A stretch of 64,000 bases of DNA from assembly GCA_029261715.1 (NCBI GenBank), contig JAJDAT010000005.1:62001-126000 (forward strand), written 5' to 3'. Shown piece by piece: positions 1 through 64,000 of this stretch. A program made the position numbers and the translations under genes. Under the pieces are notes generated by a model that was not told the DNA's origin, did not search any database, and saw nothing but the letters and a program-made list of their open reading frames with translations. Positions within the stretch are counted from its first letter, which is position 1. Each line of letters begins with the position of its first letter. Origin of the DNA: Nitrospinia bacterium (lineage in GTDB: Bacteria > Nitrospinota > Nitrospinia > Nitrospinales > JAJDAT01).

Positions 1-1436
1 AAAATGTCGGAAAGAACTGCAACTTGATCGCCATCTTTTATCAATCCCATAGCGATACCAGCAACAGGAGCTTTAATCGGAACTCCAGCGTCCATTAATG
101 CGAGACTTCCTCCACAAACGGATGCCATGGAAGAGGAACCGTTAGATTCTAACACTTCCGACACAATACGAATGGTATAAGGGAAAGTTTCCTTAGTGGG
201 CAAGATAGGAAGTAGCGCTCTTTCAGCTAACATCCCATGGCCGATTTCGCGTCTTCCGGGGCTTCCAATGAACTTAACCTCTCCGGTACAGAAAGCTGGA
301 AAGTTGTAATGGAGCATGAAAGATTTATTTACCGTTCCTTCTAAGGTTTCAATTCTTTGCTCATCTTGACCAGTTCCTAAGGTGGAAACAACGAGGGCTT
401 GAGTTTCTCCTCGGGTAAAAATTCCGGAACCATGCGCTCTAGCCACGTAGCCTACTTGGCAAGAAATTGGTCGAATATCAGAAAGTCCACGTCCGTCAAT
501 CCTCACTTTTTCGTTAAGAATTTGTTTTCGAACCACATCTTTTTCGATATCGTGCAGTATGGTTTTAAGAGTGCCTTTTAAGTCGCCATCTTCATCAGGA
601 TTGAGTTCGGTTGCAATTTCACCAGTGAGCTTGTCTATGGTGTCTTGACGCTCATGTTTACTATGAATTTTTAAAGCTTCGGCTAAAGGAACGCGGAATT
701 TTTCATCAGCCTTACTTACTAAGTCCGCATCAAACTCTTCAGCAACAACGGTAATTTTTTCCTTGCTTATTTTTGCCTTTAATTCTAATTGCAAATCGAT
801 CATTTTCTTTATTTGCTCATGACCGAATTCGAGCCCATCCATCATAATTTCTTCGCTTAATTCGTTGGCTCCAGCTTCGACCATTACAATTCCATCTTGA
901 GTGCCGGCCATAACCAAGTTTAAATCGCTGTCTTCAAGTTCTTTATTACTTGGGTTTAAAATGAACTCGCCATTTTTTCTACCTATTCGCGCTCCCGCAA
1001 CCGGGGTATTAAATGGAATATCTGAAATCATCAGAGCGGTAGAAGCTCCGGTAAGGGCAATGACGTCTGGGTTATTGACTTGATCGTGGGAAATAACAAA
1101 ACAAACAACTTGTGTTTCGTTTCTAAACCCATCGGGGAATAGCGGCCGAAGAGGTCGATCAATTAAGCGACAATTGAGAGTTTCTCTATCTGCGGGACGC
1201 GCTTCTCTTTTAAAATAACCACCAGGAACTTTTCCGGCAGCATAAGCTTTTTCTCTGTAATCTACTGTCAAGGGAAAGAAGTCAATTCCTTCTCTCGCAC
1301 TCTTAGCCATGGTCGCCGTTACTAAGACCATGGTATCGCCAAGCCGCACTACTACTGATCCGCCAGCTTGCTTGGCAAGGGTACCTGCTTCTAACGACAA
1401 TGTTTTTCCAAACAGGTCGGTTTCAACTTTATGCAT
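1..1436 (-). CDS. pnp: Polynucleotide phosphorylase (3' part missing)
   Basis: Phosphorolytic 3'-5' exoribonuclease of the RNA degradation machinery. The reading frame enters from the left edge and starts at the ATG at 1434-1436, so about 478 of roughly 700 residues are present. The translation shows the first RNase PH-like domain (EAGTLAKQAGGSVVVRLGDT; VDYREK; RPLRPLFP), the helical linker, and the second catalytic RNase PH-like domain beginning at ILNEKVRIDGR with FTRGETQ and NFPAFCTGE. The KH and S1 RNA-binding domains would lie beyond position 1. It is last in the rimP-nusA-infB-rbfA-truB-rpsO-pnp order, 19 bases after rpsO, which is the usual rpsO-pnp pairing. Confidence 0.97.
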   Translation of the reverse strand, partial: MHKVETDLFGKTLSLEAGTLAKQAGGSVVVRLGDTMVLVTATMAKSAREGIDFFPLTVDYREKAYAAGKVPGGYFKREARPADRETLNCRLIDRPLRPLFPDGFRNETQVVCFVISHDQVNNPDVIALTGASTALMISDIPFNTPVAGARIGRKNGEFILNPSNKELEDSDLNLVMAGTQDGIVMVEAGANELSEEIMMDGLEFGHEQIKKMIDLQLELKAKISKEKITVVAEEFDADLVSKADEKFRVPLAEALKIHSKHERQDTIDKLTGEIATELNPDEDGDLKGTLKTILHDIEKDVVRKQILNEKVRIDGRGLSDIRPISCQVGYVARAHGSGIFTRGETQALVVSTLGTGQDEQRIETLEGTVNKSFMLHYNFPAFCTGEVKFIGSPGRREIGHGMLAERALLPILPTKETFPYTIRIVSEVLESNGSSSMASVCGGSLALMDAGVPIKAPVAGIAMGLIKDGDQVAVLSDI

Positions 1437-1455
1437 TATTTTCTCCAAATAAAAT

Positions 1456-1725
1456 TTATCGCCTAATTCCCAACCGCGAGATAATATTTTTATAGCGGCT
1501 TAGATCTTCCTTTTTTAGATGGTCGAGCAACTTGCGTCTTTGACTAACAATTTTTAGTAGTCCACGACGGGAATGATGATCTTTACCATGTTCATTAAAA
1601 TGAACGTTTAAATCGGTCAATCTTTGGGTAAGTAGCGCGATCTGGACTTCTGCAGAACCAGTATCGGTTTCATGAGCCCGGTTTTCTCCAATAATGGCTG
1701 ATTTCTGTTCTTTAGCTAAGGCCAT
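1456..1725 (-). CDS. rpsO: 30S ribosomal protein S15
   Basis: Small-subunit protein that binds 16S rRNA early in assembly. The product is 89 residues, the normal S15 length, with the hallmark segments [18 protein letters not shown] and [10 protein letters not shown] and the C-terminal [15 protein letters not shown] frame extension to an upstream TTG (1740) exists. A GGAGG sequence lies 6-7 bases before the ATG at 1725 and would be inside that extension, so the ATG encoding MALAKEQKS is the real start. The gene lies between truB and pnp on the same strand. Confidence 0.98.
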
Positions 1726-1782
1726 TGTTTTTTCCTCCAAACAATACGGAAACGAAATACTTCCGCATTTGAAAACGTTTAG

Positions 1783-2772
1783 TTAATTTGTTGTTAATAC
1801 TCGTTTAAACTTAAAAACTCTATTTTCGCGGTCTGTTAATTCGTACCGCTTTTTGTCAAACATTGATTCTACTATTGCGGCTGGAACCCCAGCTCTATCT
1901 AAAATTCTGAATTTAGCTCCGCTATTAAATTCTTCGGGAACCGTTTCGATAACGCTTTTTGTTAAAAGGCTACCGTTTAGGACTTGATCTAAACATTCCG
2001 TTTTTATCCGGATTTCCGGTAAGAAACTTAGTATTTGATCAATAGGTACTATGTAACTAGAAACTTTCTCCATGTCTTCAAAACGCTCAATTTTTTCCAA
2101 ATTAATTGCGTTTTTAGATTTAAAAATACCGACTTCTTGTCTAATAAGTTTTGTCATATGTCCGCCACAACCTAGCTGTCTTCCTATATCATGGCAGAGC
2201 GTTCTCATATAAGAACCGCTTGAACACCGGACCCTAAACTTTATTCGATTATCTATTTTTTCAAAAATCTCAAGCGAGTGAATAGTTATTTTATTTGGTT
2301 TTCTCGCAACTTCAATTCCTTTCCTGGCTAACTTATACAAAGGAGTTCCATTTTGTTTTTTAGCCGAATACATTGGAGGAATTTGTTCAATTTCTCCTAT
2401 AAAATCTCTAGCGGCGTTTTCTATGTCTTTATCTTTAACATGCTCTATGGACTTTTTTGATATCACTACGCCTGTTGCGTCTTGAGTATCTGTTTCGGTG
2501 CCCAATCCTAGTTCAACAACATACTCTTTGGTTAAATCAGATAAAAACTGAATTATCCGGGTTGAACCGTTAAGAGCAATTGGTAAGACGCCTTCCGCCA
2601 TCGGGTCTAATGTGCCCAAGTGTCCAGCTTTTTTAGCTTTTAAAAGATCTTTAACTTTTTGAACCGCCTTGAACGAAGTAGGGCCAAGAGGTTTATAAAA
2701 ATTAAGAATCCCCTCTTTTATTAATTTCTCCGAGGAGTCTAGAGATTTTATCAAATCTTTCTGAGCTTTCAT
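1783..2772 (-). CDS. truB: tRNA pseudouridine(55) synthase TruB
   Basis: Makes pseudouridine 55 in the T-loop of tRNAs. The 329-residue product has the family entry motif GILNFYKPLGPTSF, the catalytic loop HLGTLDPMAEGVLP with the nucleophilic Asp, and RCSSGSYMRTL further on. The last ~80 residues look like the PUA-type C-terminal region. The ATG start gives about 20 residues before the conserved GIL motif and makes the gene overlap the 3' end of rbfA by 71 bases. No better-supported internal start was found. The neighbours are the usual rbfA upstream and rpsO downstream. Confidence 0.96.
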   Translation of the reverse strand: MKAQKDLIKSLDSSEKLIKEGILNFYKPLGPTSFKAVQKVKDLLKAKKAGHLGTLDPMAEGVLPIALNGSTRIIQFLSDLTKEYVVELGLGTETDTQDATGVVISKKSIEHVKDKDIENAARDFIGEIEQIPPMYSAKKQNGTPLYKLARKGIEVARKPNKITIHSLEIFEKIDNRIKFRVRCSSGSYMRTLCHDIGRQLGCGGHMTKLIRQEVGIFKSKNAINLEKIERFEDMEKVSSYIVPIDQILSFLPEIRIKTECLDQVLNGSLLTKSVIETVPEEFNSGAKFRILDRAGVPAAIVESMFDKKRYELTDRENRVFKFKRVLTTN

Positions 2773-3055
2773 CTTTTTGAAAATTTAAATCAGGAATATA
2801 TCGTAAATAAAGATTTTTCCCCAAAAGTCCTCGAATATAACCTTTAGCGCTGTTTAGTCCTTCAATTGTGCTTTCTGCTTCTGTATCGTTTCCAATGATA
2901 CTAACAAAAACCTTTGCATATCTCAGGTTATCCGTTAAATCAATATGAGTTACAGTAGCAAAACCAATTCTTGGATCTTTCAATCCTTTTTGAATTAACA
3001 GAGAAATCTCTTTTACAAGCAATTCCTGTAATCTTTGCGATCGTTTGAACCGCAT
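2702..3055 (-). CDS. rbfA: Ribosome-binding factor A
   Basis: Assembly factor for the 30S subunit that acts on the 16S 5' helix, important in the cold. The protein starts MRFKRSQRLQELLVKEIS and has the KH-like fold signature DPRIGFATVTHIDLT followed by LRYAKVFVSI. It is about 117 residues, typical for RbfA. The longer frame from a TTG at 3073 would overlap ylxP; the ATG at 3053-3055 comes 2 bases after the ylxP stop codon and gives the standard N-terminus. The 3' end overlaps truB by 71 bases, implying translational coupling. Confidence 0.95.
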   Translation of the reverse strand: MRFKRSQRLQELLVKEISLLIQKGLKDPRIGFATVTHIDLTDNLRYAKVFVSIIGNDTEAESTIEGLNSAKGYIRGLLGKNLYLRYIPDLNFQKDESSERFDKISRLLGEINKRGDS

Positions 3056-3057
3056 TT

Positions 3058-3375
3058 TTATAAAAACTCCCAATCTTCTTCTGGATCACCGACTGGAATC
3101 AATCTAATTTTATATGACGATAAATGAGCTAATCCCATCCAATCAATAAAATTGACTACTTGATTTAGTAGGGAATCAATGTAGGCGGAGTCCGGCCCAA
3201 TTGTCGCCACACCAATCAGCATCGTTTGCCAAATATCTTGATTTCCTACTTCCGATACTGAAATATTGAATTTCCCTTTTACTCGGTCCTTAATAGATTT
3301 TAAAACCTTCCTTTTCCCTTTTAAGGATCGATTTCCAAATAAAGCCAATTTAATTACGCAATATCCGACAGTCAT
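3058..3375 (-). CDS. ylxP: DUF503 family protein (YlxP-like)
   Basis: Small conserved protein of 105 residues belonging to the DUF503/YlxP family, which commonly sits between infB and rbfA and is thought to be linked to ribosome assembly. Seen here are the family features: VGYCVIKLALFGNRSLKGKR at the N-terminus (the SLKGKR motif is diagnostic), KGKFNISVSEVGNQDIWQ in the middle and a strand near the end. It is 16 bases after infB and 2 bases before rbfA. The biochemical function of the family is not settled. Confidence 0.9.
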   Translation of the reverse strand: MTVGYCVIKLALFGNRSLKGKRKVLKSIKDRVKGKFNISVSEVGNQDIWQTMLIGVATIGPDSAYIDSLLNQVVNFIDWMGLAHLSSYKIRLIPVGDPEEDWEFL

Positions 3376-3391
3376 AGAGACTGAAAACTCT

Positions 3392-5878
3392 TTATACCCT
3401 ACTTATTTCTTCAAGAACAAACGGCTCTACAATATCACCTTGTTTTACATCTTGATATTTTTCAAATGCCAAGCCGCACTCATAACCTGATTGAACAGAT
3501 TTAACATCGTCTTTAAAACGTCTTAGAGATCCAATTTTACCTTCATAAACTACAACACTGTCGCGAATCAACCTTGCGTTGAGGTTTCTTTCCATATTTC
3601 CCGTAAGAACGAAACAACCTGCAATAGATCCAACTTTTGGAATAGTAAAAATTTCTCGTACTTCAGCGCGCCCAATAATTTTTTCTTTGAACTTGGGAGC
3701 CAATAAACCATCCATAGCTTTTTTCATGTCGTTGATTGCATCGTAAATCACGCTATACAAATCAATCTCTACATTTTCTCTAGCCGCTAATGGAGACGCT
3801 TTTTCAGTAGGGCGGACATTAAAACCAATGATTAATGCATTTGAAGCGGAGGCTAATAAAACATCGCCTTCGGTAATTCCGCCAACCCCGTCATGTATAA
3901 CTTTAATGCGAACTTCATTAGAATCTAATTTACCAAACGCCTCTTTTACAGCTTGAATGGATCCTTGAACGTCCGCTTTAATAATTAAATTAAGCTCTTT
4001 GATTTCACCTTCAAGAATTTGTTGATGCAAGTCTTCTAAAGTAACTCTTTTATTTTGGGCTAAAGTTGTTTCGCGTTGCTGTTGCAACCTGAAGGCACTT
4101 ATGCTGCGAGCTTTCTTTTCGTCTATTACCGCCATAAATTTATCGCCAGGTTGGGGAACATCAGGTATTCCAAGAACTTCAACCGGGACTGATGGACCTG
4201 CTGAACTAATTTTTTTACCATGATGGTTCACTAAAGCTCGCACTCTACCAAAAAAACAACCAGCTATAAACGCTTGCCCTACTTTCAGTAATCCTTGTTG
4301 GATCAAAACAGTGGCTACAGGGCCGCGTCCTTTATCTAGTTTGGATTCAATTACAACCCCTTTTGCCATTAAATTGGGATTTGCTTTAAGCTCTAAAATT
4401 TCAGCTTGAAGAAGAAGTAACTCTAGCAGCTCTTTGACGCCTGTTTTTTCTAGCGCTGAAACTTCGGCGAAAATGGTTTGTCCACCCCAATCTTCCGGAA
4501 GTAATCCTTCGTCGGCCAATTGTTTTTTTACTTCATCAGGTTTGGCATCTTCTTTATCTATTTTATTGATGGCAACGACTATTGGAACATTTGCGGCTTG
4601 CGCATGGTCGATGGCTTCTTTGGTTTGAGGTTTTATGCCGTCATCTGCAGCTACAACTAAGACAACAATGTCGGTTACCTGGGCTCCTCGGGCTCTCATA
4701 GCGGTAAATGCTTCATGGCCAGGGGTGTCTAAAAATGTGATGGTGTTATTTCCGACCTTAGCTTGATAAGCTCCAATATGTTGAGTGATACCACCTTGTT
4801 CAGACTGAGTGATGTTAGTTTCTCTAATCGCGTCTAATAGGGATGTTTTGCCATGATCTACATGTCCCATTATCGTAATGATAGGCGAACGTGGGACACG
4901 GTCTTTTTCAAGGTCCTGCTCTTCTTCTTCTATACCTAGATCAGACTCAACTGAGACCTCTTCAACTTCAAAACCTAATTTGTCGGCTACTTTGGACGCC
5001 AAATTAACATCCATGGATTGGTTGATGGTAGCCATAATTCCAAATCCCATCAATTCTCGGATAATCTCATTTACAGATTTATTTACGGCTTCTGCAAAGT
5101 CGCGAATTGACATTCCGTCTCGCACTTGCACCTTTTCAAAAGTTTCATCTTCTGCTACAGGAGCTTGTTTTTCTGTAGAAGAGACAGGAGAAGCTATTGG
5201 CGTTGGAATATTTTGTTTTTTGAAGGGTTGTTTTGGAGCTTCTTGCGGCTTAGTAGAAGAGGTTTTTTTGCCTTCAGGTTCTTTTGGTTTTTCTTTTTCG
5301 TCAGGCTTAGTGATCTTTAAACCTAATTTTTTCCCAGACTTAGTGGGGTCAACTGCTGGAGCTTTGTGTTTATTAGGAGGTGTTTTTGATTTTGGCGTTG
5401 TCTTTTCAGATTCGTCTCGACCGGATTCAACTTTTTTTGGTTTCTGTTTTTCGGCTACGACTGTTTTTGTCGCGGCAGGGGTTTCTGTTTTTTCTGAAGT
5501 TTTAGGTTCCTCTTTTTTTGTATCTTTGGTTTTGCTTTCAGGAGCTTTGGCTGTCTTAGGTTTTGCTTTTGCTTTTGTTTTAGAGGGGTCTTTTTTGTCG
5601 GAACTTTCTATTTCTTTAGCTTTGGAGGTTGTCGTCTTTTTACGAGTAGGGGTTTTTGTAGAGGCTTTGGTTGTTTTCTTTGTTTTTATCGCAGCTTTAG
5701 TGGAGGCTGTTGTTTTCTTACCGCCTTGGAATTGCTCCCTAATTTTATTGGCTATATCATCGTCAATGGCACTCATATAATTCTTGACATGAATATCGTG
5801 TTTTTGAAGTTCCTCAATAATTTGGTCGTTTTGGACATTAAGTTCCAAAGCTAGTTTATTAATGCGAATATTACCCAA
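3392..5878 (-). CDS. infB: Translation initiation factor IF-2
   Basis: GTPase that brings initiator fMet-tRNA to the 30S subunit and promotes subunit joining. The 828-residue product starts with an IF2_N helical motif ([13 protein letters not shown]), then about 180 residues of low-complexity Lys/Pro/Thr/Ala sequence, then a second IF2_N region near residues 240-300. The G domain has GHVDHGKTS near residue 337, [12 protein letters not shown] and SAL, followed by domain II/III and the C-terminal fMet-tRNA-binding region. The length matches long bacterial IF-2 forms. It lies 120 bases after nusA. A long antisense frame over the linker (4878-5780) is a composition artefact. Confidence 0.98.
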
Positions 5879-5998
5879 GAATTTTCTCCAAAAATTTTAT
5901 CAACTTGTCGCTAAGAAATTAAGCGTCTAATTTAATTTAAAATCGTTTTATTTGTAAATAAGCGCCTGTTATTTTTATAAATCAGTTTAACGACGCTC

Positions 5999-7645
5999 TT
6001 ACGAAGCGTTTTCTAAACTATCCGTATGCTGTCTCGCCTGGTTTAAAATAGATTTAGCGGTAGCTTCGTCAATTCCATCTATTTCCAAGAGTTCTACTTC
6101 GGGAGTAACTGAAAGTTCTGCCAATGTTTGAAAGCCGTTGTCTTTCAATTTTTGAACAATAACGGGATCGACTAACTCCAATTCGTCGACAGAGTATTCT
6201 AAATCGTCAACTGAACTTTCTGATTGCTCGGAATCTGTTTCTTCTTCCTCGCCGGTTTGTGCATTAGATGCGGAAGTTTCTTCATCGGCCGTTTCAGTTT
6301 CTGAATCTTCATCTTCGCTTTCTTCTGAAACTTCATTGACTGAAGCGTTAGCAATGATCGGTTGGTTATAAATTCCACTCAAATAGGTTTGAGCTAATTT
6401 AACCAATTGACTAGCTTGTTCTTCTTCAATGCCATCAATATCGTCAAAACCTTTTTCGCCTTGAGAAACGATGTCGTCAAAACATCTTATTTCATTATCT
6501 AATAAGATTTGAATCAGGGCATCGTCCAAGTGTTCGTCTTTTGCAATTGCGCTTGTCATCTTTTCTTCCGGAGACTTCAATTGCAATAAAGGCGTTTCTT
6601 TTTCGAGAAGAGCTCTAGCTTCAGACTCGCCTTGTATATCTAGTTTCCATTTTACAAGCTTAGCCGCTAGCTTAACGTTTTGTCCTTTTTTCCCAATAGC
6701 TAAAGACATTTGATCGTCTGGGACGATAATGGACATGCTTTGCTCTTTGTGATCGACCAGAATTCGCGAGATTTTAGCGGGACTTAAGGCATTGCGCACA
6801 AAAGTTTCGGCATCTTCGGAATATTCAACGATGTCAATTTTTTCGCCGCGAAGTTCTTGAACAATGGATTGAACTCGCATTCCTCGCATTCCAACGCAAG
6901 CTCCCACAGCGTCGATATCTCGATCATTAGTTTTAACCGCAATTTTGGTTCTTCCATTAGGCTCGCGAACGATTCCCATAATTTCGACCATACCTTCGCC
7001 GATTTCTGGAACTTCAAGCTCAAACAGCCTTCGAATCAAACCAACATGAGTTCTGGAAAGGATTACGTAAGCATTTTTTGTCGATTTTCGAATTTCTAGG
7101 ACGTAGGCTCTAATTCTTTCGCCACGATTAAAAGTTTCGCGAAAAACTTGTTCTCTTCTAGGTAAAAGACCTTCAACCTTTCCCAGGTCTACAAAAATAT
7201 CGCCCCTTTCAAAACGTTGGACAATTCCATTAACTAAATCTCCTCGTTTATCTTGAAATTCGTTAAAGACGGTTTCTATTTCCGCTTCTCTCACTTTTTG
7301 CATTATTACTTGCTTAGCAAGTTGAGCGGCAATGCGACCATAATTTTCTAAAGTTTGAGGAACCCAAACAGTTTCGCCTAACCTTGCGTCAGGCGTTAAT
7401 TTAGAAGCGTCTTTCAGAGAAATTTCGCAATTAGGTTCAATGACTTGATTAGCGACGGTTTTTTCTACCAAGATCTGAATTTCACCAGTTTCTTCATCAA
7501 ACTCAGTTTCAATATTGATTTCCCCTGGGAAGCTTTTTTGGGCGGCTGTTAAAATCGCCATTTTCAAAGCATCTATAAGGACTGCGCGATCAATTCCTTT
7601 TTCGCGGCTGAGTTGTTCGATTATTGCGAGAACTTCTGGATTCAT
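5999..7645 (-). CDS. nusA: Transcription termination/antitermination factor NusA
   Basis: RNA polymerase-associated factor that affects pausing, termination and antitermination. The 548 residues show the N-terminal RNAP-binding domain (MNPEVLAIIEQLSREKGID), an S1 domain near 130-200 (GDLVNGIVQRFERGDIFVDL), two KH domains (CVGMRGMRVQSIVQELRGEK; AIGKKGQNVKLAAKL), then a helical repeat with DDIDGIEEEQA, a strongly acidic linker (~430-500) and a terminal helix-hairpin-helix-like segment EIDGIDEATAKSIL. The C-terminal acidic linker between the two repeats is longer than in short NusA forms. It is 19 bases after rimP. Confidence 0.97.
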   Translation of the reverse strand: MNPEVLAIIEQLSREKGIDRAVLIDALKMAILTAAQKSFPGEINIETEFDEETGEIQILVEKTVANQVIEPNCEISLKDASKLTPDARLGETVWVPQTLENYGRIAAQLAKQVIMQKVREAEIETVFNEFQDKRGDLVNGIVQRFERGDIFVDLGKVEGLLPRREQVFRETFNRGERIRAYVLEIRKSTKNAYVILSRTHVGLIRRLFELEVPEIGEGMVEIMGIVREPNGRTKIAVKTNDRDIDAVGACVGMRGMRVQSIVQELRGEKIDIVEYSEDAETFVRNALSPAKISRILVDHKEQSMSIIVPDDQMSLAIGKKGQNVKLAAKLVKWKLDIQGESEARALLEKETPLLQLKSPEEKMTSAIAKDEHLDDALIQILLDNEIRCFDDIVSQGEKGFDDIDGIEEEQASQLVKLAQTYLSGIYNQPIIANASVNEVSEESEDEDSETETADEETSASNAQTGEEEETDSEQSESSVDDLEYSVDELELVDPVIVQKLKDNGFQTLAELSVTPEVELLEIDGIDEATAKSILNQARQHTDSLENAS

Positions 7646-7664
7646 AAATGCCCAAACTTTTAAT

Positions 7665-8126
7665 TTAAAATTTAATATCTAATGTGGCTTTTTTGATTTC
7701 GTCAATCGGAATTGACAAAACTTCATCATCCAGCTTTAAAAACAGAAGCCCGTCTTCGGCGTTTTTGACGGTTCCGACGAACTTACTCTTTTTATTTATG
7801 GGTGAACGAGTATAGACACAAACCCGTTGGTTTAAATTTCTAAGGAGGTCTTTTTCGGATTTAAGCGGACGATCCAAACCGGGCGAAGAAACTTCAAGGA
7901 AATATTTGTCGGCTATTATGTCCTCAATCTCAATGATATCTTCAACTTGACGACTTATCTTTTGGCAATCTTTTACAGTTATTCCGCCTGTCTTATGGAT
8001 AAAAATTCTTAAAAACCAACGTGGTCCTTCTTTTTTATATTCAATATCAACTAGTTCTAAATCATCTTCAGCCAAAACCGGTTTTACCACTTCAGACACG
8101 GCGTCAACGACAGATTTTATTCCCAT
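7665..8126 (-). CDS. rimP: Ribosome maturation factor RimP
   Basis: Needed for late 30S subunit maturation. The 153-residue product has the expected N-terminal alpha/beta domain (ELVDIEYKKEGPRWFLRIFI; GGITVKDCQKISRQVE) with the conserved SSPGLDRPL motif, then an SH3-like C-terminal domain. It is the first gene of the rimP-nusA-infB operon, and the intrinsic terminator at 8205-8236 separates it from proS upstream, so its promoter should lie in the roughly 80 bases between them. Confidence 0.95.
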   Translation of the reverse strand: MGIKSVVDAVSEVVKPVLAEDDLELVDIEYKKEGPRWFLRIFIHKTGGITVKDCQKISRQVEDIIEIEDIIADKYFLEVSSPGLDRPLKSEKDLLRNLNQRVCVYTRSPINKKSKFVGTVKNAEDGLLFLKLDDEVLSIPIDEIKKATLDIKF

Positions 8127-8429
8127 TTATTATAAAAGTACCCGTTTTTTGACAGGTTTCTTCTTATCTATTATGACTTAAGTATTACGTAGTATAAAAT
8201 GCCTAAAAAAAAAGCGGGTTATGTAAACCCGCTTTTCAACGCAGACTCAACAATTTAAGTGGCATTATATTACATAAATTTTCTTTTAATATCAACCTAA
8301 ATTAAATTGATTAATTCTTTATAAAAGGGGGGTTAATCCCAATTGAAAGTTAAAAAAATGCAAACTAATCAAACGGTTGAAGTTACGAGGAAAAAGCTGT
8401 GGAAAATATGGACAACTTCAAAGTTTTAT
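8127..8429. other. Intergenic region proS/rimP
   Basis: This 303-base gap holds the intrinsic terminator at 8205-8236, which closes the proS transcript, and presumably the promoter of the rimP operon between the terminator and the rimP start. I could not pick out a convincing -35/-10 pair. No reading frame with a ribosome-binding site is visible. Confidence 0.6.
8205..8236 (-). terminator. Intrinsic terminator after proS
   Basis: A perfect 11-base-pair stem (arms 8210-8220 and 8226-8236, loop of 5) is followed on the minus strand by nine T residues (8205-8213 as A on the plus strand). It is a textbook rho-independent terminator for minus-strand transcription coming from proS, located about 190 bases after the proS stop. 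The plus-strand T-run is short, so it is mainly one-directional. Confidence 0.9.
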
Positions 8430-10139
8430 TTAAAGTGGAGCCAGAATTTCTTCTATTCGGTCTAAAATTTCGGGGAATGGGTGCAGCTGAGATTCTCCAG
8501 TTTTTCTAATTTTCACTTCAACCTGGTTCTCTTTTAGGTTTTTAGGGCCAAAAATTAATTGTAGTGGAACCCCAATTAGGTCGGCGTCTTTAAATTTAAC
8601 CCCGATTCGGTCTTTTCGATCGTCTAAAAGGGTTTCAATCCCTTTGTCCCAAAGTTTTTGATAAGCTAAATCAGAAGCCTCCTTGGTTTGTTCGTCTGCA
8701 TAATTCACCGGAAGTATAATCACTTGAAATGGAGCTAAAGGAGTGGGCCAAATAATTCCTTTTTCATCATGATTTTGTTCAATTGCCGCTGCAGCAGTTC
8801 TGCCCACCCCAATTCCGTAGCATCCCATTTCCATTGGTAAACTTTTCCCATTAGGGTCTAAGTAGTTGGCTTTTAAGGCAGAACTGTATTTTTTACCTAG
8901 AATAAATATATGGCCAACTTCAATACCCCGTTTGATTTGAATCTTTCCATCAGAACATTTTGGGCAAGGATCATTTTCTTTGGCTAATCGGATATCTCCG
9001 GATTTTTCGATTTTGAAATCCCGGTCCGGTTGAACCCCTCTAAGGTGGGTATCCTTTTCGTTACCGCCTACAATGAAATTTTTCATCAGTGGAATTGAAA
9101 GATCTGCATATACTTTTAAGCCCAAACCTGAAGGACCAATGAAACCGCAAGGAATATTAGTCGTTTTTTCTATTACTTCTGGGCTAGCGGATTCTAAGAC
9201 GGAGCAATCGATCAAATTTTTCAATTTAACTGGGTTTATTTCATGATCTCCTCGGACAAGAGCTGCTACCAGTTCTTTTTCTGTTTGAAAAATTATGGTT
9301 TTGACTAAGTTTTTTGGGGAAACCTCCAAGAAATCAGTTACTTCCGTAATAGTTTTTTTGTTAGGAGTATCCACTTTTTCCAATTCAGCCGATAGTTCGC
9401 TTTCTCCAATATCCAAAGGAACTTGAGATTCGGTTTTTTCCAAATTAGATGCATAGCTACAACTTTCGCAATAACCAATTGCATCCTCGCCAGATTCGGC
9501 TAAGACTGAAAATTCATGAGAAAAGCTGCCTCCAATAGTTCCTGAATCGGCTTCAACCATACGAAAATCTAAACCGCAACGTTTGAAAACATTGGAGTAT
9601 GCTACCTTCGTTTTTTCGTAGGTCTCCTTAGCGCAATTTTCATCGGTATGAAAGCTATAAGCGTCTTTCATCATAAATTCTCGACCCCGCATAATTCCAA
9701 AGCGAGGTCGAACCTCGTCTCTAAATTTAGTTTGGATCTGATAAAACATTAATGGCAGTTGTTTATAGGACTTTATCTCTTTACGAACAAGGTCGGTAAT
9801 GACCTCTTCATGAGTTGGGCCGTAACAAAACTCACGGCCATGTCTGTCTTTAATTCGAAGTAACTCTTTGCCGTAAAAATCCCAACGTCCACTTTCCTGC
9901 CATAATTCTGCCGGTTGAATGCTCGGTAAAAAAGTTTCTAGACCGCCAATTCGGTTCATTTCTTCCCGAATAATGTTTTCCACTTTTCGGAGAACTTTGA
10001 GTCCCAAGGGTAAGACAGAGTATATACCCGCCGCTAGTTTTCTTATCATTCCAGCGCGTACCATTAATTTATGGCTGATAACCTCAGCGTCGGTTGGAGA
10101 TTCTTTATGTGTTGGAATAAATGATTGAGAAACGCGCAT
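8430..10139 (-). CDS. proS: Prolyl-tRNA synthetase (bacterial type, with editing domain)
   Basis: Class II aminoacyl-tRNA synthetase that charges tRNA-Pro. The 569-residue product shows motif 1 around the N-terminal helices, motif 2 FRDEVRPRFGIMRGREF, motif 3 CYGIGVGRTAAAAIEQN, and the anticodon-binding domain at the C-terminus. Between motifs 2 and 3 (about residues 220-390) is the YbaK-like INS insertion that removes mischarged alanine, so this is the bacterial ProS type. The start MRVSQSFIPTHKESP is the standard N-terminus. Its transcript appears to end at the 8205-8236 terminator. Confidence 0.98.
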   Translation of the reverse strand: MRVSQSFIPTHKESPTDAEVISHKLMVRAGMIRKLAAGIYSVLPLGLKVLRKVENIIREEMNRIGGLETFLPSIQPAELWQESGRWDFYGKELLRIKDRHGREFCYGPTHEEVITDLVRKEIKSYKQLPLMFYQIQTKFRDEVRPRFGIMRGREFMMKDAYSFHTDENCAKETYEKTKVAYSNVFKRCGLDFRMVEADSGTIGGSFSHEFSVLAESGEDAIGYCESCSYASNLEKTESQVPLDIGESELSAELEKVDTPNKKTITEVTDFLEVSPKNLVKTIIFQTEKELVAALVRGDHEINPVKLKNLIDCSVLESASPEVIEKTTNIPCGFIGPSGLGLKVYADLSIPLMKNFIVGGNEKDTHLRGVQPDRDFKIEKSGDIRLAKENDPCPKCSDGKIQIKRGIEVGHIFILGKKYSSALKANYLDPNGKSLPMEMGCYGIGVGRTAAAAIEQNHDEKGIIWPTPLAPFQVIILPVNYADEQTKEASDLAYQKLWDKGIETLLDDRKDRIGVKFKDADLIGVPLQLIFGPKNLKENQVEVKIRKTGESQLHPFPEILDRIEEILAPL

Positions 10140-10285
10140 GACTAATTATTAAATAACTTATTTTAAATTTTAGATTTAAGGAACGTAGGTTTTTTAAAGG
10201 AAATTTTACAAAAGCGCAAGCGTTGAATTGTTTGTGGTCTGGTTTTTGGGCGATGGCCTTATTTGAGGTCCTATTGGCTCATTAA

Positions 10286-12013
10286 TCAGAACAGATCATT
10301 GGCTAGCGCTATGTCGTTTTCGTTGTGGATTTCCAACCAGCCTTGATGAATTTCAAAAAAATGAACGGGGAATCCTCGATTTATCATTTCTTGGATGAGG
10401 TTGGTAAAAGAAAACTGACTAAATGTTTTGCTTTTACTAAGATCACTTTCATAGTTTTGAGAGCAATCTTCAAATGTGTGAATGAAGTTTTCTGCGCCAG
10501 TTTTTGAAAACTTTGCTAGTCCTATAAATTCGTGCGTAGCTTCCGTTGGATCGATTTTATCTCCTATTTTTGAGATTAAATTTTCGTAAACAAAGCGGAT
10601 TTTACGCCTACCAGCGGATGATTTATTTCGGCTAGTTACAAAGTCGACAACCTTTCCCTCATCATGTCGGTGGTACTGGATTGCGTTATCAACGACTAAA
10701 ATAATATCTTCTTGGCATCGAATTAAGGGGCTTAAAATATGTTCCTCAAGTAAAATGTCCGAATACAACATAATAAAACCATTCTCCATCTTGCTACGGG
10801 CCATGATCAAGCTATGGAGAGTTGTTCCATCTAAGTAGTTAGGATTATGAACTTTCTGGATACTATTTGCTTTTAATTTATCGCCAGCATAACCCGATAC
10901 AACTGTAATGTCTGATAACCCGTTTGAATTTAGAGATGCGACTTGTCTGTCTAAAATCGTTTTCCCGGAAATCTCCAGCATTGCTTTTGGTTTTCCATTT
11001 AATACGGACTTTAAAATTTCATCCTCGCCAGCGGCAGGAATGATGACAGAATCTGCTCGCAAACTTTCTTCTAATTTATCTTTTTCTTTAACGTCTAAAA
11101 AACCAACCGTTTTAAAAATTTCTCTGACGGGAGCGCAGATAGGATCCGCTTCAAAGGACCTTTGATTTATGAGTATTGTCTTAGCAGTTTCCAGCATGGA
11201 TTGGTATGCGGCGCGTAGAAGATGGTTCGCATAAATGACTATATTGAATCCTGCCGATCTTAATTCGTCTTCATGAACTGAGTTATAGGTCGTTGGAACG
11301 CAAATTAAGGGCTTTGAAATATTTAATTCTTTTTGAAGTTCTCGGTAGAATACCGCAAATTCAAAAACTTCTTCCGGACTCTTTTGCTTTGAATGAATCA
11401 TTATCCCATCGACCCCGGCTTCTAGATAAACTCGAGCTCTATGTTTAGCGTCGTCCATACCAGCTTCGGCAATGAGGCTTTCAATTCGAGCGATGATCAT
11501 AAAGTCGTCTGAAGCTTGAACTGCTTTTCCTCGCCTTATTTTTTTTGCAAAATCTTCTGGAGTTTCCTGTTCTTGACTGGTTCCTGCCTCTAAACTATTT
11601 CTTTTTGGAAAGACTTTATCCTCAATAATAACGGCTGAAACTCCTGCCTTTTCTAATTTGGTTACGGAATATTCGAAATTATTTGGTTCGCCGCCGGTAT
11701 CCCCATCCACAATCATGGGTTTATTCGTAACCGCTAAAATTTCTTGAATTGACTGCAATCGAGAATCAAAACTGACAACTTCAATATCTGGATGACCCTT
11801 TGAAGCAGAATCGGTTAAACTGCTTTCCCAAATCCCATCAAACTCCCGAGCGATAGGACTACCTTCGTCAAGCCCTTGGACTTTAGCGTCGTTGGCGACG
11901 ATTCCGCTCAATCCGTTATGAGCTTCAATGATTCGAACTAATGCTTCTTCTTTTAAGGCTTTTTTAAGAAGACCACGGCGGTGTTCTGGCAAGATATTAT
12001 TTAAGAGTGTCAT
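10286..12013 (-). CDS. PEP mutase-nucleotidyltransferase fusion
   Basis: Two-domain protein of 575 residues. Residues ~1-300 are a phosphoenolpyruvate mutase of the isocitrate lyase superfamily: DGDTGGE (103-109) for metal/substrate binding and EDKVFPKRNS (131-140), the EDKxxxKxNS signature that separates PEP mutases from isocitrate lyases. PEP mutase makes the C-P bond of phosphonopyruvate. Residues from ~322 are a nucleotidyltransferase: IIPAAGEDEILKSVLNGKPK matches the LAAGxG...KPK nucleotide-binding motif, followed by GKTILDRQ and TVVSGYAGDKL. Such cytidylyltransferases can activate phosphonates for transfer to lipids or glycans. No phosphonopyruvate decarboxylase or transaminase is in the window. 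The substrate of the second domain is inferred. Confidence 0.88.
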   Translation of the reverse strand: MTLLNNILPEHRRGLLKKALKEEALVRIIEAHNGLSGIVANDAKVQGLDEGSPIAREFDGIWESSLTDSASKGHPDIEVVSFDSRLQSIQEILAVTNKPMIVDGDTGGEPNNFEYSVTKLEKAGVSAVIIEDKVFPKRNSLEAGTSQEQETPEDFAKKIRRGKAVQASDDFMIIARIESLIAEAGMDDAKHRARVYLEAGVDGIMIHSKQKSPEEVFEFAVFYRELQKELNISKPLICVPTTYNSVHEDELRSAGFNIVIYANHLLRAAYQSMLETAKTILINQRSFEADPICAPVREIFKTVGFLDVKEKDKLEESLRADSVIIPAAGEDEILKSVLNGKPKAMLEISGKTILDRQVASLNSNGLSDITVVSGYAGDKLKANSIQKVHNPNYLDGTTLHSLIMARSKMENGFIMLYSDILLEEHILSPLIRCQEDIILVVDNAIQYHRHDEGKVVDFVTSRNKSSAGRRKIRFVYENLISKIGDKIDPTEATHEFIGLAKFSKTGAENFIHTFEDCSQNYESDLSKSKTFSQFSFTNLIQEMINRGFPVHFFEIHQGWLEIHNENDIALANDLF

Positions 12014-12030
12014 TTAGCTTTAGTATGGTT

Positions 12031-12297
12031 TTAAATTTTAATTTTTTCTAAGCGATCCCGAATCCAGGGAGAAATAAAAAAACCTTCAAGGTCTAAACTT
12101 TCGAATCCTTGAAGTATTATATTTATTTGTTCTTCATCCGGTAATTTTTTATCTAGGATAATTACTTGGTTTCCATTGATTTTACAATAACCGCTTTGGA
12201 AGTGGAACTCTATGTCGGTTAGATCTCGATAAATTATTTCTACGGAAAGTTTGTTAGCGCAATTTTTAATGTCGTCTAATTGTGCTTGAGGGGTCAT
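12031..12297 (-). CDS. Conserved-looking hypothetical protein, 88 aa
   Basis: I do not recognise a family. The 88-residue product has a short Cys (NCANKL) near residue 13, a central beta-rich part (EIIYRDLTDIEFHFQSGYCKINGNQVIILDK split over three strands) and a helical end (EQINIILQGF...RDRLEKIKI). No signal peptide or membrane segment is seen. It lies 17 bases after rseP and 17 bases before the PEP mutase fusion, same strand, so it is probably translated as part of that operon. Confidence 0.75.
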   Translation of the reverse strand: MTPQAQLDDIKNCANKLSVEIIYRDLTDIEFHFQSGYCKINGNQVIILDKKLPDEEQINIILQGFESLDLEGFFISPWIRDRLEKIKI

Positions 12298-12313
12298 GTA
12301 AAGTTTTTAAGGT

Positions 12314-13684
12314 TTAGGAAATAATCCTCATTATGTCGTTGTAAAAAGCGAAAACCATCAAAGAAATCAACATGAAAAAACCAACTTGTTGAGCTCTTTC
12401 TCGGTTTCTTTCGCTCACGGGCTTTCCTTTTATAGCTTCGATCAAGAAAAACAAAATATGACCGCCGTCAAGGATAGGGATAGGTAATAAGTTTAGGAGA
12501 CCAAGATTGATGCTTAATAATGCAGTCAAGCGAATAGTTTGGTTAAAGCCTTGTTCCGCTTGTTCGTCATAGATTTGGAATATTAAAATTGGTCCGCCAA
12601 TAGAGTCCGCTGGGACGGTTCCAAAAATCATTTTTTTAATGGATTGACCAATTAAGAACGTCAATCGAACGGTTTCTTCGAAAGATCTTTGGATGGCGCC
12701 AAAAACGCCATAACGCTCCAAAATCATTTCGCCGGTGAGCCCTAATCCAAGCTCTCCAATTTCTATGGATTTTCCCTCTTGGTCTTTAACTGTTTTTGGT
12801 CTAGGGGTAATTGGAATGTCAAGTTCGCTACCGTCTCTCGTAACTTTAAAAACGACTTTTTGACCTGGTTTATCGACAGCATATTTTTTTAAATCCATCC
12901 ATCCGCGAAAAAGATGGTTGTCAATCGATAAAACTTTATCTTCCAAATTGAATCCAGCTTTTTCAGCTTCGGAATCTTTTGCAATATAAGTGACTTTTTG
13001 AACTAATGGAGTTACTCCAATCAGGCCAACTTTTTCTTTTTCGCCAAATAAATTTGTTGTTTCTTCGGAGACAGGAGTGATGAGTAAATTTATGACTTGA
13101 GTTTCGCCCCGTTCAATCGTGAAGTCCATTCTTTTTCCGGGGTTTTTATGGACTACCTCCTGTAATTTCTCCCAAAACTTGACCTCAGTTCCGTCAATCC
13201 CAACGATTTTATCTCCAGATTGCAACCCTGCAACCTCTGCAGGAGAACCTTCTTTTACCGTTCCTATAGCGGTTGATAAATTGGGAGCCCCATTCATATA
13301 AACGACTACATAAATGGCAATCGCAAAAAGAATGTTAAATAAAGGGCCGCCAAAAGCTATCGCCAATCGATGGTTAACGGGAGCTCCTGAAAAAGAACCA
13401 GTTTGGTCGGTTAATTCCTCTTTGGGGTCTTCTCCCTTCATTTTCACGTAACCGCCTAATGGGATGGCAGAAATCATGTAGTCGGTTTTTCCTTGAGTAA
13501 ACCCAATTATTTTGGGGCCAAACCCGAGGGAAAATTTTTCTACTTCAACACCACAACGTCTTGCGATTAAAAAGTGCCCCAATTCATGGACAAAAATTAA
13601 GGCCGCAAGAGCCGCCAAAAATACGAAAATGGAATTTACAAAACCTAGAATTTTGTCTAAGGGAAAAGCTGAAAGCTCGATCAT
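12314..13684 (-). CDS. rseP: RIP zinc metalloprotease RseP (site-2 protease)
   Basis: Intramembrane metalloprotease that cuts transmembrane segments of anti-sigma factors and leftover signal peptides. The 456-residue product has the HExxH zinc motif at residues 33-37 (HELGH) inside the first membrane segment, a central pair of PDZ domains (GSPAEVAGLQSGDKI and AEKAGFNLEDKVLSI), and the second half of the active site NLLPIPILDGGH in a later membrane segment. The order of elements and length match RseP. Neighbours are lolA upstream and a hypothetical gene downstream. Confidence 0.96.
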   Translation of the reverse strand: MIELSAFPLDKILGFVNSIFVFLAALAALIFVHELGHFLIARRCGVEVEKFSLGFGPKIIGFTQGKTDYMISAIPLGGYVKMKGEDPKEELTDQTGSFSGAPVNHRLAIAFGGPLFNILFAIAIYVVVYMNGAPNLSTAIGTVKEGSPAEVAGLQSGDKIVGIDGTEVKFWEKLQEVVHKNPGKRMDFTIERGETQVINLLITPVSEETTNLFGEKEKVGLIGVTPLVQKVTYIAKDSEAEKAGFNLEDKVLSIDNHLFRGWMDLKKYAVDKPGQKVVFKVTRDGSELDIPITPRPKTVKDQEGKSIEIGELGLGLTGEMILERYGVFGAIQRSFEETVRLTFLIGQSIKKMIFGTVPADSIGGPILIFQIYDEQAEQGFNQTIRLTALLSINLGLLNLLPIPILDGGHILFFLIEAIKGKPVSERNRERAQQVGFFMLISLMVFAFYNDIMRIIS

Positions 13685-13716
13685 TATTATTTAACTAAGA
13701 ATTTGGATTTTTATTG

Positions 13717-14373
13717 TCAGTCCCGATCCGAGGCGTCAATGAGATCTACTCCTTCTGGAGTTTCAAAATCAAATAAGGTGTCGGGAAAAGTAAGGTTTAT
13801 TTCAATTGATTCAAATACAATTTCTGTTGTGTTACCTAAACTATCATACACCTTTGAGCCAAGTATTTGGTAATTTTTGTTATCCACTGATAAAGCTAAT
13901 TTTTCCATTCCGCGATCTTTTTGTAATGGAATAAGTAGTACTTGAGATGTTTTTTCGTTTTTAATCACCTTATCAAGACGGAAAGAATCGGTTAATTTCC
14001 CTTCTCCTGATAGGAATAAGGCTGGAGTATTAGCGGTATACACATCCTTTATGGAAGCTTTAGTTACCTGGTTTTCTTCCGGAGCATAAAGCCAAAAAGT
14101 ATTATTATTGACAATAAGCGTTTGCGGATCAGGGTTTTTATAGACCCATTTCATTTTACCGGGTTTTTTAATAATAACTTCTCCTTCGGCGTTTTGAGTT
14201 TGATCCATTATCTGAACAAAAGCTTTTTGGGAAAATTTAGCTTTAAATGTTTTAGCCTCTTCGTATCTTTTTTGAATGAATTCTAGAATATCCCCGTTTT
14301 CTTCCCCCCATCCATTTGTATTGAGATTGAAAATAAAGATGACTAATAAGAAAATTTTTAAAGAAGGTTTCAT
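13717..14373 (-). CDS. lolA: Outer-membrane lipoprotein carrier LolA
   Basis: Periplasmic chaperone that ferries lipoproteins from the LolCDE transporter to the outer membrane. The 218-residue product begins with a signal peptide (MKPSLKIFLLVIFIFNL) and continues with the LolA barrel signature: FSQKAFVQIMDQTQNAEGEV, KKPGKMKWVYKNPDPQ, NNNTFWLYAPEENQV. The length is slightly above the typical 200. Located 32 bases before rseP and 31 bases after purN on the same strand. The presence of lolA supports a diderm cell envelope. Confidence 0.93.
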   Translation of the reverse strand: MKPSLKIFLLVIFIFNLNTNGWGEENGDILEFIQKRYEEAKTFKAKFSQKAFVQIMDQTQNAEGEVIIKKPGKMKWVYKNPDPQTLIVNNNTFWLYAPEENQVTKASIKDVYTANTPALFLSGEGKLTDSFRLDKVIKNEKTSQVLLIPLQKDRGMEKLALSVDNKNYQILGSKVYDSLGNTTEIVFESIEINLTFPDTLFDFETPEGVDLIDASDRD

Positions 14374-14404
14374 ACGTTTTTTTTTGTTAAGTGATAGTTG
14401 TTGT

Positions 14405-15013
14405 TTAACTCGTAGTTTTTCTACCGCAAATAATGATTTGGTTGTTCATGATAGATTGAATCGCTTTTGGGTAAAGTTTATGTTCTTCTGCGAGGATACG
14501 ATCAGATAATGTTTCTTCGGTGTCGTCGTCAAATACCGGAACAGAGGTTTGGCAAATGATAGGGCCTGTGTCTACTCCTTCGTCTACAAAATGAACCGTG
14601 CAACCAGCCAGCTTTACTCCATATTCTAGAGCTTGTTTTTGAGCGTCTAAGCCAGGAAAAGCGGGTAAAAGCGATGGATGAACATTGATTATTTTTTTTG
14701 GAAAAGCGTGGATAAATTCTGCGCTTAAAATTCGCATAAAACCAGCTAAACAAATTAAGTCGATTGAGCTTTCTTTTAAGCGAGAAACCATAGCCTTGTC
14801 GAAGGCAATTTTATTTTCAAAAGATTTCGGATCCATATGAATTGATTGGATACCATGTCGCTTGCATCGTTCCAATGCGTGAGCATTTTCTTTATTGCTG
14901 ATGACTAACGCTATTTTTACGTTAGGAGTTTCTTTTTCAATCCAATCTATGATTGCCTGTAGATTAGTTCCTCTTCCAGAAACTAATACGCCTAATCGAA
15001 ATTCTTTACTCAT
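14405..15013 (-). CDS. purN: Phosphoribosylglycinamide formyltransferase PurN
   Basis: Third step of purine synthesis, transferring a formyl group from 10-formyl-tetrahydrofolate to GAR. The 202-residue product starts RLGVLVSGRGTNLQAIID (phosphate loop), has AGFMRILS, then the catalytic region INVHPSLLPAFPGLDAQ with the conserved Asn and His, and HFVDEGVDTGPII with the catalytic Asp. All three catalytic residues are present. First gene of the purN-lolA-rseP run on the minus strand. Confidence 0.96.
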   Translation of the reverse strand: MSKEFRLGVLVSGRGTNLQAIIDWIEKETPNVKIALVISNKENAHALERCKRHGIQSIHMDPKSFENKIAFDKAMVSRLKESSIDLICLAGFMRILSAEFIHAFPKKIINVHPSLLPAFPGLDAQKQALEYGVKLAGCTVHFVDEGVDTGPIICQTSVPVFDDDTEETLSDRILAEEHKLYPKAIQSIMNNQIIICGRKTTS

Positions 15014-15229
15014 GGATAAATATTTAGCTACGTTATTTGGTTAGTTGGGGTTTAGTTGTTGAGTTTACAATTTTAATAAATTTAAAAAAGTCTATGGCGG
15101 GACATTACAACAATATCGAGAGGACTTTAGAGAGTAACCATTTTACTAAAGAGCCTTTATTTAAAATATTCCTCGCTGAAAGCGATGTCAACAAAAAGGA
15201 AAGATAATTCTTTAAAGTTTCCTAAGTGG

Positions 15230-17947
15230 TTAAGATCTTTTTTCGATCGTAAAGTTGTCAACCTGCGCTTTTAGTTTCTCCGACATTTCAAATATTTTCT
15301 TTGTTTCGGTTGAGGTACGGTTGATAGCAGACGATGTTTGTTTACTGCCTTTATTGATTTCTTTCAACGCGGAGACAACATGATCGGTATCTTCTTTTTG
15401 TTGGATGGTGGAATGAGAAATTATTTCTACCGCTTCAGCAGTGGATTTTGCGTTTTGGACCAGTGTTTCTAACTTAATAATAGTTTCCTCTGCCAAGTGT
15501 CCGCCTTCTTTGATTTGGGTTGAACCATTTTCAGACGCCATGACTAGCCTATTGATTGCTTTTTGGATTTCTTCGGTTTTGCTTTGAATTTCAGATGTGG
15601 ATTCCATAACGTTATCCGCTAAATGACGAATTTCCCCCGCAACAACCGCAAAACGTTTACCTGCAGCCCCAGCGCTAGCCGCTTCAATAGCGGCGTTGAA
15701 AGCTATTAGTTTGGTTTGGTCGGCAATGCTATTAATTAAATTCATAACTTTCCCGATTTCGTTGGATTTGCGTCCGAGGGCGACGATTTCTCTTAATGTT
15801 GACTGATTGTCTTTTGTGATGTCGTCTATTTTAGATTTTAGAGAAGCCATAGCGTTCATTCCGCTTTCTGATTCATTAAGAGTATTACCGGAAATTTCAC
15901 TTACTGAGTTTGCGCGTTCTGCCATTTGAGCGGAAGATACTACTAGCTTTTCCGCAGTTGCAAAAATCTCTGATATGGAGGAGGCCTGCTCTGATGAAAC
16001 TGTAGCTTGATCTTTAATTTCTTTGTCGATTTCTTGTACGGAATGAGTCAGTTTTGAAGATGTATCGGAAATAGTTCTAATGCTGTTAATAAGTTCGTTA
16101 AAAAGAGTAGAAAGACTTTCTCCCATACGGCCAATGGAATCTTTTCCGGTTACAGTGACGTTATGTGTCAAGTTTCCGCTTGCAGCGGCATCGATCGCAA
16201 CAAGCATACTATCAACCTTGCGCCTTAAATCGTTGGTTGCCGCTTTTTCATTTGAGGACATTTCTTCAGCAGTGTGTTCCGCTTCTTTTTTTTCTTTTAC
16301 TTGATTGAGCATTTTATCTAGCGAACGTTTAAATTCCCCTTCAAGTTGTATATTCTCTACGCCAGTGTCGCCTCCTAAAATACGCTCAGTAGACTCGATA
16401 AATTTTTGCAATCGAATTTGCATTTCAGAAAAGGCGGTTTGAAGAACTCCTAAATCATTTAATGTTTCCGAATCCATCAAGTTTTGTTTTAAATCGCCGC
16501 GAGCAATGTTTTGAGCTATTTCTTGAGCTCTGCGAACTAAAACGACAAGAGGTTTGGAAAACCATCTGGCTATAAAATAAGCTGAGATAATGAGGATAAT
16601 GGCCAGGACGCCTATAAATACTAAAATCCAATGCTTAAACTGGTTTTGAGTTTCTAAAGCTTCTTCTTCATTTACCTCAGCTAATATTGCCCAGTTTAAG
16701 CCTAGAATAGAAACCGTTCCGTAGGAGCTGAGTACAGGAATGCCGCGATAATCGAGGAAGGTATTAAATCCAGAATACCCTTTAATAGCGGCTTTTGATC
16801 CTTGTGTTTTTATTGAGTGGAATCCAATGGACGTGTTTAAATCTTTAGATTTTTTTATAATTGTTGGATCGATATCTAGTTCTTTTAATGTTTTGAAATA
16901 GGTCTCTGGTTGTTCGATAAGAAGCCGCGAATTATTTCGCATTTTATAATCAGGGCCAACCAAATAAACTTCTCCCGATTTTCCTAAACCTACTTTTCCC
17001 CATTGCCTTCGACTGGTCATAACTTCATTGATTTTGTCGATCGGAGCTTGAAGAATTAAAACTCCTGCTTTGACTCCTTTGTCATAAATTGGCGAAGCAA
17101 TAAAGGCAGCTGGGGCATTGTAAGAGGGTTCATAAGGTTCGAAATCGTCAAAAAAAACTGCGTTTGAGGATTTCGCGTTTAAAGCGGCTTTAAAGGCTCT
17201 TCCCAGGCCGGTTTCTGCGTAAGGACCGGTTAAAAGACTGGTTGAAAAATCGACTTCTTTAAAGACTGTATAGACGATATGACCCGTCTCAGGCTCAACC
17301 AGGAAAATGTCGTAATAGCCAAATCTTTCTAAAAAATCACGAATAATAGGGTGGAATTTCGAGTGAGTTTTAGAGTAAGAGCTAGAGTCAGGAGCTTGGT
17401 TTAAAAAGTGTTTTTTCCCGATAAGGTTAGGGTTTTCCGTTATGTAAAGCGATTGCAAGATTTGAGAAACCTTTTTGGAGGGGAGCCACTTATCCAGCGA
17501 TTGAGAAGAAGCTCCAGGAGTGTTTTGAAGCTGATATTCATATCTTGAAATTAAATCTTTTTTTTGAAAGGAATATTCTTCTCCAATTTCTTTTTCAACT
17601 TTTAAGAAAGATTTTTTAAACTCTTTCATTGCGTCCACGACCATGTAGTCGTTTGAAAAAGTAATTATTTGGTTCTCGATCTGTTTGAAGTAGCTTTCTA
17701 TTTGAAGCTTCTTTTCTTCGCGAAGAGCAACAAGCCGGTTTTTATTTATATCCAGTAATTCCGCTTTTATTTTTTGGTTTAAAGAGTAGGTTAAAGCCCC
17801 TAAGGGAATGAGTCCTGAAATTAATAATATAACGGCGAGTTTGACACGTATGTTTAAACGCAATCCTCCCGTTTCGGAAGCGTCGGTATTTGAAGCCCCA
17901 GGACTTGGGTCGCCCTTTTGGATCGCGAACTCGTTGGATTCACGCAT
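15230..17947 (-). CDS. Methyl-accepting chemotaxis protein with large periplasmic sensor
   Basis: Membrane chemoreceptor of 905 residues that signals to a CheA/CheW array. Order: cytoplasmic N-tail; first membrane segment near residues 33-53; a periplasmic sensor of almost 400 residues that looks like a double Cache domain (SYNAPAAFIASPIYDKG, VGLGKSGEVYLVGPD); second membrane segment near 445-467; HAMP; a second HAMP-like region near 590-640; then the methyl-accepting helical hairpin with the tip IADQTKLIAFNAAIEAA and RFAVVAGEIRHLAD. AGGAG lies about 8 bases before the ATG. The ligand is unknown. It is divergently oriented from the trp operon. Confidence 0.95.
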   Translation of the reverse strand: MRESNEFAIQKGDPSPGASNTDASETGGLRLNIRVKLAVILLISGLIPLGALTYSLNQKIKAELLDINKNRLVALREEKKLQIESYFKQIENQIITFSNDYMVVDAMKEFKKSFLKVEKEIGEEYSFQKKDLISRYEYQLQNTPGASSQSLDKWLPSKKVSQILQSLYITENPNLIGKKHFLNQAPDSSSYSKTHSKFHPIIRDFLERFGYYDIFLVEPETGHIVYTVFKEVDFSTSLLTGPYAETGLGRAFKAALNAKSSNAVFFDDFEPYEPSYNAPAAFIASPIYDKGVKAGVLILQAPIDKINEVMTSRRQWGKVGLGKSGEVYLVGPDYKMRNNSRLLIEQPETYFKTLKELDIDPTIIKKSKDLNTSIGFHSIKTQGSKAAIKGYSGFNTFLDYRGIPVLSSYGTVSILGLNWAILAEVNEEEALETQNQFKHWILVFIGVLAIILIISAYFIARWFSKPLVVLVRRAQEIAQNIARGDLKQNLMDSETLNDLGVLQTAFSEMQIRLQKFIESTERILGGDTGVENIQLEGEFKRSLDKMLNQVKEKKEAEHTAEEMSSNEKAATNDLRRKVDSMLVAIDAAASGNLTHNVTVTGKDSIGRMGESLSTLFNELINSIRTISDTSSKLTHSVQEIDKEIKDQATVSSEQASSISEIFATAEKLVVSSAQMAERANSVSEISGNTLNESESGMNAMASLKSKIDDITKDNQSTLREIVALGRKSNEIGKVMNLINSIADQTKLIAFNAAIEAASAGAAGKRFAVVAGEIRHLADNVMESTSEIQSKTEEIQKAINRLVMASENGSTQIKEGGHLAEETIIKLETLVQNAKSTAEAVEIISHSTIQQKEDTDHVVSALKEINKGSKQTSSAINRTSTETKKIFEMSEKLKAQVDNFTIEKRS

Positions 17948-18100
17948 AGGACGTTCTCCTCAAACGTTTAGAAAGGGAATATTTAATAGCTTATCTTAAC
18001 ATTAACGGTCTAAAGATTTGAAGAAAGTTTGGAAAGGGAAAAATACATAGCATAAAGTAAAATAGTGGTTCAAAAGAAGTAAAACGTATCATCGATAATC

Positions 18101-18129
18101 TTGACGAGACTCGCTTAATAATATAGAAT
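18101..18129 (+). promoter_or_regulatory. Sigma70-type promoter of the trp operon
   Basis: TTGACG at 18101-18106 and TAGAAT at 18124-18129 are separated by 17 bases, one mismatch each from the sigma70 consensus. Transcription would begin near 18136, giving a leader of about 65 bases that ends in the terminator hairpin directly before trpE. Confidence 0.75.
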
Positions 18130-18172
18130 CCATTGTTTTAACGACGTTTTCCCCTCCCAAGATTGGGCCTTT

Positions 18173-18197
18173 AGCACAGGTTTCCTGTGCTTTTTTT
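18173..18197 (+). terminator. Leader terminator/attenuator abutting trpE
   Basis: A perfect 8-base-pair GC-containing stem (18173-18180 with 18184-18191, loop of 3) is followed by a T-run to 18197. The trpE ATG begins at 18201. The hairpin occupies the place where a Shine-Dalgarno sequence would be, and no other SD is seen. It therefore sits between the promoter and trpE and should control read-through. A smaller CCCA/TGGG hairpin lies just before it (about 18157-18168). No leader peptide with Trp codons was found. Confidence 0.75.
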
Positions 18198-18200
18198 ATT

Positions 18201-19694
18201 ATGTATAAACCCACCCTAGACGAATTTAGAGAGAAAGCCCAGGAAGGGAATCTTATTCCCATCTATAAGGAGGTTTTGGCTGATTTAGAGACTCCAGTTT
18301 CGGCATTTCTTAAATTGGGAAATAATCCTTATTCATTTCTATTGGAGAGTGTCGAGGGTGGAGAGAAATGGGCTCGTTATAGTTTCCTGGGATGCGATCC
18401 TTCGAATGTGATTTCTTTGAAAGGTTCTACTGTTGAGATTTTGGAGGGGGATCATAAGGAATCCAAGGATACAGGTGAATCTCATCCTCTGGATTACCTG
18501 AAAAAAATGCTCTCGAAGTACAAACCAGTTGATGACCCAACGTTGCCTCGATTTTCTGGCGGCGCTGTTGGTTTTATCTGTTATGACATGGTTCGATATT
18601 ACGAAGAGCTGCCGGATAATACTGAAGACGACTTGAATTTGCCGGACGCGGTTTTTGTCGTCGCAGATACGCTTTTGATATTTGACGATATTTTTAAAAA
18701 AATAAAGATAGTTTCCAACGCTTTTATTGAAAACGATAACTTGGAAGACGCTTATCAAAAGGCGATCGATAAAATTGACTCAATCGAAAAGAAATTACTC
18801 GAACCTCTAAAGTCTGCTCCATTTCCCAAACCGTCTGGAAAGAAGATGGACCCGGATAAGATTGAATCTAATTTTGAAAAAGAAGAGTTTAAGAAGTCCG
18901 TTCAGAAAATTAAGGACTATATTAAAGAAGGCGACGTTATTCAGACTGTATTGGCGCAAAGGTTAAAATTCGATGTTTCGCAGGATCCTTTTACGATTTA
19001 TCGAGCTTTAAGAACGGTAAATCCTTCCCCATATATGTATTATTTGAATTTTGGCGATACTTATGTAGTAGGCGCTTCTCCAGAGGTTTTAGTTCGTGTC
19101 GAAGACGATTTTGCGGAAACACGACCTATCGCGGGAACCCGGCCTCGGGGAGAGAATGAGTCGGAAGATAAAAAACTAGAAGAAGAATTACTGAACGATC
19201 AAAAAGAATTGGCCGAACACATCATGTTAGTGGATTTGGGAAGAAATGATCTTGGCCGTGTCGCTAAAATTGGATCGGTTAATGTGAATGAAAGTTTTTC
19301 AATCGAGAGATATTCCCATGTTATGCATATTGTCTCGAATGTTCAATGTCGTTTGAAGGAAGGAATGGATTGTTTTGAGGCGTTGAAGTCGACTTTTCCT
19401 GCAGGCACGCTTTCTGGAGCTCCCAAAATTCGAGCAATGGAAATAATTGATGAACTTGAACCAACTCGGCGTGGTATTTATGGCGGAGCAGTTGGCTATA
19501 TTGGTTTTAGCGGTAATTTAGACGCTGCAATAGCTATTCGCACTCTCGTAATAAAAAATAATGTCGCTTATTTAGGGGTTGGCGCTGGCATTGTTGCCGA
19601 TTCAGACCCAGAAAAAGAATTTGAAGAGACAATGAATAAAGGGAAAGCGTTATTAAAAGCAATTGAATTGGCTGAACGGGGTTTGGTTTTATGA
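18201..19694 (+). CDS. trpE: Anthranilate synthase component I
   Basis: Converts chorismate and ammonia (from TrpG) to anthranilate, the first step of tryptophan synthesis. The 497-residue product starts in the family manner ([20 protein letters not shown]), has the N-terminal Trp-binding region (the LLES motif is present, [13 protein letters not shown]) used in feedback inhibition, and the chorismate-binding domain with [49 protein letters not shown] and [12 protein letters not shown]. No clear SD precedes the ATG; the leader terminator lies there. It overlaps trpG by 4 bases. Confidence 0.98.
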
Positions 19695-20263
19695 TTTTGA
19701 TGATCGACAACTACGATTCCTTTACCTACAATTTAGTTCAATACATGGGGGAGTTGGGCGCGGATATGAAAGTAATTCGTTCCAATAAAATATCTCTAGA
19801 TGGTATTAGGGAGCTAAAACCCGAAAAAATTGTTATTTCCCCTGGGCCCTGTAGTCCAGCGCAAGCGGGTATTTCTATCGAAGTGGCAAAAGAGTTTGCG
19901 GGTAAAGTGCCGCTTTTAGGAGTTTGTCTTGGTCATCAATCTATTGCTGTAGCGTTTGGCGGTAAGACTTCAAAGGCTAATAAAATCATGCATGGTAAAA
20001 CTTCGGAAGTTAAGCATGATGGAAAAAATTTATTTAAAGGTTTACCTGACCCGTTTGTCGCTACGCGTTACCATTCTTTGATTATAAGAGAAGAAGATTT
20101 ACCTGATTGTTTTGAAATTACAGCCAGAACAAATGAGGATGAAATCATGGGAATTAGACATAAAGAACTTTTTGTAGAGGGAGTGCAATTTCACCCTGAA
20201 TCTATTTTGACAAAACACGGAAAAGACTTGTTAAAAAACTTTTTGGAAATGCCCTGCGCCTAA
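19691..20263 (+). CDS. trpG: Anthranilate synthase component II (glutamine amidotransferase)
   Basis: Class I glutamine amidotransferase that supplies ammonia to TrpE. The 190-residue product has [14 protein letters not shown], the oxyanion motif [11 protein letters not shown], the nucleophile elbow [12 protein letters not shown] with the catalytic Cys, and the His-Glu part [12 protein letters not shown]. All triad residues are present. The start codon overlaps the trpE stop by 4 bases (ATGA), typical of translational coupling of two subunits made in equal amounts. Such subunits may also serve folate synthesis (PabA), which cannot be excluded. Confidence 0.97.
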
Positions 20264-20267
20264 TTTT

Positions 20268-21275
20268 ATGATTCGAAAAGCTTTAAAAAAAGTAACTGAC
20301 GGTAAAGACCTTCCTGAGTCTGAAATGGAAGCGGTCATGAGTCAAATAATGAATGGTGAAGTTGAGCCCGCTTTATTAGGCGCTTTTTTGACGGGACTTC
20401 GCATGAAAGGTGAATCTACTCAAGAAATTGCCGGAGCGGCAAAGGTAATGAGAGAGAAAGCGGAAAAAGTTTTAGTTTCTGTCGAAAAAGTTTTGGATAC
20501 TTGCGGTACTGGAGGGGACGGAGCGGATACGTTTAACATCTCTACTGCGTCGGCATTTGTAGCTGCTGGAGCTGGCGTAACGGTTGCTAAACATGGTAAT
20601 AAAGCGGTTTCTAGTCGTTCTGGAAGCGCTGATGTTTTAGCAAAGTTAGAGGTTAATGTTCAAGCGAGTAAAGCGACTGTTGAAAAATGTATTCAAGAAG
20701 TGGGCATTGGTTTTTTGTTTGCGCCTTTATTACACCCAGCAATGAAAAACGCCGTTGCGGTTAGAAAAGCTTTAGGGATTCGAACTATTTTTAACGTATT
20801 AGGGCCTCTCACCAATCCGGCTGGAGCGCAATATCAAGTTATTGGAGTTTATGATCCTCGTTGGTTAGTTCCTTTTGCCGAAGTGTTGAAAGATTTAGGT
20901 TCAAAAAGAGCTTTTATCGTACACGGTCATGATGGGTTGGATGAAATTGCCTTAACTTCCAAAACCCATGTGACGGAATTAAACGACGGGCAAATTTCTA
21001 ATTACGATATTGAGCCTGAACGTTTTGGTCTAGAAAAATGTCGTTTAGAAGATTTAAAAGGTGGCGATCCAGAAACCAACGCTCAATTAATTCTTCGTTT
21101 ATTAGATGGCGAAAAAGGGCCAAAAAGGAATGTAGTTCTTTTAAACGCAGCCGCAGGTATAGCTGCCGTTAAAGGATTATCACTGGAAGAAGGATTTAAG
21201 GAAGCGGAAAAATCAATTGACTCTGGCTCGGCCAAAATGAAGTTAGAGTCTTTAATCGAAATGTCAGCGGAATAA
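20268..21275 (+). CDS. trpD: Anthranilate phosphoribosyltransferase
   Basis: Transfers phosphoribose from PRPP to anthranilate. The 335-residue product has the PRPP-binding CGTGGDGADTFNIST, the KHGNKAVSSRSGSADVLAKL segment, and LHPAMKNAVAVRKALGIRT followed by FNVLGPLTNPAGA, all hallmarks of TrpD. It follows trpG by 4 bases and precedes trpC by 18 bases. Confidence 0.98.
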   Translation: MIRKALKKVTDGKDLPESEMEAVMSQIMNGEVEPALLGAFLTGLRMKGESTQEIAGAAKVMREKAEKVLVSVEKVLDTCGTGGDGADTFNISTASAFVAAGAGVTVAKHGNKAVSSRSGSADVLAKLEVNVQASKATVEKCIQEVGIGFLFAPLLHPAMKNAVAVRKALGIRTIFNVLGPLTNPAGAQYQVIGVYDPRWLVPFAEVLKDLGSKRAFIVHGHDGLDEIALTSKTHVTELNDGQISNYDIEPERFGLEKCRLEDLKGGDPETNAQLILRLLDGEKGPKRNVVLLNAAAGIAAVKGLSLEEGFKEAEKSIDSGSAKMKLESLIEMSAE

Positions 21276-21293
21276 ATCTGAGAGCAACTTACT

Positions 21294-22094
21294 ATGGCTA
21301 CCAAACTTGACGAAATTTTTGAATATAAGAAAAGTGAGATAGTCGAAACAAAAAAATCTGTTCCTTTAGAATTCTTAAAGCAAAAAATTGCAGAAAACTC
21401 TAGAAAACCTTTAGATGTTTTGTCAGCATTGAGGCGCAAAGAGGGAGTAACAAATATAATCGCTGAAATTAAAAAAGCGACTCCGTTTAAAGGCGACTTG
21501 AGACCTGGCATAGATCCAGTTGAGTTTGCTAAAATTTATGAAAAAAATGGAGCTGTTGCGATTTCAGTTTTAACCGAGTCGAATTATTTTAAAGGAAGTT
21601 TAAAGTACTTAAGCGATATTAAAGAAAACGTTAATATCCCATTGCTTCGCAAAGATTTTATTTTTGACAAATATCAAATCTATGAAGCTTTAGCTTTTGG
21701 AGCCGACTTTTTTTTACTAATAGCGACTTATTTAGACCAAGGTTTGTTGAGAGAGTTGATTCAGTTTGGAGAAGAATTGGGATTGCCAGCTATTATAGAA
21801 GTGCATGATGAAAAAGATTTAAAGAAAACGTTTGCAGTAAATGCCAAGATTATTGGGATCAATAATCGAGATTTAAAAACCGGCAGTACTGACTTGAAAG
21901 TTTCCCATGATCTTTTAAAAAATGATTTTGACGACGATCAAATTATTGTATCTGAAAGCGGTATTAAAGGGCATAAAGAAATTCAAGAACTTACTAGCTT
22001 GGGGTCTCATTCGTTTCTAATTGGCGAAACTTTGATGTTAGCTAATGATATTCCTGCAAAACTTTGCGAACTTCGTGGAATCGAAAATGGTTAA
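21294..22094 (+). CDS. trpC: Indole-3-glycerol phosphate synthase
   Basis: Closes the indole ring from CdRP. The 266-residue TIM barrel shows the catalytic Lys in IIAEIKKATPFKG, the phosphate/turn segment VLTESNYFKGSLKYL, LLRKDFIFDKYQIYEALAFG, the GINNRDLKT strand and SESGIKGHKEI. All the usual active-site regions are there. It overlaps trpF by 8 bases. Confidence 0.98.
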   Translation: MATKLDEIFEYKKSEIVETKKSVPLEFLKQKIAENSRKPLDVLSALRRKEGVTNIIAEIKKATPFKGDLRPGIDPVEFAKIYEKNGAVAISVLTESNYFKGSLKYLSDIKENVNIPLLRKDFIFDKYQIYEALAFGADFFLLIATYLDQGLLRELIQFGEELGLPAIIEVHDEKDLKKTFAVNAKIIGINNRDLKTGSTDLKVSHDLLKNDFDDDQIIVSESGIKGHKEIQELTSLGSHSFLIGETLMLANDIPAKLCELRGIENG

Positions 22095-22725
22095 GGTGAA
22101 AATTTGCGGTTTGACCAATCTTGAAGACGCACAATGGGCCGCTAAATGTGGCGCTGACGCTTTGGGTTTCATTCTTTCTGAAAAGGGCCCTAGGTTTATA
22201 GAGGAAAATATTGCCGCTTCAATAACTAGTCAGTTACCTCCTTTTGTTTCACGGGTTGGGGTCTTTGTCGACGAAGAGATTGAAACTGTTAAAAGGATAG
22301 CGGGTGTTTGTAGACTAGACTATGTTCAACTACACGGAGACGAATCCCCTGATTACTGCGACAAACTTAGAGATGAAATTAATTGCAGAATAATTAAAGC
22401 TTTCCGGATTAAGGGAATTGAATCGTTAGAAGGCATTAAAAATTATTTTTTAGACAGTATTTTGTTAGACGCTTGGTCTCCAGAAGCGCATGGAGGTTGC
22501 GGCGTTTCTTTTGATTGGAAATTGGCGTTGGACGTTGCCAAAAATTGTCCCATCGTTTTGGCTGGTGGATTAAACCCGAAAAATGTTGCAGATGCAGTCA
22601 GACAGGTCCAACCTTTTGCAGTAGATGTTAGTAGCGGAGTCCAATCTACCGCAAGGCAAAAAGATAAGGAAAAAGTATTGGAATTCATTCGAGAAGCAAA
22701 AGGTATTTCAGGAGAGGAAGACTAA
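22087..22725 (+). CDS. trpF: Phosphoribosylanthranilate isomerase
   Basis: Isomerises PRA to CdRP. The 212-residue product has [13 protein letters not shown] with the catalytic Cys, [56 protein letters not shown] with the catalytic Asp, and [11 protein letters not shown] longer frame exists from 22045 but it would lie deep inside trpC; the ATG at 22087 gives the standard N-terminus and overlaps trpC by only 8 bases. The stop codon overlaps the trpB start by one base (TAATG). Confidence 0.97.
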
Positions 22726-23924
22726 TGACCCAAGTTAAAGTCCCAGACGAATTGGGACATTTCGGAGCTTTTGGCGGTAAATATGTTATCGAAACATTGA
22801 TGCCTGCCTTAGATGAGTTAGAGAAAGTTTATTTAGAGGCTCGTGAAGATCCTAAGTTTAACGAGCGCCTAAAATATTATTTAGAAAAATATGTGGGTAG
22901 GCCATCGCCGTTATATTTTGCGGAAAATCTCACGCGCAAATTAGGTGGGGCTAAAATTTATTTGAAGCGTGAAGATCTAAATCATACTGGCGCGCATAAA
23001 ATTAATAATACGATTGCCAGCGCTTTATTGACTTTGCGAATGGGTAAAAAAAGAGTGATTGCCGAAACGGGAGCGGGGCAACATGGGGTGGCGACAGCTA
23101 CTGCCGCCGCTTTGTTTGGTTTAGAGTGCGAAGTTTTTATGGGGGCTGTTGATACCAAAAGACAAGCGCTAAATGTATTTCGAATGGAATTACTTGGAGC
23201 TAAAGTTACCGCTGTCGAATCAGGCACACAGACTTTAAAAGAGGCGACGAGTGAAGCCATTCGTAATTGGATTACTACGGTAGAATCGACTCATTACATT
23301 ATTGGTTCAGTTGTAGGGCCTCACCCTTATCCTATGATGGTTAGAGATTTTCAAAAAATTATCGGAGAAGAGGCTAAAAAACAAATCATGGAAGCTGAAG
23401 GCAGGTTGCCAGATGCTTGTGTTGCCTGCGTTGGTGGCGGTAGTAATGCTATGGGCCTTTTTTATCCGTTCATTGAGGACGAAGGCGTTCGCTTAATTGG
23501 AGTAGAAGCCGCAGGTCATGGCGTTGATACGGATAAACATGGAGCTACGTTGAGCAAAGGTTCTCCTGGTGTTTTACATGGGATGAAAACATATTTACTG
23601 CATGATAGTGACGGTCAGATTAGCGAAGCGCATTCGATTTCAGCTGGATTAGATTATCCCGGAGTTGGTTGCGAGCATAGTTATCTTCATGACATAAAAA
23701 GAGCAGAATACGTTTCTGTTACTGATGCCGAGGCTCTTGAAGGGTTCAAACTTTTATCTCGTGAAGAAGGATTAATCCCAGCTTTAGAGTCGGCGCACGC
23801 CATTTCTTATGTTGAAAAATTAGCGCCAAAAATGAAACCCGATCAAATTTTGGTGGTTTGCCTTTCCGGAAGAGGGGACAAAGACGTCAACCAAGTAGCG
23901 GATAGGATGGGAGCGAATTTGTGA
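22725..23924 (+). CDS. trpB: Tryptophan synthase beta chain
   Basis: PLP enzyme that condenses indole with serine. The 399-residue product has [19 protein letters not shown], the PLP lysine in [42 protein letters not shown] for PLP phosphate, and [13 protein letters not shown]. This is the TrpB1 type that pairs with TrpA. It overlaps trpF by one base and trpA by four. Confidence 0.98.
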
Positions 23925-24760
23925 ATAGAATCGAAAATCGTTTTAAAGAACTTAAATCTAAAAGACAAAAAGCCTTGGTTGCTTTTATAACGGCTGGCGA
24001 TCCGGATATGGAAACAACGGAACGCGTATTTGGCGTTTTAGAAAAAAATGGCGCTGATTTAGTAGAGATAGGAGTTCCATTTACCGACCCATTGGCGGAT
24101 GGTCCTGTAATTTTGCAATCAGCCTTGAGGTCTTTGGATGCTGGAACTACGTTAGAAAAAATTATTAAATTGGTTGGAGATATAAGAAAAAAATCTCAAT
24201 TGCCGATCGTTTTAATGAGTAGCTATAACCCTATCTTCGTCTATGGAGATAAGCGGTTTATCGACGACGCTTTGGAAGCTGGAGTCGATGGGGCTATCAT
24301 TCCTGATTTACCTCCCGAGGAAGGCAAAGATTTAGCTGCTTACGCCCAAGAAAAAGAATTTAGTATGATTTACTTACTCGCTCCCACAAGCACTCCAAAA
24401 CGGGTAGAGCGAGTTTTAAAGCAAAGCGATGGATTTATCTATTATATCTCCATAACGGGTGTTACTGGAGTTAGGTCTTCGCTTGCAGAAGGAATTGAGG
24501 AGAAGGTTGCCAAAATCAGAGAAAAAGCCGAGTTGCCGGTTTTAATTGGTTTTGGAATTTCCGATCAAGAACAGGCAAAAAAAGCTGCGGAAATTTCGGA
24601 TGGCGTTATTGTCGGTAGCGCATTAGTGAAAACAATCCAAGAAAACCCTGATCCCCAAACTTGCGACGAAAAAGTAGGAGCTTTAATCGCCGATTTGAAA
24701 AATGGCGTTATGGAAGCTTCTCCAAAACCTTCCTTTTTTCAACGAATATTTGGTTTCTAG
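23921..24760 (+). CDS. trpA: Tryptophan synthase alpha chain
   Basis: Cleaves indole-3-glycerol phosphate to indole, which is channelled to TrpB. The 279-residue barrel shows [10 protein letters not shown], the catalytic Glu in [20 protein letters not shown]-like sequence (here GPVILQSAL), the catalytic Asp region [12 protein letters not shown], and [16 protein letters not shown]. The start is a GTG overlapping the trpB stop (GTGA). The C-terminus carries about 15 extra residues ending FFQRIFGF. Last gene of the operon, 38 bases from the convergent gene's stop. Confidence 0.97.
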
Positions 24761-24798
24761 TTCGTTGCCTCAATTGGCATTTTATTTAACGATGTCGC

Positions 24799-26982
24799 TT
24801 AAAGCATGAAGTTGTATGTTTTTGCCAATTCATGGACCATTGGAGTTCGTAAACCTAAGTTGATAGCGCTTTGCAAATGGAAGACGGCTTCCTTATGACG
24901 CTTTAGCTCGGTTAAAAACACTGCAAAATTTAAATGAGCTAAAGCAAATTGAGGATTGAGCGTAATAGCAGTTCTAAACTGTTTTTCTGCATCTTTCAAT
25001 TTGTTTTTTTTGAGGAGTGCATAAGCTAATCTTTCATAGGTTATGGGGTTTTCCGGGCTAGATTTAATTGCTTGTCTAAGATAGTATTCGGATTTATCGT
25101 AATTTCTTAGTATCGTTGAATTCAAGCCTAGAAAAAAATTGATTCCAGTGTGTTTAGAGTTTAATTGACGCGCAATTAGAAGGCGCTCAAAGGCTCTTAC
25201 ATAATAACTATTTTCTGTAAGAAGAACGCCTAATCTGAAATGAGGAATCCAAAATCCAGGGATTAATTGAATCGCTTTTTCCCATTGTTTAATCGCTTCG
25301 TCAATCCTTCCTTCTTTGTTTGCTTTTTCGGCAGAACTTTTAATGTGCTCATATTGTAATCTTGATTGTATTTCTTCGTTGCTTTTTGTTGGAGCGGCAA
25401 TGAGTAGAGTAATATGTATGGCAAAAATTAATGCAATTCCCGAAATATAAAATCCTTTCCATTGATTTGGAGTTTCAGTTCTCCTTTCTCTAAAAAATGA
25501 ATATGAGAAAGCGGCTAACAAACCAAATTGAAATAACGGATAAATGATTAAATAAGAATACTCTAGATAACTCCAGCCGGCTTGAATGGAAGAACTGAAT
25601 AAGGCAATAAAGTTTGACGATCTAAGCAAAACAGATGGACGATCGGTGATAATTCCCGGAATCTCGTTCAAAGCTTTTATTATGAATTGCGGGTCGTTGT
25701 GTTCAATGACAATCTTATATTGAACGAAAATAAAATACTGTACGACAATAAGCAAGAGTGAGCAAAGAAGCGTCGGCCAACGCCAATAATGATTTTTTAT
25801 TAAGTTTGTTAGGATTGCGGCAATCCCGAGGGATACAAGAGGTAAGGCAGGGCTTAGATATCTGTATTCGTAGGCATCTAGATAGCGGAACAACAAAATG
25901 ACAACGGTGAAATAGGCTAATACAGTCGCAATAGAAGCAAGTCTTAATTTGGAAAACTGTTTTCCAAATACTAAGCCTATAGTTCCTATTAAAATAATGG
26001 GCGATGAAAAAATGATCCCCCATCTTTCTCCCCAGAAGAATTTTTTGGTTTGTATCCAAATTTTCCCGATAGAAAGCGCTGATGATTCATTTTGCGCAAT
26101 TTTTGCGTGAAGCGCAGGAAGAGGAACACCGTCAATTTTATACCAAGTTAAAAGTTGAGGAGAAAAAGCAAAAAGCCAAGAAATAGAAAAGTACGTTAAT
26201 CGGATTAATAATGTTTTCTTAGACTCGCTATCTGTTTTCCACAACCAACCTGCAATACATATTTGGTCGACCACATAAAGAACTCCTAAGGCCACGTTTA
26301 TTACTCTAGCCATACACAATACGCCTAGAATTATTCCTAATGCAGAATGCTTTAATGCGCTTGAGGATTGGCGATTGTTAAGCCAGACCAATATGAATGT
26401 CGCCGAAAGAAAAAATTCAATTGTATGGGACATTCTTTGACGAACAAACGTGTAATAAAGTAGCGATGTCGCTAACCAGATTAAAACCGTCGCGACTAAG
26501 GATGTCGTTGTGTCAAAAAACTTTCTATTAATTCGGTAAGTTAATAAGAGTCCTAAGAATAAATAAGTCTGAGATGCCCACGCTGTAGACATGTAATAAG
26601 GAAAAGAATATCCATCAAGGGTAATTGGATGACCGAGAGCGTTTAATAAAGAAGCCCATGCATGTCCTAATAAGAAAAAAGGAAGGAATAGAACGCTTTG
26701 ACCTATTTGCCAATTATTAAATACATAGCCTGTGGACGTGAACTTTCCGGCATGAGCGAAGGTAACTTCATTAAAAAAATCGATATCGCCGTCAAAAAAT
26801 ATTGAGCGGAGATAAGCGTAATAACCGGCATCGTCTCCACCGTCTATTCGCGTTAATGAATAAAAACCTGTTTGTAACTTTGGAGATATAGAATCGTTAA
26901 ATATTCCTAGGGGAGCAACTAAAAGGAAAAAGGAGGAAAAAATCCCGAGTAAAATTATGGAAGGAATATAACGGTGATTCAT
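24799..26982 (-). CDS. Polytopic membrane protein with C-terminal TPR repeats, GT-C glycosyltransferase-like
   Basis: 727-residue protein with a single N-terminal membrane segment, a luminal loop containing paired acids (RIDGGDDAGYYAYLRS and GDIDFFNE), about ten further membrane segments to residue ~525, and then four tetratricopeptide-like repeats (~545-720; for example EGRIDEAIKQWEKAIQLIPG and NKLKDAEKQFRTAITLNPQ). The acidic first loop and membrane layout resemble GT-C enzymes that use polyprenyl-phosphate sugars, but no family is certain. It is convergent with the trp operon and has no obvious operon partner. Confidence 0.75.
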   Translation of the reverse strand: MNHRYIPSIILLGIFSSFFLLVAPLGIFNDSISPKLQTGFYSLTRIDGGDDAGYYAYLRSIFFDGDIDFFNEVTFAHAGKFTSTGYVFNNWQIGQSVLFLPFFLLGHAWASLLNALGHPITLDGYSFPYYMSTAWASQTYLFLGLLLTYRINRKFFDTTTSLVATVLIWLATSLLYYTFVRQRMSHTIEFFLSATFILVWLNNRQSSSALKHSALGIILGVLCMARVINVALGVLYVVDQICIAGWLWKTDSESKKTLLIRLTYFSISWLFAFSPQLLTWYKIDGVPLPALHAKIAQNESSALSIGKIWIQTKKFFWGERWGIIFSSPIILIGTIGLVFGKQFSKLRLASIATVLAYFTVVILLFRYLDAYEYRYLSPALPLVSLGIAAILTNLIKNHYWRWPTLLCSLLLIVVQYFIFVQYKIVIEHNDPQFIIKALNEIPGIITDRPSVLLRSSNFIALFSSSIQAGWSYLEYSYLIIYPLFQFGLLAAFSYSFFRERRTETPNQWKGFYISGIALIFAIHITLLIAAPTKSNEEIQSRLQYEHIKSSAEKANKEGRIDEAIKQWEKAIQLIPGFWIPHFRLGVLLTENSYYVRAFERLLIARQLNSKHTGINFFLGLNSTILRNYDKSEYYLRQAIKSSPENPITYERLAYALLKKNKLKDAEKQFRTAITLNPQFALAHLNFAVFLTELKRHKEAVFHLQSAINLGLRTPMVHELAKTYNFML

Positions 26983-27338
26983 AGGTTAAATTGAAATTAT
27001 GTAAATCGTTATTGAAAGCTTTTAATTAATTAGTTTTACGAAAAAGGTAAGATATTGCTTCTAAATAGCTGAAGTAGAGAAAAATATAAGGATAGTAAAT
27101 ATCAAAAAAACTGACTTGGCCATTATAAAATAGCCGGGAAACTATTCTAGCTTTATTTTTTAGAATTTATAAGGTGTTTTTATGTGAGCAGGGAGGATCA
27201 ATCGTTATCTTTTTAGATTGAGACATATATCGAATATGTATTAAATAACTTAGGCTAAGCTTTTGAGTTTTGAATGAGAGACAAAATAATCAAAATTACG
27301 AAGCGACATTTTTTTAATTAACTTTCTCTTAAACCGGC
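26983..27338. other. Intergenic region, no gene seen
   Basis: About 356 AT-rich bases between the start of the membrane/TPR gene and the stop of a small hypothetical gene. The promoter of the membrane/TPR gene should lie here on the minus strand. I see no reading frame with a ribosome-binding site and no clear hairpin. Confidence 0.5.
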
Positions 27339-27521
27339 TTAGTTTAAATGAGGTTTCATTTCTTTATAGATCTTTAGTAAAAAATCTCTTTTGTCCTCAT
27401 TCGAGTAAGTATTTAGTAAGGCAACATTCCCGCCATTAGCAATTTCATATAGAATAACTCGATAGTCTTTGGCGAGTTCAGTAGTATCTTTTGATAGATT
27501 GATTATATCTTTTTTAATCAT
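27339..27521 (-). CDS. Small hypothetical protein, 60 aa
   Basis: Unrecognised 60-residue protein, charged and mostly helical by appearance (KDIINLSKDTTELAKDYRV; NEDKRDFLLKIYKEMKPHLN) with a Gly-rich NGGN turn in the middle. No membrane segment or signal peptide. Support that it is real: a GGAGG lies 9 bases before the ATG, the spacing of a normal ribosome-binding site, and nothing longer competes on either strand. It stands alone between two longer intergenic stretches. Confidence 0.55.
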   Translation of the reverse strand: MIKKDIINLSKDTTELAKDYRVILYEIANGGNVALLNTYSNEDKRDFLLKIYKEMKPHLN

Positions 27522-27704
27522 GGTTTAATTCCTCCGTTGTTCTCAAACATCTTAGTAAATTTAACGGAAATATTTCTTAAATCCTTAAGGGTTAAATAAA
27601 ATCGGATTTTTAGAAAGTCAAGGCGCTAGTTTGAAAAGTGAGGGTTAAATATATTTAAAATCAATTGTTTACATGGCAACTAAACGCCAAAATGAACCAT
27701 TAAT

Positions 27705-28787
27705 TCAATTTTCAAGAGGAATTGTTATGAGAACGCCTCCAATAGCATTTCCCAGCTTGAAATCTTTTTTTGGGCTTTGGGGATGGTTGTTATGGCATTG
27801 GACACAAGCATCTGTCACTGCAAAGTCGGGATATATTGCTTGGAAATATTTTTTTTCTGCGGCTTGGTTGATCCCTATATAGGGCCGTAATGGATGAATA
27901 TCTATGTATTCGAGGCCTTCCCTTTCAAATTTAGTCGCTGCGCCATTTCTTCTATTTATTGGCCATAGACTAATAAGCTTAAAATCTAGTCCATTACGCA
28001 TCCGATCAATAATTAGATCCGAAGCGTTCAATAAAAATTGTGCAGGTAAAAGTAAAGCATCCTCTTCCCACCAGTTTTCCGAAGCAAATGCGATATTTAT
28101 TTTTTGAAGTCTATTGACGATTTTTTCCGAATAAACAGTTCTATCCGCTTCAATCACTGAGTGAATGTAATCTGAAACGACTTCTGGAGGGATATTGATG
28201 TTGTCATCGGCGCCTGAACTTTTCCCAATGGGAATACTTAAAGAAATAGCGCCCATAACGTCTCCTAGTTTGAAATCTTTTTTTGAAGAATTGGGATGAT
28301 TGTTGTGGCAATGAACGCAAGCTTTGGTGACCGCTTTGTCAGGGAAAATAGCTTTAAAAAACTGGCTGCCTTTTTGGGAAATGATTTCAAAATAAGGCTT
28401 ATTAGGAGTTTCAGATACTCTAGTAAGCCCGGTTGATTCAATTTCTGAAACCGGTTTATTCTGCGGGTTTATTGGCCATTGGCTTAATAAACGGTAATTA
28501 AGGCCAAGGTTCTTTTTGTTTATTATTTTGGAAGATAAGGCTAAAAATTGGGCAGGTAATGGCAATGCGTTTTCTTCTTTCCAATTTTCGGTTGATTTCA
28601 AACCAACGGTTTTTTCCATCCTTTCGACAATGTATTCTGAATAAATAGTCCGATTTGCTTCGATAACTGCGTGAATGTATTGAGCTGCTTTTTGGGGATG
28701 GATACCAGTTTCGTTGGAGAAAGCTATGGAAGAGAAATCTAGGAAGAAAAAAAAGAAAATAAATACTCTGAAAAAGTTAATTTTCAT
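27705..28787 (-). CDS. Secreted tandem DUF3365 haem protein
   Basis: 360-residue exported protein with a strongly hydrophobic signal peptide (MKINFFRVFIFFFFFLDFSS) and two copies of a DUF3365 (Tll0287-like) sensor domain of about 160 residues. Each ends in a single c-type haem motif and the same tail: CVHCHNNHPNSSKKDFKLGD, and CVQCHNNHPQSPKKDFKLGN near the C-terminus. DUF3365 domains are haem-binding, PAS-like and often redox sensors. GGAGG lies 5 bases before the chosen ATG; a GTG four codons earlier falls on the SD itself. The duplication is visible at the DNA level. No transmembrane signalling part follows, so it acts as a free periplasmic protein. Confidence 0.9.
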   Translation of the reverse strand: MKINFFRVFIFFFFFLDFSSIAFSNETGIHPQKAAQYIHAVIEANRTIYSEYIVERMEKTVGLKSTENWKEENALPLPAQFLALSSKIINKKNLGLNYRLLSQWPINPQNKPVSEIESTGLTRVSETPNKPYFEIISQKGSQFFKAIFPDKAVTKACVHCHNNHPNSSKKDFKLGDVMGAISLSIPIGKSSGADDNINIPPEVVSDYIHSVIEADRTVYSEKIVNRLQKINIAFASENWWEEDALLLPAQFLLNASDLIIDRMRNGLDFKLISLWPINRRNGAATKFEREGLEYIDIHPLRPYIGINQAAEKKYFQAIYPDFAVTDACVQCHNNHPQSPKKDFKLGNAIGGVLITIPLEN

Positions 28788-29031
28788 TGCGGCCTCCACT
28801 GTTACCAGTTCGAACGATTAAGCTAATTTGATAGAGTCGCCTGTCAGCAATCAAGCCTTCTCTTAATATATGCCTGAAGAACGAGTTGTCAAATGGTCTG
28901 TTTATTGCTTTATTCGCAAGGTTTTAGAAGAGTATATTTTCTGTAAGAGGGGGAGAGATGAAAATAATAGGTAGTTAGATTAGGTTTTGCTAGTTGATGG
29001 GATTGTTGCCCCAGCGAGATCTGAACATGGG

Positions 29032-29682
29032 TTAAATATCTGCTATATTTAAGCCTAAACCATGTTTTAAGGCGTATTGAAGTAATTCTGATTCGCGATT
29101 TATCTTAGTTTTTTTTAAAATATTGCGTTTATGAGTGCTTATAGTCGCTAGACGGACAAAGAGTTTTTTCGCTATCTCGGTAGTTTGAAACCCTAGAGCA
29201 AAAAGACAAAGAATTTGAAGTTCTCGGTTAGTCAATATGTCTAAAGACGGATCGCTCCCCGGGAAGCGTATTGTGTTTTTAGCTTTGTTAATGATGTCTG
29301 AGCTAAAATATTTGTTTCCTTTGAGAACTTCTTGCAAAGCTTTTAAAATTTCTTCCATGGATTGGGTCTTATTGAAAAAACCTTGAGCTCCCGCTTTATA
29401 TGCACGTAGGCCAAACGTTTCATTTAAGTAAACGCTCATCGTTAATATAGGGAGTGAATAATGCTTTTTAATATCTTTGACGAGTTCGAAACCGCACTTT
29501 TCTGGAAAGAAAAGATCTACAATGATGGCGTCATATCTTTTCTTTCTGATATCAGTTTTGATATCAATTTCGTTGGTTTCATCTATTTCAAAAGGTAGCT
29601 TTTGATCTTCTAAAAGTGCGGAAATAAGTCCTTTGCTAAAAACCTGATGTTGGTCTGCCAGGAGTATTTTTGTAGAAGGCAT
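29032..29682 (-). CDS. NarL/LuxR-type response regulator
   Basis: 216-residue receiver plus LuxR helix-turn-helix protein. The phosphoacceptor is D56 (IIVDLFFPEKCG) and the conserved Lys is K105 (GFFNKTQS). The N-terminal acidic pair is reduced to one residue (ADQHQ instead of a DDH). The DNA-binding domain begins LTNRELQILCLFALGFQTTEIAKKL and continues ISTHKRNILKK. No histidine kinase adjoins it. A decayed copy of its 3' part lies about 1.1 kb upstream (30141-30345) and another paralogue at 30490, so the locus has been duplicated. No clear SD before the ATG. Confidence 0.92.
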   Translation of the reverse strand: MPSTKILLADQHQVFSKGLISALLEDQKLPFEIDETNEIDIKTDIRKKRYDAIIVDLFFPEKCGFELVKDIKKHYSLPILTMSVYLNETFGLRAYKAGAQGFFNKTQSMEEILKALQEVLKGNKYFSSDIINKAKNTIRFPGSDPSLDILTNRELQILCLFALGFQTTEIAKKLFVRLATISTHKRNILKKTKINRESELLQYALKHGLGLNIADI

Positions 29683-30140
29683 GTGATTTATTTTATTGTT
29701 TCAATAATTTCAATTAGGTGAAGCATTATCGGAATTCCAAAAGTATGATTTGTCTCAATTTAAACTTGTGAGCCTGCTACCTAATAAGCGTCACAGCGCT
29801 TGGTCGGTTTATAGGAAAAACGGATTATGGTAATTGTAAAAATAGAGAAATTTTATAGATTGAGGAAATCATTATGAAATAAGGCTTTGGTCGAAACAAC
29901 CGTGGAAAAGTGACTAGAAAATAGGGATGATTCGTAGCGGGATCTATTCTTACGAGATTAATTTTTATTGGAATTTTAAATGCACTTCTATTTTTAGGCC
30001 TTTATTTCCTAATAGTGATTAAGGTATCAAATTTATTCGAGTTTCAAGGTAGGTGACAAAGTGGGCAAATTAAGATGGATTAGTTTTATTAGGTTGGATT
30101 TTTTTTGTTGCTGTTTAAGATAGATTGAGCGCTTAGGATT
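29683..30140. other. Intergenic region between regulator paralogues
   Basis: About 460 AT-rich bases upstream of the first regulator. A hydrophobic plus-strand frame near 29945-30057 lacks an ATG or GTG start and an SD, so it is not called. I see no other gene; this may be decayed DNA like the pseudogene next to it. Confidence 0.5.
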
Positions 30141-30345
30141 AAATGTCGAGGACTTTTAATCTTAATACATTTTTTAAGGCACATTGAAGTAATTCGGATT
30201 CGGGGTTTATCTTGGTCTTTTTTTAATATTTCGTTTGTGAGCGTTTATAGTCGCTAGGCTGACGAAAAGTTTTTTAGCTATTTTGGCGGTCTTAAACCCT
30301 AAGGCGAAGAGGCAAAGAATTTGAAGCTCCGGTTGGTCAGTACAT
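30141..30345 (-). pseudogene. Remnant of a LuxR-type response regulator (3' part)
   Basis: This stretch is closely similar, base for base, to 29040-29245, which encodes the helix-turn-helix half of the intact regulator. Reading the minus strand gives recognisable LTNR...LQILCLFALGFKTAKIAKKLF...INAHKRNI in two frames: one base is missing at the NREL position and bases are missing in the A-run after KRNI, so the frame breaks at least twice and stops appear. The receiver half is not recognisable. It is a decayed copy of the 29032-29682 gene. Confidence 0.85.
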
Positions 30346-30489
30346 CATTTATATCAAATAAATTTGATCTTTTGTCGTACGGAGGGAATATTTAAAGCTA
30401 GAAGTCTAGAGTTTGAGATGGCAAGTATTAATATGTAGAAAGACTTTCAGTCTTTTAAATTCCTAATAATAAAGTTTTATTTAGGCTTT

Positions 30490-31134
30490 TTATCCAACCC
30501 AGTATTGTAAATAATATTTAATTAGCTCGACAGAGTTTTTCATTTTCATTTTGCGAAGAATATTGGATTTATGTGTGCTAACAGTGGACCAGCTTAACCC
30601 CAACTGCTGAGCGATTTGAGAGGTTTTATTTCCTTTGGCAATTAAAATAAAAATTTGGAGTTCTCGTTGTGAAAGAGACAAGTGTTTATAGTTTTGAGGC
30701 TTGTCGGGAGATGTATTTAAATTTTTATTAATGATTTTATGGTTAAAAACCTTTTCCCCCTGCATAACTTTTAGAAGAGCTTCTGATAGTATTTGTGGCG
30801 AGGTTAAGTTATCGACATATCCATCTGCTTCTGCTTTGAATATTTGAAGAATAAACTCTTCTTCAGAAAACAAACCAGTGACTAGTATTGGTAAAGAAGG
30901 ATCAATACCTTTAATCATTTTTATTAAATTGAATCCTTTTTCACCTAAATAAAATAAATCCAAAATAATTGTTTGGTAATAATTTTTCCAGATTTCATTG
31001 GAGGTTAAATCGCCGTCATTTTCTTCAAAATAAATTATTCCATTGTTTATGGTTGATAAAATCTTCTTCAATCCTTTTCTGTAAACTGGATGTGGATTAA
31101 TTATCAGTACTCTTTTTGCTGAACTTGTTTCCAA
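30490..31134 (-). CDS. LuxR-type response regulator with degenerate receiver
   Basis: 214-residue protein with a receiver and a LuxR helix-turn-helix (LSQRELQIFILIAKGNKTSQ; VSTHKSNILRKM). The phosphoacceptor D59 (IILDLFYLG) is kept, but the metal-binding acidic pair is replaced (IINPHPVY) and the conserved Lys is an Asn (GYVDNLTS, N109). Such a receiver may not be switched by ordinary phosphorylation. The start is a TTG with GAGGTG five bases before it, overlapping nothing. Paralogue of the gene at 29032. Confidence 0.88.
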   Translation of the reverse strand: METSSAKRVLIINPHPVYRKGLKKILSTINNGIIYFEENDGDLTSNEIWKNYYQTIILDLFYLGEKGFNLIKMIKGIDPSLPILVTGLFSEEEFILQIFKAEADGYVDNLTSPQILSEALLKVMQGEKVFNHKIINKNLNTSPDKPQNYKHLSLSQRELQIFILIAKGNKTSQIAQQLGLSWSTVSTHKSNILRKMKMKNSVELIKYYLQYWVG

Positions 31135-31530
31135 AATACACCTCGAAGAAATTAGAATATCGATGCTTGTAGCTTTTTATTTGTTCTTACTATAACTAAT
31201 TACTTTTGAATACAAAAACTAATTTAATGTTTAGATAGGAATTTTAAGTTGATACTTTAGAATAATGGCAAGGAGTATACCTTTTTTGATTTTTTGAATT
31301 TCCTTAATAAATAAGGAATGTTTTTTCAGGAATAAGGAGCTTAAGTAGGGACGCTTAATAATTATTCTTTTTTAAAGGAAATGCATAAAAAACGGGCAAG
31401 TAGGCTTGAGGAAGATTTAAGTGGTTGTGGGGAATTAATTCGGAGCTCTTGGTTTTTTAGTCGTTTGTAAAGCTAATCGAAGTATGCCTAACTATTGTCT
31501 TAGGAAAGAATAGATGACAACTCATAAAGA
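31135..31530. other. Intergenic region with one plus-strand hairpin
   Basis: About 396 bases. The only structure I see is a 7-base-pair stem (31300-31306 with 31312-31318) followed by six T residues on the plus strand (31321-31326), which looks like an intrinsic terminator although no plus-strand gene precedes it. The promoter for the regulator at 31134 should lie near its right end. Confidence 0.4.
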
Positions 31531-32856
31531 TTATTGGAGAATTTTGTCTGAGCCTAGCTTGGACATTTTGCCTTTTAATATTCCGCGAGTAGTTTGATCA
31601 ATTTTTTTTTGTTTTTTCCCTACTACCTTGGCGTCATTGGAACGGGAAGGTAACGACTTAAAGCTCTCTGTGTACCATGATTTAATTTTTTGAAAATAAA
31701 TTACGATAAAATCTTCGATTTGATTTAAAAAACGGAATGGAATTTCTCTGTGCATTTTAGATACTAAGTAGTAGGCGACTAACATTGCTATAAGGTTAGG
31801 AATCCATACAGAAACTAACGAATTAATTTTTCCAAGGCTCCCTAAATTTTGCGTTGCTATCAAACCAACGTAATAAACTAAAATTGCCACGGCACTAATG
31901 GAAAAACTACCTGATTTTCCTGACCGGCTAGATTTTACACCCAAGGGGGCGCCAATGAATCCAAATAGAAGGCAGGTAAAAGGTAAAGAGAATTTTTTAC
32001 TTAATTCAACTTCTTCGTAATTGGTTTTAGAGCCTTCAGCTTTAAGGCGTTTTATTTTCTTTCTAAGTTCGGAAAAGGAGAGCTCCCGGTTGCCTTTCAT
32101 TGCTTTTCTTTGGAGGTCTTGAGATTTTGGAAGCGCTAAAGTAAGGTCGTACCGGTCAAACTTTAATATCTGATAATGCCTCCTTTTTTCGCTTAGCTCA
32201 TGAATTGTGCCATTTGTTAAATTAAGTTGGATTCGGAGAGTTTTTGGGTCGGAAACAATTTTTCCTTCTTCCGCCAGAATAACTTTTGGCGTTTGTGTTT
32301 GAGTTGAATCAGCTATAAAGATCTTTTTTAAATGATGATCGCTTTCTTTATTTTCTATCAAAATAACCAAGTTATCGAAATCTTTATTAAAAACATCTTC
32401 CTTGATATCGAAGTTGATTCTGTTTTGTAAAATATCGTAAATTATTTGTTTAAATGATTGGTTTCCCCAGGGCAAGGCATAAAACATTATAAAGTTAGTC
32501 GCAATATAAGCGGCTATGGAGAAAACTAAAACAGGCCTCATGAGTCTAAGAAAACTGAACCCGCTAGCTTTCATTGCGATTAATTCGCTGTCTCCTGAAA
32601 ACTGACTAAAGGCGACTACAGCGGCAACCATTACGCTCATCGGGATAGTCAGAGCCAAAAATGCTGGAGAAATATACAGCATCATTAAGCAGACCTCAGT
32701 GAACTCAACGCCTTTATTTATGATTAACTCGGTTAGAAAGAGGATCTTATCGAGAAAAAGGATAGCTGTTAAAGCTGTGACGCTTAAGGTAAATATTTTG
32801 AGGAGTTCTTGAATGATATATCTATCAATAGTGGTCATTACGGATAATCTAGACAC
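31531..32856 (-). CDS. lptF: LptF/LptG-type LPS export permease
   Basis: Permease subunit of the LptB2FG complex that extracts lipopolysaccharide from the inner membrane. The 441-residue product has the family start TIDRYIIQELLKIFTLSVTA, three N-terminal membrane segments with ALTIPMSVMVAAVVAFSQFS and SELIAMKASGFSFLRL, a periplasmic beta-jellyroll-like middle (~150-270) and three C-terminal membrane segments including LPFTCLLFGFIGAPLGV. I cannot tell LptF from LptG with certainty; the order fits LptF. The GTG at 32856 and an internal ATG at 32838 are both possible starts. The C-terminal tail is about 70 residues, longer than usual. Confidence 0.88.
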   Translation of the reverse strand: MSRLSVMTTIDRYIIQELLKIFTLSVTALTAILFLDKILFLTELIINKGVEFTEVCLMMLYISPAFLALTIPMSVMVAAVVAFSQFSGDSELIAMKASGFSFLRLMRPVLVFSIAAYIATNFIMFYALPWGNQSFKQIIYDILQNRINFDIKEDVFNKDFDNLVILIENKESDHHLKKIFIADSTQTQTPKVILAEEGKIVSDPKTLRIQLNLTNGTIHELSEKRRHYQILKFDRYDLTLALPKSQDLQRKAMKGNRELSFSELRKKIKRLKAEGSKTNYEEVELSKKFSLPFTCLLFGFIGAPLGVKSSRSGKSGSFSISAVAILVYYVGLIATQNLGSLGKINSLVSVWIPNLIAMLVAYYLVSKMHREIPFRFLNQIEDFIVIYFQKIKSWYTESFKSLPSRSNDAKVVGKKQKKIDQTTRGILKGKMSKLGSDKILQ

Positions 32857-32874
32857 TAGAAAGAACTCGCAAGC

Positions 32875-33108
32875 TTAAGAGGATTGAGATTCGGAATTTG
32901 GATTGGAGGAGTCGCTTTCTATTTGCCGCAAAAGAATAACTATAAAAAAACCTGCGGATATTAGTCCGGTTCCTAAGAAAAACATAGAACTCAGATCTTT
33001 TAGCGTTCTAGAAAGGGATCCGAGAGTAGAAAAAAACCACGCGCCACAAGTTCCAAGAGCCAGGGAAATTATTGTAAAAATAATTAAACTGGGGATTTTT
33101 AGTTTCAT
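32875..33108 (-). CDS. Small membrane protein, 77 aa
   Basis: 77-residue protein with two predicted membrane segments (LIIFTIISLALGTCGAWFF and MFFLGTGLISAGFFIVILL) and a short polar C-terminal tail rich in Ser and Asn. No family is recognised; the two-segment pattern resembles small AtpZ-like or envelope proteins, but nothing decides between them. It lies 18 bases upstream of the LptF gene on the same strand, so the two are probably co-transcribed. Confidence 0.7.
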   Translation of the reverse strand: MKLKIPSLIIFTIISLALGTCGAWFFSTLGSLSRTLKDLSSMFFLGTGLISAGFFIVILLRQIESDSSNPNSESQSS

Positions 33109-33207
33109 AAGAAAGCGGATCGAATTATTATTGCATTAGAAACTAGTCCCAAATCGAGCTTAGGACTTCCTTTGCCTTAATGATAAACCCTTAGTCGGTT
33201 TTAATAA

Positions 33208-34110
33208 ATGGAAAAAGATGAAAAAAATATTATAAGCGAGCGTAGAACACCTGGAAAAAGAAGACTTCCCGATTGGCTAAAAGCTCCTTTACCAAGTGGC
33301 CAAAATTATTTTCGATTGAAGGGATTATTAAAGCGCTATGGGCTTAATACAGTTTGCGAATCAGCGAGTTGCCCAAACGTTGGAACTTGCTGGGACATGG
33401 GAACGCTGACTATTATGATTCTCGGCGATGCATGCACTCGATCTTGTCAGTTTTGCGACGTTTTTACGGACCGACCTCAGCCGCCAAGTAAAGATGAGCC
33501 AAAAGAAGTTGCGGAAATGTTGTCTGCCCTAGGTTTAAACTATGCAGTGATAACGTCTGTAGATCGAGATGATTTATTAGATGGGGGAGCGGATCATTGG
33601 AATCAGACCTTGGTAGAAATTAGAGAAAAATGCTCAGAATTGAAAATTGAAGCTTTGATCCCTGATTTCCGTGGTGATGAGCGTCATATTGGTCGTGTTT
33701 GCGAGGCGAATCCAGATGTGTTGGCACATAATTTGGAAACGGTAGCTTCTTTGCAAGCCACAGTTAGACCGCAATGCCGCTATGAATGGTCTCTCAAAAC
33801 TTTAGAGTTTGCGAAGTCCAATTACGGAATGATCACGAAAAGTGGAATGATGCTTGGGATGGGAGAAAGCTCGGAAGAAGTTGTACAGGCGATGAAAGAC
33901 TTAGTAAGTGTGGGTTGTAGAATTCTTTCCTTGGGCCAATATCTAAGGCCTTCGATGAAACATTTAGAAGTTGTTGAATTCATTCCTCCAGAAAAATTTA
34001 ACGAATACAAATCTATTGGGGAGTCTTTAGGATTCGATCATGTTGAAGCAGGACCTTTGGTTCGCAGCTCTTACATGGCTGAAAAGCAAGCGGCTCAAGT
34101 AGTGAAATAA
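33208..34110 (+). CDS. lipA: Lipoyl synthase LipA
   Basis: Radical SAM enzyme that inserts two sulfurs into the octanoyl group on lipoate-dependent enzymes. The 300-residue product has the auxiliary cluster motif C50-x4-C55-x5-C61 and the radical SAM motif C76-x3-C80-x2-C83 (CTRSCQFC), and ends with the RSSY motif (VRSSYMAEKQA) whose Ser ligates the auxiliary cluster. All cluster ligands are present. No clear SD before the ATG. The octanoyl transferase LipB is not next to it. Confidence 0.97.
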   Translation: MEKDEKNIISERRTPGKRRLPDWLKAPLPSGQNYFRLKGLLKRYGLNTVCESASCPNVGTCWDMGTLTIMILGDACTRSCQFCDVFTDRPQPPSKDEPKEVAEMLSALGLNYAVITSVDRDDLLDGGADHWNQTLVEIREKCSELKIEALIPDFRGDERHIGRVCEANPDVLAHNLETVASLQATVRPQCRYEWSLKTLEFAKSNYGMITKSGMMLGMGESSEEVVQAMKDLVSVGCRILSLGQYLRPSMKHLEVVEFIPPEKFNEYKSIGESLGFDHVEAGPLVRSSYMAEKQAAQVVK

Positions 34111-34202
34111 ATCTGATTAATACCGTCAAAATAAAAACGGCATGATGATTGCTCTATAGAGTGTTAGCAATAAAATTGTCAAAATTTAGACGGAGATAGG
34201 CT

Positions 34203-35027
34203 ATGTTTTCGTTTCCAGATCCTATTATAGGCGCTAAAGGCGCATTGACCTCCGGTCAACGTTCTATGCAAACGCCGCCTGATAAGGTTGATTTTCAAAA
34301 GTTTTTGAAAGATTCACAGATGAAGGCGTTACAAGTTTTTGGTTCTTCAGAAAAATCCAGTGAAATGGGAGGTGTTAACCCATTTAAAAGTCATTTTTGG
34401 ATTTTGAATAGTATGAATAAAGGCTTAGGTTTGGGTGGTTCGGATAATTCCGAAACAGAAGCCTTTTCTTCGTCTAGAATTGATAAAGCGTATGGTTTAC
34501 AAGAAGCCTCCAAAATATCAGTCCTAGGAGAGTTAGAAACCGAAACTAGCCAAAATACCGATATCTTATCATTAGCTAAAGATACGGCTAAAAAATATGG
34601 AATTCCAGAATCTTTTTTTCTGAAATTGATTAAAAGCGAGTCTAATTTTGATCCTGCGGCTAAAAGCCCAAAAGGAGCGATGGGATTAGGGCAACTGATG
34701 CCAAAAACGGCGGAAGAATTGGGATTGCGAATTGACGACGACGGTAATCCAGGTTCTGTTTGGGATCCAAAATCTAACTTAGACGCGTCGGCAGATTATC
34801 TAGATCGATTGCAAAAGCTATATCGTTCTAAAGGAGTTGACTCAGAAGAAGTTTGGAAGTTGTCGGCAGGAGCTTACAACGCGGGCATGGGAAATATTCA
34901 AAAAGCGATTGATAAGATGCCAGATGATTCTGCTTTAAAGTGGGATAACGTTGCGGACGTATTGCCCGAAGTTACTGGCAGATCTTCTCAAGAAACGATT
35001 AACTATGTCGGAAAAATATTTGCTTAG
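34203..35027 (+). CDS. Lytic transglycosylase (SLT domain)
   Basis: 274-residue protein with a C-terminal SLT/goose-lysozyme-like domain (~135-270): the catalytic Glu lies in IKSESNFDPAAKSP, followed by GAMGLGQLMPKTAEELG, NLDASADYLDRLQ and AGAYNAGMGNIQ. These enzymes cleave the MurNAc-GlcNAc bond of peptidoglycan. The N-terminal 130 residues are low-complexity and polar and carry no signal peptide or lipobox, which is unusual for an enzyme that must reach the periplasm; flagellar or secretion-linked SLT proteins can be exported by other routes. It follows lipA by 92 bases. Confidence 0.88.
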   Translation: MFSFPDPIIGAKGALTSGQRSMQTPPDKVDFQKFLKDSQMKALQVFGSSEKSSEMGGVNPFKSHFWILNSMNKGLGLGGSDNSETEAFSSSRIDKAYGLQEASKISVLGELETETSQNTDILSLAKDTAKKYGIPESFFLKLIKSESNFDPAAKSPKGAMGLGQLMPKTAEELGLRIDDDGNPGSVWDPKSNLDASADYLDRLQKLYRSKGVDSEEVWKLSAGAYNAGMGNIQKAIDKMPDDSALKWDNVADVLPEVTGRSSQETINYVGKIFA

Positions 35028-35081
35028 AAGTAGTATTTTGTAGGGGTGATAATGCTTTATCTAGTCCGCAATTTTGAACGC

Positions 35082-35393
35082 TTAATTTGCAGTTCTTTGC
35101 GCTCTTAGTGTCTTTGCGGTTTTAAGCTTTTCTGGATCGGCTTTATGATGGCAGAAGCCGCAGTATTCCATGGGGCGATGTGGCATTATTGGCGCTTGTT
35201 CGATTTTGACCATGTGACATTGCAGGCAGTCTGTGGGAACGACTGCCGTGCTATGGGCTTCCGATTGGCTCAGTTGGGGCGCGGCATTGAAAAAGGCGAT
35301 TAATATACCGCCCACTGTCACGACGCCGATAATCGTCATGAAATTGCTAAAAATTCCAGCCGCTTTTTTTTCGCTTTGTTTGTTGGTGGCCAT
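35082..35393 (-). CDS. Membrane-anchored diheme c-type cytochrome
   Basis: 103-residue protein with a cytoplasmic Lys-rich N-terminus, one membrane helix (residues ~19-36, MTIIGVVTVGGILIAFF) and a periplasmic part with two haem c motifs, CLQCH (56-60) and CGFCH (78-82), followed by further His (HRP, CHH) that could serve as axial ligands. It looks like a small electron-transfer subunit, perhaps donating or accepting electrons for a periplasmic reductase, but no such partner is nearby. It starts two bases after the ridA stop codon, so the genes are coupled. Family not certain. Confidence 0.8.
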   Translation of the reverse strand: MATNKQSEKKAAGIFSNFMTIIGVVTVGGILIAFFNAAPQLSQSEAHSTAVVPTDCLQCHMVKIEQAPIMPHRPMEYCGFCHHKADPEKLKTAKTLRAQRTAN

Positions 35394-35395
35394 GG

Positions 35396-35776
35396 TTAGT
35401 CTGCGGCGATAACGTCGATTTCGACTTTAGCGCCTTTTGGTAAAGCCGCCACTTGAACGCACGCCCGCGCGGGTTTGCTTTCTCCAAAAAACTTTTCATA
35501 CACTCCATTCATCCTGGCGAAGTGATTCATGTCCGCCAAATAAACGTTGGTTTTGACAACGTTCGACATATCCATTCCTGCCGCTTTTAAAATCGCTTGA
35601 ACGTTATTGAGTGTTAGTTCCGTCTCTGCTTCAATTTCTCCAGATAAAAAATCGCCGGTTTTAGGGTCGAGGGCGATTTGTCCTGAACTATATAACATAT
35701 TGCCCAAGCGAATGGCTTGTTCGTAAGGGCCGATGGCGGCTGGAGCTTGGTCTGTTTTGATGATTTGTTTGGTCAT
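35396..35776 (-). CDS. ridA: RidA family enamine/imine deaminase
   Basis: 126-residue YjgF/RidA protein that hydrolyses reactive enamine/imine intermediates such as those released by threonine dehydratase. It has the family features IKTDQAPAAIGPYEQAIRLG, YSSGQIALDPKTGDF, LNNVQAILKAAGMDMSNVVK, and the conserved Arg region PARACVQVAALPKGAKVEID. Length and C-terminus are standard. It lies between recO upstream and the cytochrome gene downstream on the minus strand. Confidence 0.95.
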   Translation of the reverse strand: MTKQIIKTDQAPAAIGPYEQAIRLGNMLYSSGQIALDPKTGDFLSGEIEAETELTLNNVQAILKAAGMDMSNVVKTNVYLADMNHFARMNGVYEKFFGESKPARACVQVAALPKGAKVEIDVIAAD

Positions 35777-35812
35777 GACTTTCGTTTCCGTTGTGAATTT
35801 TTAGTTGTTAGT

Positions 35813-36568
35813 TTAAAGAGCGGCCATTTGTTTGATGAATGGATAGGAGCGCAATTCTCTGCCTAGGTTATAAGAGACTAATCTATGTGTGACGTTTTCT
35901 ATTTCTTTTTCCATACTCTTTGGAATTTTTAACCTTTGGCAATGCCGAATATCCATATTGATTAATTTTTTTACATAGTTGAGCGTTCCGGCTCGAATGT
36001 TTAACTCAACGCGCGTTTTGCGCAAGCACTTTTCACAAACGATACCGCCCATGCGAAAACTGAATCCCAAAATATTGCCTTCGGGAACTCGCGGACACGC
36101 TACACATTGGTTGAGCCTGGGACCGAATCCGGAAAGAGCCATTATACGTATCTCGAATAGCCGACGCAACGTTTCCAGCTGGGTGGTGTCTTTCAAGGCT
36201 TCGAACGCGTCTAGGAGAAACTGAAAGCATTCAGGAGAGCGTTGTCCTTCCTGAATAACATTATCCATAAGTTCGTTGAAATAAATTGCCGTATAAAATT
36301 TGGAAAAGTCTTCCCGTAGCCAGTGAAAAGATCGTATAACATCACTATGATTGAGTCTAAATATTTCCTGTTTTTCTTTGCCGAAATAAATGACAGAGAT
36401 AAAGGATAGAGGTTCTAAGGCGGCTCCAAATCGACTTTTAACCTTTCTTGCTGCTTTAGCGGCGCATTTTATCTTACCGTATTGCTCTGTAAAAAGGATT
36501 ACTAGTTTATCAGTCTCGGAGAGGTTGATTGTGCGCAATACGATCGCTTTGGCGCTAAACAGTCCCAT
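35813..36568 (-). CDS. recO: DNA repair protein RecO
   Basis: Annealing and mediator protein of the RecFOR pathway, loading RecA on SSB-covered DNA. The 251-residue product starts with the OB-fold (SAKAIVLRTINLSETDKLVI), carries the GKIKCAAKAARKVKSRFGAAL region, and has a zinc-finger-like set of four Cys (CVACPRVPEG ... GGIVCEKC) before the C-terminal helices. It overlaps the ogt gene by 14 bases and precedes ridA. Confidence 0.93.
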   Translation of the reverse strand: MGLFSAKAIVLRTINLSETDKLVILFTEQYGKIKCAAKAARKVKSRFGAALEPLSFISVIYFGKEKQEIFRLNHSDVIRSFHWLREDFSKFYTAIYFNELMDNVIQEGQRSPECFQFLLDAFEALKDTTQLETLRRLFEIRIMALSGFGPRLNQCVACPRVPEGNILGFSFRMGGIVCEKCLRKTRVELNIRAGTLNYVKKLINMDIRHCQRLKIPKSMEKEIENVTHRLVSYNLGRELRSYPFIKQMAAL

Positions 36569-37100
36569 TGGAGTTTTGTTCTAAATCAAGGAGAAACTGT
36601 TTGTAGGAGATACCCCCGGTATAACCGCCTAAGGCGCCGGATTCTCGAATAACTCGATGACAGGGGGTGAGAATGGAAATAGGGTTCTTCCCATTGGCGT
36701 TGCCGACAGCTCGGCATGCCTTTGGATTACCAATGGATTTAGCTAACCATGCATAGCTTCTGGTTTGACCAAAAGGAATTTTTCTTAAACCAGCCCAAAC
36801 TTTTTTTTGAAAAACAGTACCAACTCTTGGGTCGGTCTTAAAATCAAACTTTGTATTTTTACTTTTAAAGTAGAGTCGCAATTGAGATTTGATATCTTTA
36901 AAGGCTGAAGCTTTTTCAACCCAGGAACCTGAAAATTGAGTTTCGATATATTCTACAAAAGAATCAGGATTTTTTAATCCGAGTTTTAATCGGATCAACC
37001 CCTTTGAACTCCCTGCAATTCCTATTAAATCTAAAGGAGACTCAAAAAAAGAAAAATGCAGGGTTTCATCTTTTGAAAAATTAGAAAATTTGGAATTCAT
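36555..37100 (-). CDS. ogt: Methylated-DNA--protein-cysteine methyltransferase
   Basis: Single-use repair protein that removes alkyl groups from O6-guanine. The 181-residue product has the C-terminal signature ILTPCHRVIRESGALGGYTG with the acceptor Cys near residue 147, preceded by VGTVFQKKVWAGLRKIPFGQTRSY and the helix-turn-helix Arg finger AKSIGNPKACRAVGNANGKNP. The N-terminal domain is the usual poorly conserved type. It lacks an AdaA domain, so it is a stand-alone Ogt. It overlaps recO by 14 bases. Confidence 0.95.
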   Translation of the reverse strand: MNSKFSNFSKDETLHFSFFESPLDLIGIAGSSKGLIRLKLGLKNPDSFVEYIETQFSGSWVEKASAFKDIKSQLRLYFKSKNTKFDFKTDPRVGTVFQKKVWAGLRKIPFGQTRSYAWLAKSIGNPKACRAVGNANGKNPISILTPCHRVIRESGALGGYTGGISYKQFLLDLEQNSNGTV

Positions 37101-37335
37101 ATTTTAGGACCATTCGTATTGCAAGAATTAGTCGCTTAAGGATAGTTTTTTACGTAGATATGATATTTGTGTGGTTCGGAACGCCGCGAAAAGCCAAGTT
37201 TAATTATGTACCGCACCCAGGTTTGATATTTTCAATCTCGTCGATAAACCCGACCAAGCTTTGTTTTATAAAGTCTAAAAATGTAGAAATATAACTTAAT
37301 CAACATGTTAAGTGTTTTGATATATTGATTGTAGT

Positions 37336-38385
37336 TTAACAGCAAGCTCCTGAATTATCATAATCATTCTTTGTAGGCTCGGGGGTGCAATCGAAAGGGC
37401 CGTAATGCGTGGAAAAGTCGCCTACGATTTTGAAATGTTCTTTGTAGCGTGTTTCGCTCAACATGTTTGTAGTGTTTCCACAAATTGGAACAGGCATACC
37501 CTTTCTAAAAAGGTGATGGTCGTCTAATTCAAATTCATGAAGGTGACCTGGAATAGTTCCATTATAGTAGGCAACATGTCCAAAGTTTTCACAAATATCT
37601 TCTAAGTTGCATTTAAACGATCTGAAAACCGTCGAATAGAAATCAATCATTCCCGCTTTCTCTTCGATTTCTGGATTACCAAGATCTAAGCGAGTTTGGC
37701 TAACTGTGCGAAAATCTAAGAAGCCTACTTTTTGCATAATGCGTCGAAAATCTTCCAAATAAAGAGCGCCGCCCAAGCATTCTCCAACTACAACTGGATC
37801 GGTTTGCAGGTGTTTTGGAATTCTTCTTCCGGCATAAACATCAGAAAAATACAATTCTCCGCCAGGTTTTAAAACGCGAAATATTTCGCTAAAAACCTTT
37901 TCTTTATCTGGGGAAAGATTCAACACGCAGTTTGAGAAAATTAAGTCTATTGAATTATCTTCGATATCTACAGATTTTAAATCTTCGATACAGCCTTTTC
38001 TAAAATCGACGTTTGTTTCTGAATAACCAAAACGTTCCATATGGTAGGGAATATACTTGTTGGCAATAGCGAGTTGCTCATCAGTCATATCCACTCCGAT
38101 GATTTTGCCTTGAGCTCCGACCAACTGTGAAAACAAGTAACAATCTCTCCCCGTGCCAGACCCTAAATCTAGAATGGTGAGTCCTTCCAAGAGTGGAGGA
38201 ATGGAAGAGGCGCATCCGTAAAATCTTTCTTGAACTTCTTCGTGAATATTTTTTAGAAAGGGTTTGAGTTCGTTAGGTAAAGAATCTACAGGACAACAAA
38301 CTTTTGACTTTAGATCGTCGGTCTTTTGAATTGTTTGTCCATAATATTCTTGAACATCTTTTTGGATTTGAGCGATTTTGTTCAC
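37336..38385 (-). CDS. arsM: Arsenite S-adenosylmethionine methyltransferase
   Basis: Methylates arsenite stepwise. The 349-residue product has the SAM-binding ILDLGSGTGRDCYLFSQLVG, GVDMTDEQLAIAN, SNCVLNLSPDKEKVFSEIF with the ArsM-specific CVLNLSPDK, and PGGELYFSDVYAGRRIP. The substrate Cys residues are visible: VCCP near the N-terminus, GECLGGALY in the middle and a C-terminal CC. It lies 180 bases after arsS on the same strand; the pair together fits arsenosugar synthesis. No arsR or arsenite pump lies beside it. Confidence 0.94.
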   Translation of the reverse strand: MNKIAQIQKDVQEYYGQTIQKTDDLKSKVCCPVDSLPNELKPFLKNIHEEVQERFYGCASSIPPLLEGLTILDLGSGTGRDCYLFSQLVGAQGKIIGVDMTDEQLAIANKYIPYHMERFGYSETNVDFRKGCIEDLKSVDIEDNSIDLIFSNCVLNLSPDKEKVFSEIFRVLKPGGELYFSDVYAGRRIPKHLQTDPVVVGECLGGALYLEDFRRIMQKVGFLDFRTVSQTRLDLGNPEIEEKAGMIDFYSTVFRSFKCNLEDICENFGHVAYYNGTIPGHLHEFELDDHHLFRKGMPVPICGNTTNMLSETRYKEHFKIVGDFSTHYGPFDCTPEPTKNDYDNSGACC

Positions 38386-38565
38386 TAACTATCTCCTTAG
38401 TTCTAAAAAAGGAATTTTTAAGAGCGTCTACTTGAGTCTTTGGGGAGTGATTGCCGCCAAATCCAAGTTTCGATTTTATTTAATTAGTTTTTTAATTTTT
38501 TTATAGATAACTTGCTACAACTTTTTTTAATAAGTTTTAGTACGTCTAAAAAATTAAAATGGTTT

Positions 38566-39537
38566 TTATGATAAAGATCCGCCGCATGAACTTCCCGAAC
38601 CGGCGGTGCAGCCATAACAATGATTAGCTAAAGCAATACTTTGGTTTAAGTTAGAAAAACTATTTATTTCCCAAATGTTTTGCGTTTTCCATCCAACGGG
38701 AATATCCAACATCTGATTAAAATCGCAGTCGAAAATTTGGCCATCCCACCCGATAGAAATCAATCCCGTGCACATAACTTCTTTGGCGGCTTGAGAATTA
38801 AAATTATCCGCTAAAAGTTGAAAATAAGAGTCCATCAAACCTTCTCGGGACAAATAGTGAGCAAATCTTTTAATCGGCATGTTAGCTAAAGCAAATAAAT
38901 GATTGAACTCTATATTCCAATCTTCTTTTAGTCTTAATTTATAAGCTTTTTCTAATTCTTCTTGAGCTCCTGGTAAATCTGCGCCTCCTGGATTATACAC
39001 CAGATTGAGGGATAAACCTGTTTCCAGTTTTCCATAACCTAGTTTATTCAAAAGCTTTAAAGCCCGTATACTATCTTGAAAGACACCGCTTCCTCGTTGG
39101 TCATCTACATTGTCTTGGGAATAGCAAGGAAGCGAAGCCACAATTTGAACTTTTTGATCGCGTAAGAATAATGCGGTATCTTCTTGGCCGGAAACAAATA
39201 AAACTGTGAGGTTACAGCGGTCGATGACATCTTTACCCATTTTTTTAATATTTTTAACAAAATAGCGAAAATGAGGGTTTAATTCGGGGGCTCCACCAGT
39301 TAAGTCGACTGTATGTACTTGGGGTTCTAACGCTAAAAGTTCCAAAATCCTATCGACAGCTCGTAACTCCATTACTTCTGATCGGTTTGGCCCAGCTTCA
39401 ACATGACAATGGTTACATGCCTGATTACATAACTTTCCTAAATTAACTTGAAGAGTTTCAATGGAGTTTCGTTGAAGTGCAATTTTAGAATCTTGTAATT
39501 TAGCGGTAAAATCGATAATTTTGGGTGGATTTGTCAT
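38566..39537 (-). CDS. arsS: Arsenosugar biosynthesis radical SAM protein ArsS
   Basis: Radical SAM enzyme proposed to add the 5'-deoxyadenosyl group to dimethylarsenite in arsenosugar formation. The 323-residue product has the SAM-cluster motif CNQACNHC in LCNQACNHCHVEAGP, VDLTGGAPELNPHFRYFV, SGQEDTALFLRD, and a SPASM-like C-terminus with CTGLISIGWDGQIFDCDFNQ and CYGCTAGSGSSCGGS, which match the ArsS family. The ATG has a weak ribosome-binding site. It is directly upstream of arsM, same strand. Confidence 0.92.
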   Translation of the reverse strand: MTNPPKIIDFTAKLQDSKIALQRNSIETLQVNLGKLCNQACNHCHVEAGPNRSEVMELRAVDRILELLALEPQVHTVDLTGGAPELNPHFRYFVKNIKKMGKDVIDRCNLTVLFVSGQEDTALFLRDQKVQIVASLPCYSQDNVDDQRGSGVFQDSIRALKLLNKLGYGKLETGLSLNLVYNPGGADLPGAQEELEKAYKLRLKEDWNIEFNHLFALANMPIKRFAHYLSREGLMDSYFQLLADNFNSQAAKEVMCTGLISIGWDGQIFDCDFNQMLDIPVGWKTQNIWEINSFSNLNQSIALANHCYGCTAGSGSSCGGSLS

Positions 39538-39867
39538 TGAAACATCGAGGTGATTGAGCGTTTAAACAAAAAGTGGCCGAAAAACAATAATTAGTCGGGA
39601 AAATCTGTTTTTGATTACAAAGGAAGAATTTTTTTTGCCAACTTATTGTAAATGCTGGGAAAATTATCTTCTATTTTAACATAGACAATAAAGTCGATTG
39701 AAATCTAATTTCTAGCCAAACTCAAATGATTCATTAATATGATTATTTTTTTTAGATTGTCTTCTCATTTATGGGTACGGAAATATTAAACTATTAATTG
39801 AAATTAATTATAGCTTAAAATGAGAAGATCAACGGGTAAATAGTTTTATTTTAGGAGGTGAAATTTA
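39538..39867. other. Intergenic region before the receiver gene
   Basis: About 330 bases with the inverted repeat at 39760-39828 and a strong SD (AGGAGGTGA at 39853-39861) for the next gene. Apart from these I see no gene; it should hold the divergent promoters of arsS and the receiver gene. Confidence 0.5.
39760..39828. repeat. Long-spaced inverted repeat upstream of the receiver gene
   Basis: Perfect 11-base arms (39760-39770 TCTTCTCATTT and 39818-39828 AAATGAGAAGA) are separated by 47 bases, which themselves hold a near-palindrome of TAATT/AATTA type around 39791-39813. It lies 40 bases before the receiver start and could be a pair of operator half-sites or the base of a leader stem. Confidence 0.5.
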
Positions 39868-40443
39868 GTGTCTGGATTGGCGGGAAAAAAGATTTTGATT
39901 GTTGATGACGATGTTCAAACCTTAGCGATGCTTAGAGGTTTTTTAGAGCGTGAAATGAATAGCAAAGTTAAGGAAGCCCGAGACGGTAAGGAAGCCTTGA
40001 GAATGTTTGTAAGTTTTAATCCTGAAGTTGTCTTGCTCGATATAAGAATGCCTGAGATAGATGGAGTTCAGGTTCTGAAGATGTTTAAAAGTAAAAAGCC
40101 ACAAACCCCCGTAATAATGACGACTGGCGAAGCGTCTTTAGAAATTACGAAAAAATGCTTGGCTGAAGGCGCTTTTACCCATATGGTTAAGCCAATAGAT
40201 TTCTACAATCTTGCTGAAGTTATTGGGAGAGCGTTAGGCCTTGAAGACGATTGGACTACGGGGACAGAGGATCAAAACGAGGTTTTTTCAAAAACCGAAG
40301 TGGAAGACGACCTTACAGATGAAAAATTGGATATCTCCGACGAAGATCAAAAATTTTTAGCATTGATTAATGTATTAGAAAAAAAAGGTCTTTTGAAAAA
40401 AAGTGAGTATTACGAGGAACTAAGACGATTAAAAGAAAATTAA
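39868..40443 (+). CDS. Response regulator (receiver domain with short helical tail)
   Basis: 191-residue protein: receiver domain at residues ~8-125 with the acidic pair in ILIVDDDVQTLAML, the phosphoacceptor Asp in VVLLDIRMPEIDG, the MTTGEAS switch residue and the Lys in HMVKPIDF. The remaining 65 residues are acidic (TEVEDDLTDEKLDISDEDQ) and end in a short helical part resembling a SHOCT-like segment (LEKKGLLKKSEYYEELRRLK). There is no DNA-binding domain. The start is GTG, set by an excellent SD (AGGAGGTGA) six bases before it. No kinase is adjacent. Confidence 0.9.
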   Translation: MSGLAGKKILIVDDDVQTLAMLRGFLEREMNSKVKEARDGKEALRMFVSFNPEVVLLDIRMPEIDGVQVLKMFKSKKPQTPVIMTTGEASLEITKKCLAEGAFTHMVKPIDFYNLAEVIGRALGLEDDWTTGTEDQNEVFSKTEVEDDLTDEKLDISDEDQKFLALINVLEKKGLLKKSEYYEELRRLKEN

Positions 40444-40467
40444 ATTAATCGATAAGAAAAGGTTTGC

Positions 40468-40683
40468 TTAAGCAGGTGGGTTAGATTTTGTGTCTGAAGA
40501 TGTGGGGGGTGCCTCTAAGGGCATTATCAAAATACCAAAACCCATAGAGAGGCAAAATACTGAACCAAGCCCAACAAAAATTTGAGGCCATTCAGAAGTA
40601 ATGTCGCGTACGGACCAAACAAAAAGAAAACCGCCAAGCGCCATTAGAGCTAATCCAAAGAGTCTAATTTTCAAAGCAGCCAT
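40468..40683 (-). CDS. Small two-helix membrane protein, 71 aa
   Basis: 71-residue protein with two membrane segments (LALMALGGFLFVWSV and VGLGSVFCLSMGFGILIM) and a Pro/Ser/Thr-rich tail. No family is recognised. It starts one base after the stop of the LABN gene at 40685 on the same strand, so it belongs to the GT2/LABN cassette; small membrane proteins are common companions there. Confidence 0.7.
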   Translation of the reverse strand: MAALKIRLFGLALMALGGFLFVWSVRDITSEWPQIFVGLGSVFCLSMGFGILIMPLEAPPTSSDTKSNPPA

Positions 40684-40684
40684 T

Positions 40685-40963
40685 TTAATTCCCTATGCTA
40701 GCGGTTTGATTTTTCCGCGATATTAACATCAAATTTCTAATATAAATAATTGAACCTACGCTTTGGCCTAGAATAAAAACGGGATCTTGTTTGTGGATTG
40801 AATAGCAAAGAAGAATTGCGCTTCCACCTATACTAAAATACCAAAATGAATGCGGTATTGTACTTTCGCCACGTTTTTCCGAAACGACCCATTGTATCAA
40901 AAATCTCATAAAGAAACAGCCCTGGCCGATTAAACCAATCATAATCCAATGATTAGCGGTCAT
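40685..40963 (-). CDS. LABN (lipid-A biosynthesis N-terminal) domain protein
   Basis: 92-residue membrane protein with three membrane segments and the family pattern IGLIGQGCFFMRFLIQWVVS, SEKRGESTIPHSFWYFSIGG, and GQSVGSIIYIRNLMLI, matching the LABN domain (PF07578). It is found in cassettes with a GT2 glycosyltransferase that makes polyprenyl-phosphate sugars for lipid A or glycan modification. Located 4 bases after the GT2 gene. The exact role of the LABN unit is not established; a flippase or anchoring role is inferred. Confidence 0.85.
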   Translation of the reverse strand: MTANHWIMIGLIGQGCFFMRFLIQWVVSEKRGESTIPHSFWYFSIGGSAILLCYSIHKQDPVFILGQSVGSIIYIRNLMLISRKNQTASIGN

Positions 40964-40967
40964 ATCG

Positions 40968-41705
40968 TTATATTTCCTCCTTGATTTTGTAATTAAGCTT
41001 TCTTTTTTGCATCCAACGAACGGCTACTAAGTCTATTAATGAGGTAAACAAACGATTCCGTATATTATAATTTGAAGATCCAAATTTGCGCGCGTTATGT
41101 CCAACTTTTACTTGGGTTACTTTATAGCCTTCTATCTTTAATAAGGTTGGGAAAAAACGGTGCATCCCATTGAAAAGTTTCAATGATTCGAGACATTCTT
41201 TGCGAAATACCTTTAAGGAACAACCCGTATCTTCAATATCTTCATTGCTAACAAAATTACGAACTTTATTTGCGATTTTAGATGAAAATCGTTTTATCCA
41301 AGTGTCGTTGCGTTTAAATCTCCATCCGCATACAACGTCAAAATTCTCAATCTTTTCTAATAACTTGGGTATGTCTAAGGGATCGTTTTGAAGATCTGCG
41401 TCTAAAGTCGCTACGTAATTTCCCTTTGTAGCGGAAAACCCAGCTGCAAACGCCGATGTTTGACCAGAGTTAGAAGAGAATTGAATCAACCTAATTTTAG
41501 AGTTTTGTTTACGTAGTGAAAGAATAATGTTGGCGCTATCGTCTAAACTTCCATCGTCAACAAAAATAATTTCGTATTTAAAGTCAGTTCTTGCCAACGC
41601 ATTTTCTATCGCTTCTTCAAGAAAAACTAAGTTTTCTCTTTCATTATAAACGGGAACGACTACTGATAAATCTAAGGTTGTATCGCGAGGTTTTGATTGC
41701 TGCAT
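40968..41705 (-). CDS. GT2 glycosyltransferase (polyprenyl-phosphate mannose/undecaprenyl type)
   Basis: 245-residue cytoplasmic GT-A enzyme of the DPM1/ArnC type. Visible are LSVVVPVYNERENLVFLEEA, the donor-binding EIIFVDDGSLDDSANI, the DxD-like LDADLQNDP, and GCSLKVFRKECLESL, HNARKFGSSNYNI near the C-terminus. It probably transfers a sugar from a nucleotide donor to undecaprenyl phosphate. It lacks the C-terminal membrane helices of some homologues; the LABN gene downstream supplies membrane segments. Confidence 0.9.
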   Translation of the reverse strand: MQQSKPRDTTLDLSVVVPVYNERENLVFLEEAIENALARTDFKYEIIFVDDGSLDDSANIILSLRKQNSKIRLIQFSSNSGQTSAFAAGFSATKGNYVATLDADLQNDPLDIPKLLEKIENFDVVCGWRFKRNDTWIKRFSSKIANKVRNFVSNEDIEDTGCSLKVFRKECLESLKLFNGMHRFFPTLLKIEGYKVTQVKVGHNARKFGSSNYNIRNRLFTSLIDLVAVRWMQKRKLNYKIKEEI

Positions 41706-41733
41706 GATGGGTTGGATGAAGGGTCAAAAAATG

Positions 41734-42774
41734 TTAGGCGACAGAAAATGATTCGGCAGCCAACTGGCCGCAAGCTCCTAGGATATCAGTTCCTCGGTTT
41801 TTTCTCACAAAAACTGTGAAATTACGGGCAAGCAAATAATTTTGAAATTCGGTCACTCGACTTTCGAGCGGAGATTGAAAATCAGAACGATCAAACGCGT
41901 TAAATGGAATTAAGTTTATTTTACATTTAAAACCATGCAACATTTTACCCAGCCGGACAGCGTCTTCATGCGAGTCGTTAATTTCTTTTAACAATACATA
42001 TTCAAAAGTCAATCTACGTGTAGCTTTAAGGGGATAGGTCCGCAGAGTTTCTAATAATTCTTCGATAGTATGTTTTTTATTGATCGGCATGATTTCTGTG
42101 CGTGTTGAGTTCTCCGTAGCATTTAACGATATTGCTAAGTTGACATGTAAGTCTTCTTTTTCAAAACGCTTAATTTTGTCGACAAGTCCCGAAGTGGACA
42201 AAGTAACCTTACGATTTGATATTTTCATTGCATGCGGCGAAACCATCAAGCGAATAGCTTTTACCAATTCATCGTAATTATCCAAAGGCTCGCCCATTCC
42301 CATGATAACTACATTAGATATTGGGTTTTCGGTCAATTCTTCTAAGTCTCTATCGACAGCCATGATTTGTCCGATTATTTCTGCGGAAGATAAATTTCGT
42401 TTTAGGCCCAATTGTCCCGTTAAACAAAAAGTGCAAGCCATTCTGCATCCCACTTGAGTCGAAATACAAAGCGTGTTACGACCTTCCGAAGGCATCCAAA
42501 CACTTTCGATATCAGAGCCGTCCTCCAATTCAAATAAATATTTAATTGTTCCGTCCCTGGACACAGACTTCTTTTTTATTGGCGGTAATGAATAATGGAA
42601 GTTTTCCAATAAGCGGGCGCGTAAACTTTTTGACAAATTCGTCATTGCTTCGAAACTACGCGCTTTGTGGTGATAAATCCAAGTCAGAATTTGAGAAGTG
42701 TGGAAAGGTTTTTCTCCCCATTTTGTTAAAGTTTCTTTTATTTCCTCTTCAGGAAAGCCAACGATATTTTGCAT
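41734..42774 (-). CDS. rlmN: 23S rRNA/tRNA m2A methyltransferase RlmN
   Basis: Radical SAM enzyme making 2-methyladenosine in 23S rRNA and some tRNAs. The 346-residue product has WGEKPFHTSQILTWIYHH, the cluster motif CRMACTFC inside QVGCRMACTFCLTGQLGLKR, GMGEPLDNYDELVKAI, the mechanistic Cys region GACGQLAAE at the C-terminus, and VTLSTSGLVDKI. Both Cys required for the methyl transfer are visible. It stands 28 bases before the GT2 gene. Confidence 0.97.
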   Translation of the reverse strand: MQNIVGFPEEEIKETLTKWGEKPFHTSQILTWIYHHKARSFEAMTNLSKSLRARLLENFHYSLPPIKKKSVSRDGTIKYLFELEDGSDIESVWMPSEGRNTLCISTQVGCRMACTFCLTGQLGLKRNLSSAEIIGQIMAVDRDLEELTENPISNVVIMGMGEPLDNYDELVKAIRLMVSPHAMKISNRKVTLSTSGLVDKIKRFEKEDLHVNLAISLNATENSTRTEIMPINKKHTIEELLETLRTYPLKATRRLTFEYVLLKEINDSHEDAVRLGKMLHGFKCKINLIPFNAFDRSDFQSPLESRVTEFQNYLLARNFTVFVRKNRGTDILGACGQLAAESFSVA

Positions 42775-43001
42775 AATTAAAAGGGGAAAAAAGTTCTAGA
42801 CGTTAAAAATTCTTAGGAAAAAATTACCTTAATATAACCTATTGAATTATAACCCGCTAGGGTAATTTGGACAAAACTAGGAAAAAGTTGCCTACTATCG
42901 CGGATTTACTGAACACGAGGCTATTTGCATAAATAATTGAATTTTAGTGACTTATTTTGTTTGATCGGTTTGGCGCCGAATGTGAATAAACGCTAGAAGT
43001 T

Positions 43002-43832
43002 ATGAATATTCTAGACTGTTATAAAATATTAAATGTGTCACAAAGTTCCAATTGGGAGCAGGTAAAGCGTTCTTATTATACGCTAGCTAAGAAATATCAT
43101 CCTGATCTAAATTTTGGCGACCCTTTTTTTGAATCTCGGTTTAAAAAGATATCCCAGGCATATCGAGTTTTAGATCTTCATTATAAAAAACAAGAAACTA
43201 TAAAAAGTGTTTGGGAGAAAAGTCGTCGTCCAAAAAGATCGACTAGAAAAGCTTATCCTTCAGTTGAATCTATTGTAACTCCTCCCAAAAAGCGAAAGCC
43301 TGCAAAAAAAGACGTAATACGTGCAAAGACATCCGACCCAAAATGGAAAAAAAAGATTAAGGAAATACTTTTTAAGTACGAGAACAAATGGGCTCCCTTA
43401 ACGGTTCGTCAGGGAGTGACTGTTGATCCGTCCTTAGCTTTAAAAGGTGGAATTATTAGAATTAAAACTGCGCACGATAGTTTTCAAGTGAAAATTCCCG
43501 CAGGGATTGAACATCAAACTCAATTACGAATTCCTGGAAAAGGCGAAAAAAGTTTTTTTAACGACAAACGTGGCGATTTGTTTTTAAACGTTCGCGTAAT
43601 TTCTGCGGGTAGAGCAGCCTCAGGAAACACAAATATGTTTTATGAGAAGAAAGTGGCTAAGGAGGATGTTGATCAGAATAGAGTATTTACCCTAAATACT
43701 TTCCAAGGTCCTATCAAGTTCTTTATCCCCAAAAAAACCCGTGATGGTGAATCTTTTGTTTTGAAAGCTAAACCCAATGCCGCTGGTTCGGGCTTTCGCG
43801 TCAATCATATCGTTACGCTTCGGATTACTTAA
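43002..43832 (+). CDS. J-domain protein (DnaJ/CbpA-like, no zinc finger)
   Basis: 276-residue co-chaperone. The J-domain is at residues 1-65 with the HPD motif at 33-35 (KKYHPDLN), then a Lys/Arg-rich linker (~66-130), then a DnaJ C-terminal substrate-binding domain (DPSLALKGGIIRIKTAHDSF, FQVKIPAGIEHQTQLRIPGK, RGDLFLNVRV). It lacks the Cys-rich zinc finger, so it resembles CbpA. No DnaK neighbour. It probably stimulates a DnaK on selected clients. Confidence 0.88.
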   Translation: MNILDCYKILNVSQSSNWEQVKRSYYTLAKKYHPDLNFGDPFFESRFKKISQAYRVLDLHYKKQETIKSVWEKSRRPKRSTRKAYPSVESIVTPPKKRKPAKKDVIRAKTSDPKWKKKIKEILFKYENKWAPLTVRQGVTVDPSLALKGGIIRIKTAHDSFQVKIPAGIEHQTQLRIPGKGEKSFFNDKRGDLFLNVRVISAGRAASGNTNMFYEKKVAKEDVDQNRVFTLNTFQGPIKFFIPKKTRDGESFVLKAKPNAAGSGFRVNHIVTLRIT

Positions 43833-43846
43833 GAGCAGGTTCAAAA

Positions 43847-45259
43847 CTAATTTAAGTTTAATTCAGTTTGAAAAAAGTTAAATAAATGATCCGATACTAT
43901 TTCATGCCCTCTAGTCCCAAAATGGATATTGTCTACCCAGTTCTTTGGATTTCCTTTTGCTAGTTTTATTTTAGATAAACTTTCAACATAGTTCACATTG
44001 TAGTTATTTGCGACATCTTTTCTGGTTTTATTGATTCGTTTAATTCTCTTAATATATTCTTTGGTGAAATTTCCTGGAGCGTAGACTAATGGAAGTAAAA
44101 CTACATTAGTCTTATTTTTAAGCGCAGATTCAACAAGCTTTTCTAACGCAATTTTCTCCCAATTATTTTGCAGTTTCTCGATTCCGGAGATGTTTTGGAT
44201 TATAGCTTTTAAAACAGAATAACTCTTGAGTTGCCTAAAAAATTCTTTGACTCTTGAAACTTTCTCATAGTTGATTGAGTCCAACCCGAGGTTTTTTAGT
44301 TTAAATATTTGTGTTGGGGCGTTCCAGCCAAACATAACGACAACAAAATCCCATTGAGTTTTGTTTTTTAAAGCTTCATAAGTCATCAAGCCTTGAAAAA
44401 CAGAATAGCTAGGGGTGCCAGTATTATAAACTTCGACTGCTGCATTCAGGTTTGAAGATTTTAAATGGTTATTTAATTTTTTCTCAAGCAGACTAGAGTA
44501 AATTTCATGAGTAGATTCTATTCCTATTCCAAATGAACAAGAGTCTCCTAAAACCAGGATTTTATATTTTGCAGCAGAATTAAATTCATCGTCCCTGAAA
44601 CCTTCTGAATTTAATCTAGAGAAATCCCCTCCTGATTTTGCCTGGTAATTAATAAATGGTTTTAATTTATACCCTACGTCTGGACTTTTTATGACAGATT
44701 CATTTTCGCCAAGAAGCCCTATTCTAAGTTGAGTTTCCGAATCTATAAAAACTCCTGCTTTTATGTAGCTATTTAGTTCTTCCCAACTATAATATTTTGG
44801 AATTTCATAAAAGGCAGTAATTTTACCTTTGTCGATAACACTGTCTTTAAAATTTATCCTCATCCCACGGTATAGTTTTAATTTGTAGTTAGGAAAGCGG
44901 ACATTTTTTTTAAAGACATATAGTTGCTCGTCTACTTGAGTTAAGTATTCTTTTTGGAAGCTTTGGAAGTCGTTTTGTGTGGTTATGAATGGAATTTTTA
45001 TTACGTATTTATCACCGAAATTAGAAACAGTGATTGTCATTCCAGGAGGGGCCTCAATTAAATTAAGCGCCCTAAAAGTTTTTTGTAATGAAAAACTTTG
45101 TTTCTCAGACGGTTGGTTGATGAATTTAGAAGTAAGATCGAAGTTCTCAATTTTTTTTGTAGAACCAATATTCAAAGTTCTCAATAAAATTTCAATTATT
45201 AAAAAAAATATTAATATCGAAATAATTGAGAAAAAGAAAACTTTTGAACTTTTCATCAA
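43847..45259 (-). CDS. Membrane-anchored SGNH/GDSL hydrolase
   Basis: 470-residue protein with one N-terminal membrane helix (KVFFFSIISILIFFLIIEIL) and a C-terminal SGNH hydrolase domain: ILVLGDSCSFGIG with the catalytic Ser, VVVMFGWNAPTQ with the Asn/Gly block, and DNIHFGTRGHE with Asp and His. The central ~150 residues have no recognised motif. Such enzymes deacetylate or esterify cell-surface glycans. The stop lies after a convergent J-domain gene, and the start overlaps the upstream lipoprotein gene by 4 bases, so the two are a unit. Confidence 0.85.
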   Translation of the reverse strand: MMKSSKVFFFSIISILIFFLIIEILLRTLNIGSTKKIENFDLTSKFINQPSEKQSFSLQKTFRALNLIEAPPGMTITVSNFGDKYVIKIPFITTQNDFQSFQKEYLTQVDEQLYVFKKNVRFPNYKLKLYRGMRINFKDSVIDKGKITAFYEIPKYYSWEELNSYIKAGVFIDSETQLRIGLLGENESVIKSPDVGYKLKPFINYQAKSGGDFSRLNSEGFRDDEFNSAAKYKILVLGDSCSFGIGIESTHEIYSSLLEKKLNNHLKSSNLNAAVEVYNTGTPSYSVFQGLMTYEALKNKTQWDFVVVMFGWNAPTQIFKLKNLGLDSINYEKVSRVKEFFRQLKSYSVLKAIIQNISGIEKLQNNWEKIALEKLVESALKNKTNVVLLPLVYAPGNFTKEYIKRIKRINKTRKDVANNYNVNYVESLSKIKLAKGNPKNWVDNIHFGTRGHEIVSDHLFNFFQTELNLN

Positions 45260-46050
45260 AAATAATAATTGAAAAGAGTATGGCCTATGACGCCGAGAGA
45301 GAAAGTTGAAGTGATTGACATCGAAATGTACAGACCTATGGCTGAAACTGCGCTAGAGCTTTGAAAAAGTAATTTAAAGCCGCGTATACATGATAGTAAA
45401 CAAAAAACTGTAATAGCAAGCGAACCAAAAACCCCAAAATGTACTAACCAGGATAGGGTCGTATCTTTATCCATATGGTTTAAAATTCCTAATGACCACG
45501 CTAAGGGGAAAACACTTGCAAAAAACGATAAATTAATACCTGTTTGTTTTTCTTCTCGGTTCTTTAAATAAGATTTTAAGCCAAAGATTATTAAAACGGT
45601 TGATAAAATAATAGAGGAAAGATCAGTAATATTTTTATGGCTCTCTTCTTTGCGGATGTGTTTCAGCGCCCCCAAGACGTAACGCGAAACCTCTGCGTCT
45701 TTCATTTCATAGAAACCGCCTTGCTTTGTGTCAAAAGCAAATACACGCGCTGTAACTGATTCTGCCGGCAATGCAATAGCTCTATAGCCTTTGTCGTAGA
45801 CTGTTTCAACCTCCATATAGACAACACCCTTGTGATATTCGATGTCGTATTTTTTAGCGTCTTCAATTGCGCTGATATGACGAGCGTAAGATTCGTTGTC
45901 TTTAAAAAAGAGTTCCTGCGCTTTTATTAGTTTTTTTAATGCTTCGCGGGCTTGTACGTCAGAATTGTGTTCGAAGATGTTTCCGCAACCCGAAGTAAAT
46001 AAGATGGCAGTAAGCAAAATGATTAAATATTTAACCCGTTCCAATATCAT
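45256..46050 (-). CDS. Lipoprotein with pilin-like domain and four membrane helices
   Basis: 264-residue protein. A signal sequence ends with a lipobox-like FTSGCGN (C22), followed by a segment that resembles the globular part of type IV pilin-like proteins (AREALKKLIKAQELFFKDN, SYARHISAIEDAKKYDIEY, FYEMKDAEVSRYV), then, from residue ~145, about four membrane segments (SIILSTVLIIFGLK, FASVFPLAWSLGIL, HFGVFGSLAITVF, SITSTFSLGVIGHTLF). I do not recognise the combination. Its last 4 bases overlap the start of the SGNH hydrolase gene. No SD stands out. Confidence 0.7.
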   Translation of the reverse strand: MILERVKYLIILLTAILFTSGCGNIFEHNSDVQAREALKKLIKAQELFFKDNESYARHISAIEDAKKYDIEYHKGVVYMEVETVYDKGYRAIALPAESVTARVFAFDTKQGGFYEMKDAEVSRYVLGALKHIRKEESHKNITDLSSIILSTVLIIFGLKSYLKNREEKQTGINLSFFASVFPLAWSLGILNHMDKDTTLSWLVHFGVFGSLAITVFCLLSCIRGFKLLFQSSSAVSAIGLYISMSITSTFSLGVIGHTLFNYYF

Positions 46051-46469
46051 GGTTCTTATAGCTTTCTCTTGAATTTTTAAATTTGTCAGTATAGCAATTT
46101 GTGAATAATAAACGCAATATGAGAGCTTGAATTACTTTGCGAGCGTTTACCAAAAAAGATTTAACATCTAGGGCTATATGGGAGGGGGAAGGTAGAACTT
46201 TATAATTATATAAGGAAAAATTTGCTAAGTGAAGCTTTTCGGGCGCATTTTTAATAAGATTTTTAGAGATTTTTTTCTTAGGAGTGAGTAAAAGGTTGGC
46301 GCTAAATAATATTACTATTAACCAGGCCTGTGTTGGAAACCCTTCAATTACTTTTTTTCGGGGTTGTTGATTTGCAGGATCGCTTGGAGTAGGAGAGAGG
46401 CCAAATGCAGGGCAAAGATGATTATGTTAAACTCTAAAACCTTATTTTTATAGTTTATATTTTTAAAAA
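46051..46469. other. Intergenic region, no gene seen
   Basis: About 419 AT-rich bases between divergent genes. I see no supported reading frame, RNA gene or perfect inverted repeat; it should carry the promoters of the flanking genes. Confidence 0.5.
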
Positions 46470-47033
46470 ATGGAAAATAAATCTTTATTTGAAAACTTAA
46501 CGTTTGTAACTGGTAACTCTAATAAACTACGCGAAGCTAGTCAGATACTGGGATGTCCGCTAAATCAACGTGAAGTCGACGGATTAATTGAGATGCAAAC
46601 TTCCGACGTTTCAGAATTGGTGATTCATAAGTTGGACCAGGCTTATGAGGTTATTGGGAATCCTGTTTTAGTGGAAGATTCTGGCTTAATTTTTAGAGAT
46701 TGGAACGGGTTACCCGGAGCGCTGGTGAAGTGGTTTGAAAAATCTGTAGGCTGTGCTGGGATGATTCAGATGTTAGATAACTTTTCTAATAGAGAAGCGA
46801 TTGCCATTTGCTATGCTGCAGTAAGATTTGGGGAAACTATTAAAGTGGCTAAAGGAGAGGCGCACGGTACCATTGCTTTTGAAGAGCGTGGAACCAGTGG
46901 ATTCGGTTGGGATACAATATTTGTTCCAGAAGGAAGCGAGAAGACATTTGCTGAAATGGAACCTGAAGAAAAAAACGCCATTTCTCACCGCAAAAAGGCT
47001 TTTGAAGAATTAAAAAGAATGTTGAACGTTTAA
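46470..47033 (+). CDS. rdgB: Non-canonical purine NTP pyrophosphatase (RdgB/HAM1 family)
   Basis: Hydrolyses ITP, dITP and XTP to keep deaminated purines out of DNA and RNA. The 187-residue product has FVTGNSNKLREASQIL, the metal-binding VLVEDSGLIFRDWNGLPGAL, and GTSGFGWDTIFVPEGSEKTF followed by EKNAISHRKKAFEE. The ends match family length. The 3' end overlaps the convergent HEPN gene by 4 bases. Confidence 0.93.
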   Translation: MENKSLFENLTFVTGNSNKLREASQILGCPLNQREVDGLIEMQTSDVSELVIHKLDQAYEVIGNPVLVEDSGLIFRDWNGLPGALVKWFEKSVGCAGMIQMLDNFSNREAIAICYAAVRFGETIKVAKGEAHGTIAFEERGTSGFGWDTIFVPEGSEKTFAEMEPEEKNAISHRKKAFEELKRMLNV

Positions 47034-47413
47034 ACTCCTTTGGATACTGTGGTGTACAGTTTTTGAAAAAAAGAGTAATGATTAGAAAGACGTGGGTAAA
47101 CTGTTTCGGCTAAATCTGGCTTAAAGCCATCTTTAACTAATTGGTAATCGCTAATGACGGAATCGTATGTTTCGTCAGTCCATTTTTCTTCTTTAGCTAT
47201 TTGGAAACAGTCGTCGACAGATTGAATTGTTTTTCCTTTTTCTTCGGCTAATGCGCTTAAGCTTTTCTGTGCGGCGTCAAAAACTAAGCAAAACCTTTGA
47301 ATAGAGGCATCTCGGTAATAATCTGTTTTGTCGTTATTAAGGATTTGCTCAAAGTGTTGGATATTCCAATCCAAATGAGTTAATAAAATTTGGGCTTTAG
47401 ATGGAGAACTCAT
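47030..47413 (-). CDS. Orphan HEPN protein (HI0074-like nucleotidyltransferase-substrate binding)
   Basis: 127-residue helical protein with the family pattern RDASIQRFCLVFDAAQKSL and a last helix YPRLSNHYSFFQKLY. Family members pair with a minimal nucleotidyltransferase (MNT) as a toxin-antitoxin-like module, but no MNT gene lies nearby. The RNase-type R-x4-6-H motif of active HEPN proteins is not intact (SDYQLVKDGF in its place). It is divergent from the nucleoside transporter gene, with a MITE-like element in the gap, and overlaps rdgB by 4 bases at its 3' end. Confidence 0.75.
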   Translation of the reverse strand: MSSPSKAQILLTHLDWNIQHFEQILNNDKTDYYRDASIQRFCLVFDAAQKSLSALAEEKGKTIQSVDDCFQIAKEEKWTDETYDSVISDYQLVKDGFKPDLAETVYPRLSNHYSFFQKLYTTVSKGV

Positions 47414-47505
47414 TCTATCTTCTTGGGGAATTAGGTTTTTGGTACTTTTAAAATCAAAGCTGATTCTACACGCAATAACCTTTAATTTTAAACTTTAAAA
47501 CATAA

Positions 47506-47604
47506 GGGGACCTCTAAAAATTCAGAATTGCCAAGAGCTTAACCCTTAAAACGAAGGGTTAAGCGATAGCAAATCAGTATAAATATTAATTATTAGAGGC
47601 CCTC
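47506..47604. mobile_element. MITE-like element with terminal inverted repeats and central hairpin
   Basis: A 99-base element. Its ends are an imperfect inverted repeat (GGGGACCTCTAAAAATT at 47506-47522 against the right end, 14 of 17 positions matching) and it is flanked on both sides by the 4-base direct repeat ATAA (47502-47505 and 47605-47608), as left by an insertion. Nearly at its centre is a perfect 11-base-pair hairpin (47537-47547 with 47554-47564). There is no coding capacity. It ends 10 bases before the TTG start of the transporter gene. Confidence 0.65.
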
Positions 47605-47614
47605 ATAAAATACT

Positions 47615-48910
47615 TTGGACGATTCATTTTATAGATTGATTTCTCTGCTGGGATTTGGCGTTTTATCTTTTCTTGCATGGGGTACTGGGATTCGGGAGAA
47701 AGTGGCATGGAAAACCGTTTTAGGTGGTGGTTTGTTAGCTTGGGGAATTGGAGGGCTAGTCTTTTTGGCTCCTGGGTCTCGAGCTGTAATTCGGTTTTTC
47801 AACGACGCGTTTGTGGCATTTTTGTCAGCATCGGGAAAAGGAGCTATTTTTCTTTTTGGTCCTCTTGCCTTGGGGCCTGGAATGAAGTTGCCAGATGGAA
47901 CTTCTTCGATTGGTTTTGTTTTGGCATTTCAAGTTCTACCTTCGGTGGTGTTTTTTTCGGGGTTGGTGGGACTGCTTTATCATTTTGGGATTCTACAAGC
48001 GATCGTTCGCTTTTTTGCCAGAATATTTTATCGAGCAATGAAACTTTCTGGAGCGGAGTCGTTGGCAGCATCCGCGAACATTTTTGTTGGAATCGAATCA
48101 GGGTTGGCTGTTCGGAAGTACATTCCTAAAATGACGGAATCGGAATTGTTAACACTATTGACTTGTATGATGGCAACAGTCGCAAGTACTGTCATGGCTG
48201 TTTATGTCATTGCTCTTAATAATGTTTTTCCAGGCGTTGCCGGTCACTTGGTTTCGGCCTCGATAATATCGATCCCATGCGCAGTCTTAATGAGCAAACT
48301 TGCATGCCCAGAAACAGGAGAACCTGAAACGCGCAATATGAGTCCTATCATAGATCAAACCCAAGAAAAAGAGGATTTAGGTAAGTCTGCCGGCGCGATG
48401 ACAGCTTTAATTGAAGGTGGGACTCAAGGAATTCAAATGGCTATGGGAATTGCAGCCCTCCTTATTGTTGTCCTTGGTTTAAAAGGTGGAATTGATCTTA
48501 TTTTAGGGAATGTTGTTTTATCTGGAGAGGAAGCGCTATCGCTCGATAAAATTTTGGAGTGGATCGCTCTGCCATTTGCCATTTTATTAGGTCTACGCCC
48601 AGAAGAGTGGCAGGCGGGCGCTCAATTATTGGGTTCTCGATTTATTGAAACTGAAGTTTCGGCATATTTCCAGTTAGCGGGTATGCAAGCTGGGGATCAA
48701 CCTATGTTTTCTTCAAGGTCCCTTTCAGCTATAACCTACGCCTTATGTGGGTTTGTACATATAGCGAGTTTAAGTATTTTTGTTGGCGGATTATCGCGAC
48801 TGATCCCTGAAAGAACCGGGGAGTTAAGCTTACTTGGTCTAAAAGCTTTATGGATTGCCTTTTTAGCAACTTTGGCTACTGGGTGTATAGCTGGAGTTTT
48901 GGCTTCGTAA
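47615..48910 (+). CDS. nupC: Concentrative nucleoside transporter (NupC/CNT family)
   Basis: 431-residue inner-membrane symporter for nucleosides with about nine membrane segments. The CNT features include QVLPSVVFFSGLVGLLYHFG, AESLAASANIFVGIESGLAV (NIFVG-type) and LTCMMATVASTVMAVYVIAL, and a C-terminal half with GAQLLGSRFIETEVSAYFQL, ALCGFVHIASLSIFVGGL. The only start that gives the normal N-terminus is TTG at 47615; a stop codon lies just upstream in frame inside the direct repeat of the MITE-like element, and no SD is seen. Translation is therefore probably weak or altered by the insertion. Confidence 0.92.
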   Translation: MDDSFYRLISLLGFGVLSFLAWGTGIREKVAWKTVLGGGLLAWGIGGLVFLAPGSRAVIRFFNDAFVAFLSASGKGAIFLFGPLALGPGMKLPDGTSSIGFVLAFQVLPSVVFFSGLVGLLYHFGILQAIVRFFARIFYRAMKLSGAESLAASANIFVGIESGLAVRKYIPKMTESELLTLLTCMMATVASTVMAVYVIALNNVFPGVAGHLVSASIISIPCAVLMSKLACPETGEPETRNMSPIIDQTQEKEDLGKSAGAMTALIEGGTQGIQMAMGIAALLIVVLGLKGGIDLILGNVVLSGEEALSLDKILEWIALPFAILLGLRPEEWQAGAQLLGSRFIETEVSAYFQLAGMQAGDQPMFSSRSLSAITYALCGFVHIASLSIFVGGLSRLIPERTGELSLLGLKALWIAFLATLATGCIAGVLAS

Positions 48911-48936
48911 GGATTTCAACGCTGTTTCCTCCTTTT

Positions 48937-49485
48937 TTATCTAATAGCTAGTGACAATAGTCCGTCGTCAATTTGAAGCGAGCTAGTTTCTGTGGCCTCT
49001 TTCTGAACTTTAAATCTCAATCTATTATCGATCACCATAAAATTAATTAAAACACCTTTTTCTGTAAAGCCTTCAGTGTCTCCAACTGTTAACACCGGGT
49101 AGTTTTTGACATAGGCGATTGTTTCTTCTAATCGTTTTTCCTGGTTTGAATCGAGAAATAAAATATGACAATTCTTTGTTGATTCTAGCGAAACGTTTTC
49201 CCTTACTTCCCAGTCCATACTAATTTGTGGATGTCTTATTGCTAGGTCGATAATCCCTCGAAAATAATCGTTTTCTTGGAAACATAAGATTAAGTTGTTT
49301 GAATTTGTTGAAACATCCTTAGGCCATTTTATTTTTCGTGTCACCTTTAATAATAGACTAGCTTTTAACGTTAGTTCTCGAACAAGATTATCCTTGGAAG
49401 GAAGAGGTTGAGAAAAGGCGAAAGACAATGGAAATGAGAGCGTTACAAATATAAGGGCAATTGTGATTTTTAAATATTTTTTCAT
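48937..49485 (-). CDS. YfiR/DUF4154 family periplasmic protein
   Basis: 182-residue exported protein with signal peptide (KYLKITIALIFVTLSFPLSF) and the YfiR fold marks LLLKVTRKIKWP, SLESTKNCHILFLDSNQE, GVLINFMVIDNRLRFKVQ, SSLQIDDGLLSLA. YfiR proteins usually inhibit a membrane diguanylate cyclase (YfiN) in the periplasm; no such enzyme is adjacent, though a GGDEF protein with a periplasmic domain is encoded at 58620. The partner is thus uncertain. Confidence 0.85.
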   Translation of the reverse strand: MKKYLKITIALIFVTLSFPLSFAFSQPLPSKDNLVRELTLKASLLLKVTRKIKWPKDVSTNSNNLILCFQENDYFRGIIDLAIRHPQISMDWEVRENVSLESTKNCHILFLDSNQEKRLEETIAYVKNYPVLTVGDTEGFTEKGVLINFMVIDNRLRFKVQKEATETSSLQIDDGLLSLAIR

Positions 49486-49774
49486 AAGAACAAAGATTGA
49501 TTAGCGCTTAGAATATTTCCTCGATAAATAATTTAATCTTATGAATTGATAGCAATGTTCGAATTTTCTGGAGCTTGAATTGACAATTTTTAGCGACTAG
49601 AAAATCTATATCAGCAAGTGAGGCGCCAAAGCGGTGGCTTCGGTTGTGGTTTTCGCAAAGTATTTGAAATGAAAGAGGCTAGAGTTGAATTTTGTGGATA
49701 TTGGAAATGAAGTTATGATTTGATAAACGCTATCTTTTGGAGCTTTTTAAGACGGAGGTGTCTAAAAAAAAGAA

Positions 49775-52700
49775 TTAGACGATTTCGATGAATCTTTGGT
49801 GCATCGGATAATAGAGAGCTTTCTTGATTGTTCGAGTCTCGCCCAATTGATTGAAAAGCTTTTCATAGGCTCGCAATTGTTCATTGTACCGCTTTTTCTC
49901 TTCTTCGAAAAATTTTTCTATGTTGGCTCCTTCATGTTTCCCGGTTTTAAAATCAACGATCCAGCGAATGTTGTCTTCATCTACGAAGGTTCTATCGATA
50001 ATTCGATTTTCAGGGGATTCGCTGACAAAACCTGATAAGGCGTATTCGGACTGATGATCTTTATGATTTTGAAAAATCCAAAGGCCTTTAGGATCTTCAA
50101 AAATATTTTTGATCGCTTTTATCCCTTCTTGTATAGCAGGACCCAAATCCGACGAGGGTAATCCTTCGCTTAGAAGGCGGGTTTTTAGAATTTTTTCCAG
50201 AGTGTTTTGGTCTTTATTTTTCCAGACGTTAAGTTCGGTTTTGTTAATTTCTTGAAATATTGCGTGGAGTGTAACGCCGAGGCAGCGAGCCTTGTTTCCG
50301 GCCCAGGTATATTCTGTGGGAAGTGTAGGTTTTTTATTAGAGCTTTGTTCGTCGAGGATACTGGCAGCTGGCTCGGGAGTTATATAGTTTTTAGGTAATC
50401 TATGAATTCGATGCTTAAATATTTTTTCTTCTTCCTCGATGTTGGGCTCGATAGCCGTTTCGTCAGAAACTTCGCTTTCTGCTGGCCATTGATTTTCAAG
50501 GAATGGCCAAAGTTTTTCTAGTTGAGAGTTAGAGATTGGATGTTTTCTATCTTTGCTCTTTTGCAAATGCCCAAACAAGTGTAGTTTTTTTTTGGCCCTT
50601 GTAGTTGCTACGTAAAGGGTTCTAAGTATTTCCAGATTTTCTTTTTCTTTATCGATAGATTCCAAAAATTGATAGATTTCTAATTTTGGATTTCCTTTTT
50701 CATGAAGAGGAGCCAATAACAAATCGTTGCCGTATGGAATCCAAAATAATAGCCTGCCGCTTTCGGTTTTCTTTTTTTTCCCTAGACCTGGCAATAGAAC
50801 ATGATCGAACTCCAATCCTTTGGCTTTGTGTATAGTCATAATATGGACAGGATTTTCGCTGTCTGTCTCTGGGGAAGCAAACAAACGCTCTAAAACTTTT
50901 TCAAAGTTTCTAAGAGGGTAAGTCCCTTTACCATCCAGTTTCTCTTTCATTTTTCCAAAAAAAGTTTCCGCGTCTCGCAACCCTGCCTGAGAAACACAGG
51001 AAGGACCACCTAACGCAATCCATGCTCCTTCTGCAATTTCTGACAAAGGTCTCTCAAGCTTAGTATCTAGAACCTTTTTCATGATTTCGAAAAAACGTTT
51101 GACTCGTTCTTGTCCGTCTTCTGATAGCCTGGATAGATAATTGTCAGAGTTATTAAGCGTTTCCCAAATAGGGGTTTGTGGATCTTCACTGCATAAAAGA
51201 AATATGTCTTTAATGGAGAGGCCGCACCAAGGCGCTCGGAGAATGGATAGCCAAGCGAGACGGTCCCAAAGAGAATGAATCGCTCTCGTCAACGATAAAA
51301 GATCCAAGACAGCAGGTCTTTTATCCAAAGTATCAATTTCTTCGGCGCTAAATGGGATCTCTGATTTTTGCAGTAAAGGAATTAAACCGCTTAAGTGAGG
51401 GCGAGCCCTAACAAGAACAGCGATTGTTGATTTTGGATCACTACTTCGAATTTCGTGGATTAGATTGACAATAGATTGAGCTTCTTCATTAGACTTTGGA
51501 TCATCGAAAGAATGAATAATAGCTCCAGGTCCATCCTCGGCTTGTAAAATCGCTTGTGAAGGAGTGAATGGAATAGAACCGAGTTCTATATTTTCAATAT
51601 TAGGAAATGTTTGTTGAAAACACTGATTTGTCCAATCTACGATTTTAGCTTGAGACCTAAAATTTGTGGTTAAAGATAACGGCTCAAGATGAACCTGTGT
51701 GACGTTTTCATTCTTAATACCCTCTTTTTGGGCTCTAATAAAAAGTCCTACTTCTGCGTCTCGGAATCGATATATGGATTGCATAGGATCGCCAACAAGG
51801 AAACAAGTTCTGCCGTCTTCTTTTTCCCAACCAGAAGTTAAAAGCGTAAGAAGTCTGAATTGCTTGAAAGAAGTGTCTTGAAACTCGTCGACCAAAATAT
51901 GTTGTAATTGCATATCGGCTTTGAGTAATAAGTCGGTGGGGTCGTCTTCTGAACCCAGGGCTTTGAGAGCGGAAAGTGAAATTTCTGCAAAATCAGTTTT
52001 TCCGACATCGGCAAACACTTGTCTTAAAATATTTTCGAGTTCAGGAAGAAGAGATATAAAAGATTTTAAGGACCCCCATTCGTCTTCAGAAAACTTTGGA
52101 AATGGTAACGACTGCACGCTGAATAGTAAGGAGGATAGGTTTGGGACAGCATAGATTGCTTCCAAGGTTTCTTTAAATTCTTTCTTTTCTTGTTTTTGAG
52201 TAGTGGGGAAGCCTATGGTCTTAGTAATGTTTTTTCTGAATTCCCCTTTTTGAGTGAGAATCAATTGACTTAATAATTTCCATTCATTCAATTGGTCTGC
52301 TGTGGGAGAAGGAAAAGTCTTCAAGCTTGAAAGATGAGCTAGTTCATTTTCCGGCGAGTCCATCCTTAAGTTTTCTCCGGCAAAAGAAGCAAGAGAAGTT
52401 AGTTTGTCTTTTAGATTATCTGGAAAAATTGTATTTATAGATTCTAATCGAGCCGCGATTATCTTCCCTAGTATTTCTTCTAAATAGTTTTTGTCGTCCA
52501 GTGTCAATTCTGCCGATTCAAAGAATGGAAGAAACCATTCGCTTCTTTTGTTTAAAAGACCAACAATTTTATTAATAAAATCTCTCTTAGAATTATCAAG
52601 GCGAATTAAAACTTTTCGAATGGTTTCGCCTACGGGATTTTCACTTTCTGCTAGTTCGAGGCATTTAATCGCGGTTTCTCTATAAAGAGTAGAGGCGTCT

Positions 52701-53131
52701 TCATCAATTGCTGGCGTTCCCCCTAGATTTGAAAGCAGAGGCATTTGCTCGATCAAGCCCATACAAAAAGAATCGATTGTTTGAATTCTCAGTCGAGAAC
52801 CATTTTCTCTTAGGTTCCATTTTTTATCGCGATCTTGGTTTAGAACTTTTTCGGCTAAACTGCGAGTTAGTTTTCCATGTGAAGATTCAGGAGGTTCTTC
52901 TGACTCTGCCGATTCCAAAGCGGCTAAAATTCTAGATTTCATTTCTGCCGCCGCCTTTCGAGTGAAAGTGATAGCAAGAATTTGTTCCGGATATTTTGCG
53001 TACCCGAGTAATTTTAAAAAACGTTGGATTAATAATTCTGTTTTACCAGAACCCGCAGGAGCTTGAACGATAAAGGAGCGGGAAGGGTCCAAAGCTAATT
53101 GCCGTTCAAAGGCGTCGGGTAAATCGTTCAC
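49775..53131 (-). CDS. addA: AddA-like UvrD helicase-nuclease
   Basis: 1118-residue double-strand-break resection helicase. N-terminal UvrD motor with Walker A APAGSGKTELLIQRFL, TFTRKAAAEM, DEFQDTSFKQFRLL (motif II), a second RecA-like part with MTIHKAKGLEFDHVLLPGLG, TLYVATTRAKKKLHLFG, and at the C-terminus a RecB-type nuclease (RWIVDFKTGKHE ... EQLRAYEKLF). It overlaps the addB-like gene upstream by 4 bases. Symbol by domain order; a RecB-like alternative is possible. Confidence 0.88.
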   Translation of the reverse strand: MNDLPDAFERQLALDPSRSFIVQAPAGSGKTELLIQRFLKLLGYAKYPEQILAITFTRKAAAEMKSRILAALESAESEEPPESSHGKLTRSLAEKVLNQDRDKKWNLRENGSRLRIQTIDSFCMGLIEQMPLLSNLGGTPAIDEDASTLYRETAIKCLELAESENPVGETIRKVLIRLDNSKRDFINKIVGLLNKRSEWFLPFFESAELTLDDKNYLEEILGKIIAARLESINTIFPDNLKDKLTSLASFAGENLRMDSPENELAHLSSLKTFPSPTADQLNEWKLLSQLILTQKGEFRKNITKTIGFPTTQKQEKKEFKETLEAIYAVPNLSSLLFSVQSLPFPKFSEDEWGSLKSFISLLPELENILRQVFADVGKTDFAEISLSALKALGSEDDPTDLLLKADMQLQHILVDEFQDTSFKQFRLLTLLTSGWEKEDGRTCFLVGDPMQSIYRFRDAEVGLFIRAQKEGIKNENVTQVHLEPLSLTTNFRSQAKIVDWTNQCFQQTFPNIENIELGSIPFTPSQAILQAEDGPGAIIHSFDDPKSNEEAQSIVNLIHEIRSSDPKSTIAVLVRARPHLSGLIPLLQKSEIPFSAEEIDTLDKRPAVLDLLSLTRAIHSLWDRLAWLSILRAPWCGLSIKDIFLLCSEDPQTPIWETLNNSDNYLSRLSEDGQERVKRFFEIMKKVLDTKLERPLSEIAEGAWIALGGPSCVSQAGLRDAETFFGKMKEKLDGKGTYPLRNFEKVLERLFASPETDSENPVHIMTIHKAKGLEFDHVLLPGLGKKKKTESGRLLFWIPYGNDLLLAPLHEKGNPKLEIYQFLESIDKEKENLEILRTLYVATTRAKKKLHLFGHLQKSKDRKHPISNSQLEKLWPFLENQWPAESEVSDETAIEPNIEEEEKIFKHRIHRLPKNYITPEPAASILDEQSSNKKPTLPTEYTWAGNKARCLGVTLHAIFQEINKTELNVWKNKDQNTLEKILKTRLLSEGLPSSDLGPAIQEGIKAIKNIFEDPKGLWIFQNHKDHQSEYALSGFVSESPENRIIDRTFVDEDNIRWIVDFKTGKHEGANIEKFFEEEKKRYNEQLRAYEKLFNQLGETRTIKKALYYPMHQRFIEIV

Positions 53132-55800
53132 AATTCTGCTTCCTCTTCGTTTTGCAAAAATGCTTCTAAATTGGTTTCAGCAATCCTACACAAGGATTGA
53201 TAACCACAGCTTTTACAGGTTATTCCGGGTCGAAAAGGATCGATTTCTGTTTTTCCACTCAAGAAGTCTGCCGCCAAACTAGAAAGACAAGCTTCCCAAT
53301 AATTAAGGAGATGTTCCCATTCCGCTATACCTGTTCTTTTCTCGAAAGAAGTTGGAGCGTTTGGAAGTCGAGGAATCGAAGGTTCTTTCGAAAGATAAGA
53401 GAAGTTGGTAGTTTTTGTATCTTTAACAACCCTGGCATAAGCTATTCCTGCGGGTTTTAACTTAATTGCGTAAAGAGGAAGTTGTGGTTCTTGAATACGT
53501 TCTTGAAACCAGTCTGCTGTGTTGAGAGCGCCAGTCTTGTAATCAATAATAAATTGACTGCCATCACTCAAGCGGTCGATTCTGTCTACGCGAACGTTTA
53601 AGTCTAAACCAGCAATACTAATTGTTTCAGCATACTCTAAACCGAAGATTTCAAAATGTTCGCGAAGATCTTCGTTTCTTAGCCATTTTTCAATTAACGA
53701 GGCTACTCGTTTTTTCTCTAGTTCTACAAATTGGACTTGGTTTTTTAGTGAGTCGCTAATTTTTTCGGAAACCTCGTCGATTTTATTCTTGATGAGATCT
53801 GGTAGTTGACCATTTTCTAGAAGGTCACGTAACTTACTCGAGGTTTTTAACTCGTTCCAAACGCTTTCTAAAGCGTTATGAACCAAAATACCGCGCTCAG
53901 ATTCTTCAAAGTCTGTTTCTGGTACAGATATAGGGTCAAGCTCCAATCGATGAGCGGCAAAAGCTTTAAAGGCACAATTAGATTGATTCTTAATGAGCCG
54001 ATAACCGGCGCGGCTCCAACCTTTTCTTTTAGAGGAAGCTTCTTCTGTTGATACAGAGATTTCAATGTTTTCTTCGAAGGATTCGAGGAGGTTTTCCGCT
54101 TTGGATTGAGAGTCAATTTTTTTGGGTTTTAAAAAAGAAGACCTTTCTATCTTATTGGAATATCGATTGATTAATGGGCTCTTGCGGACTGCGATGTCTT
54201 TATCCCAAAGGGAATAGCTGAAATTAATCGACTTGGATTGTGATTGGAACTGAGATAAAAGGTTTTGAGTTAAGTTTAGCTCCCACTCAGGAGAGCTATG
54301 AGGAAGATTTAACTTTTTTTGAACGTTTATTGGAATGAAGGGATTAGGAGATGACGTTGCAGGAAGCGCGTCTGCATTGGAGCCTAATACCCATACGTGA
54401 TCAAATTGCATCCCAGCAGTATTACTGAAATCGATAATTTGGATAGGTTTGTTTTTTCTTTGAGCTTGAAAGGACTTCCCTTCTGCAAAACGCTTAAGAG
54501 CTGTATAAGCTTGTTGTTTTGTTTGTGAGCCGAGAATATGATCCAGCGACGCTAATGCGTCTAGGCATTCGGTCCAAGCTTCGTAAATCAGAGTTGTGCG
54601 CAGATTAGCTTCTCTATCGCCGTTGGGCCAACCCAGTCGTCGCAATGTTTGAGAAAAAACGCGGGCCCAAACGCTGGGCGGTCGTGGTTCGTTATCTCTA
54701 ACAAATAGGAACCAGTTCTTTAAATTTTTTTTCAAACCGGGGAGGGTAGAAGGAAAGGCGTCTGATCTGCCTAAGTCGATTCTTAAGCGTTTCTCTCTGT
54801 GAAATTCCCGATCAATCTTTCTGCGAAATTCTTGTTCTTTGGTGAAACCTGTATAAAAAGGAGAATGCAGAAACTCAGTAAAAGTTTCTAGGCTAATATT
54901 TTGTCCGGAAGATAAAATAGATAAGGCTTGTTGGATAGCAGGTTCCCGCGTCAGCGAAGATGCGTTCTCAAAATTAAAAGGAGTTTCTTCATCTAACCAG
55001 GGAAATGTATATCTTGGGGAAAGCTCTGCCGTTAACTCTTTTGAGAGAGAGTCTTTATATTTAGAGTAATCACATAGAATGATTCCAAAAGTGACTCCTG
55101 GTTTGTAATGTTTCTTTATATCTTTGGCACATAGTTGGCATTCTTCACGGATTGATTTAGATTCAAAAAATTTCGCCAAGGAAGGGGGAGTTCTTTTTTC
55201 GACCAATCCGGTTTTATTTATTGAAACACCTTTGTCAGGAAGGAACTCTATCAATCGTTTTAGGGCAGGATCGAATTCAAAAAAACCTGAAAAAATTAGG
55301 GATTGCGGAGGAAGTGTGATTTGACCGCTTTCCAATCCATCGTAAACGCGGCTGCATAATTCAGAAGGGTCTATGGCTTCAAGATTTTCTAATTTTTCTT
55401 CATATTCTTTGAACCACCTTAGAAAAGTTTCCGCTTCTAAGGAAGAGGAAAAAGAGCCGGAATCGGTTGGAATGTCGTAAAGCTTAATATTTGCATAAGC
55501 TTTACTTGCAGATTGAGCTAATTCCTCAAGTTGTAATAGATTGGTATTTGAAAGTCTAAGATCGCCTTCAACAATGGCTTCCCATAATTTGAGGGATTGC
55601 GTTTTGGAAATGACATATTTGGAAGGCCAGGAGGAATTCCAAAGATTTTTTAACCACGATTCCAGAGTCCCAATATTGGGCGTTTCCCACGCTTCTTTGC
55701 CTGTGGCAGCAAGGTTTTTATTACGCGAATAAAGAAGCCAACGAGCGAGTTGAGATGAAACGGCAATAACGGTCGCGTTATCGGGACCGGAAGGGGGCAT
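53128..55800 (-). CDS. addB: AddB-like nuclease subunit (PD-(D/E)XK family)
   Basis: 890-residue partner of the AddA-like helicase. It has a degenerate helicase-like N-terminal part without a Walker A motif and a C-terminal RecB-type nuclease: FIIDYKTGALNTADWFQER with the catalytic Asp/Lys, EPQLPLYAIKL, and a Cys cluster GITCKSCGYQSLCRI that together with NCAFKAFAAHRL upstream could hold an iron-sulfur cluster as in AddB. This family is also described as a probable DNA repair protein next to UvrD helicases. It overlaps addA by 4 bases; moaE lies upstream. Confidence 0.82.
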   Translation of the reverse strand: MPPSGPDNATVIAVSSQLARWLLYSRNKNLAATGKEAWETPNIGTLESWLKNLWNSSWPSKYVISKTQSLKLWEAIVEGDLRLSNTNLLQLEELAQSASKAYANIKLYDIPTDSGSFSSSLEAETFLRWFKEYEEKLENLEAIDPSELCSRVYDGLESGQITLPPQSLIFSGFFEFDPALKRLIEFLPDKGVSINKTGLVEKRTPPSLAKFFESKSIREECQLCAKDIKKHYKPGVTFGIILCDYSKYKDSLSKELTAELSPRYTFPWLDEETPFNFENASSLTREPAIQQALSILSSGQNISLETFTEFLHSPFYTGFTKEQEFRRKIDREFHREKRLRIDLGRSDAFPSTLPGLKKNLKNWFLFVRDNEPRPPSVWARVFSQTLRRLGWPNGDREANLRTTLIYEAWTECLDALASLDHILGSQTKQQAYTALKRFAEGKSFQAQRKNKPIQIIDFSNTAGMQFDHVWVLGSNADALPATSSPNPFIPINVQKKLNLPHSSPEWELNLTQNLLSQFQSQSKSINFSYSLWDKDIAVRKSPLINRYSNKIERSSFLKPKKIDSQSKAENLLESFEENIEISVSTEEASSKRKGWSRAGYRLIKNQSNCAFKAFAAHRLELDPISVPETDFEESERGILVHNALESVWNELKTSSKLRDLLENGQLPDLIKNKIDEVSEKISDSLKNQVQFVELEKKRVASLIEKWLRNEDLREHFEIFGLEYAETISIAGLDLNVRVDRIDRLSDGSQFIIDYKTGALNTADWFQERIQEPQLPLYAIKLKPAGIAYARVVKDTKTTNFSYLSKEPSIPRLPNAPTSFEKRTGIAEWEHLLNYWEACLSSLAADFLSGKTEIDPFRPGITCKSCGYQSLCRIAETNLEAFLQNEEEAEL

Positions 55801-55815
55801 GCGTTATCTCACAAA

Positions 55816-56256
55816 TTAAGGTGTTTGAGAAACCCAGACTTCTCCGTCCGAAGTTGTTTCACGTTTCCAAATGGGAGCGACTCTCTTTAGTTCAGCGATA
55901 GCCCACTCGCAAGCGACAAAGGTTTCTTTCCGATGCTCGCCGGCTGCGACAATAAGAACAATGTTTTCGCCGATATCGATTTTGCCGATTCGGTGAATGA
56001 TGATCATGTCGATGATCTTATAATCCTTAATAGCTTGTTCGCGAATTTCGGTAAGTTTTTTTTCTGCCATTTCAGGATAATGTTCGAAATTGAGTTCAGA
56101 TATGTTTTCGCCTTTATTGAGTTCCCGTCCGGTTCCCAAAAAAGTAGTGATCCCGCCGATATTTTTCGAAACAGTTTTAATTGCTTCAATTTCGTCGGTA
56201 ACGACAAAATCTTCTTTTTGAATTCTTATTTTTGATTCTAAAGTTAAAGTAGACAT
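55816..56256 (-). CDS. moaE: Molybdopterin synthase catalytic subunit MoaE
   Basis: Large subunit of molybdopterin synthase, which uses MoaD thiocarboxylate to put sulfur into cPMP. The 146-residue product has GGITTFLGTGRELNKG, LNFEHYPEMAEKKL, IHRIGKIDIGENIVLIVAAG, EHRKETFVACEWAIAELK and the active-site Lys segment PIWKRETTSDGEVWV. A longer frame from 56292 is possible, but GGAG lies 7 bases before the ATG at 56256, which gives the standard N-terminus. MoaD and MoaC are not adjacent but 7 kb away on the same strand. Confidence 0.95.
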   Translation of the reverse strand: MSTLTLESKIRIQKEDFVVTDEIEAIKTVSKNIGGITTFLGTGRELNKGENISELNFEHYPEMAEKKLTEIREQAIKDYKIIDMIIIHRIGKIDIGENIVLIVAAGEHRKETFVACEWAIAELKRVAPIWKRETTSDGEVWVSQTP

Positions 56257-56616
56257 AAAGTCTCTCCAGCAGGAAAGATTAAGGGCGCCCAAAAGAAAAT
56301 AAATCTTCTAAAGGGTTAATTCTAAATTATTTCAGTTTAACTGTAGTCATTGAATAATTTTTTTTATTCTATCTAATGCAACGGCTCGCGTCAATGTGAG
56401 CCCTATGAATTGTGGAAACAAGTTTTTTAAAGGAATATTGTACACATTAAAATAACATAGAAGGTTTAAATAAATATTTGATTTGCAGTAACTATAGAGG
56501 TAAAATTTAGAATCCCCTTATAAGATAAAACTGAGATGAGAAGGTGAGGTTATTTGATGGGCACGCTTATTAAGTCATTCTATATTTTTTGCATAGTTTT
56601 ATAGGAAATATCAAAA
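56257..56616. other. Intergenic region between moaE and the hybrid kinase
   Basis: About 360 bases separating divergent genes. A modest hairpin (56383-56389 with 56396-56402, no T-run) is the only structure found. No reading frame is supported. Promoters for moaE and the kinase should lie here. Confidence 0.5.
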
Positions 56617-58431
56617 ATGACTAATGAACAAAAATCTTCGACTGAAGGAGTCGAGTTAACTCAAGCAATTTTAGATGCCACAAAAGGTAATATTGCTGTT
56701 ATTGATAATGAAGGATTCATTATCAATATTAATTCTGGTTGGAAGAGGTTTTTTAAAGAGAATACGGATGATAAAGTTCCAGATATTGGAATTGGAATAA
56801 ATTATCTCAATGTTTTTAAAACTAGAGGAAAGCAAGAAAAAGAAGTTTATCAAGGGATTAAAAAAGTAATGGATGGCTTACGGGATAGTTTTTCTTTTGA
56901 ATATCCTTGTCATTCTCCAACGGAAGAACGATGGTTTTTGATGAATGCTACTCCACTAGGTAAAAAAACTATTCGTGGAGCTGTTATTTCTCATATTGAT
57001 ATTAGCGATCGAAAAAAAATGGAGTTAGAGTTAGAGAAAGCCAAAGACCAAGCTCAAAGTTCTAATTCAGCTAAAAGCGAGTTTTTAGCGAATATGAGTC
57101 ATGAGATTCGAACGCCAATGAATGCCATTTTAGGTTACGCTCAAATTTTACTACGCGACAAAACGTTATCCGAACGGCAAAAAAAATCGGTCAAAACAAT
57201 TTCTAATAGCGGAAATCATCTTTTAGGTTTAATCAACGAAATCCTAGACATTTCCAAAATTGAAGCTGGGAAAATGGAGTTGAACCAAACTAACTTTGAT
57301 CTTCAAGAGTTATTACAAGGCATTATAAAAATGTTTGTGGAGCCTTGCAAAGAAAAAGGACTATTGTTAAGACTTGATGTAGAGAGTAATAGTTTTCCTG
57401 TTTTTGGCGACGAAGGAAAAGTCAGGCAAATTTTGATTAATTTGGTAGGTAATGCCATAAAGTTCACAAAGGATGGTGAAGTATCAATCAGCATGGTTAA
57501 AGATGAAGACAATCTTTATAGGTTTACAGTACGGGATACAGGAATTGGAATGAGTTCAGATGATCAAAAATTAGTTTTCAAACCCTTTCACCAGATTTTC
57601 GATGAACAAGCAAAATTAGGAACTGGACTAGGGCTTGCCATAAGTAAGAAACAAACAGAATTGATGAAGGGAGAGTTGACCTTGGAATCAGAATTAGGAA
57701 AGGGGTCTGCTTTTTTTCTCACCATACTTCTATTGCCAGCTAAAGCAGATATGTTAAAACGAGCAAATAGAAACCTACAAGTGGTTCGTATAAAAGAGGA
57801 TTTTTCAATAAAAGCTTTAGTTGTTGACGATATAGAGGAAAACCGAGAAGTTCTAGCCACGATTTTAAAAGATATTGGATGCGAAGTATTGACCGCTAAT
57901 GATGGAGAGGAAGCTATAAGCCTATTTCGCCAAAATCAACCCCATATAGTATTTATGGATATTAGAATGCCAGTCATGAATGGTATGGATGTTATACGTC
58001 AATTAAAGGCTGAATATACAAATGAAGAATTAAATATAGTGGTGCTTTCTGCTTCTGTCTTAAAGCACGAGCAAGAGGAATATGGGGAATTGGGATGTGG
58101 AGAAGTTATCCTCAAACCTTTCCGGGTGGAAAATGTTCTAGCGGTTATACAGAAATTATTAGAAGTTGAATATGAATATGAGGATGTGAAGCTTGATGAG
58201 AGTGAAGATCTTGGTTTAATTGAAATCGATTATTCGAATATTGGTTTCTTAAAAGCGGAGATTGATGAAATCAAAAAATCCGCTCAATTATGCAATATAA
58301 CTCGGCTTGGCGAGGTATTGAAAGAACTAAAACCTCAAAATAAAGATGAAGCTAAGTTTTTGGAGAAATTGATCCAAAGTGTTGAAAAGTTCGATATGGA
58401 TAAAATTCTCGATGTATTGAAAAGAATATAA
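56617..58431 (+). CDS. Soluble hybrid histidine kinase (PAS-HisKA-HATPase-REC)
   Basis: 604-residue kinase with no membrane segment. Order: PAS domain (~20-135; NIAVIDNEGFIININSGW), HisKA with the phosphorylated His in EFLANMSHEIRTPMNAILGY, HATPase with NLVGNAIKFTKDGEVSIS, DTGIGMSSDD and GTGLGLAISKKQT, then a receiver with IVFMDIRMPVMNGMDV and the Lys in VILKPFRVEN, and a C-terminal helical part that may be an Hpt-like or output region (EIDYSNIGFLKAEIDEIKK). The input is presumably cytoplasmic. First gene of a plus-strand signalling group that ends in a sigma54 activator. Confidence 0.93.
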   Translation: MTNEQKSSTEGVELTQAILDATKGNIAVIDNEGFIININSGWKRFFKENTDDKVPDIGIGINYLNVFKTRGKQEKEVYQGIKKVMDGLRDSFSFEYPCHSPTEERWFLMNATPLGKKTIRGAVISHIDISDRKKMELELEKAKDQAQSSNSAKSEFLANMSHEIRTPMNAILGYAQILLRDKTLSERQKKSVKTISNSGNHLLGLINEILDISKIEAGKMELNQTNFDLQELLQGIIKMFVEPCKEKGLLLRLDVESNSFPVFGDEGKVRQILINLVGNAIKFTKDGEVSISMVKDEDNLYRFTVRDTGIGMSSDDQKLVFKPFHQIFDEQAKLGTGLGLAISKKQTELMKGELTLESELGKGSAFFLTILLLPAKADMLKRANRNLQVVRIKEDFSIKALVVDDIEENREVLATILKDIGCEVLTANDGEEAISLFRQNQPHIVFMDIRMPVMNGMDVIRQLKAEYTNEELNIVVLSASVLKHEQEEYGELGCGEVILKPFRVENVLAVIQKLLEVEYEYEDVKLDESEDLGLIEIDYSNIGFLKAEIDEIKKSAQLCNITRLGEVLKELKPQNKDEAKFLEKLIQSVEKFDMDKILDVLKRI

Positions 58432-58619
58432 AAATTTTTGAGTCGAAAGTTGAATCTTTTTTTACTTATTGTAAAAACCTTTTTGTTGATAATCTAAGTT
58501 TAAACCCTCGCAAAATTAAAATTTAATCTCCAGATTTTCCTCTGCATTTTTTTTAATTAACGTTATAGTTTAAGCATTCTAAGCATTATTAATGTTATTG
58601 AAAATAAACGTTAATTGAA

Positions 58620-60239
58620 ATGAATTTTATCTCGCCATTATTGTGCATTTTGGTTTTTTCCGGTTCATTACTGGGTATTTCAAGTTTTGCAGAGGGGAGC
58701 TTTGATGAAGACCTCAAAGAAGTTACTCTGCAACTTAAATGGAAGCATCAATTTCAATTTGCAGGGTATTATGCGGCTATTAAAAAAGGGTTTTATCGAG
58801 AAGAAGGGCTCAAAGTAGCCCTAAAAGAACCTGATCCAAATTCGGATACAGTGAGTCTAGTTGCTGAAGGGAAGGCGGAGTTTGGCGTTTCTGGTTCGGA
58901 TCTGATTTTACAAAGAAGTCGAGGAGTTCCTGTTGTGGCTCTTGCAGTGATTTACCAGCATTCTCCTTTGGCTTTGGTGGCAAAACAGGGAACTCATCAG
59001 CTTAAACAATTGGTTGGTAAGCGTGTAGCTTTGGAAGCGCAATCTGCGGAAATTATCGCTATGTTCAGACGTGAGGGGGTTGATGAGTCGGAGCTTAGAT
59101 TAACGGAACATATGTTTCACCCCAACGACTTACTGAGAGAGCAAATAGACGCTTTATCTATTTATACATCCGACGAAGTTTTTGATTTAAGGCAAGCGCA
59201 GTATGACTATTCTCTTTTTTCTCCAAGAGCATATGGCATCGATTTTTACGGAGATACGTTATTTACTTCAGATCGAATGATTCAAAGCCGACCAGATATA
59301 GTAGAAAGTTTTCGCAAAGCTTCGTTGAAAGGTTGGGATTATGCTTTAACGCATACTGAAGAAATGATCGATTTTATTTTGGAACAATATGGTTCTCGGC
59401 ATAGCCGGGAGCATTTACGTTTTGAAGCCGAAAGCGCACTAGTTTTTATAATGGCGGATATGTTGGAAATTGGTTACATGCACATGTGGCGTTGGCGTCA
59501 TATCTTAAATACATATAAATCCATAGGCTTAATTGAGCCTCATCGCATTGTGGATTTTAAATCTTTTATATACAAACCTCCGGTACCACAGGATTACAGG
59601 CGTTTTTACATTGTTTTCGGTATAGTGTGTGTCAGTTTGCTTGTTGTGACAAATATCGCTCTAGCATTCTTTCGTCTCAATCGACGACTCAAAGTTCAAA
59701 TCTCTGAAAGCGATGCGTTGAGAAGCGAGCTTGAACAAATGGCTTTTACCGATTTTCTAACGGGAGTAGCTAACCGAAGATATTTTGTACAATCTCTCAA
59801 TTCGGAATTAGAACGGATCAAACGTAACAAAACGGATATGGCATTAATAGAAATTGATTTAGACCATTTCAAGAATATCAATGATACTCATGGGCACTTG
59901 TTTGGAGATAACGCTCTTTGCCATTTTGTGAAAATGACTCAATCTATTCTGAGGCATAATGATATTTTTGGTCGTACCGGAGGTGAAGAATTTTGTGTGG
60001 TTTTGCCAGGAACAGATATGAATGGGGCAAAGGTTTTTGCAGACCGACTGATGATTAAATTAGATGAAACGCCTATTCCACACGAGACCAAAAAGGTTAT
60101 TCTATCGGCCAGTATGGGAATCAGCAATGTCAGACTGAATGATACAGTGGAAGATGTTATTGGACGAGCTGACGAAGCTCTTTATGAAGCGAAAGGTGCT
60201 GGGAGACACGCAATACGATTTAAAGTTTTAGAAGATTAA
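58620..60239 (+). CDS. NMT1-type periplasmic sensor fused to a diguanylate cyclase (GGDEF)
   Basis: 539-residue inner-membrane protein: signal peptide; an NMT1/ThiY-like substrate-binding domain (~32-300; TLQLKWKHQFQFAGYYAAIK, GKAEFGVSGSDLILQRSRG, SPLALVAKQGTHQL); a membrane helix near 325-345 (FYIVFGIVCVSLLVVTNIAL); then a GGDEF domain (TDFLTGVANRRYF, IEIDLDHFKNINDTHGH). The catalytic motif is GGEEF at about 454-458, and RHND (RxxD) five residues before it is the c-di-GMP inhibitory site. No EAL domain. Ligand probably a small nutrient of the pyrimidine/thiamine or taurine type, by family only. Confidence 0.93.
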   Translation: MNFISPLLCILVFSGSLLGISSFAEGSFDEDLKEVTLQLKWKHQFQFAGYYAAIKKGFYREEGLKVALKEPDPNSDTVSLVAEGKAEFGVSGSDLILQRSRGVPVVALAVIYQHSPLALVAKQGTHQLKQLVGKRVALEAQSAEIIAMFRREGVDESELRLTEHMFHPNDLLREQIDALSIYTSDEVFDLRQAQYDYSLFSPRAYGIDFYGDTLFTSDRMIQSRPDIVESFRKASLKGWDYALTHTEEMIDFILEQYGSRHSREHLRFEAESALVFIMADMLEIGYMHMWRWRHILNTYKSIGLIEPHRIVDFKSFIYKPPVPQDYRRFYIVFGIVCVSLLVVTNIALAFFRLNRRLKVQISESDALRSELEQMAFTDFLTGVANRRYFVQSLNSELERIKRNKTDMALIEIDLDHFKNINDTHGHLFGDNALCHFVKMTQSILRHNDIFGRTGGEEFCVVLPGTDMNGAKVFADRLMIKLDETPIPHETKKVILSASMGISNVRLNDTVEDVIGRADEALYEAKGAGRHAIRFKVLED

Positions 60240-60569
60240 GCGAACTAAAACTAGTGTTTCATTATTAATTTCGATACTTTTGAAGAAAAAATCGAGAAGT
60301 TACCGTTGAATTAGTTTCATCGTTTCAAAATCCCCTGAGTTCTTTTTTTACTTTTATGCTAAATCCTATTAGCAATATCTTTTTAGTGATTCCAATTAAA
60401 CTGTTATTTGGTTTTTATAATTTCATTAACGGTAAATATATGATAGTTTGGTGTTGGATTGATAGAAGTATTATATTCGAATAGTATAAAATAAATTCGA
60501 CTTTTGAAGGTATTATTAAAAAGTAGTTTTTATCAATAATTAATAGATTTTTTCCCCCAGATATAGATC
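60240..60569. other. Intergenic region before the sigma54 activator
   Basis: About 330 AT-rich bases with no supported gene, hairpin or -24/-12 element. It should contain the promoter of the sigma54 activator gene. Confidence 0.5.
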
Positions 60570-62099
60570 GTGAATTTTGATCCAAAAGTTCTTGAATCCA
60601 AAGTATTAATCATCGACGATGAGCCAGCAAATGTAAGGTTGGTAGAGCAAATGCTAAAAATGCATGGATTTACCAGTTTAGAAAGTACGACGGATCCTTG
60701 TATAGGGGTCGAAATGTATCTAAATTCAAAACCTGACCTTGTTTTGCTTGATTTATTGATGCCTAAAATGAATGGTTTTGAAGTTTTGAAAGAGATAAAA
60801 AAAATAGAAAAAAAATCTTATCCGCCAGTATTAATTTTAACGGCTCTTGTTGATCAGGATACTCATCTAAAGGCCTTAGAAGCTGGAGCGAGAGATTTCC
60901 TCACGAAACCCCTCAGACAAAATGAAGTCTTATGTCGTATTCGCAATATTTTGGAGGTCCGTCTTCTTCATAAACATATAAAAAATCATAATTTAGATTT
61001 AGAAGAAAAAGTTGCAGAACGGACGAAAGAATTAGTGGGCGCAAATATAGAACTTGAAAAATTACGCAATCAATTAGAAATAGAAAACGCTTATTTGCGC
61101 GAAGAAGTTACTACAGAGTTTAATGTGACGGGAATTATTGGAAATAGTTCTGCAATGCAGAATGTATTCAATAAAATTAAGCAAGTGGCTGGATCTGATT
61201 CGACAGTGTTAATTCAAGGAGAAACTGGAACAGGTAAAGAGCTTATTGCTCGGGCAATTCACGAACAAAGTCAAAGGAAGAAGCGCACTTTAGTTAAGGT
61301 AAACTGTGGAGGAATTCCAAGAGAGTTATTTGAAAGCGAGTTTTTTGGCCACTTAAAGGGATCTTTTACGGGAGCTATTAAAGATAGAACGGGAAGGTTT
61401 CAATTAGCCGATCAAGGAACCTTATTTCTTGATGAAGTCGGAGAGATTCCTATAGAACTTCAACCTAAATTACTTCGTGTTCTTCAAGAAGGAGAGTTTG
61501 AGCCTATTGGAGATGATCAGCCGAGGAGTGTCGATGTTAGAATTATCGCGGCGACCAATCGCGATCTGGAAAACGAAATTGAAAACGGAAGTTTTAGGGA
61601 AGATTTATATTACCGGCTTGATGTTTTTCCAATTCATGTTCCTCCGCTAAGAGAGCGTAAAGAGGATATAAAAATGATAGCTAACCATTATATAGAGAGT
61701 CATAGCCGTAGGCTTAATTTGAAAAGAGTTAAGTTGACTGAGGAAAATATCAGGGATTTGGAATCTTACGATTGGCCGGGAAACATTAGAGAATTGCAGA
61801 ATGTTATCGAACGAGCTTTAATTACCGCCCAGGACGGGAACATAAGTTTCGATTTGAGAGCAAGGCCGACTTTTATACGGAGCTCAATTCAGAAAAATTC
61901 GTTAAAAGAACCTGTTGCTGTCGATGGAGTTATGACCGTAGATGAAGAAAGAGACCGTAGCCGCAACAATATTATTGCCGCTCTCAAAAAGTCTAGATGG
62001 AAAGTTTATGGCTCCGATGGCGCGGCTAATATATTGGGACTGCATCCGCAAACGCTAACAAACAAAATGAAGAAATTAGGAATCAAAAAAAACGAATAG
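60570..62099 (+). CDS. NtrC-type sigma54-dependent response regulator
   Basis: 509-residue bacterial enhancer-binding protein. Receiver at 10-125 with the acidic pair in VLIIDDEPANVR, phosphoacceptor D61 (VLLDLLMPKMNG) and a Lys in FLTKPLRQNE; a coiled-coil linker (LEEKVAERTKEL ... IENAYLREEV); an AAA+ domain with Walker A GETGTGKELIARAIHEQ, the sigma54-contact loop GSFTGA (one change from GAFTGA), Walker B TLFLDEVGEIP, VRIIAATNRDLEN; a Fis-type HTH (NILGLHPQTLTNKMKKLG). GTG start with a weak SD. The two downstream small genes have -24/-12 promoters, so it is their likely activator. Confidence 0.95.
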   Translation: MNFDPKVLESKVLIIDDEPANVRLVEQMLKMHGFTSLESTTDPCIGVEMYLNSKPDLVLLDLLMPKMNGFEVLKEIKKIEKKSYPPVLILTALVDQDTHLKALEAGARDFLTKPLRQNEVLCRIRNILEVRLLHKHIKNHNLDLEEKVAERTKELVGANIELEKLRNQLEIENAYLREEVTTEFNVTGIIGNSSAMQNVFNKIKQVAGSDSTVLIQGETGTGKELIARAIHEQSQRKKRTLVKVNCGGIPRELFESEFFGHLKGSFTGAIKDRTGRFQLADQGTLFLDEVGEIPIELQPKLLRVLQEGEFEPIGDDQPRSVDVRIIAATNRDLENEIENGSFREDLYYRLDVFPIHVPPLRERKEDIKMIANHYIESHSRRLNLKRVKLTEENIRDLESYDWPGNIRELQNVIERALITAQDGNISFDLRARPTFIRSSIQKNSLKEPVAVDGVMTVDEERDRSRNNIIAALKKSRWKVYGSDGAANILGLHPQTLTNKMKKLGIKKNE

Positions 62100-62197
62100 T
62101 TATTACCCGCCTAAAAGTTTACACCAACCCACCTATTTTTTTCTAAAGCTCTTAATTGATTCCGCAAAAGACAAGCCGTTAATTGTCTCATCGATAA

Positions 62198-62425
62198 TTA
62201 ATGAGTTAGGCATTCTTTTTTAAATTCGGTCAAGTTATCGATGAGATCTTGAGTAGAACTTTGCATTTCTTTTAATATTTCTTTGAGCGTGACACTGATG
62301 TCTTGAGTGGCCTTGGCGCTTGAGTCAAGTTGAGAAATCGAAGAACAAAACTTTTGAGAAGATTGGGTTAAAGCTTTAGAGTTGAGTCCTAACTTTGTGT
62401 CTTGGTTTTCTTGGTTCGTATTCAT
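62198..62425 (-). CDS. Small helical protein, family A member 1 (75 aa)
   Basis: Unrecognised 75-residue protein, Ser/Thr/Gln-rich and probably one or two amphipathic helices (NSKALTQSSQKFCSSISQLD; TLKEILKEMQSSTQDLIDNL), with no signal peptide or membrane segment. About half of its residues from position 11 on match the protein at 62855 in order: KL..S.AL..S..KF.SSIS.L.SSA, then LKE.Q.ST.DLIDN....KE. GGAG lies 8 bases before the ATG. A -24/-12 sigma54 promoter is at 62473-62490, about 38 bases from the predicted transcription start to the ATG. Convergent with the sigma54 activator gene. Confidence 0.75.
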   Translation of the reverse strand: MNTNQENQDTKLGLNSKALTQSSQKFCSSISQLDSSAKATQDISVTLKEILKEMQSSTQDLIDNLTEFKKECLTH

Positions 62426-62854
62426 TTTTGTTTCTCCGTTTCGGTTGTTGATTTGTTTTATACCGAGAGATACAGCAAGCTAGGCGCCAATTTGTTTTTT
62501 CTAAATCTGATAAATTGGGAAATCTATTAAGTCCTTTAAAATTAATATTTTATTTTTTTAATAAAAGTGTAAGTGGAATTGGTTCGTCTCTTCGTGATGA
62601 GATAAACCCAAATAAATTGTGGGTATTAACGGGGAAACCAACAGTGTTGTGTGCGGATAATGTGATGAGAATAGAAGAAATAATTTGTATTCGTGGGCAA
62701 GTAATCTAATCGGTAGAGAACTCGATTTCTAATGTGTGTACTAAAGCGGCGATCTCTAAAACAGAAGTATACGAAAGGAAGGACAGCGATAGCTGAACTC
62801 AATCACAAATCCATCTCTAGTAATTAAGATAGATAAAGGACTGATTGATAAGTA
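62426..62854. other. Intergenic region with one sigma54 promoter
   Basis: About 430 bases between the two small paralogous genes. Near the left end is the -24/-12 element of the first small gene; a plus-strand 64-codon frame (62515-62709) has no SD and is not called. Nothing else stands out. Confidence 0.5.
62473..62490 (-). promoter_or_regulatory. Sigma54 (-24/-12) promoter of the small gene at 62198
   Basis: Reading the minus strand, TTGGCGCCTAGCTTGCTG matches the sigma54 pattern: the GG and GC dinucleotides are 10 bases apart and TTGCT is exact at -12. One change (GCGC for GCAC) at the -24 half. The predicted transcription start is about 12 bases downstream, near 62463. The same core CCTAGCTTGCT occurs in the promoter at 63188. 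Confidence 0.85.
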
Positions 62855-63121
62855 TTAAGCTTTTGGAATACATTCTTTCAAACTTTTAATATTATCAATA
62901 AGGTCTTCGGTAGATTCTTGGATTTCTTTTAAAACATCGTCGATTGATATTGAAAAATTTGTATTAGCTTGAGCGCTTGAGCTTAGTTTAGAAATTGATG
63001 AAGTGAATTTAAGAGTGGATTTGCTCAATGCATTAGAATGAGCGCTTAATTTAGTTTCAGGAGGCGTGCCATGGATCCATGTAACATTATCTATAGTGCG
63101 AACTTTATGATTATGTCTCAT
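62855..63121 (-). CDS. Small helical protein, family A member 2 (88 aa)
   Basis: Paralogue of the 75-residue protein at 62198. The 88-residue product has a basic, possibly unstructured N-terminus (MRHNHKVRTIDNVTWIHG) and then the shared region ETKLSAHSNALSKSTLKF, SSISKLSSSAQANTNF, and SIDDVLKEIQESTEDLIDN. The pattern suits an amphipathic helical bundle or coiled coil. GAGG five bases before the ATG sets the start. A -24/-12 sigma54 promoter is at 63188-63205. No homologue is recognised. Confidence 0.75.
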   Translation of the reverse strand: MRHNHKVRTIDNVTWIHGTPPETKLSAHSNALSKSTLKFTSSISKLSSSAQANTNFSISIDDVLKEIQESTEDLIDNIKSLKECIPKA

Positions 63122-63187
63122 TTGTACCTCGCTTTTAAAATAAATTAACTATATTAAAAATAATACAACTATAGCTGTTTTACTATA

Positions 63188-63205
63188 AAGCAAGCTAGGT
63201 ACCGT
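63188..63205 (-). promoter_or_regulatory. Sigma54 (-24/-12) promoter of the small gene at 62855
   Basis: On the minus strand, AACGGTACCTAGCTTGCTTT shows GG and GC 10 bases apart, the sigma54 spacing, with TTGCTT at -12. The -24 half (CGGTAC) is less close to consensus than at 62473, but the core CCTAGCTTGCT is identical. The predicted start is near 63178, leaving a 57-base leader before the ATG at 63121. Confidence 0.8.
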
Positions 63206-63307
63206 TTTTAACTATGAGATATGATCAAAAATATAATGTGTGAAACCCCATATAAAACAAATAAGTATTCTTTAAAAATATTTTAGAAACTGACGAGTTA
63301 ATTGTTC

Positions 63308-63379
63308 GTGGTTTATAAAAATTTGCTAAAAACCACAAATTTGTTGGTTAAACCTCGAAAAACCACAAAGTTGTGGTTT
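63308..63379. repeat. Alternating AACCACAAA repeats
   Basis: The 9-mer AACCACAAA or its complement occurs five times in 72 bases: 63308-63314 (complement, 7 bases), 63331-63339 (direct), 63340-63349 (complement with one extra T), 63361-63369 (direct), 63371-63379 (complement). The last two form the hairpin at 63358-63381. Confidence 0.6.
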
Positions 63380-63381
63380 TT
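63358..63381 (-). terminator. Probable intrinsic terminator after moaD
   Basis: A perfect 11-base-pair hairpin (63358-63368 with 63371-63381) with A-rich and T-rich ends, so it would work in both directions, although it has few G-C pairs. It is about 107 bases after the moaD stop and upstream of the small gene at 62855. Confidence 0.55.
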
Positions 63382-63487
63382 GAAATTATTAATTGATGGT
63401 CAATTATCAGAAAGCGATTTACTGGGTAATGCCAAGGAGAGAACTAAATACTTGAGTTCAAGATAAACTCAATATTAAGTAGGTAGA

Positions 63488-63739
63488 TTATAATCCACCA
63501 GAAAATGGAGGTAAAAAGGCTACTTCATCTCCATCTTTAATTATGGTGTTCATGGTAGCCATTTCTTGATTAATGGCTACCATGACATTTTTTTGACGAA
63601 TCATTTCTACTATTTGAGATTGGGAGCTTTCTAATTGACGACAGAGATCATCTAACTTCATTCCGTCAGAAGCTGTTAATTCTTCGGATTCTTTTCCGGC
63701 TACTTCTTTTAAATTGGCGAAATATTTAATACTAATCAT
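63488..63739 (-). CDS. moaD: Molybdopterin synthase sulfur carrier MoaD (C-terminus Gly-Gly-Leu)
   Basis: Small ubiquitin-like subunit of molybdopterin synthase that carries the thiocarboxylate sulfur. The 83-residue product has [32 protein letters not shown] and the family end [14 protein letters not shown]. An extra Leu follows the Gly-Gly that must be C-terminal for activation by MoeB; the stop codon comes after it. That is unusual and may mean proteolytic trimming, loss of function or a sequence error. The start overlaps the moaC stop by 4 bases (ATGA). A 13-base perfect hairpin lies inside the gene. Confidence 0.93.
63550..63585 (-). repeat. Hairpin inside moaD
   Basis: Perfect 13-base inverted repeat (63550-63562 and 63573-63585, loop of 10) within the moaD coding sequence, over the region encoding [13 protein letters not shown]. 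As mRNA it would form a strong stem. It may be an accident of codons or a regulatory stem. Confidence 0.7.
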
Positions 63740-64000
63740 GATGCAATGCTCTCTCTAGAAAAAACTCCGGATTTGCCGCCTTCTTTGTAGACTAATCCAA
63801 TGTTATTAAAATACATTCCTCTGTCGACTGCTTTGCACATATCGTAAATTGTAAGAGCAGAAATGGTGACGGCTGTTATAGCTTCCATTTCTACGCCAGT
63901 TTGTCCTGATACTTTCACAGTAGCTTGAATATAAATAGAGCATAATCCTGTTTTGGAATCGGGTTGCTCGTTTTCTTCAAATTTAATATTGACGCTTGTG
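63736..64000 (-). CDS. moaC: Cyclic pyranopterin monophosphate synthase MoaC (5' part missing)
   Basis: Second step of molybdenum cofactor synthesis, making cPMP from the MoaA product. Only the C-terminal 88 codons are present; the gene begins beyond position 64000. The remaining part has [20 protein letters not shown] and [16 protein letters not shown], then YKEGGKSG, all diagnostic for MoaC. An apparent start at the internal GTG (63918) is not the real start because the frame continues upstream. It overlaps moaD by 4 bases. Confidence 0.95.

Follow-up and report, generated by a model that had tools for sequence, protein, structure and literature searches.

Two small orphan paralogues predicted to form helical hairpins in a putative lineage-specific sigma54 two-component module of a Nitrospinia bacterium

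The window analysed here, a stretch of 64,000 nucleotides from the genome of a Nitrospinia bacterium, carries between moaD and moaE a block which comprises the genes for a hybrid histidine kinase, an NMT1-GGDEF protein, an NtrC-type activator and two small proteins (Table 1). The block, whose position the first-pass annotation of this DNA did not mention, breaks up a moaC-moaD-moaE-addB-addA order that the relatives examined retain: moaC, moaD, moaE and addB run uninterrupted in 25 of 25 untruncated moaE loci (24 relatives), and ten longer stretches from relatives, nine of which reach through addA, confirm this uninterrupted order. Because the block is absent from the moaD-moaE junction of every relative examined, all of them from outside the source organism's own family, the comparison favours its gain in this lineage. 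No transposase, integrase or repeats were recognised at the block ends, and the G+C content of the block (0.32-0.39 per kb) lies only slightly below that of the addAB flank. Inside moaD, a perfect 14-bp stem with a run of T after it on the + strand (63550-63585) was called terminator-like.

Table 1. Position and strand of the features discussed in the text (numbering of the window).
Feature	Position	Strand	Remarks
YfiR/HmsC-like (DUF4154) protein behind P3	48937..49485	-	tentative member
P3, third genome copy of promoter element	49613..49628	-	tentative member
7.2 kb block between moaE and moaD	56293..63487	.	moaE and moaD adjacent in relatives
Hybrid histidine kinase	56617..58431	+	HisKA, HATPase_c, receiver; PAS-like start
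NMT1/THI5-like domain fused to GGDEF	58620..60239	+	
NtrC-type activator	60570..62099	+	receiver, AAA+ with GSFTGA, Fis-type HTH
Small protein 1	62198..62425	-	75 aa; predicted helical hairpin
P1, sigma54-type promoter TGGCGCCTAGCTTGCT	62474..62489	-	GG-N10-GC; before small gene 1
Putative degenerate enhancer dyad of P1	62605..62624	.	
Second, weaker putative dyad of P1	62636..62654	.	about 31 bp from first
Small protein 2	62855..63121	-	88 aa; paralogue of protein 1; longer disordered N-terminus
P2, sigma54-type promoter CGGTACCTAGCTTGCT	63189..63204	-	GG-N10-GC; before small gene 2
Second putative enhancer dyad of P2	63331..63349	.	30 bp from first
Putative enhancer dyad of P2, AACCACAAAGTTGTGGTT (AACCACAA-N2-TTGTGGTT)	63361..63378	.	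sole exact copy in genome

The activator shows the three-domain order of its class, with a receiver (Response_reg PF00072, 1.3e-26), an AAA+ domain (Sigma54_activat PF00158, 9.8e-74) and a C-terminal Fis-type HTH (HTH_8 PF02954, 1.7e-5, 24.9 bits vs a cut-off of 22). The GSFTGA sequence, a GAFTGA-type loop, is present in the translation, in agreement with the first-pass description of an activator with a full AAA+ domain. The closest full-length activator found likewise follows a hybrid kinase gene. Within the block, the NMT1-GGDEF protein is a putative ligand-sensing diguanylate cyclase.

The two small ORFs, which the first-pass annotation had delimited as in Table 1 and taken to be paralogues, align with 33 of 66 columns identical (50%, E=3e-15). 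Their genes differ at 25, 11 and 41 of 65 first, second and third codon positions respectively, in a comparison that is between the two paralogues only, the genes being absent from the 76 other genomes of the phylum. The low dN of the pair (0.39, NG86) against a saturated dS (3.2) shows that both ORFs are maintained as proteins and are therefore not chance ORFs; both are under protein-level constraint. A perfect 12-nt inverted repeat (62186-62197 / 62235-62246) spans the 3' end of small gene 1 and lies between this gene and the convergent activator gene; its RNA fold (z -1.6) is not exceptional.

The helical character proposed for the small proteins at first reading is supported by a hydrophobic period of 102-103 degrees in the conserved parts of both, which is that of a heptad coiled coil, and by AlphaFold models, built on a two-row alignment, in which each protein forms a helical hairpin with its turn at about the same alignment position. 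Confidence in the models is fair for small protein 1 (mean pLDDT 82) and moderate for small protein 2 (mean pLDDT 72), the N-terminal 18 residues of which fall below 50. With these hairpins Foldseek returned no match at E<=0.001 and only generic helical hairpins; the best geometry was that of long helical hairpins such as F-BAR proteins and is not significant. The statement that the proteins belong to no known family holds across all the collections searched, there being no match at cut-off in Pfam or NCBIfam and at most weak coiled-coil matches in PHROGs, PADLOC and the PDB. The general likeness to chemoreceptor-like coiled coils or phasin-like proteins noted in the first-pass annotation found no counterpart in Pfam, where neither MCPsignal, the chemoreceptor signalling domain, nor the phasin family, nor PspA_IM30, matched the small proteins at E<=1; a search of Rfam was likewise negative. 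Assignment to WXG100 was rejected at 15.5 bits against a gathering score of 27.3, and the sequence has no WxG. Reading the two sequences revealed no targeting or membrane segment and no signal-peptide-like start, and the proteins appear to be cytoplasmic.

Conservation of the small genes in relatives, which had been put forward as a test of the first reading, was not found: no convincing homologue was detected among the phylum's 76 other genomes, among 396 genomes from a different phylum (in a search run without a positive control), or in the viral contigs and plasmids searched, and the stretches around the nearest full-length activators (L007, L008) contain no small paralogue. Two weak matches were rejected, one in the phylum (E=0.001) that sits inside an unrelated 228-aa ORF, and one in the organism's own genome (C1:262521) that runs antisense within a long open frame. 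The small proteins are thus an orphan family of two known members.

Each small gene is preceded by a sigma54-type element, as the first-pass annotation had stated. P1 and P2 both present GG-N10-GC with TTGC at -12, they share a common core and are identical at 13 of 16 positions, and rpoN is found at one locus in the genome. In pattern searches, on which all genome-wide statements here rest, the 11-base core CCTAGCTTGCT common to the two has exactly two copies in the 5.33 Mb genome, both of them at these sites, while a reversed-pattern control gave one match. At this genome size base composition predicts an estimated one or two copies by chance, and therefore the rarity of CCTAGCTTGCT alone proves little; what counts is its place before both paralogues. 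Non-coding conservation between the two loci is confined to the promoter and to a region of upstream dyads, neither of which was equalled by any of 2000 shuffles, in contrast to the linker between dyads and promoter (313 of 2000 shuffles as good) and the leader (1111 of 2000), in a comparison whose segment borders were picked after inspecting the data and whose loci are duplicates, so that part of the similarity is inherited. The retention of promoter and dyads while synonymous sites are saturated is, as read from the sequence, a footprint of function.

The tandem dyads, of which the first-pass annotation made no mention, have their centres, counted upstream from the -24 element, at about 126 and 156 bp for P1 and at about 136 and 166 bp for P2. 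At P1, the weaker of the two promoters, the paired arrangement was equalled by none of 1000 shuffles and none of 1142 genomic windows. These distances are close to the usual enhancer range of 80-150 bp (PMC4987338), and tandem repeats have a parallel in GcsR, which has three tandem 18 bp repeats (PMC9159945). The arrangement fits that of putative enhancers, and their binder, judged from proximity, is presumably the adjacent response-regulator activator. Sites of the AACCACAAAGTTGTGGTT type with up to three mismatches occur elsewhere in the genome at chance level (30 per strand vs 31 in the control), the near-dyad loci checked elsewhere in the genome have no strong sigma54 element close by, and no convincing dyads were found upstream of the kinase, cyclase and activator genes. 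We know of no activator to which the dyad AACCACAA-N2-TTGTGGTT has been assigned. The conservation of promoters and dyads, together with the rarity of the paired dyads of P1, strengthens the first-pass view that the two genes form a regulated pair made on a signal.

A third copy of the promoter element, P3, which the first-pass annotation had missed, precedes a gene whose product matches DUF4154 (9e-28, 97.5 bits vs a cut-off of 24.9) and which lies 13 kb from the small genes and about 7 kb outside the block. The pattern GGYRCCTNNCTTGCT matches the genome at exactly three places, P1, P2 and, at 49613-49627, P3, a count that is partly circular as the pattern was drawn up with P3 already in view. 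Since only single half-sites and no dyad pair lie upstream of P3, we assign it to the module no more than tentatively. In the nine relatives with sequence reaching beyond addA, nothing in the stretch analysed matches the YfiR-like protein. In Pseudomonas, FleQ, which belongs to the same class of activators, reduces yfiR expression and binds upstream of the gene (PMC9159945), a precedent that is suggestive only. In the same part of the window a small protein (47030-47413, - strand) gives a sub-threshold match to nucleotidyltransferase substrate-binding proteins.

Intact coding genes, conserved promoters and dyads, and their common location in one block are the sequence-level support for a control circuit, and we read the locus as a whole, with modest confidence, as a lineage-specific two-component sigma54 module, a grading that refers to the circuit and is discounted for the function of the hairpins. 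In this module the hybrid kinase would phosphorylate the receiver of the NtrC-type activator, a phosphotransfer that we infer, while the NMT1-GGDEF protein would perhaps tune the kinase. Bound to the tandem dyads (126-166 bp upstream of -24), the activator would drive sigma54 RNA polymerase at P1 and P2, yielding the two hairpin paralogues, and it is likely that this adjacent activator controls both small genes from these promoters; the yfiR-like gene behind P3 would be a possible third target. The hairpins would most likely associate as helical bundles, homo- or hetero-oligomeric, which may in turn act on the signalling proteins of the module. A single genome is enough to read a complete putative sigma54 circuit of local scope, from sensor and activator to enhancers, promoters and targets, the last of which fall in no protein family so far described. 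Setting the two paralogues side by side also gives the activator a concrete candidate enhancer motif. The clean position between moaD and moaE makes the block a natural unit for moving or deleting. The control circuit, which has good support, is of an ordinary kind, and it is the small proteins that are new.

As for what the hairpins do, our tentative preference is that they oligomerise and serve the module itself as adaptor or feedback regulator, because their genes lie inside a signalling block, because they are small coiled-coil hairpins present as a duplicated pair, and because PspA and PspF provide a precedent. The hairpin fold is generic, and the adaptor role is drawn from neighbourhood and analogy. 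About as likely, and itself a possibility to be taken seriously, is that the same circuit produces the hairpins as a terminal effector or structural product, assembling for example on a membrane, a granule or a large complex, that has no action on the module. Two strong-looking promoters for near-duplicate small proteins would suit a product that the cell needs in large amounts, structural assemblies often contain coiled-coil hairpins with a heptad period, and the non-significant F-BAR-like geometry points the same way, but the small proteins match no known structural family, have no targeting or membrane segment that we could see, and show no link to a particular structure. A more specific form of the adaptor reading is rather doubtful: the hairpins would be a new class of sigma54-induced adaptor, linking the kinase-activator pair to c-di-GMP control with a PspA-like feedback logic in an unrelated family, c-di-GMP being brought in because of the NMT1-GGDEF and YfiR-like proteins.

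The assignment of the activator can also be questioned, for the small genes might be sigma54-controlled by a different enhancer-binding protein, with the adjacent activator serving other targets. At E<=1e-60 this activator has 14 matches in the genome, and adjacency is the sole link between activator and dyads; on the other side, activator and small genes share a 7.2 kb block that is absent from this position in relatives, and the rest of the genome yielded no further dyad, exact or convincing, beside a strong promoter, so that we regard control by another protein as unlikely. That the P2 dyads are instead a terminator of the moa operon, the promoter similarity being a remnant of duplication, is very improbable, for while the P2 dyad region lies downstream of moaD and has an RNA fold much stronger than that of shuffled sequences (z -4.4), P1, which follows no such operon end, keeps a dyad pair equally spaced and at the same distance, dyads and promoter have stayed alike where linker and leader are no longer recognisably similar, and a terminator scan did not call the P2 dyads.

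Several known systems resemble parts of the proposed module. In domain order, in the tandem repeats upstream of -24/-12 promoters and in a possibly purely local regulon it resembles systems of the NtrC/GcsR type (PMC9159945), although the targets here are orphan proteins and not metabolic genes. The ZraSR-ZraP system likewise combines a kinase and an NtrC-type response regulator with an adjoining gene for a small protein on a sigma54 promoter (PMC4987338), but ZraP is a periplasmic zinc-binding chaperone, whereas the small proteins here have neither a signal-peptide-like start nor a family match. In DbfQRS a small protein is also encoded beside a two-component pair, which DbfQ modulates (PMC12714742); DbfQ, however, is periplasmic and requires cleavage of its signal peptide, in contrast to the apparently cytoplasmic proteins described here. 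A YfiR/HmsC-like protein behind a matching promoter element, together with a GGDEF protein in the block, recalls YfiBNR, where YfiR acts in the periplasm as repressor of a diguanylate cyclase, with the differences that the GGDEF protein here has an NMT1-type sensor and that the yfiR-like gene stands outside the block without dyads. For the candidate role of the hairpins the closest precedent is PspA-PspF, in which a helical coiled-coil product of the sigma54 regulon acts as an inhibitor of the AAA+ activator to which it binds (PMC3128695), an example of feedback by such a product. The activator here differs in having a receiver domain and a neighbouring kinase, and PspA, with 222 aa and four helical domains, differs from proteins of 75-88 aa that have no Pfam PspA match. 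If the hairpins do feed back on their activator, they would represent a second, unrelated solution to the job that PspA does for PspF.
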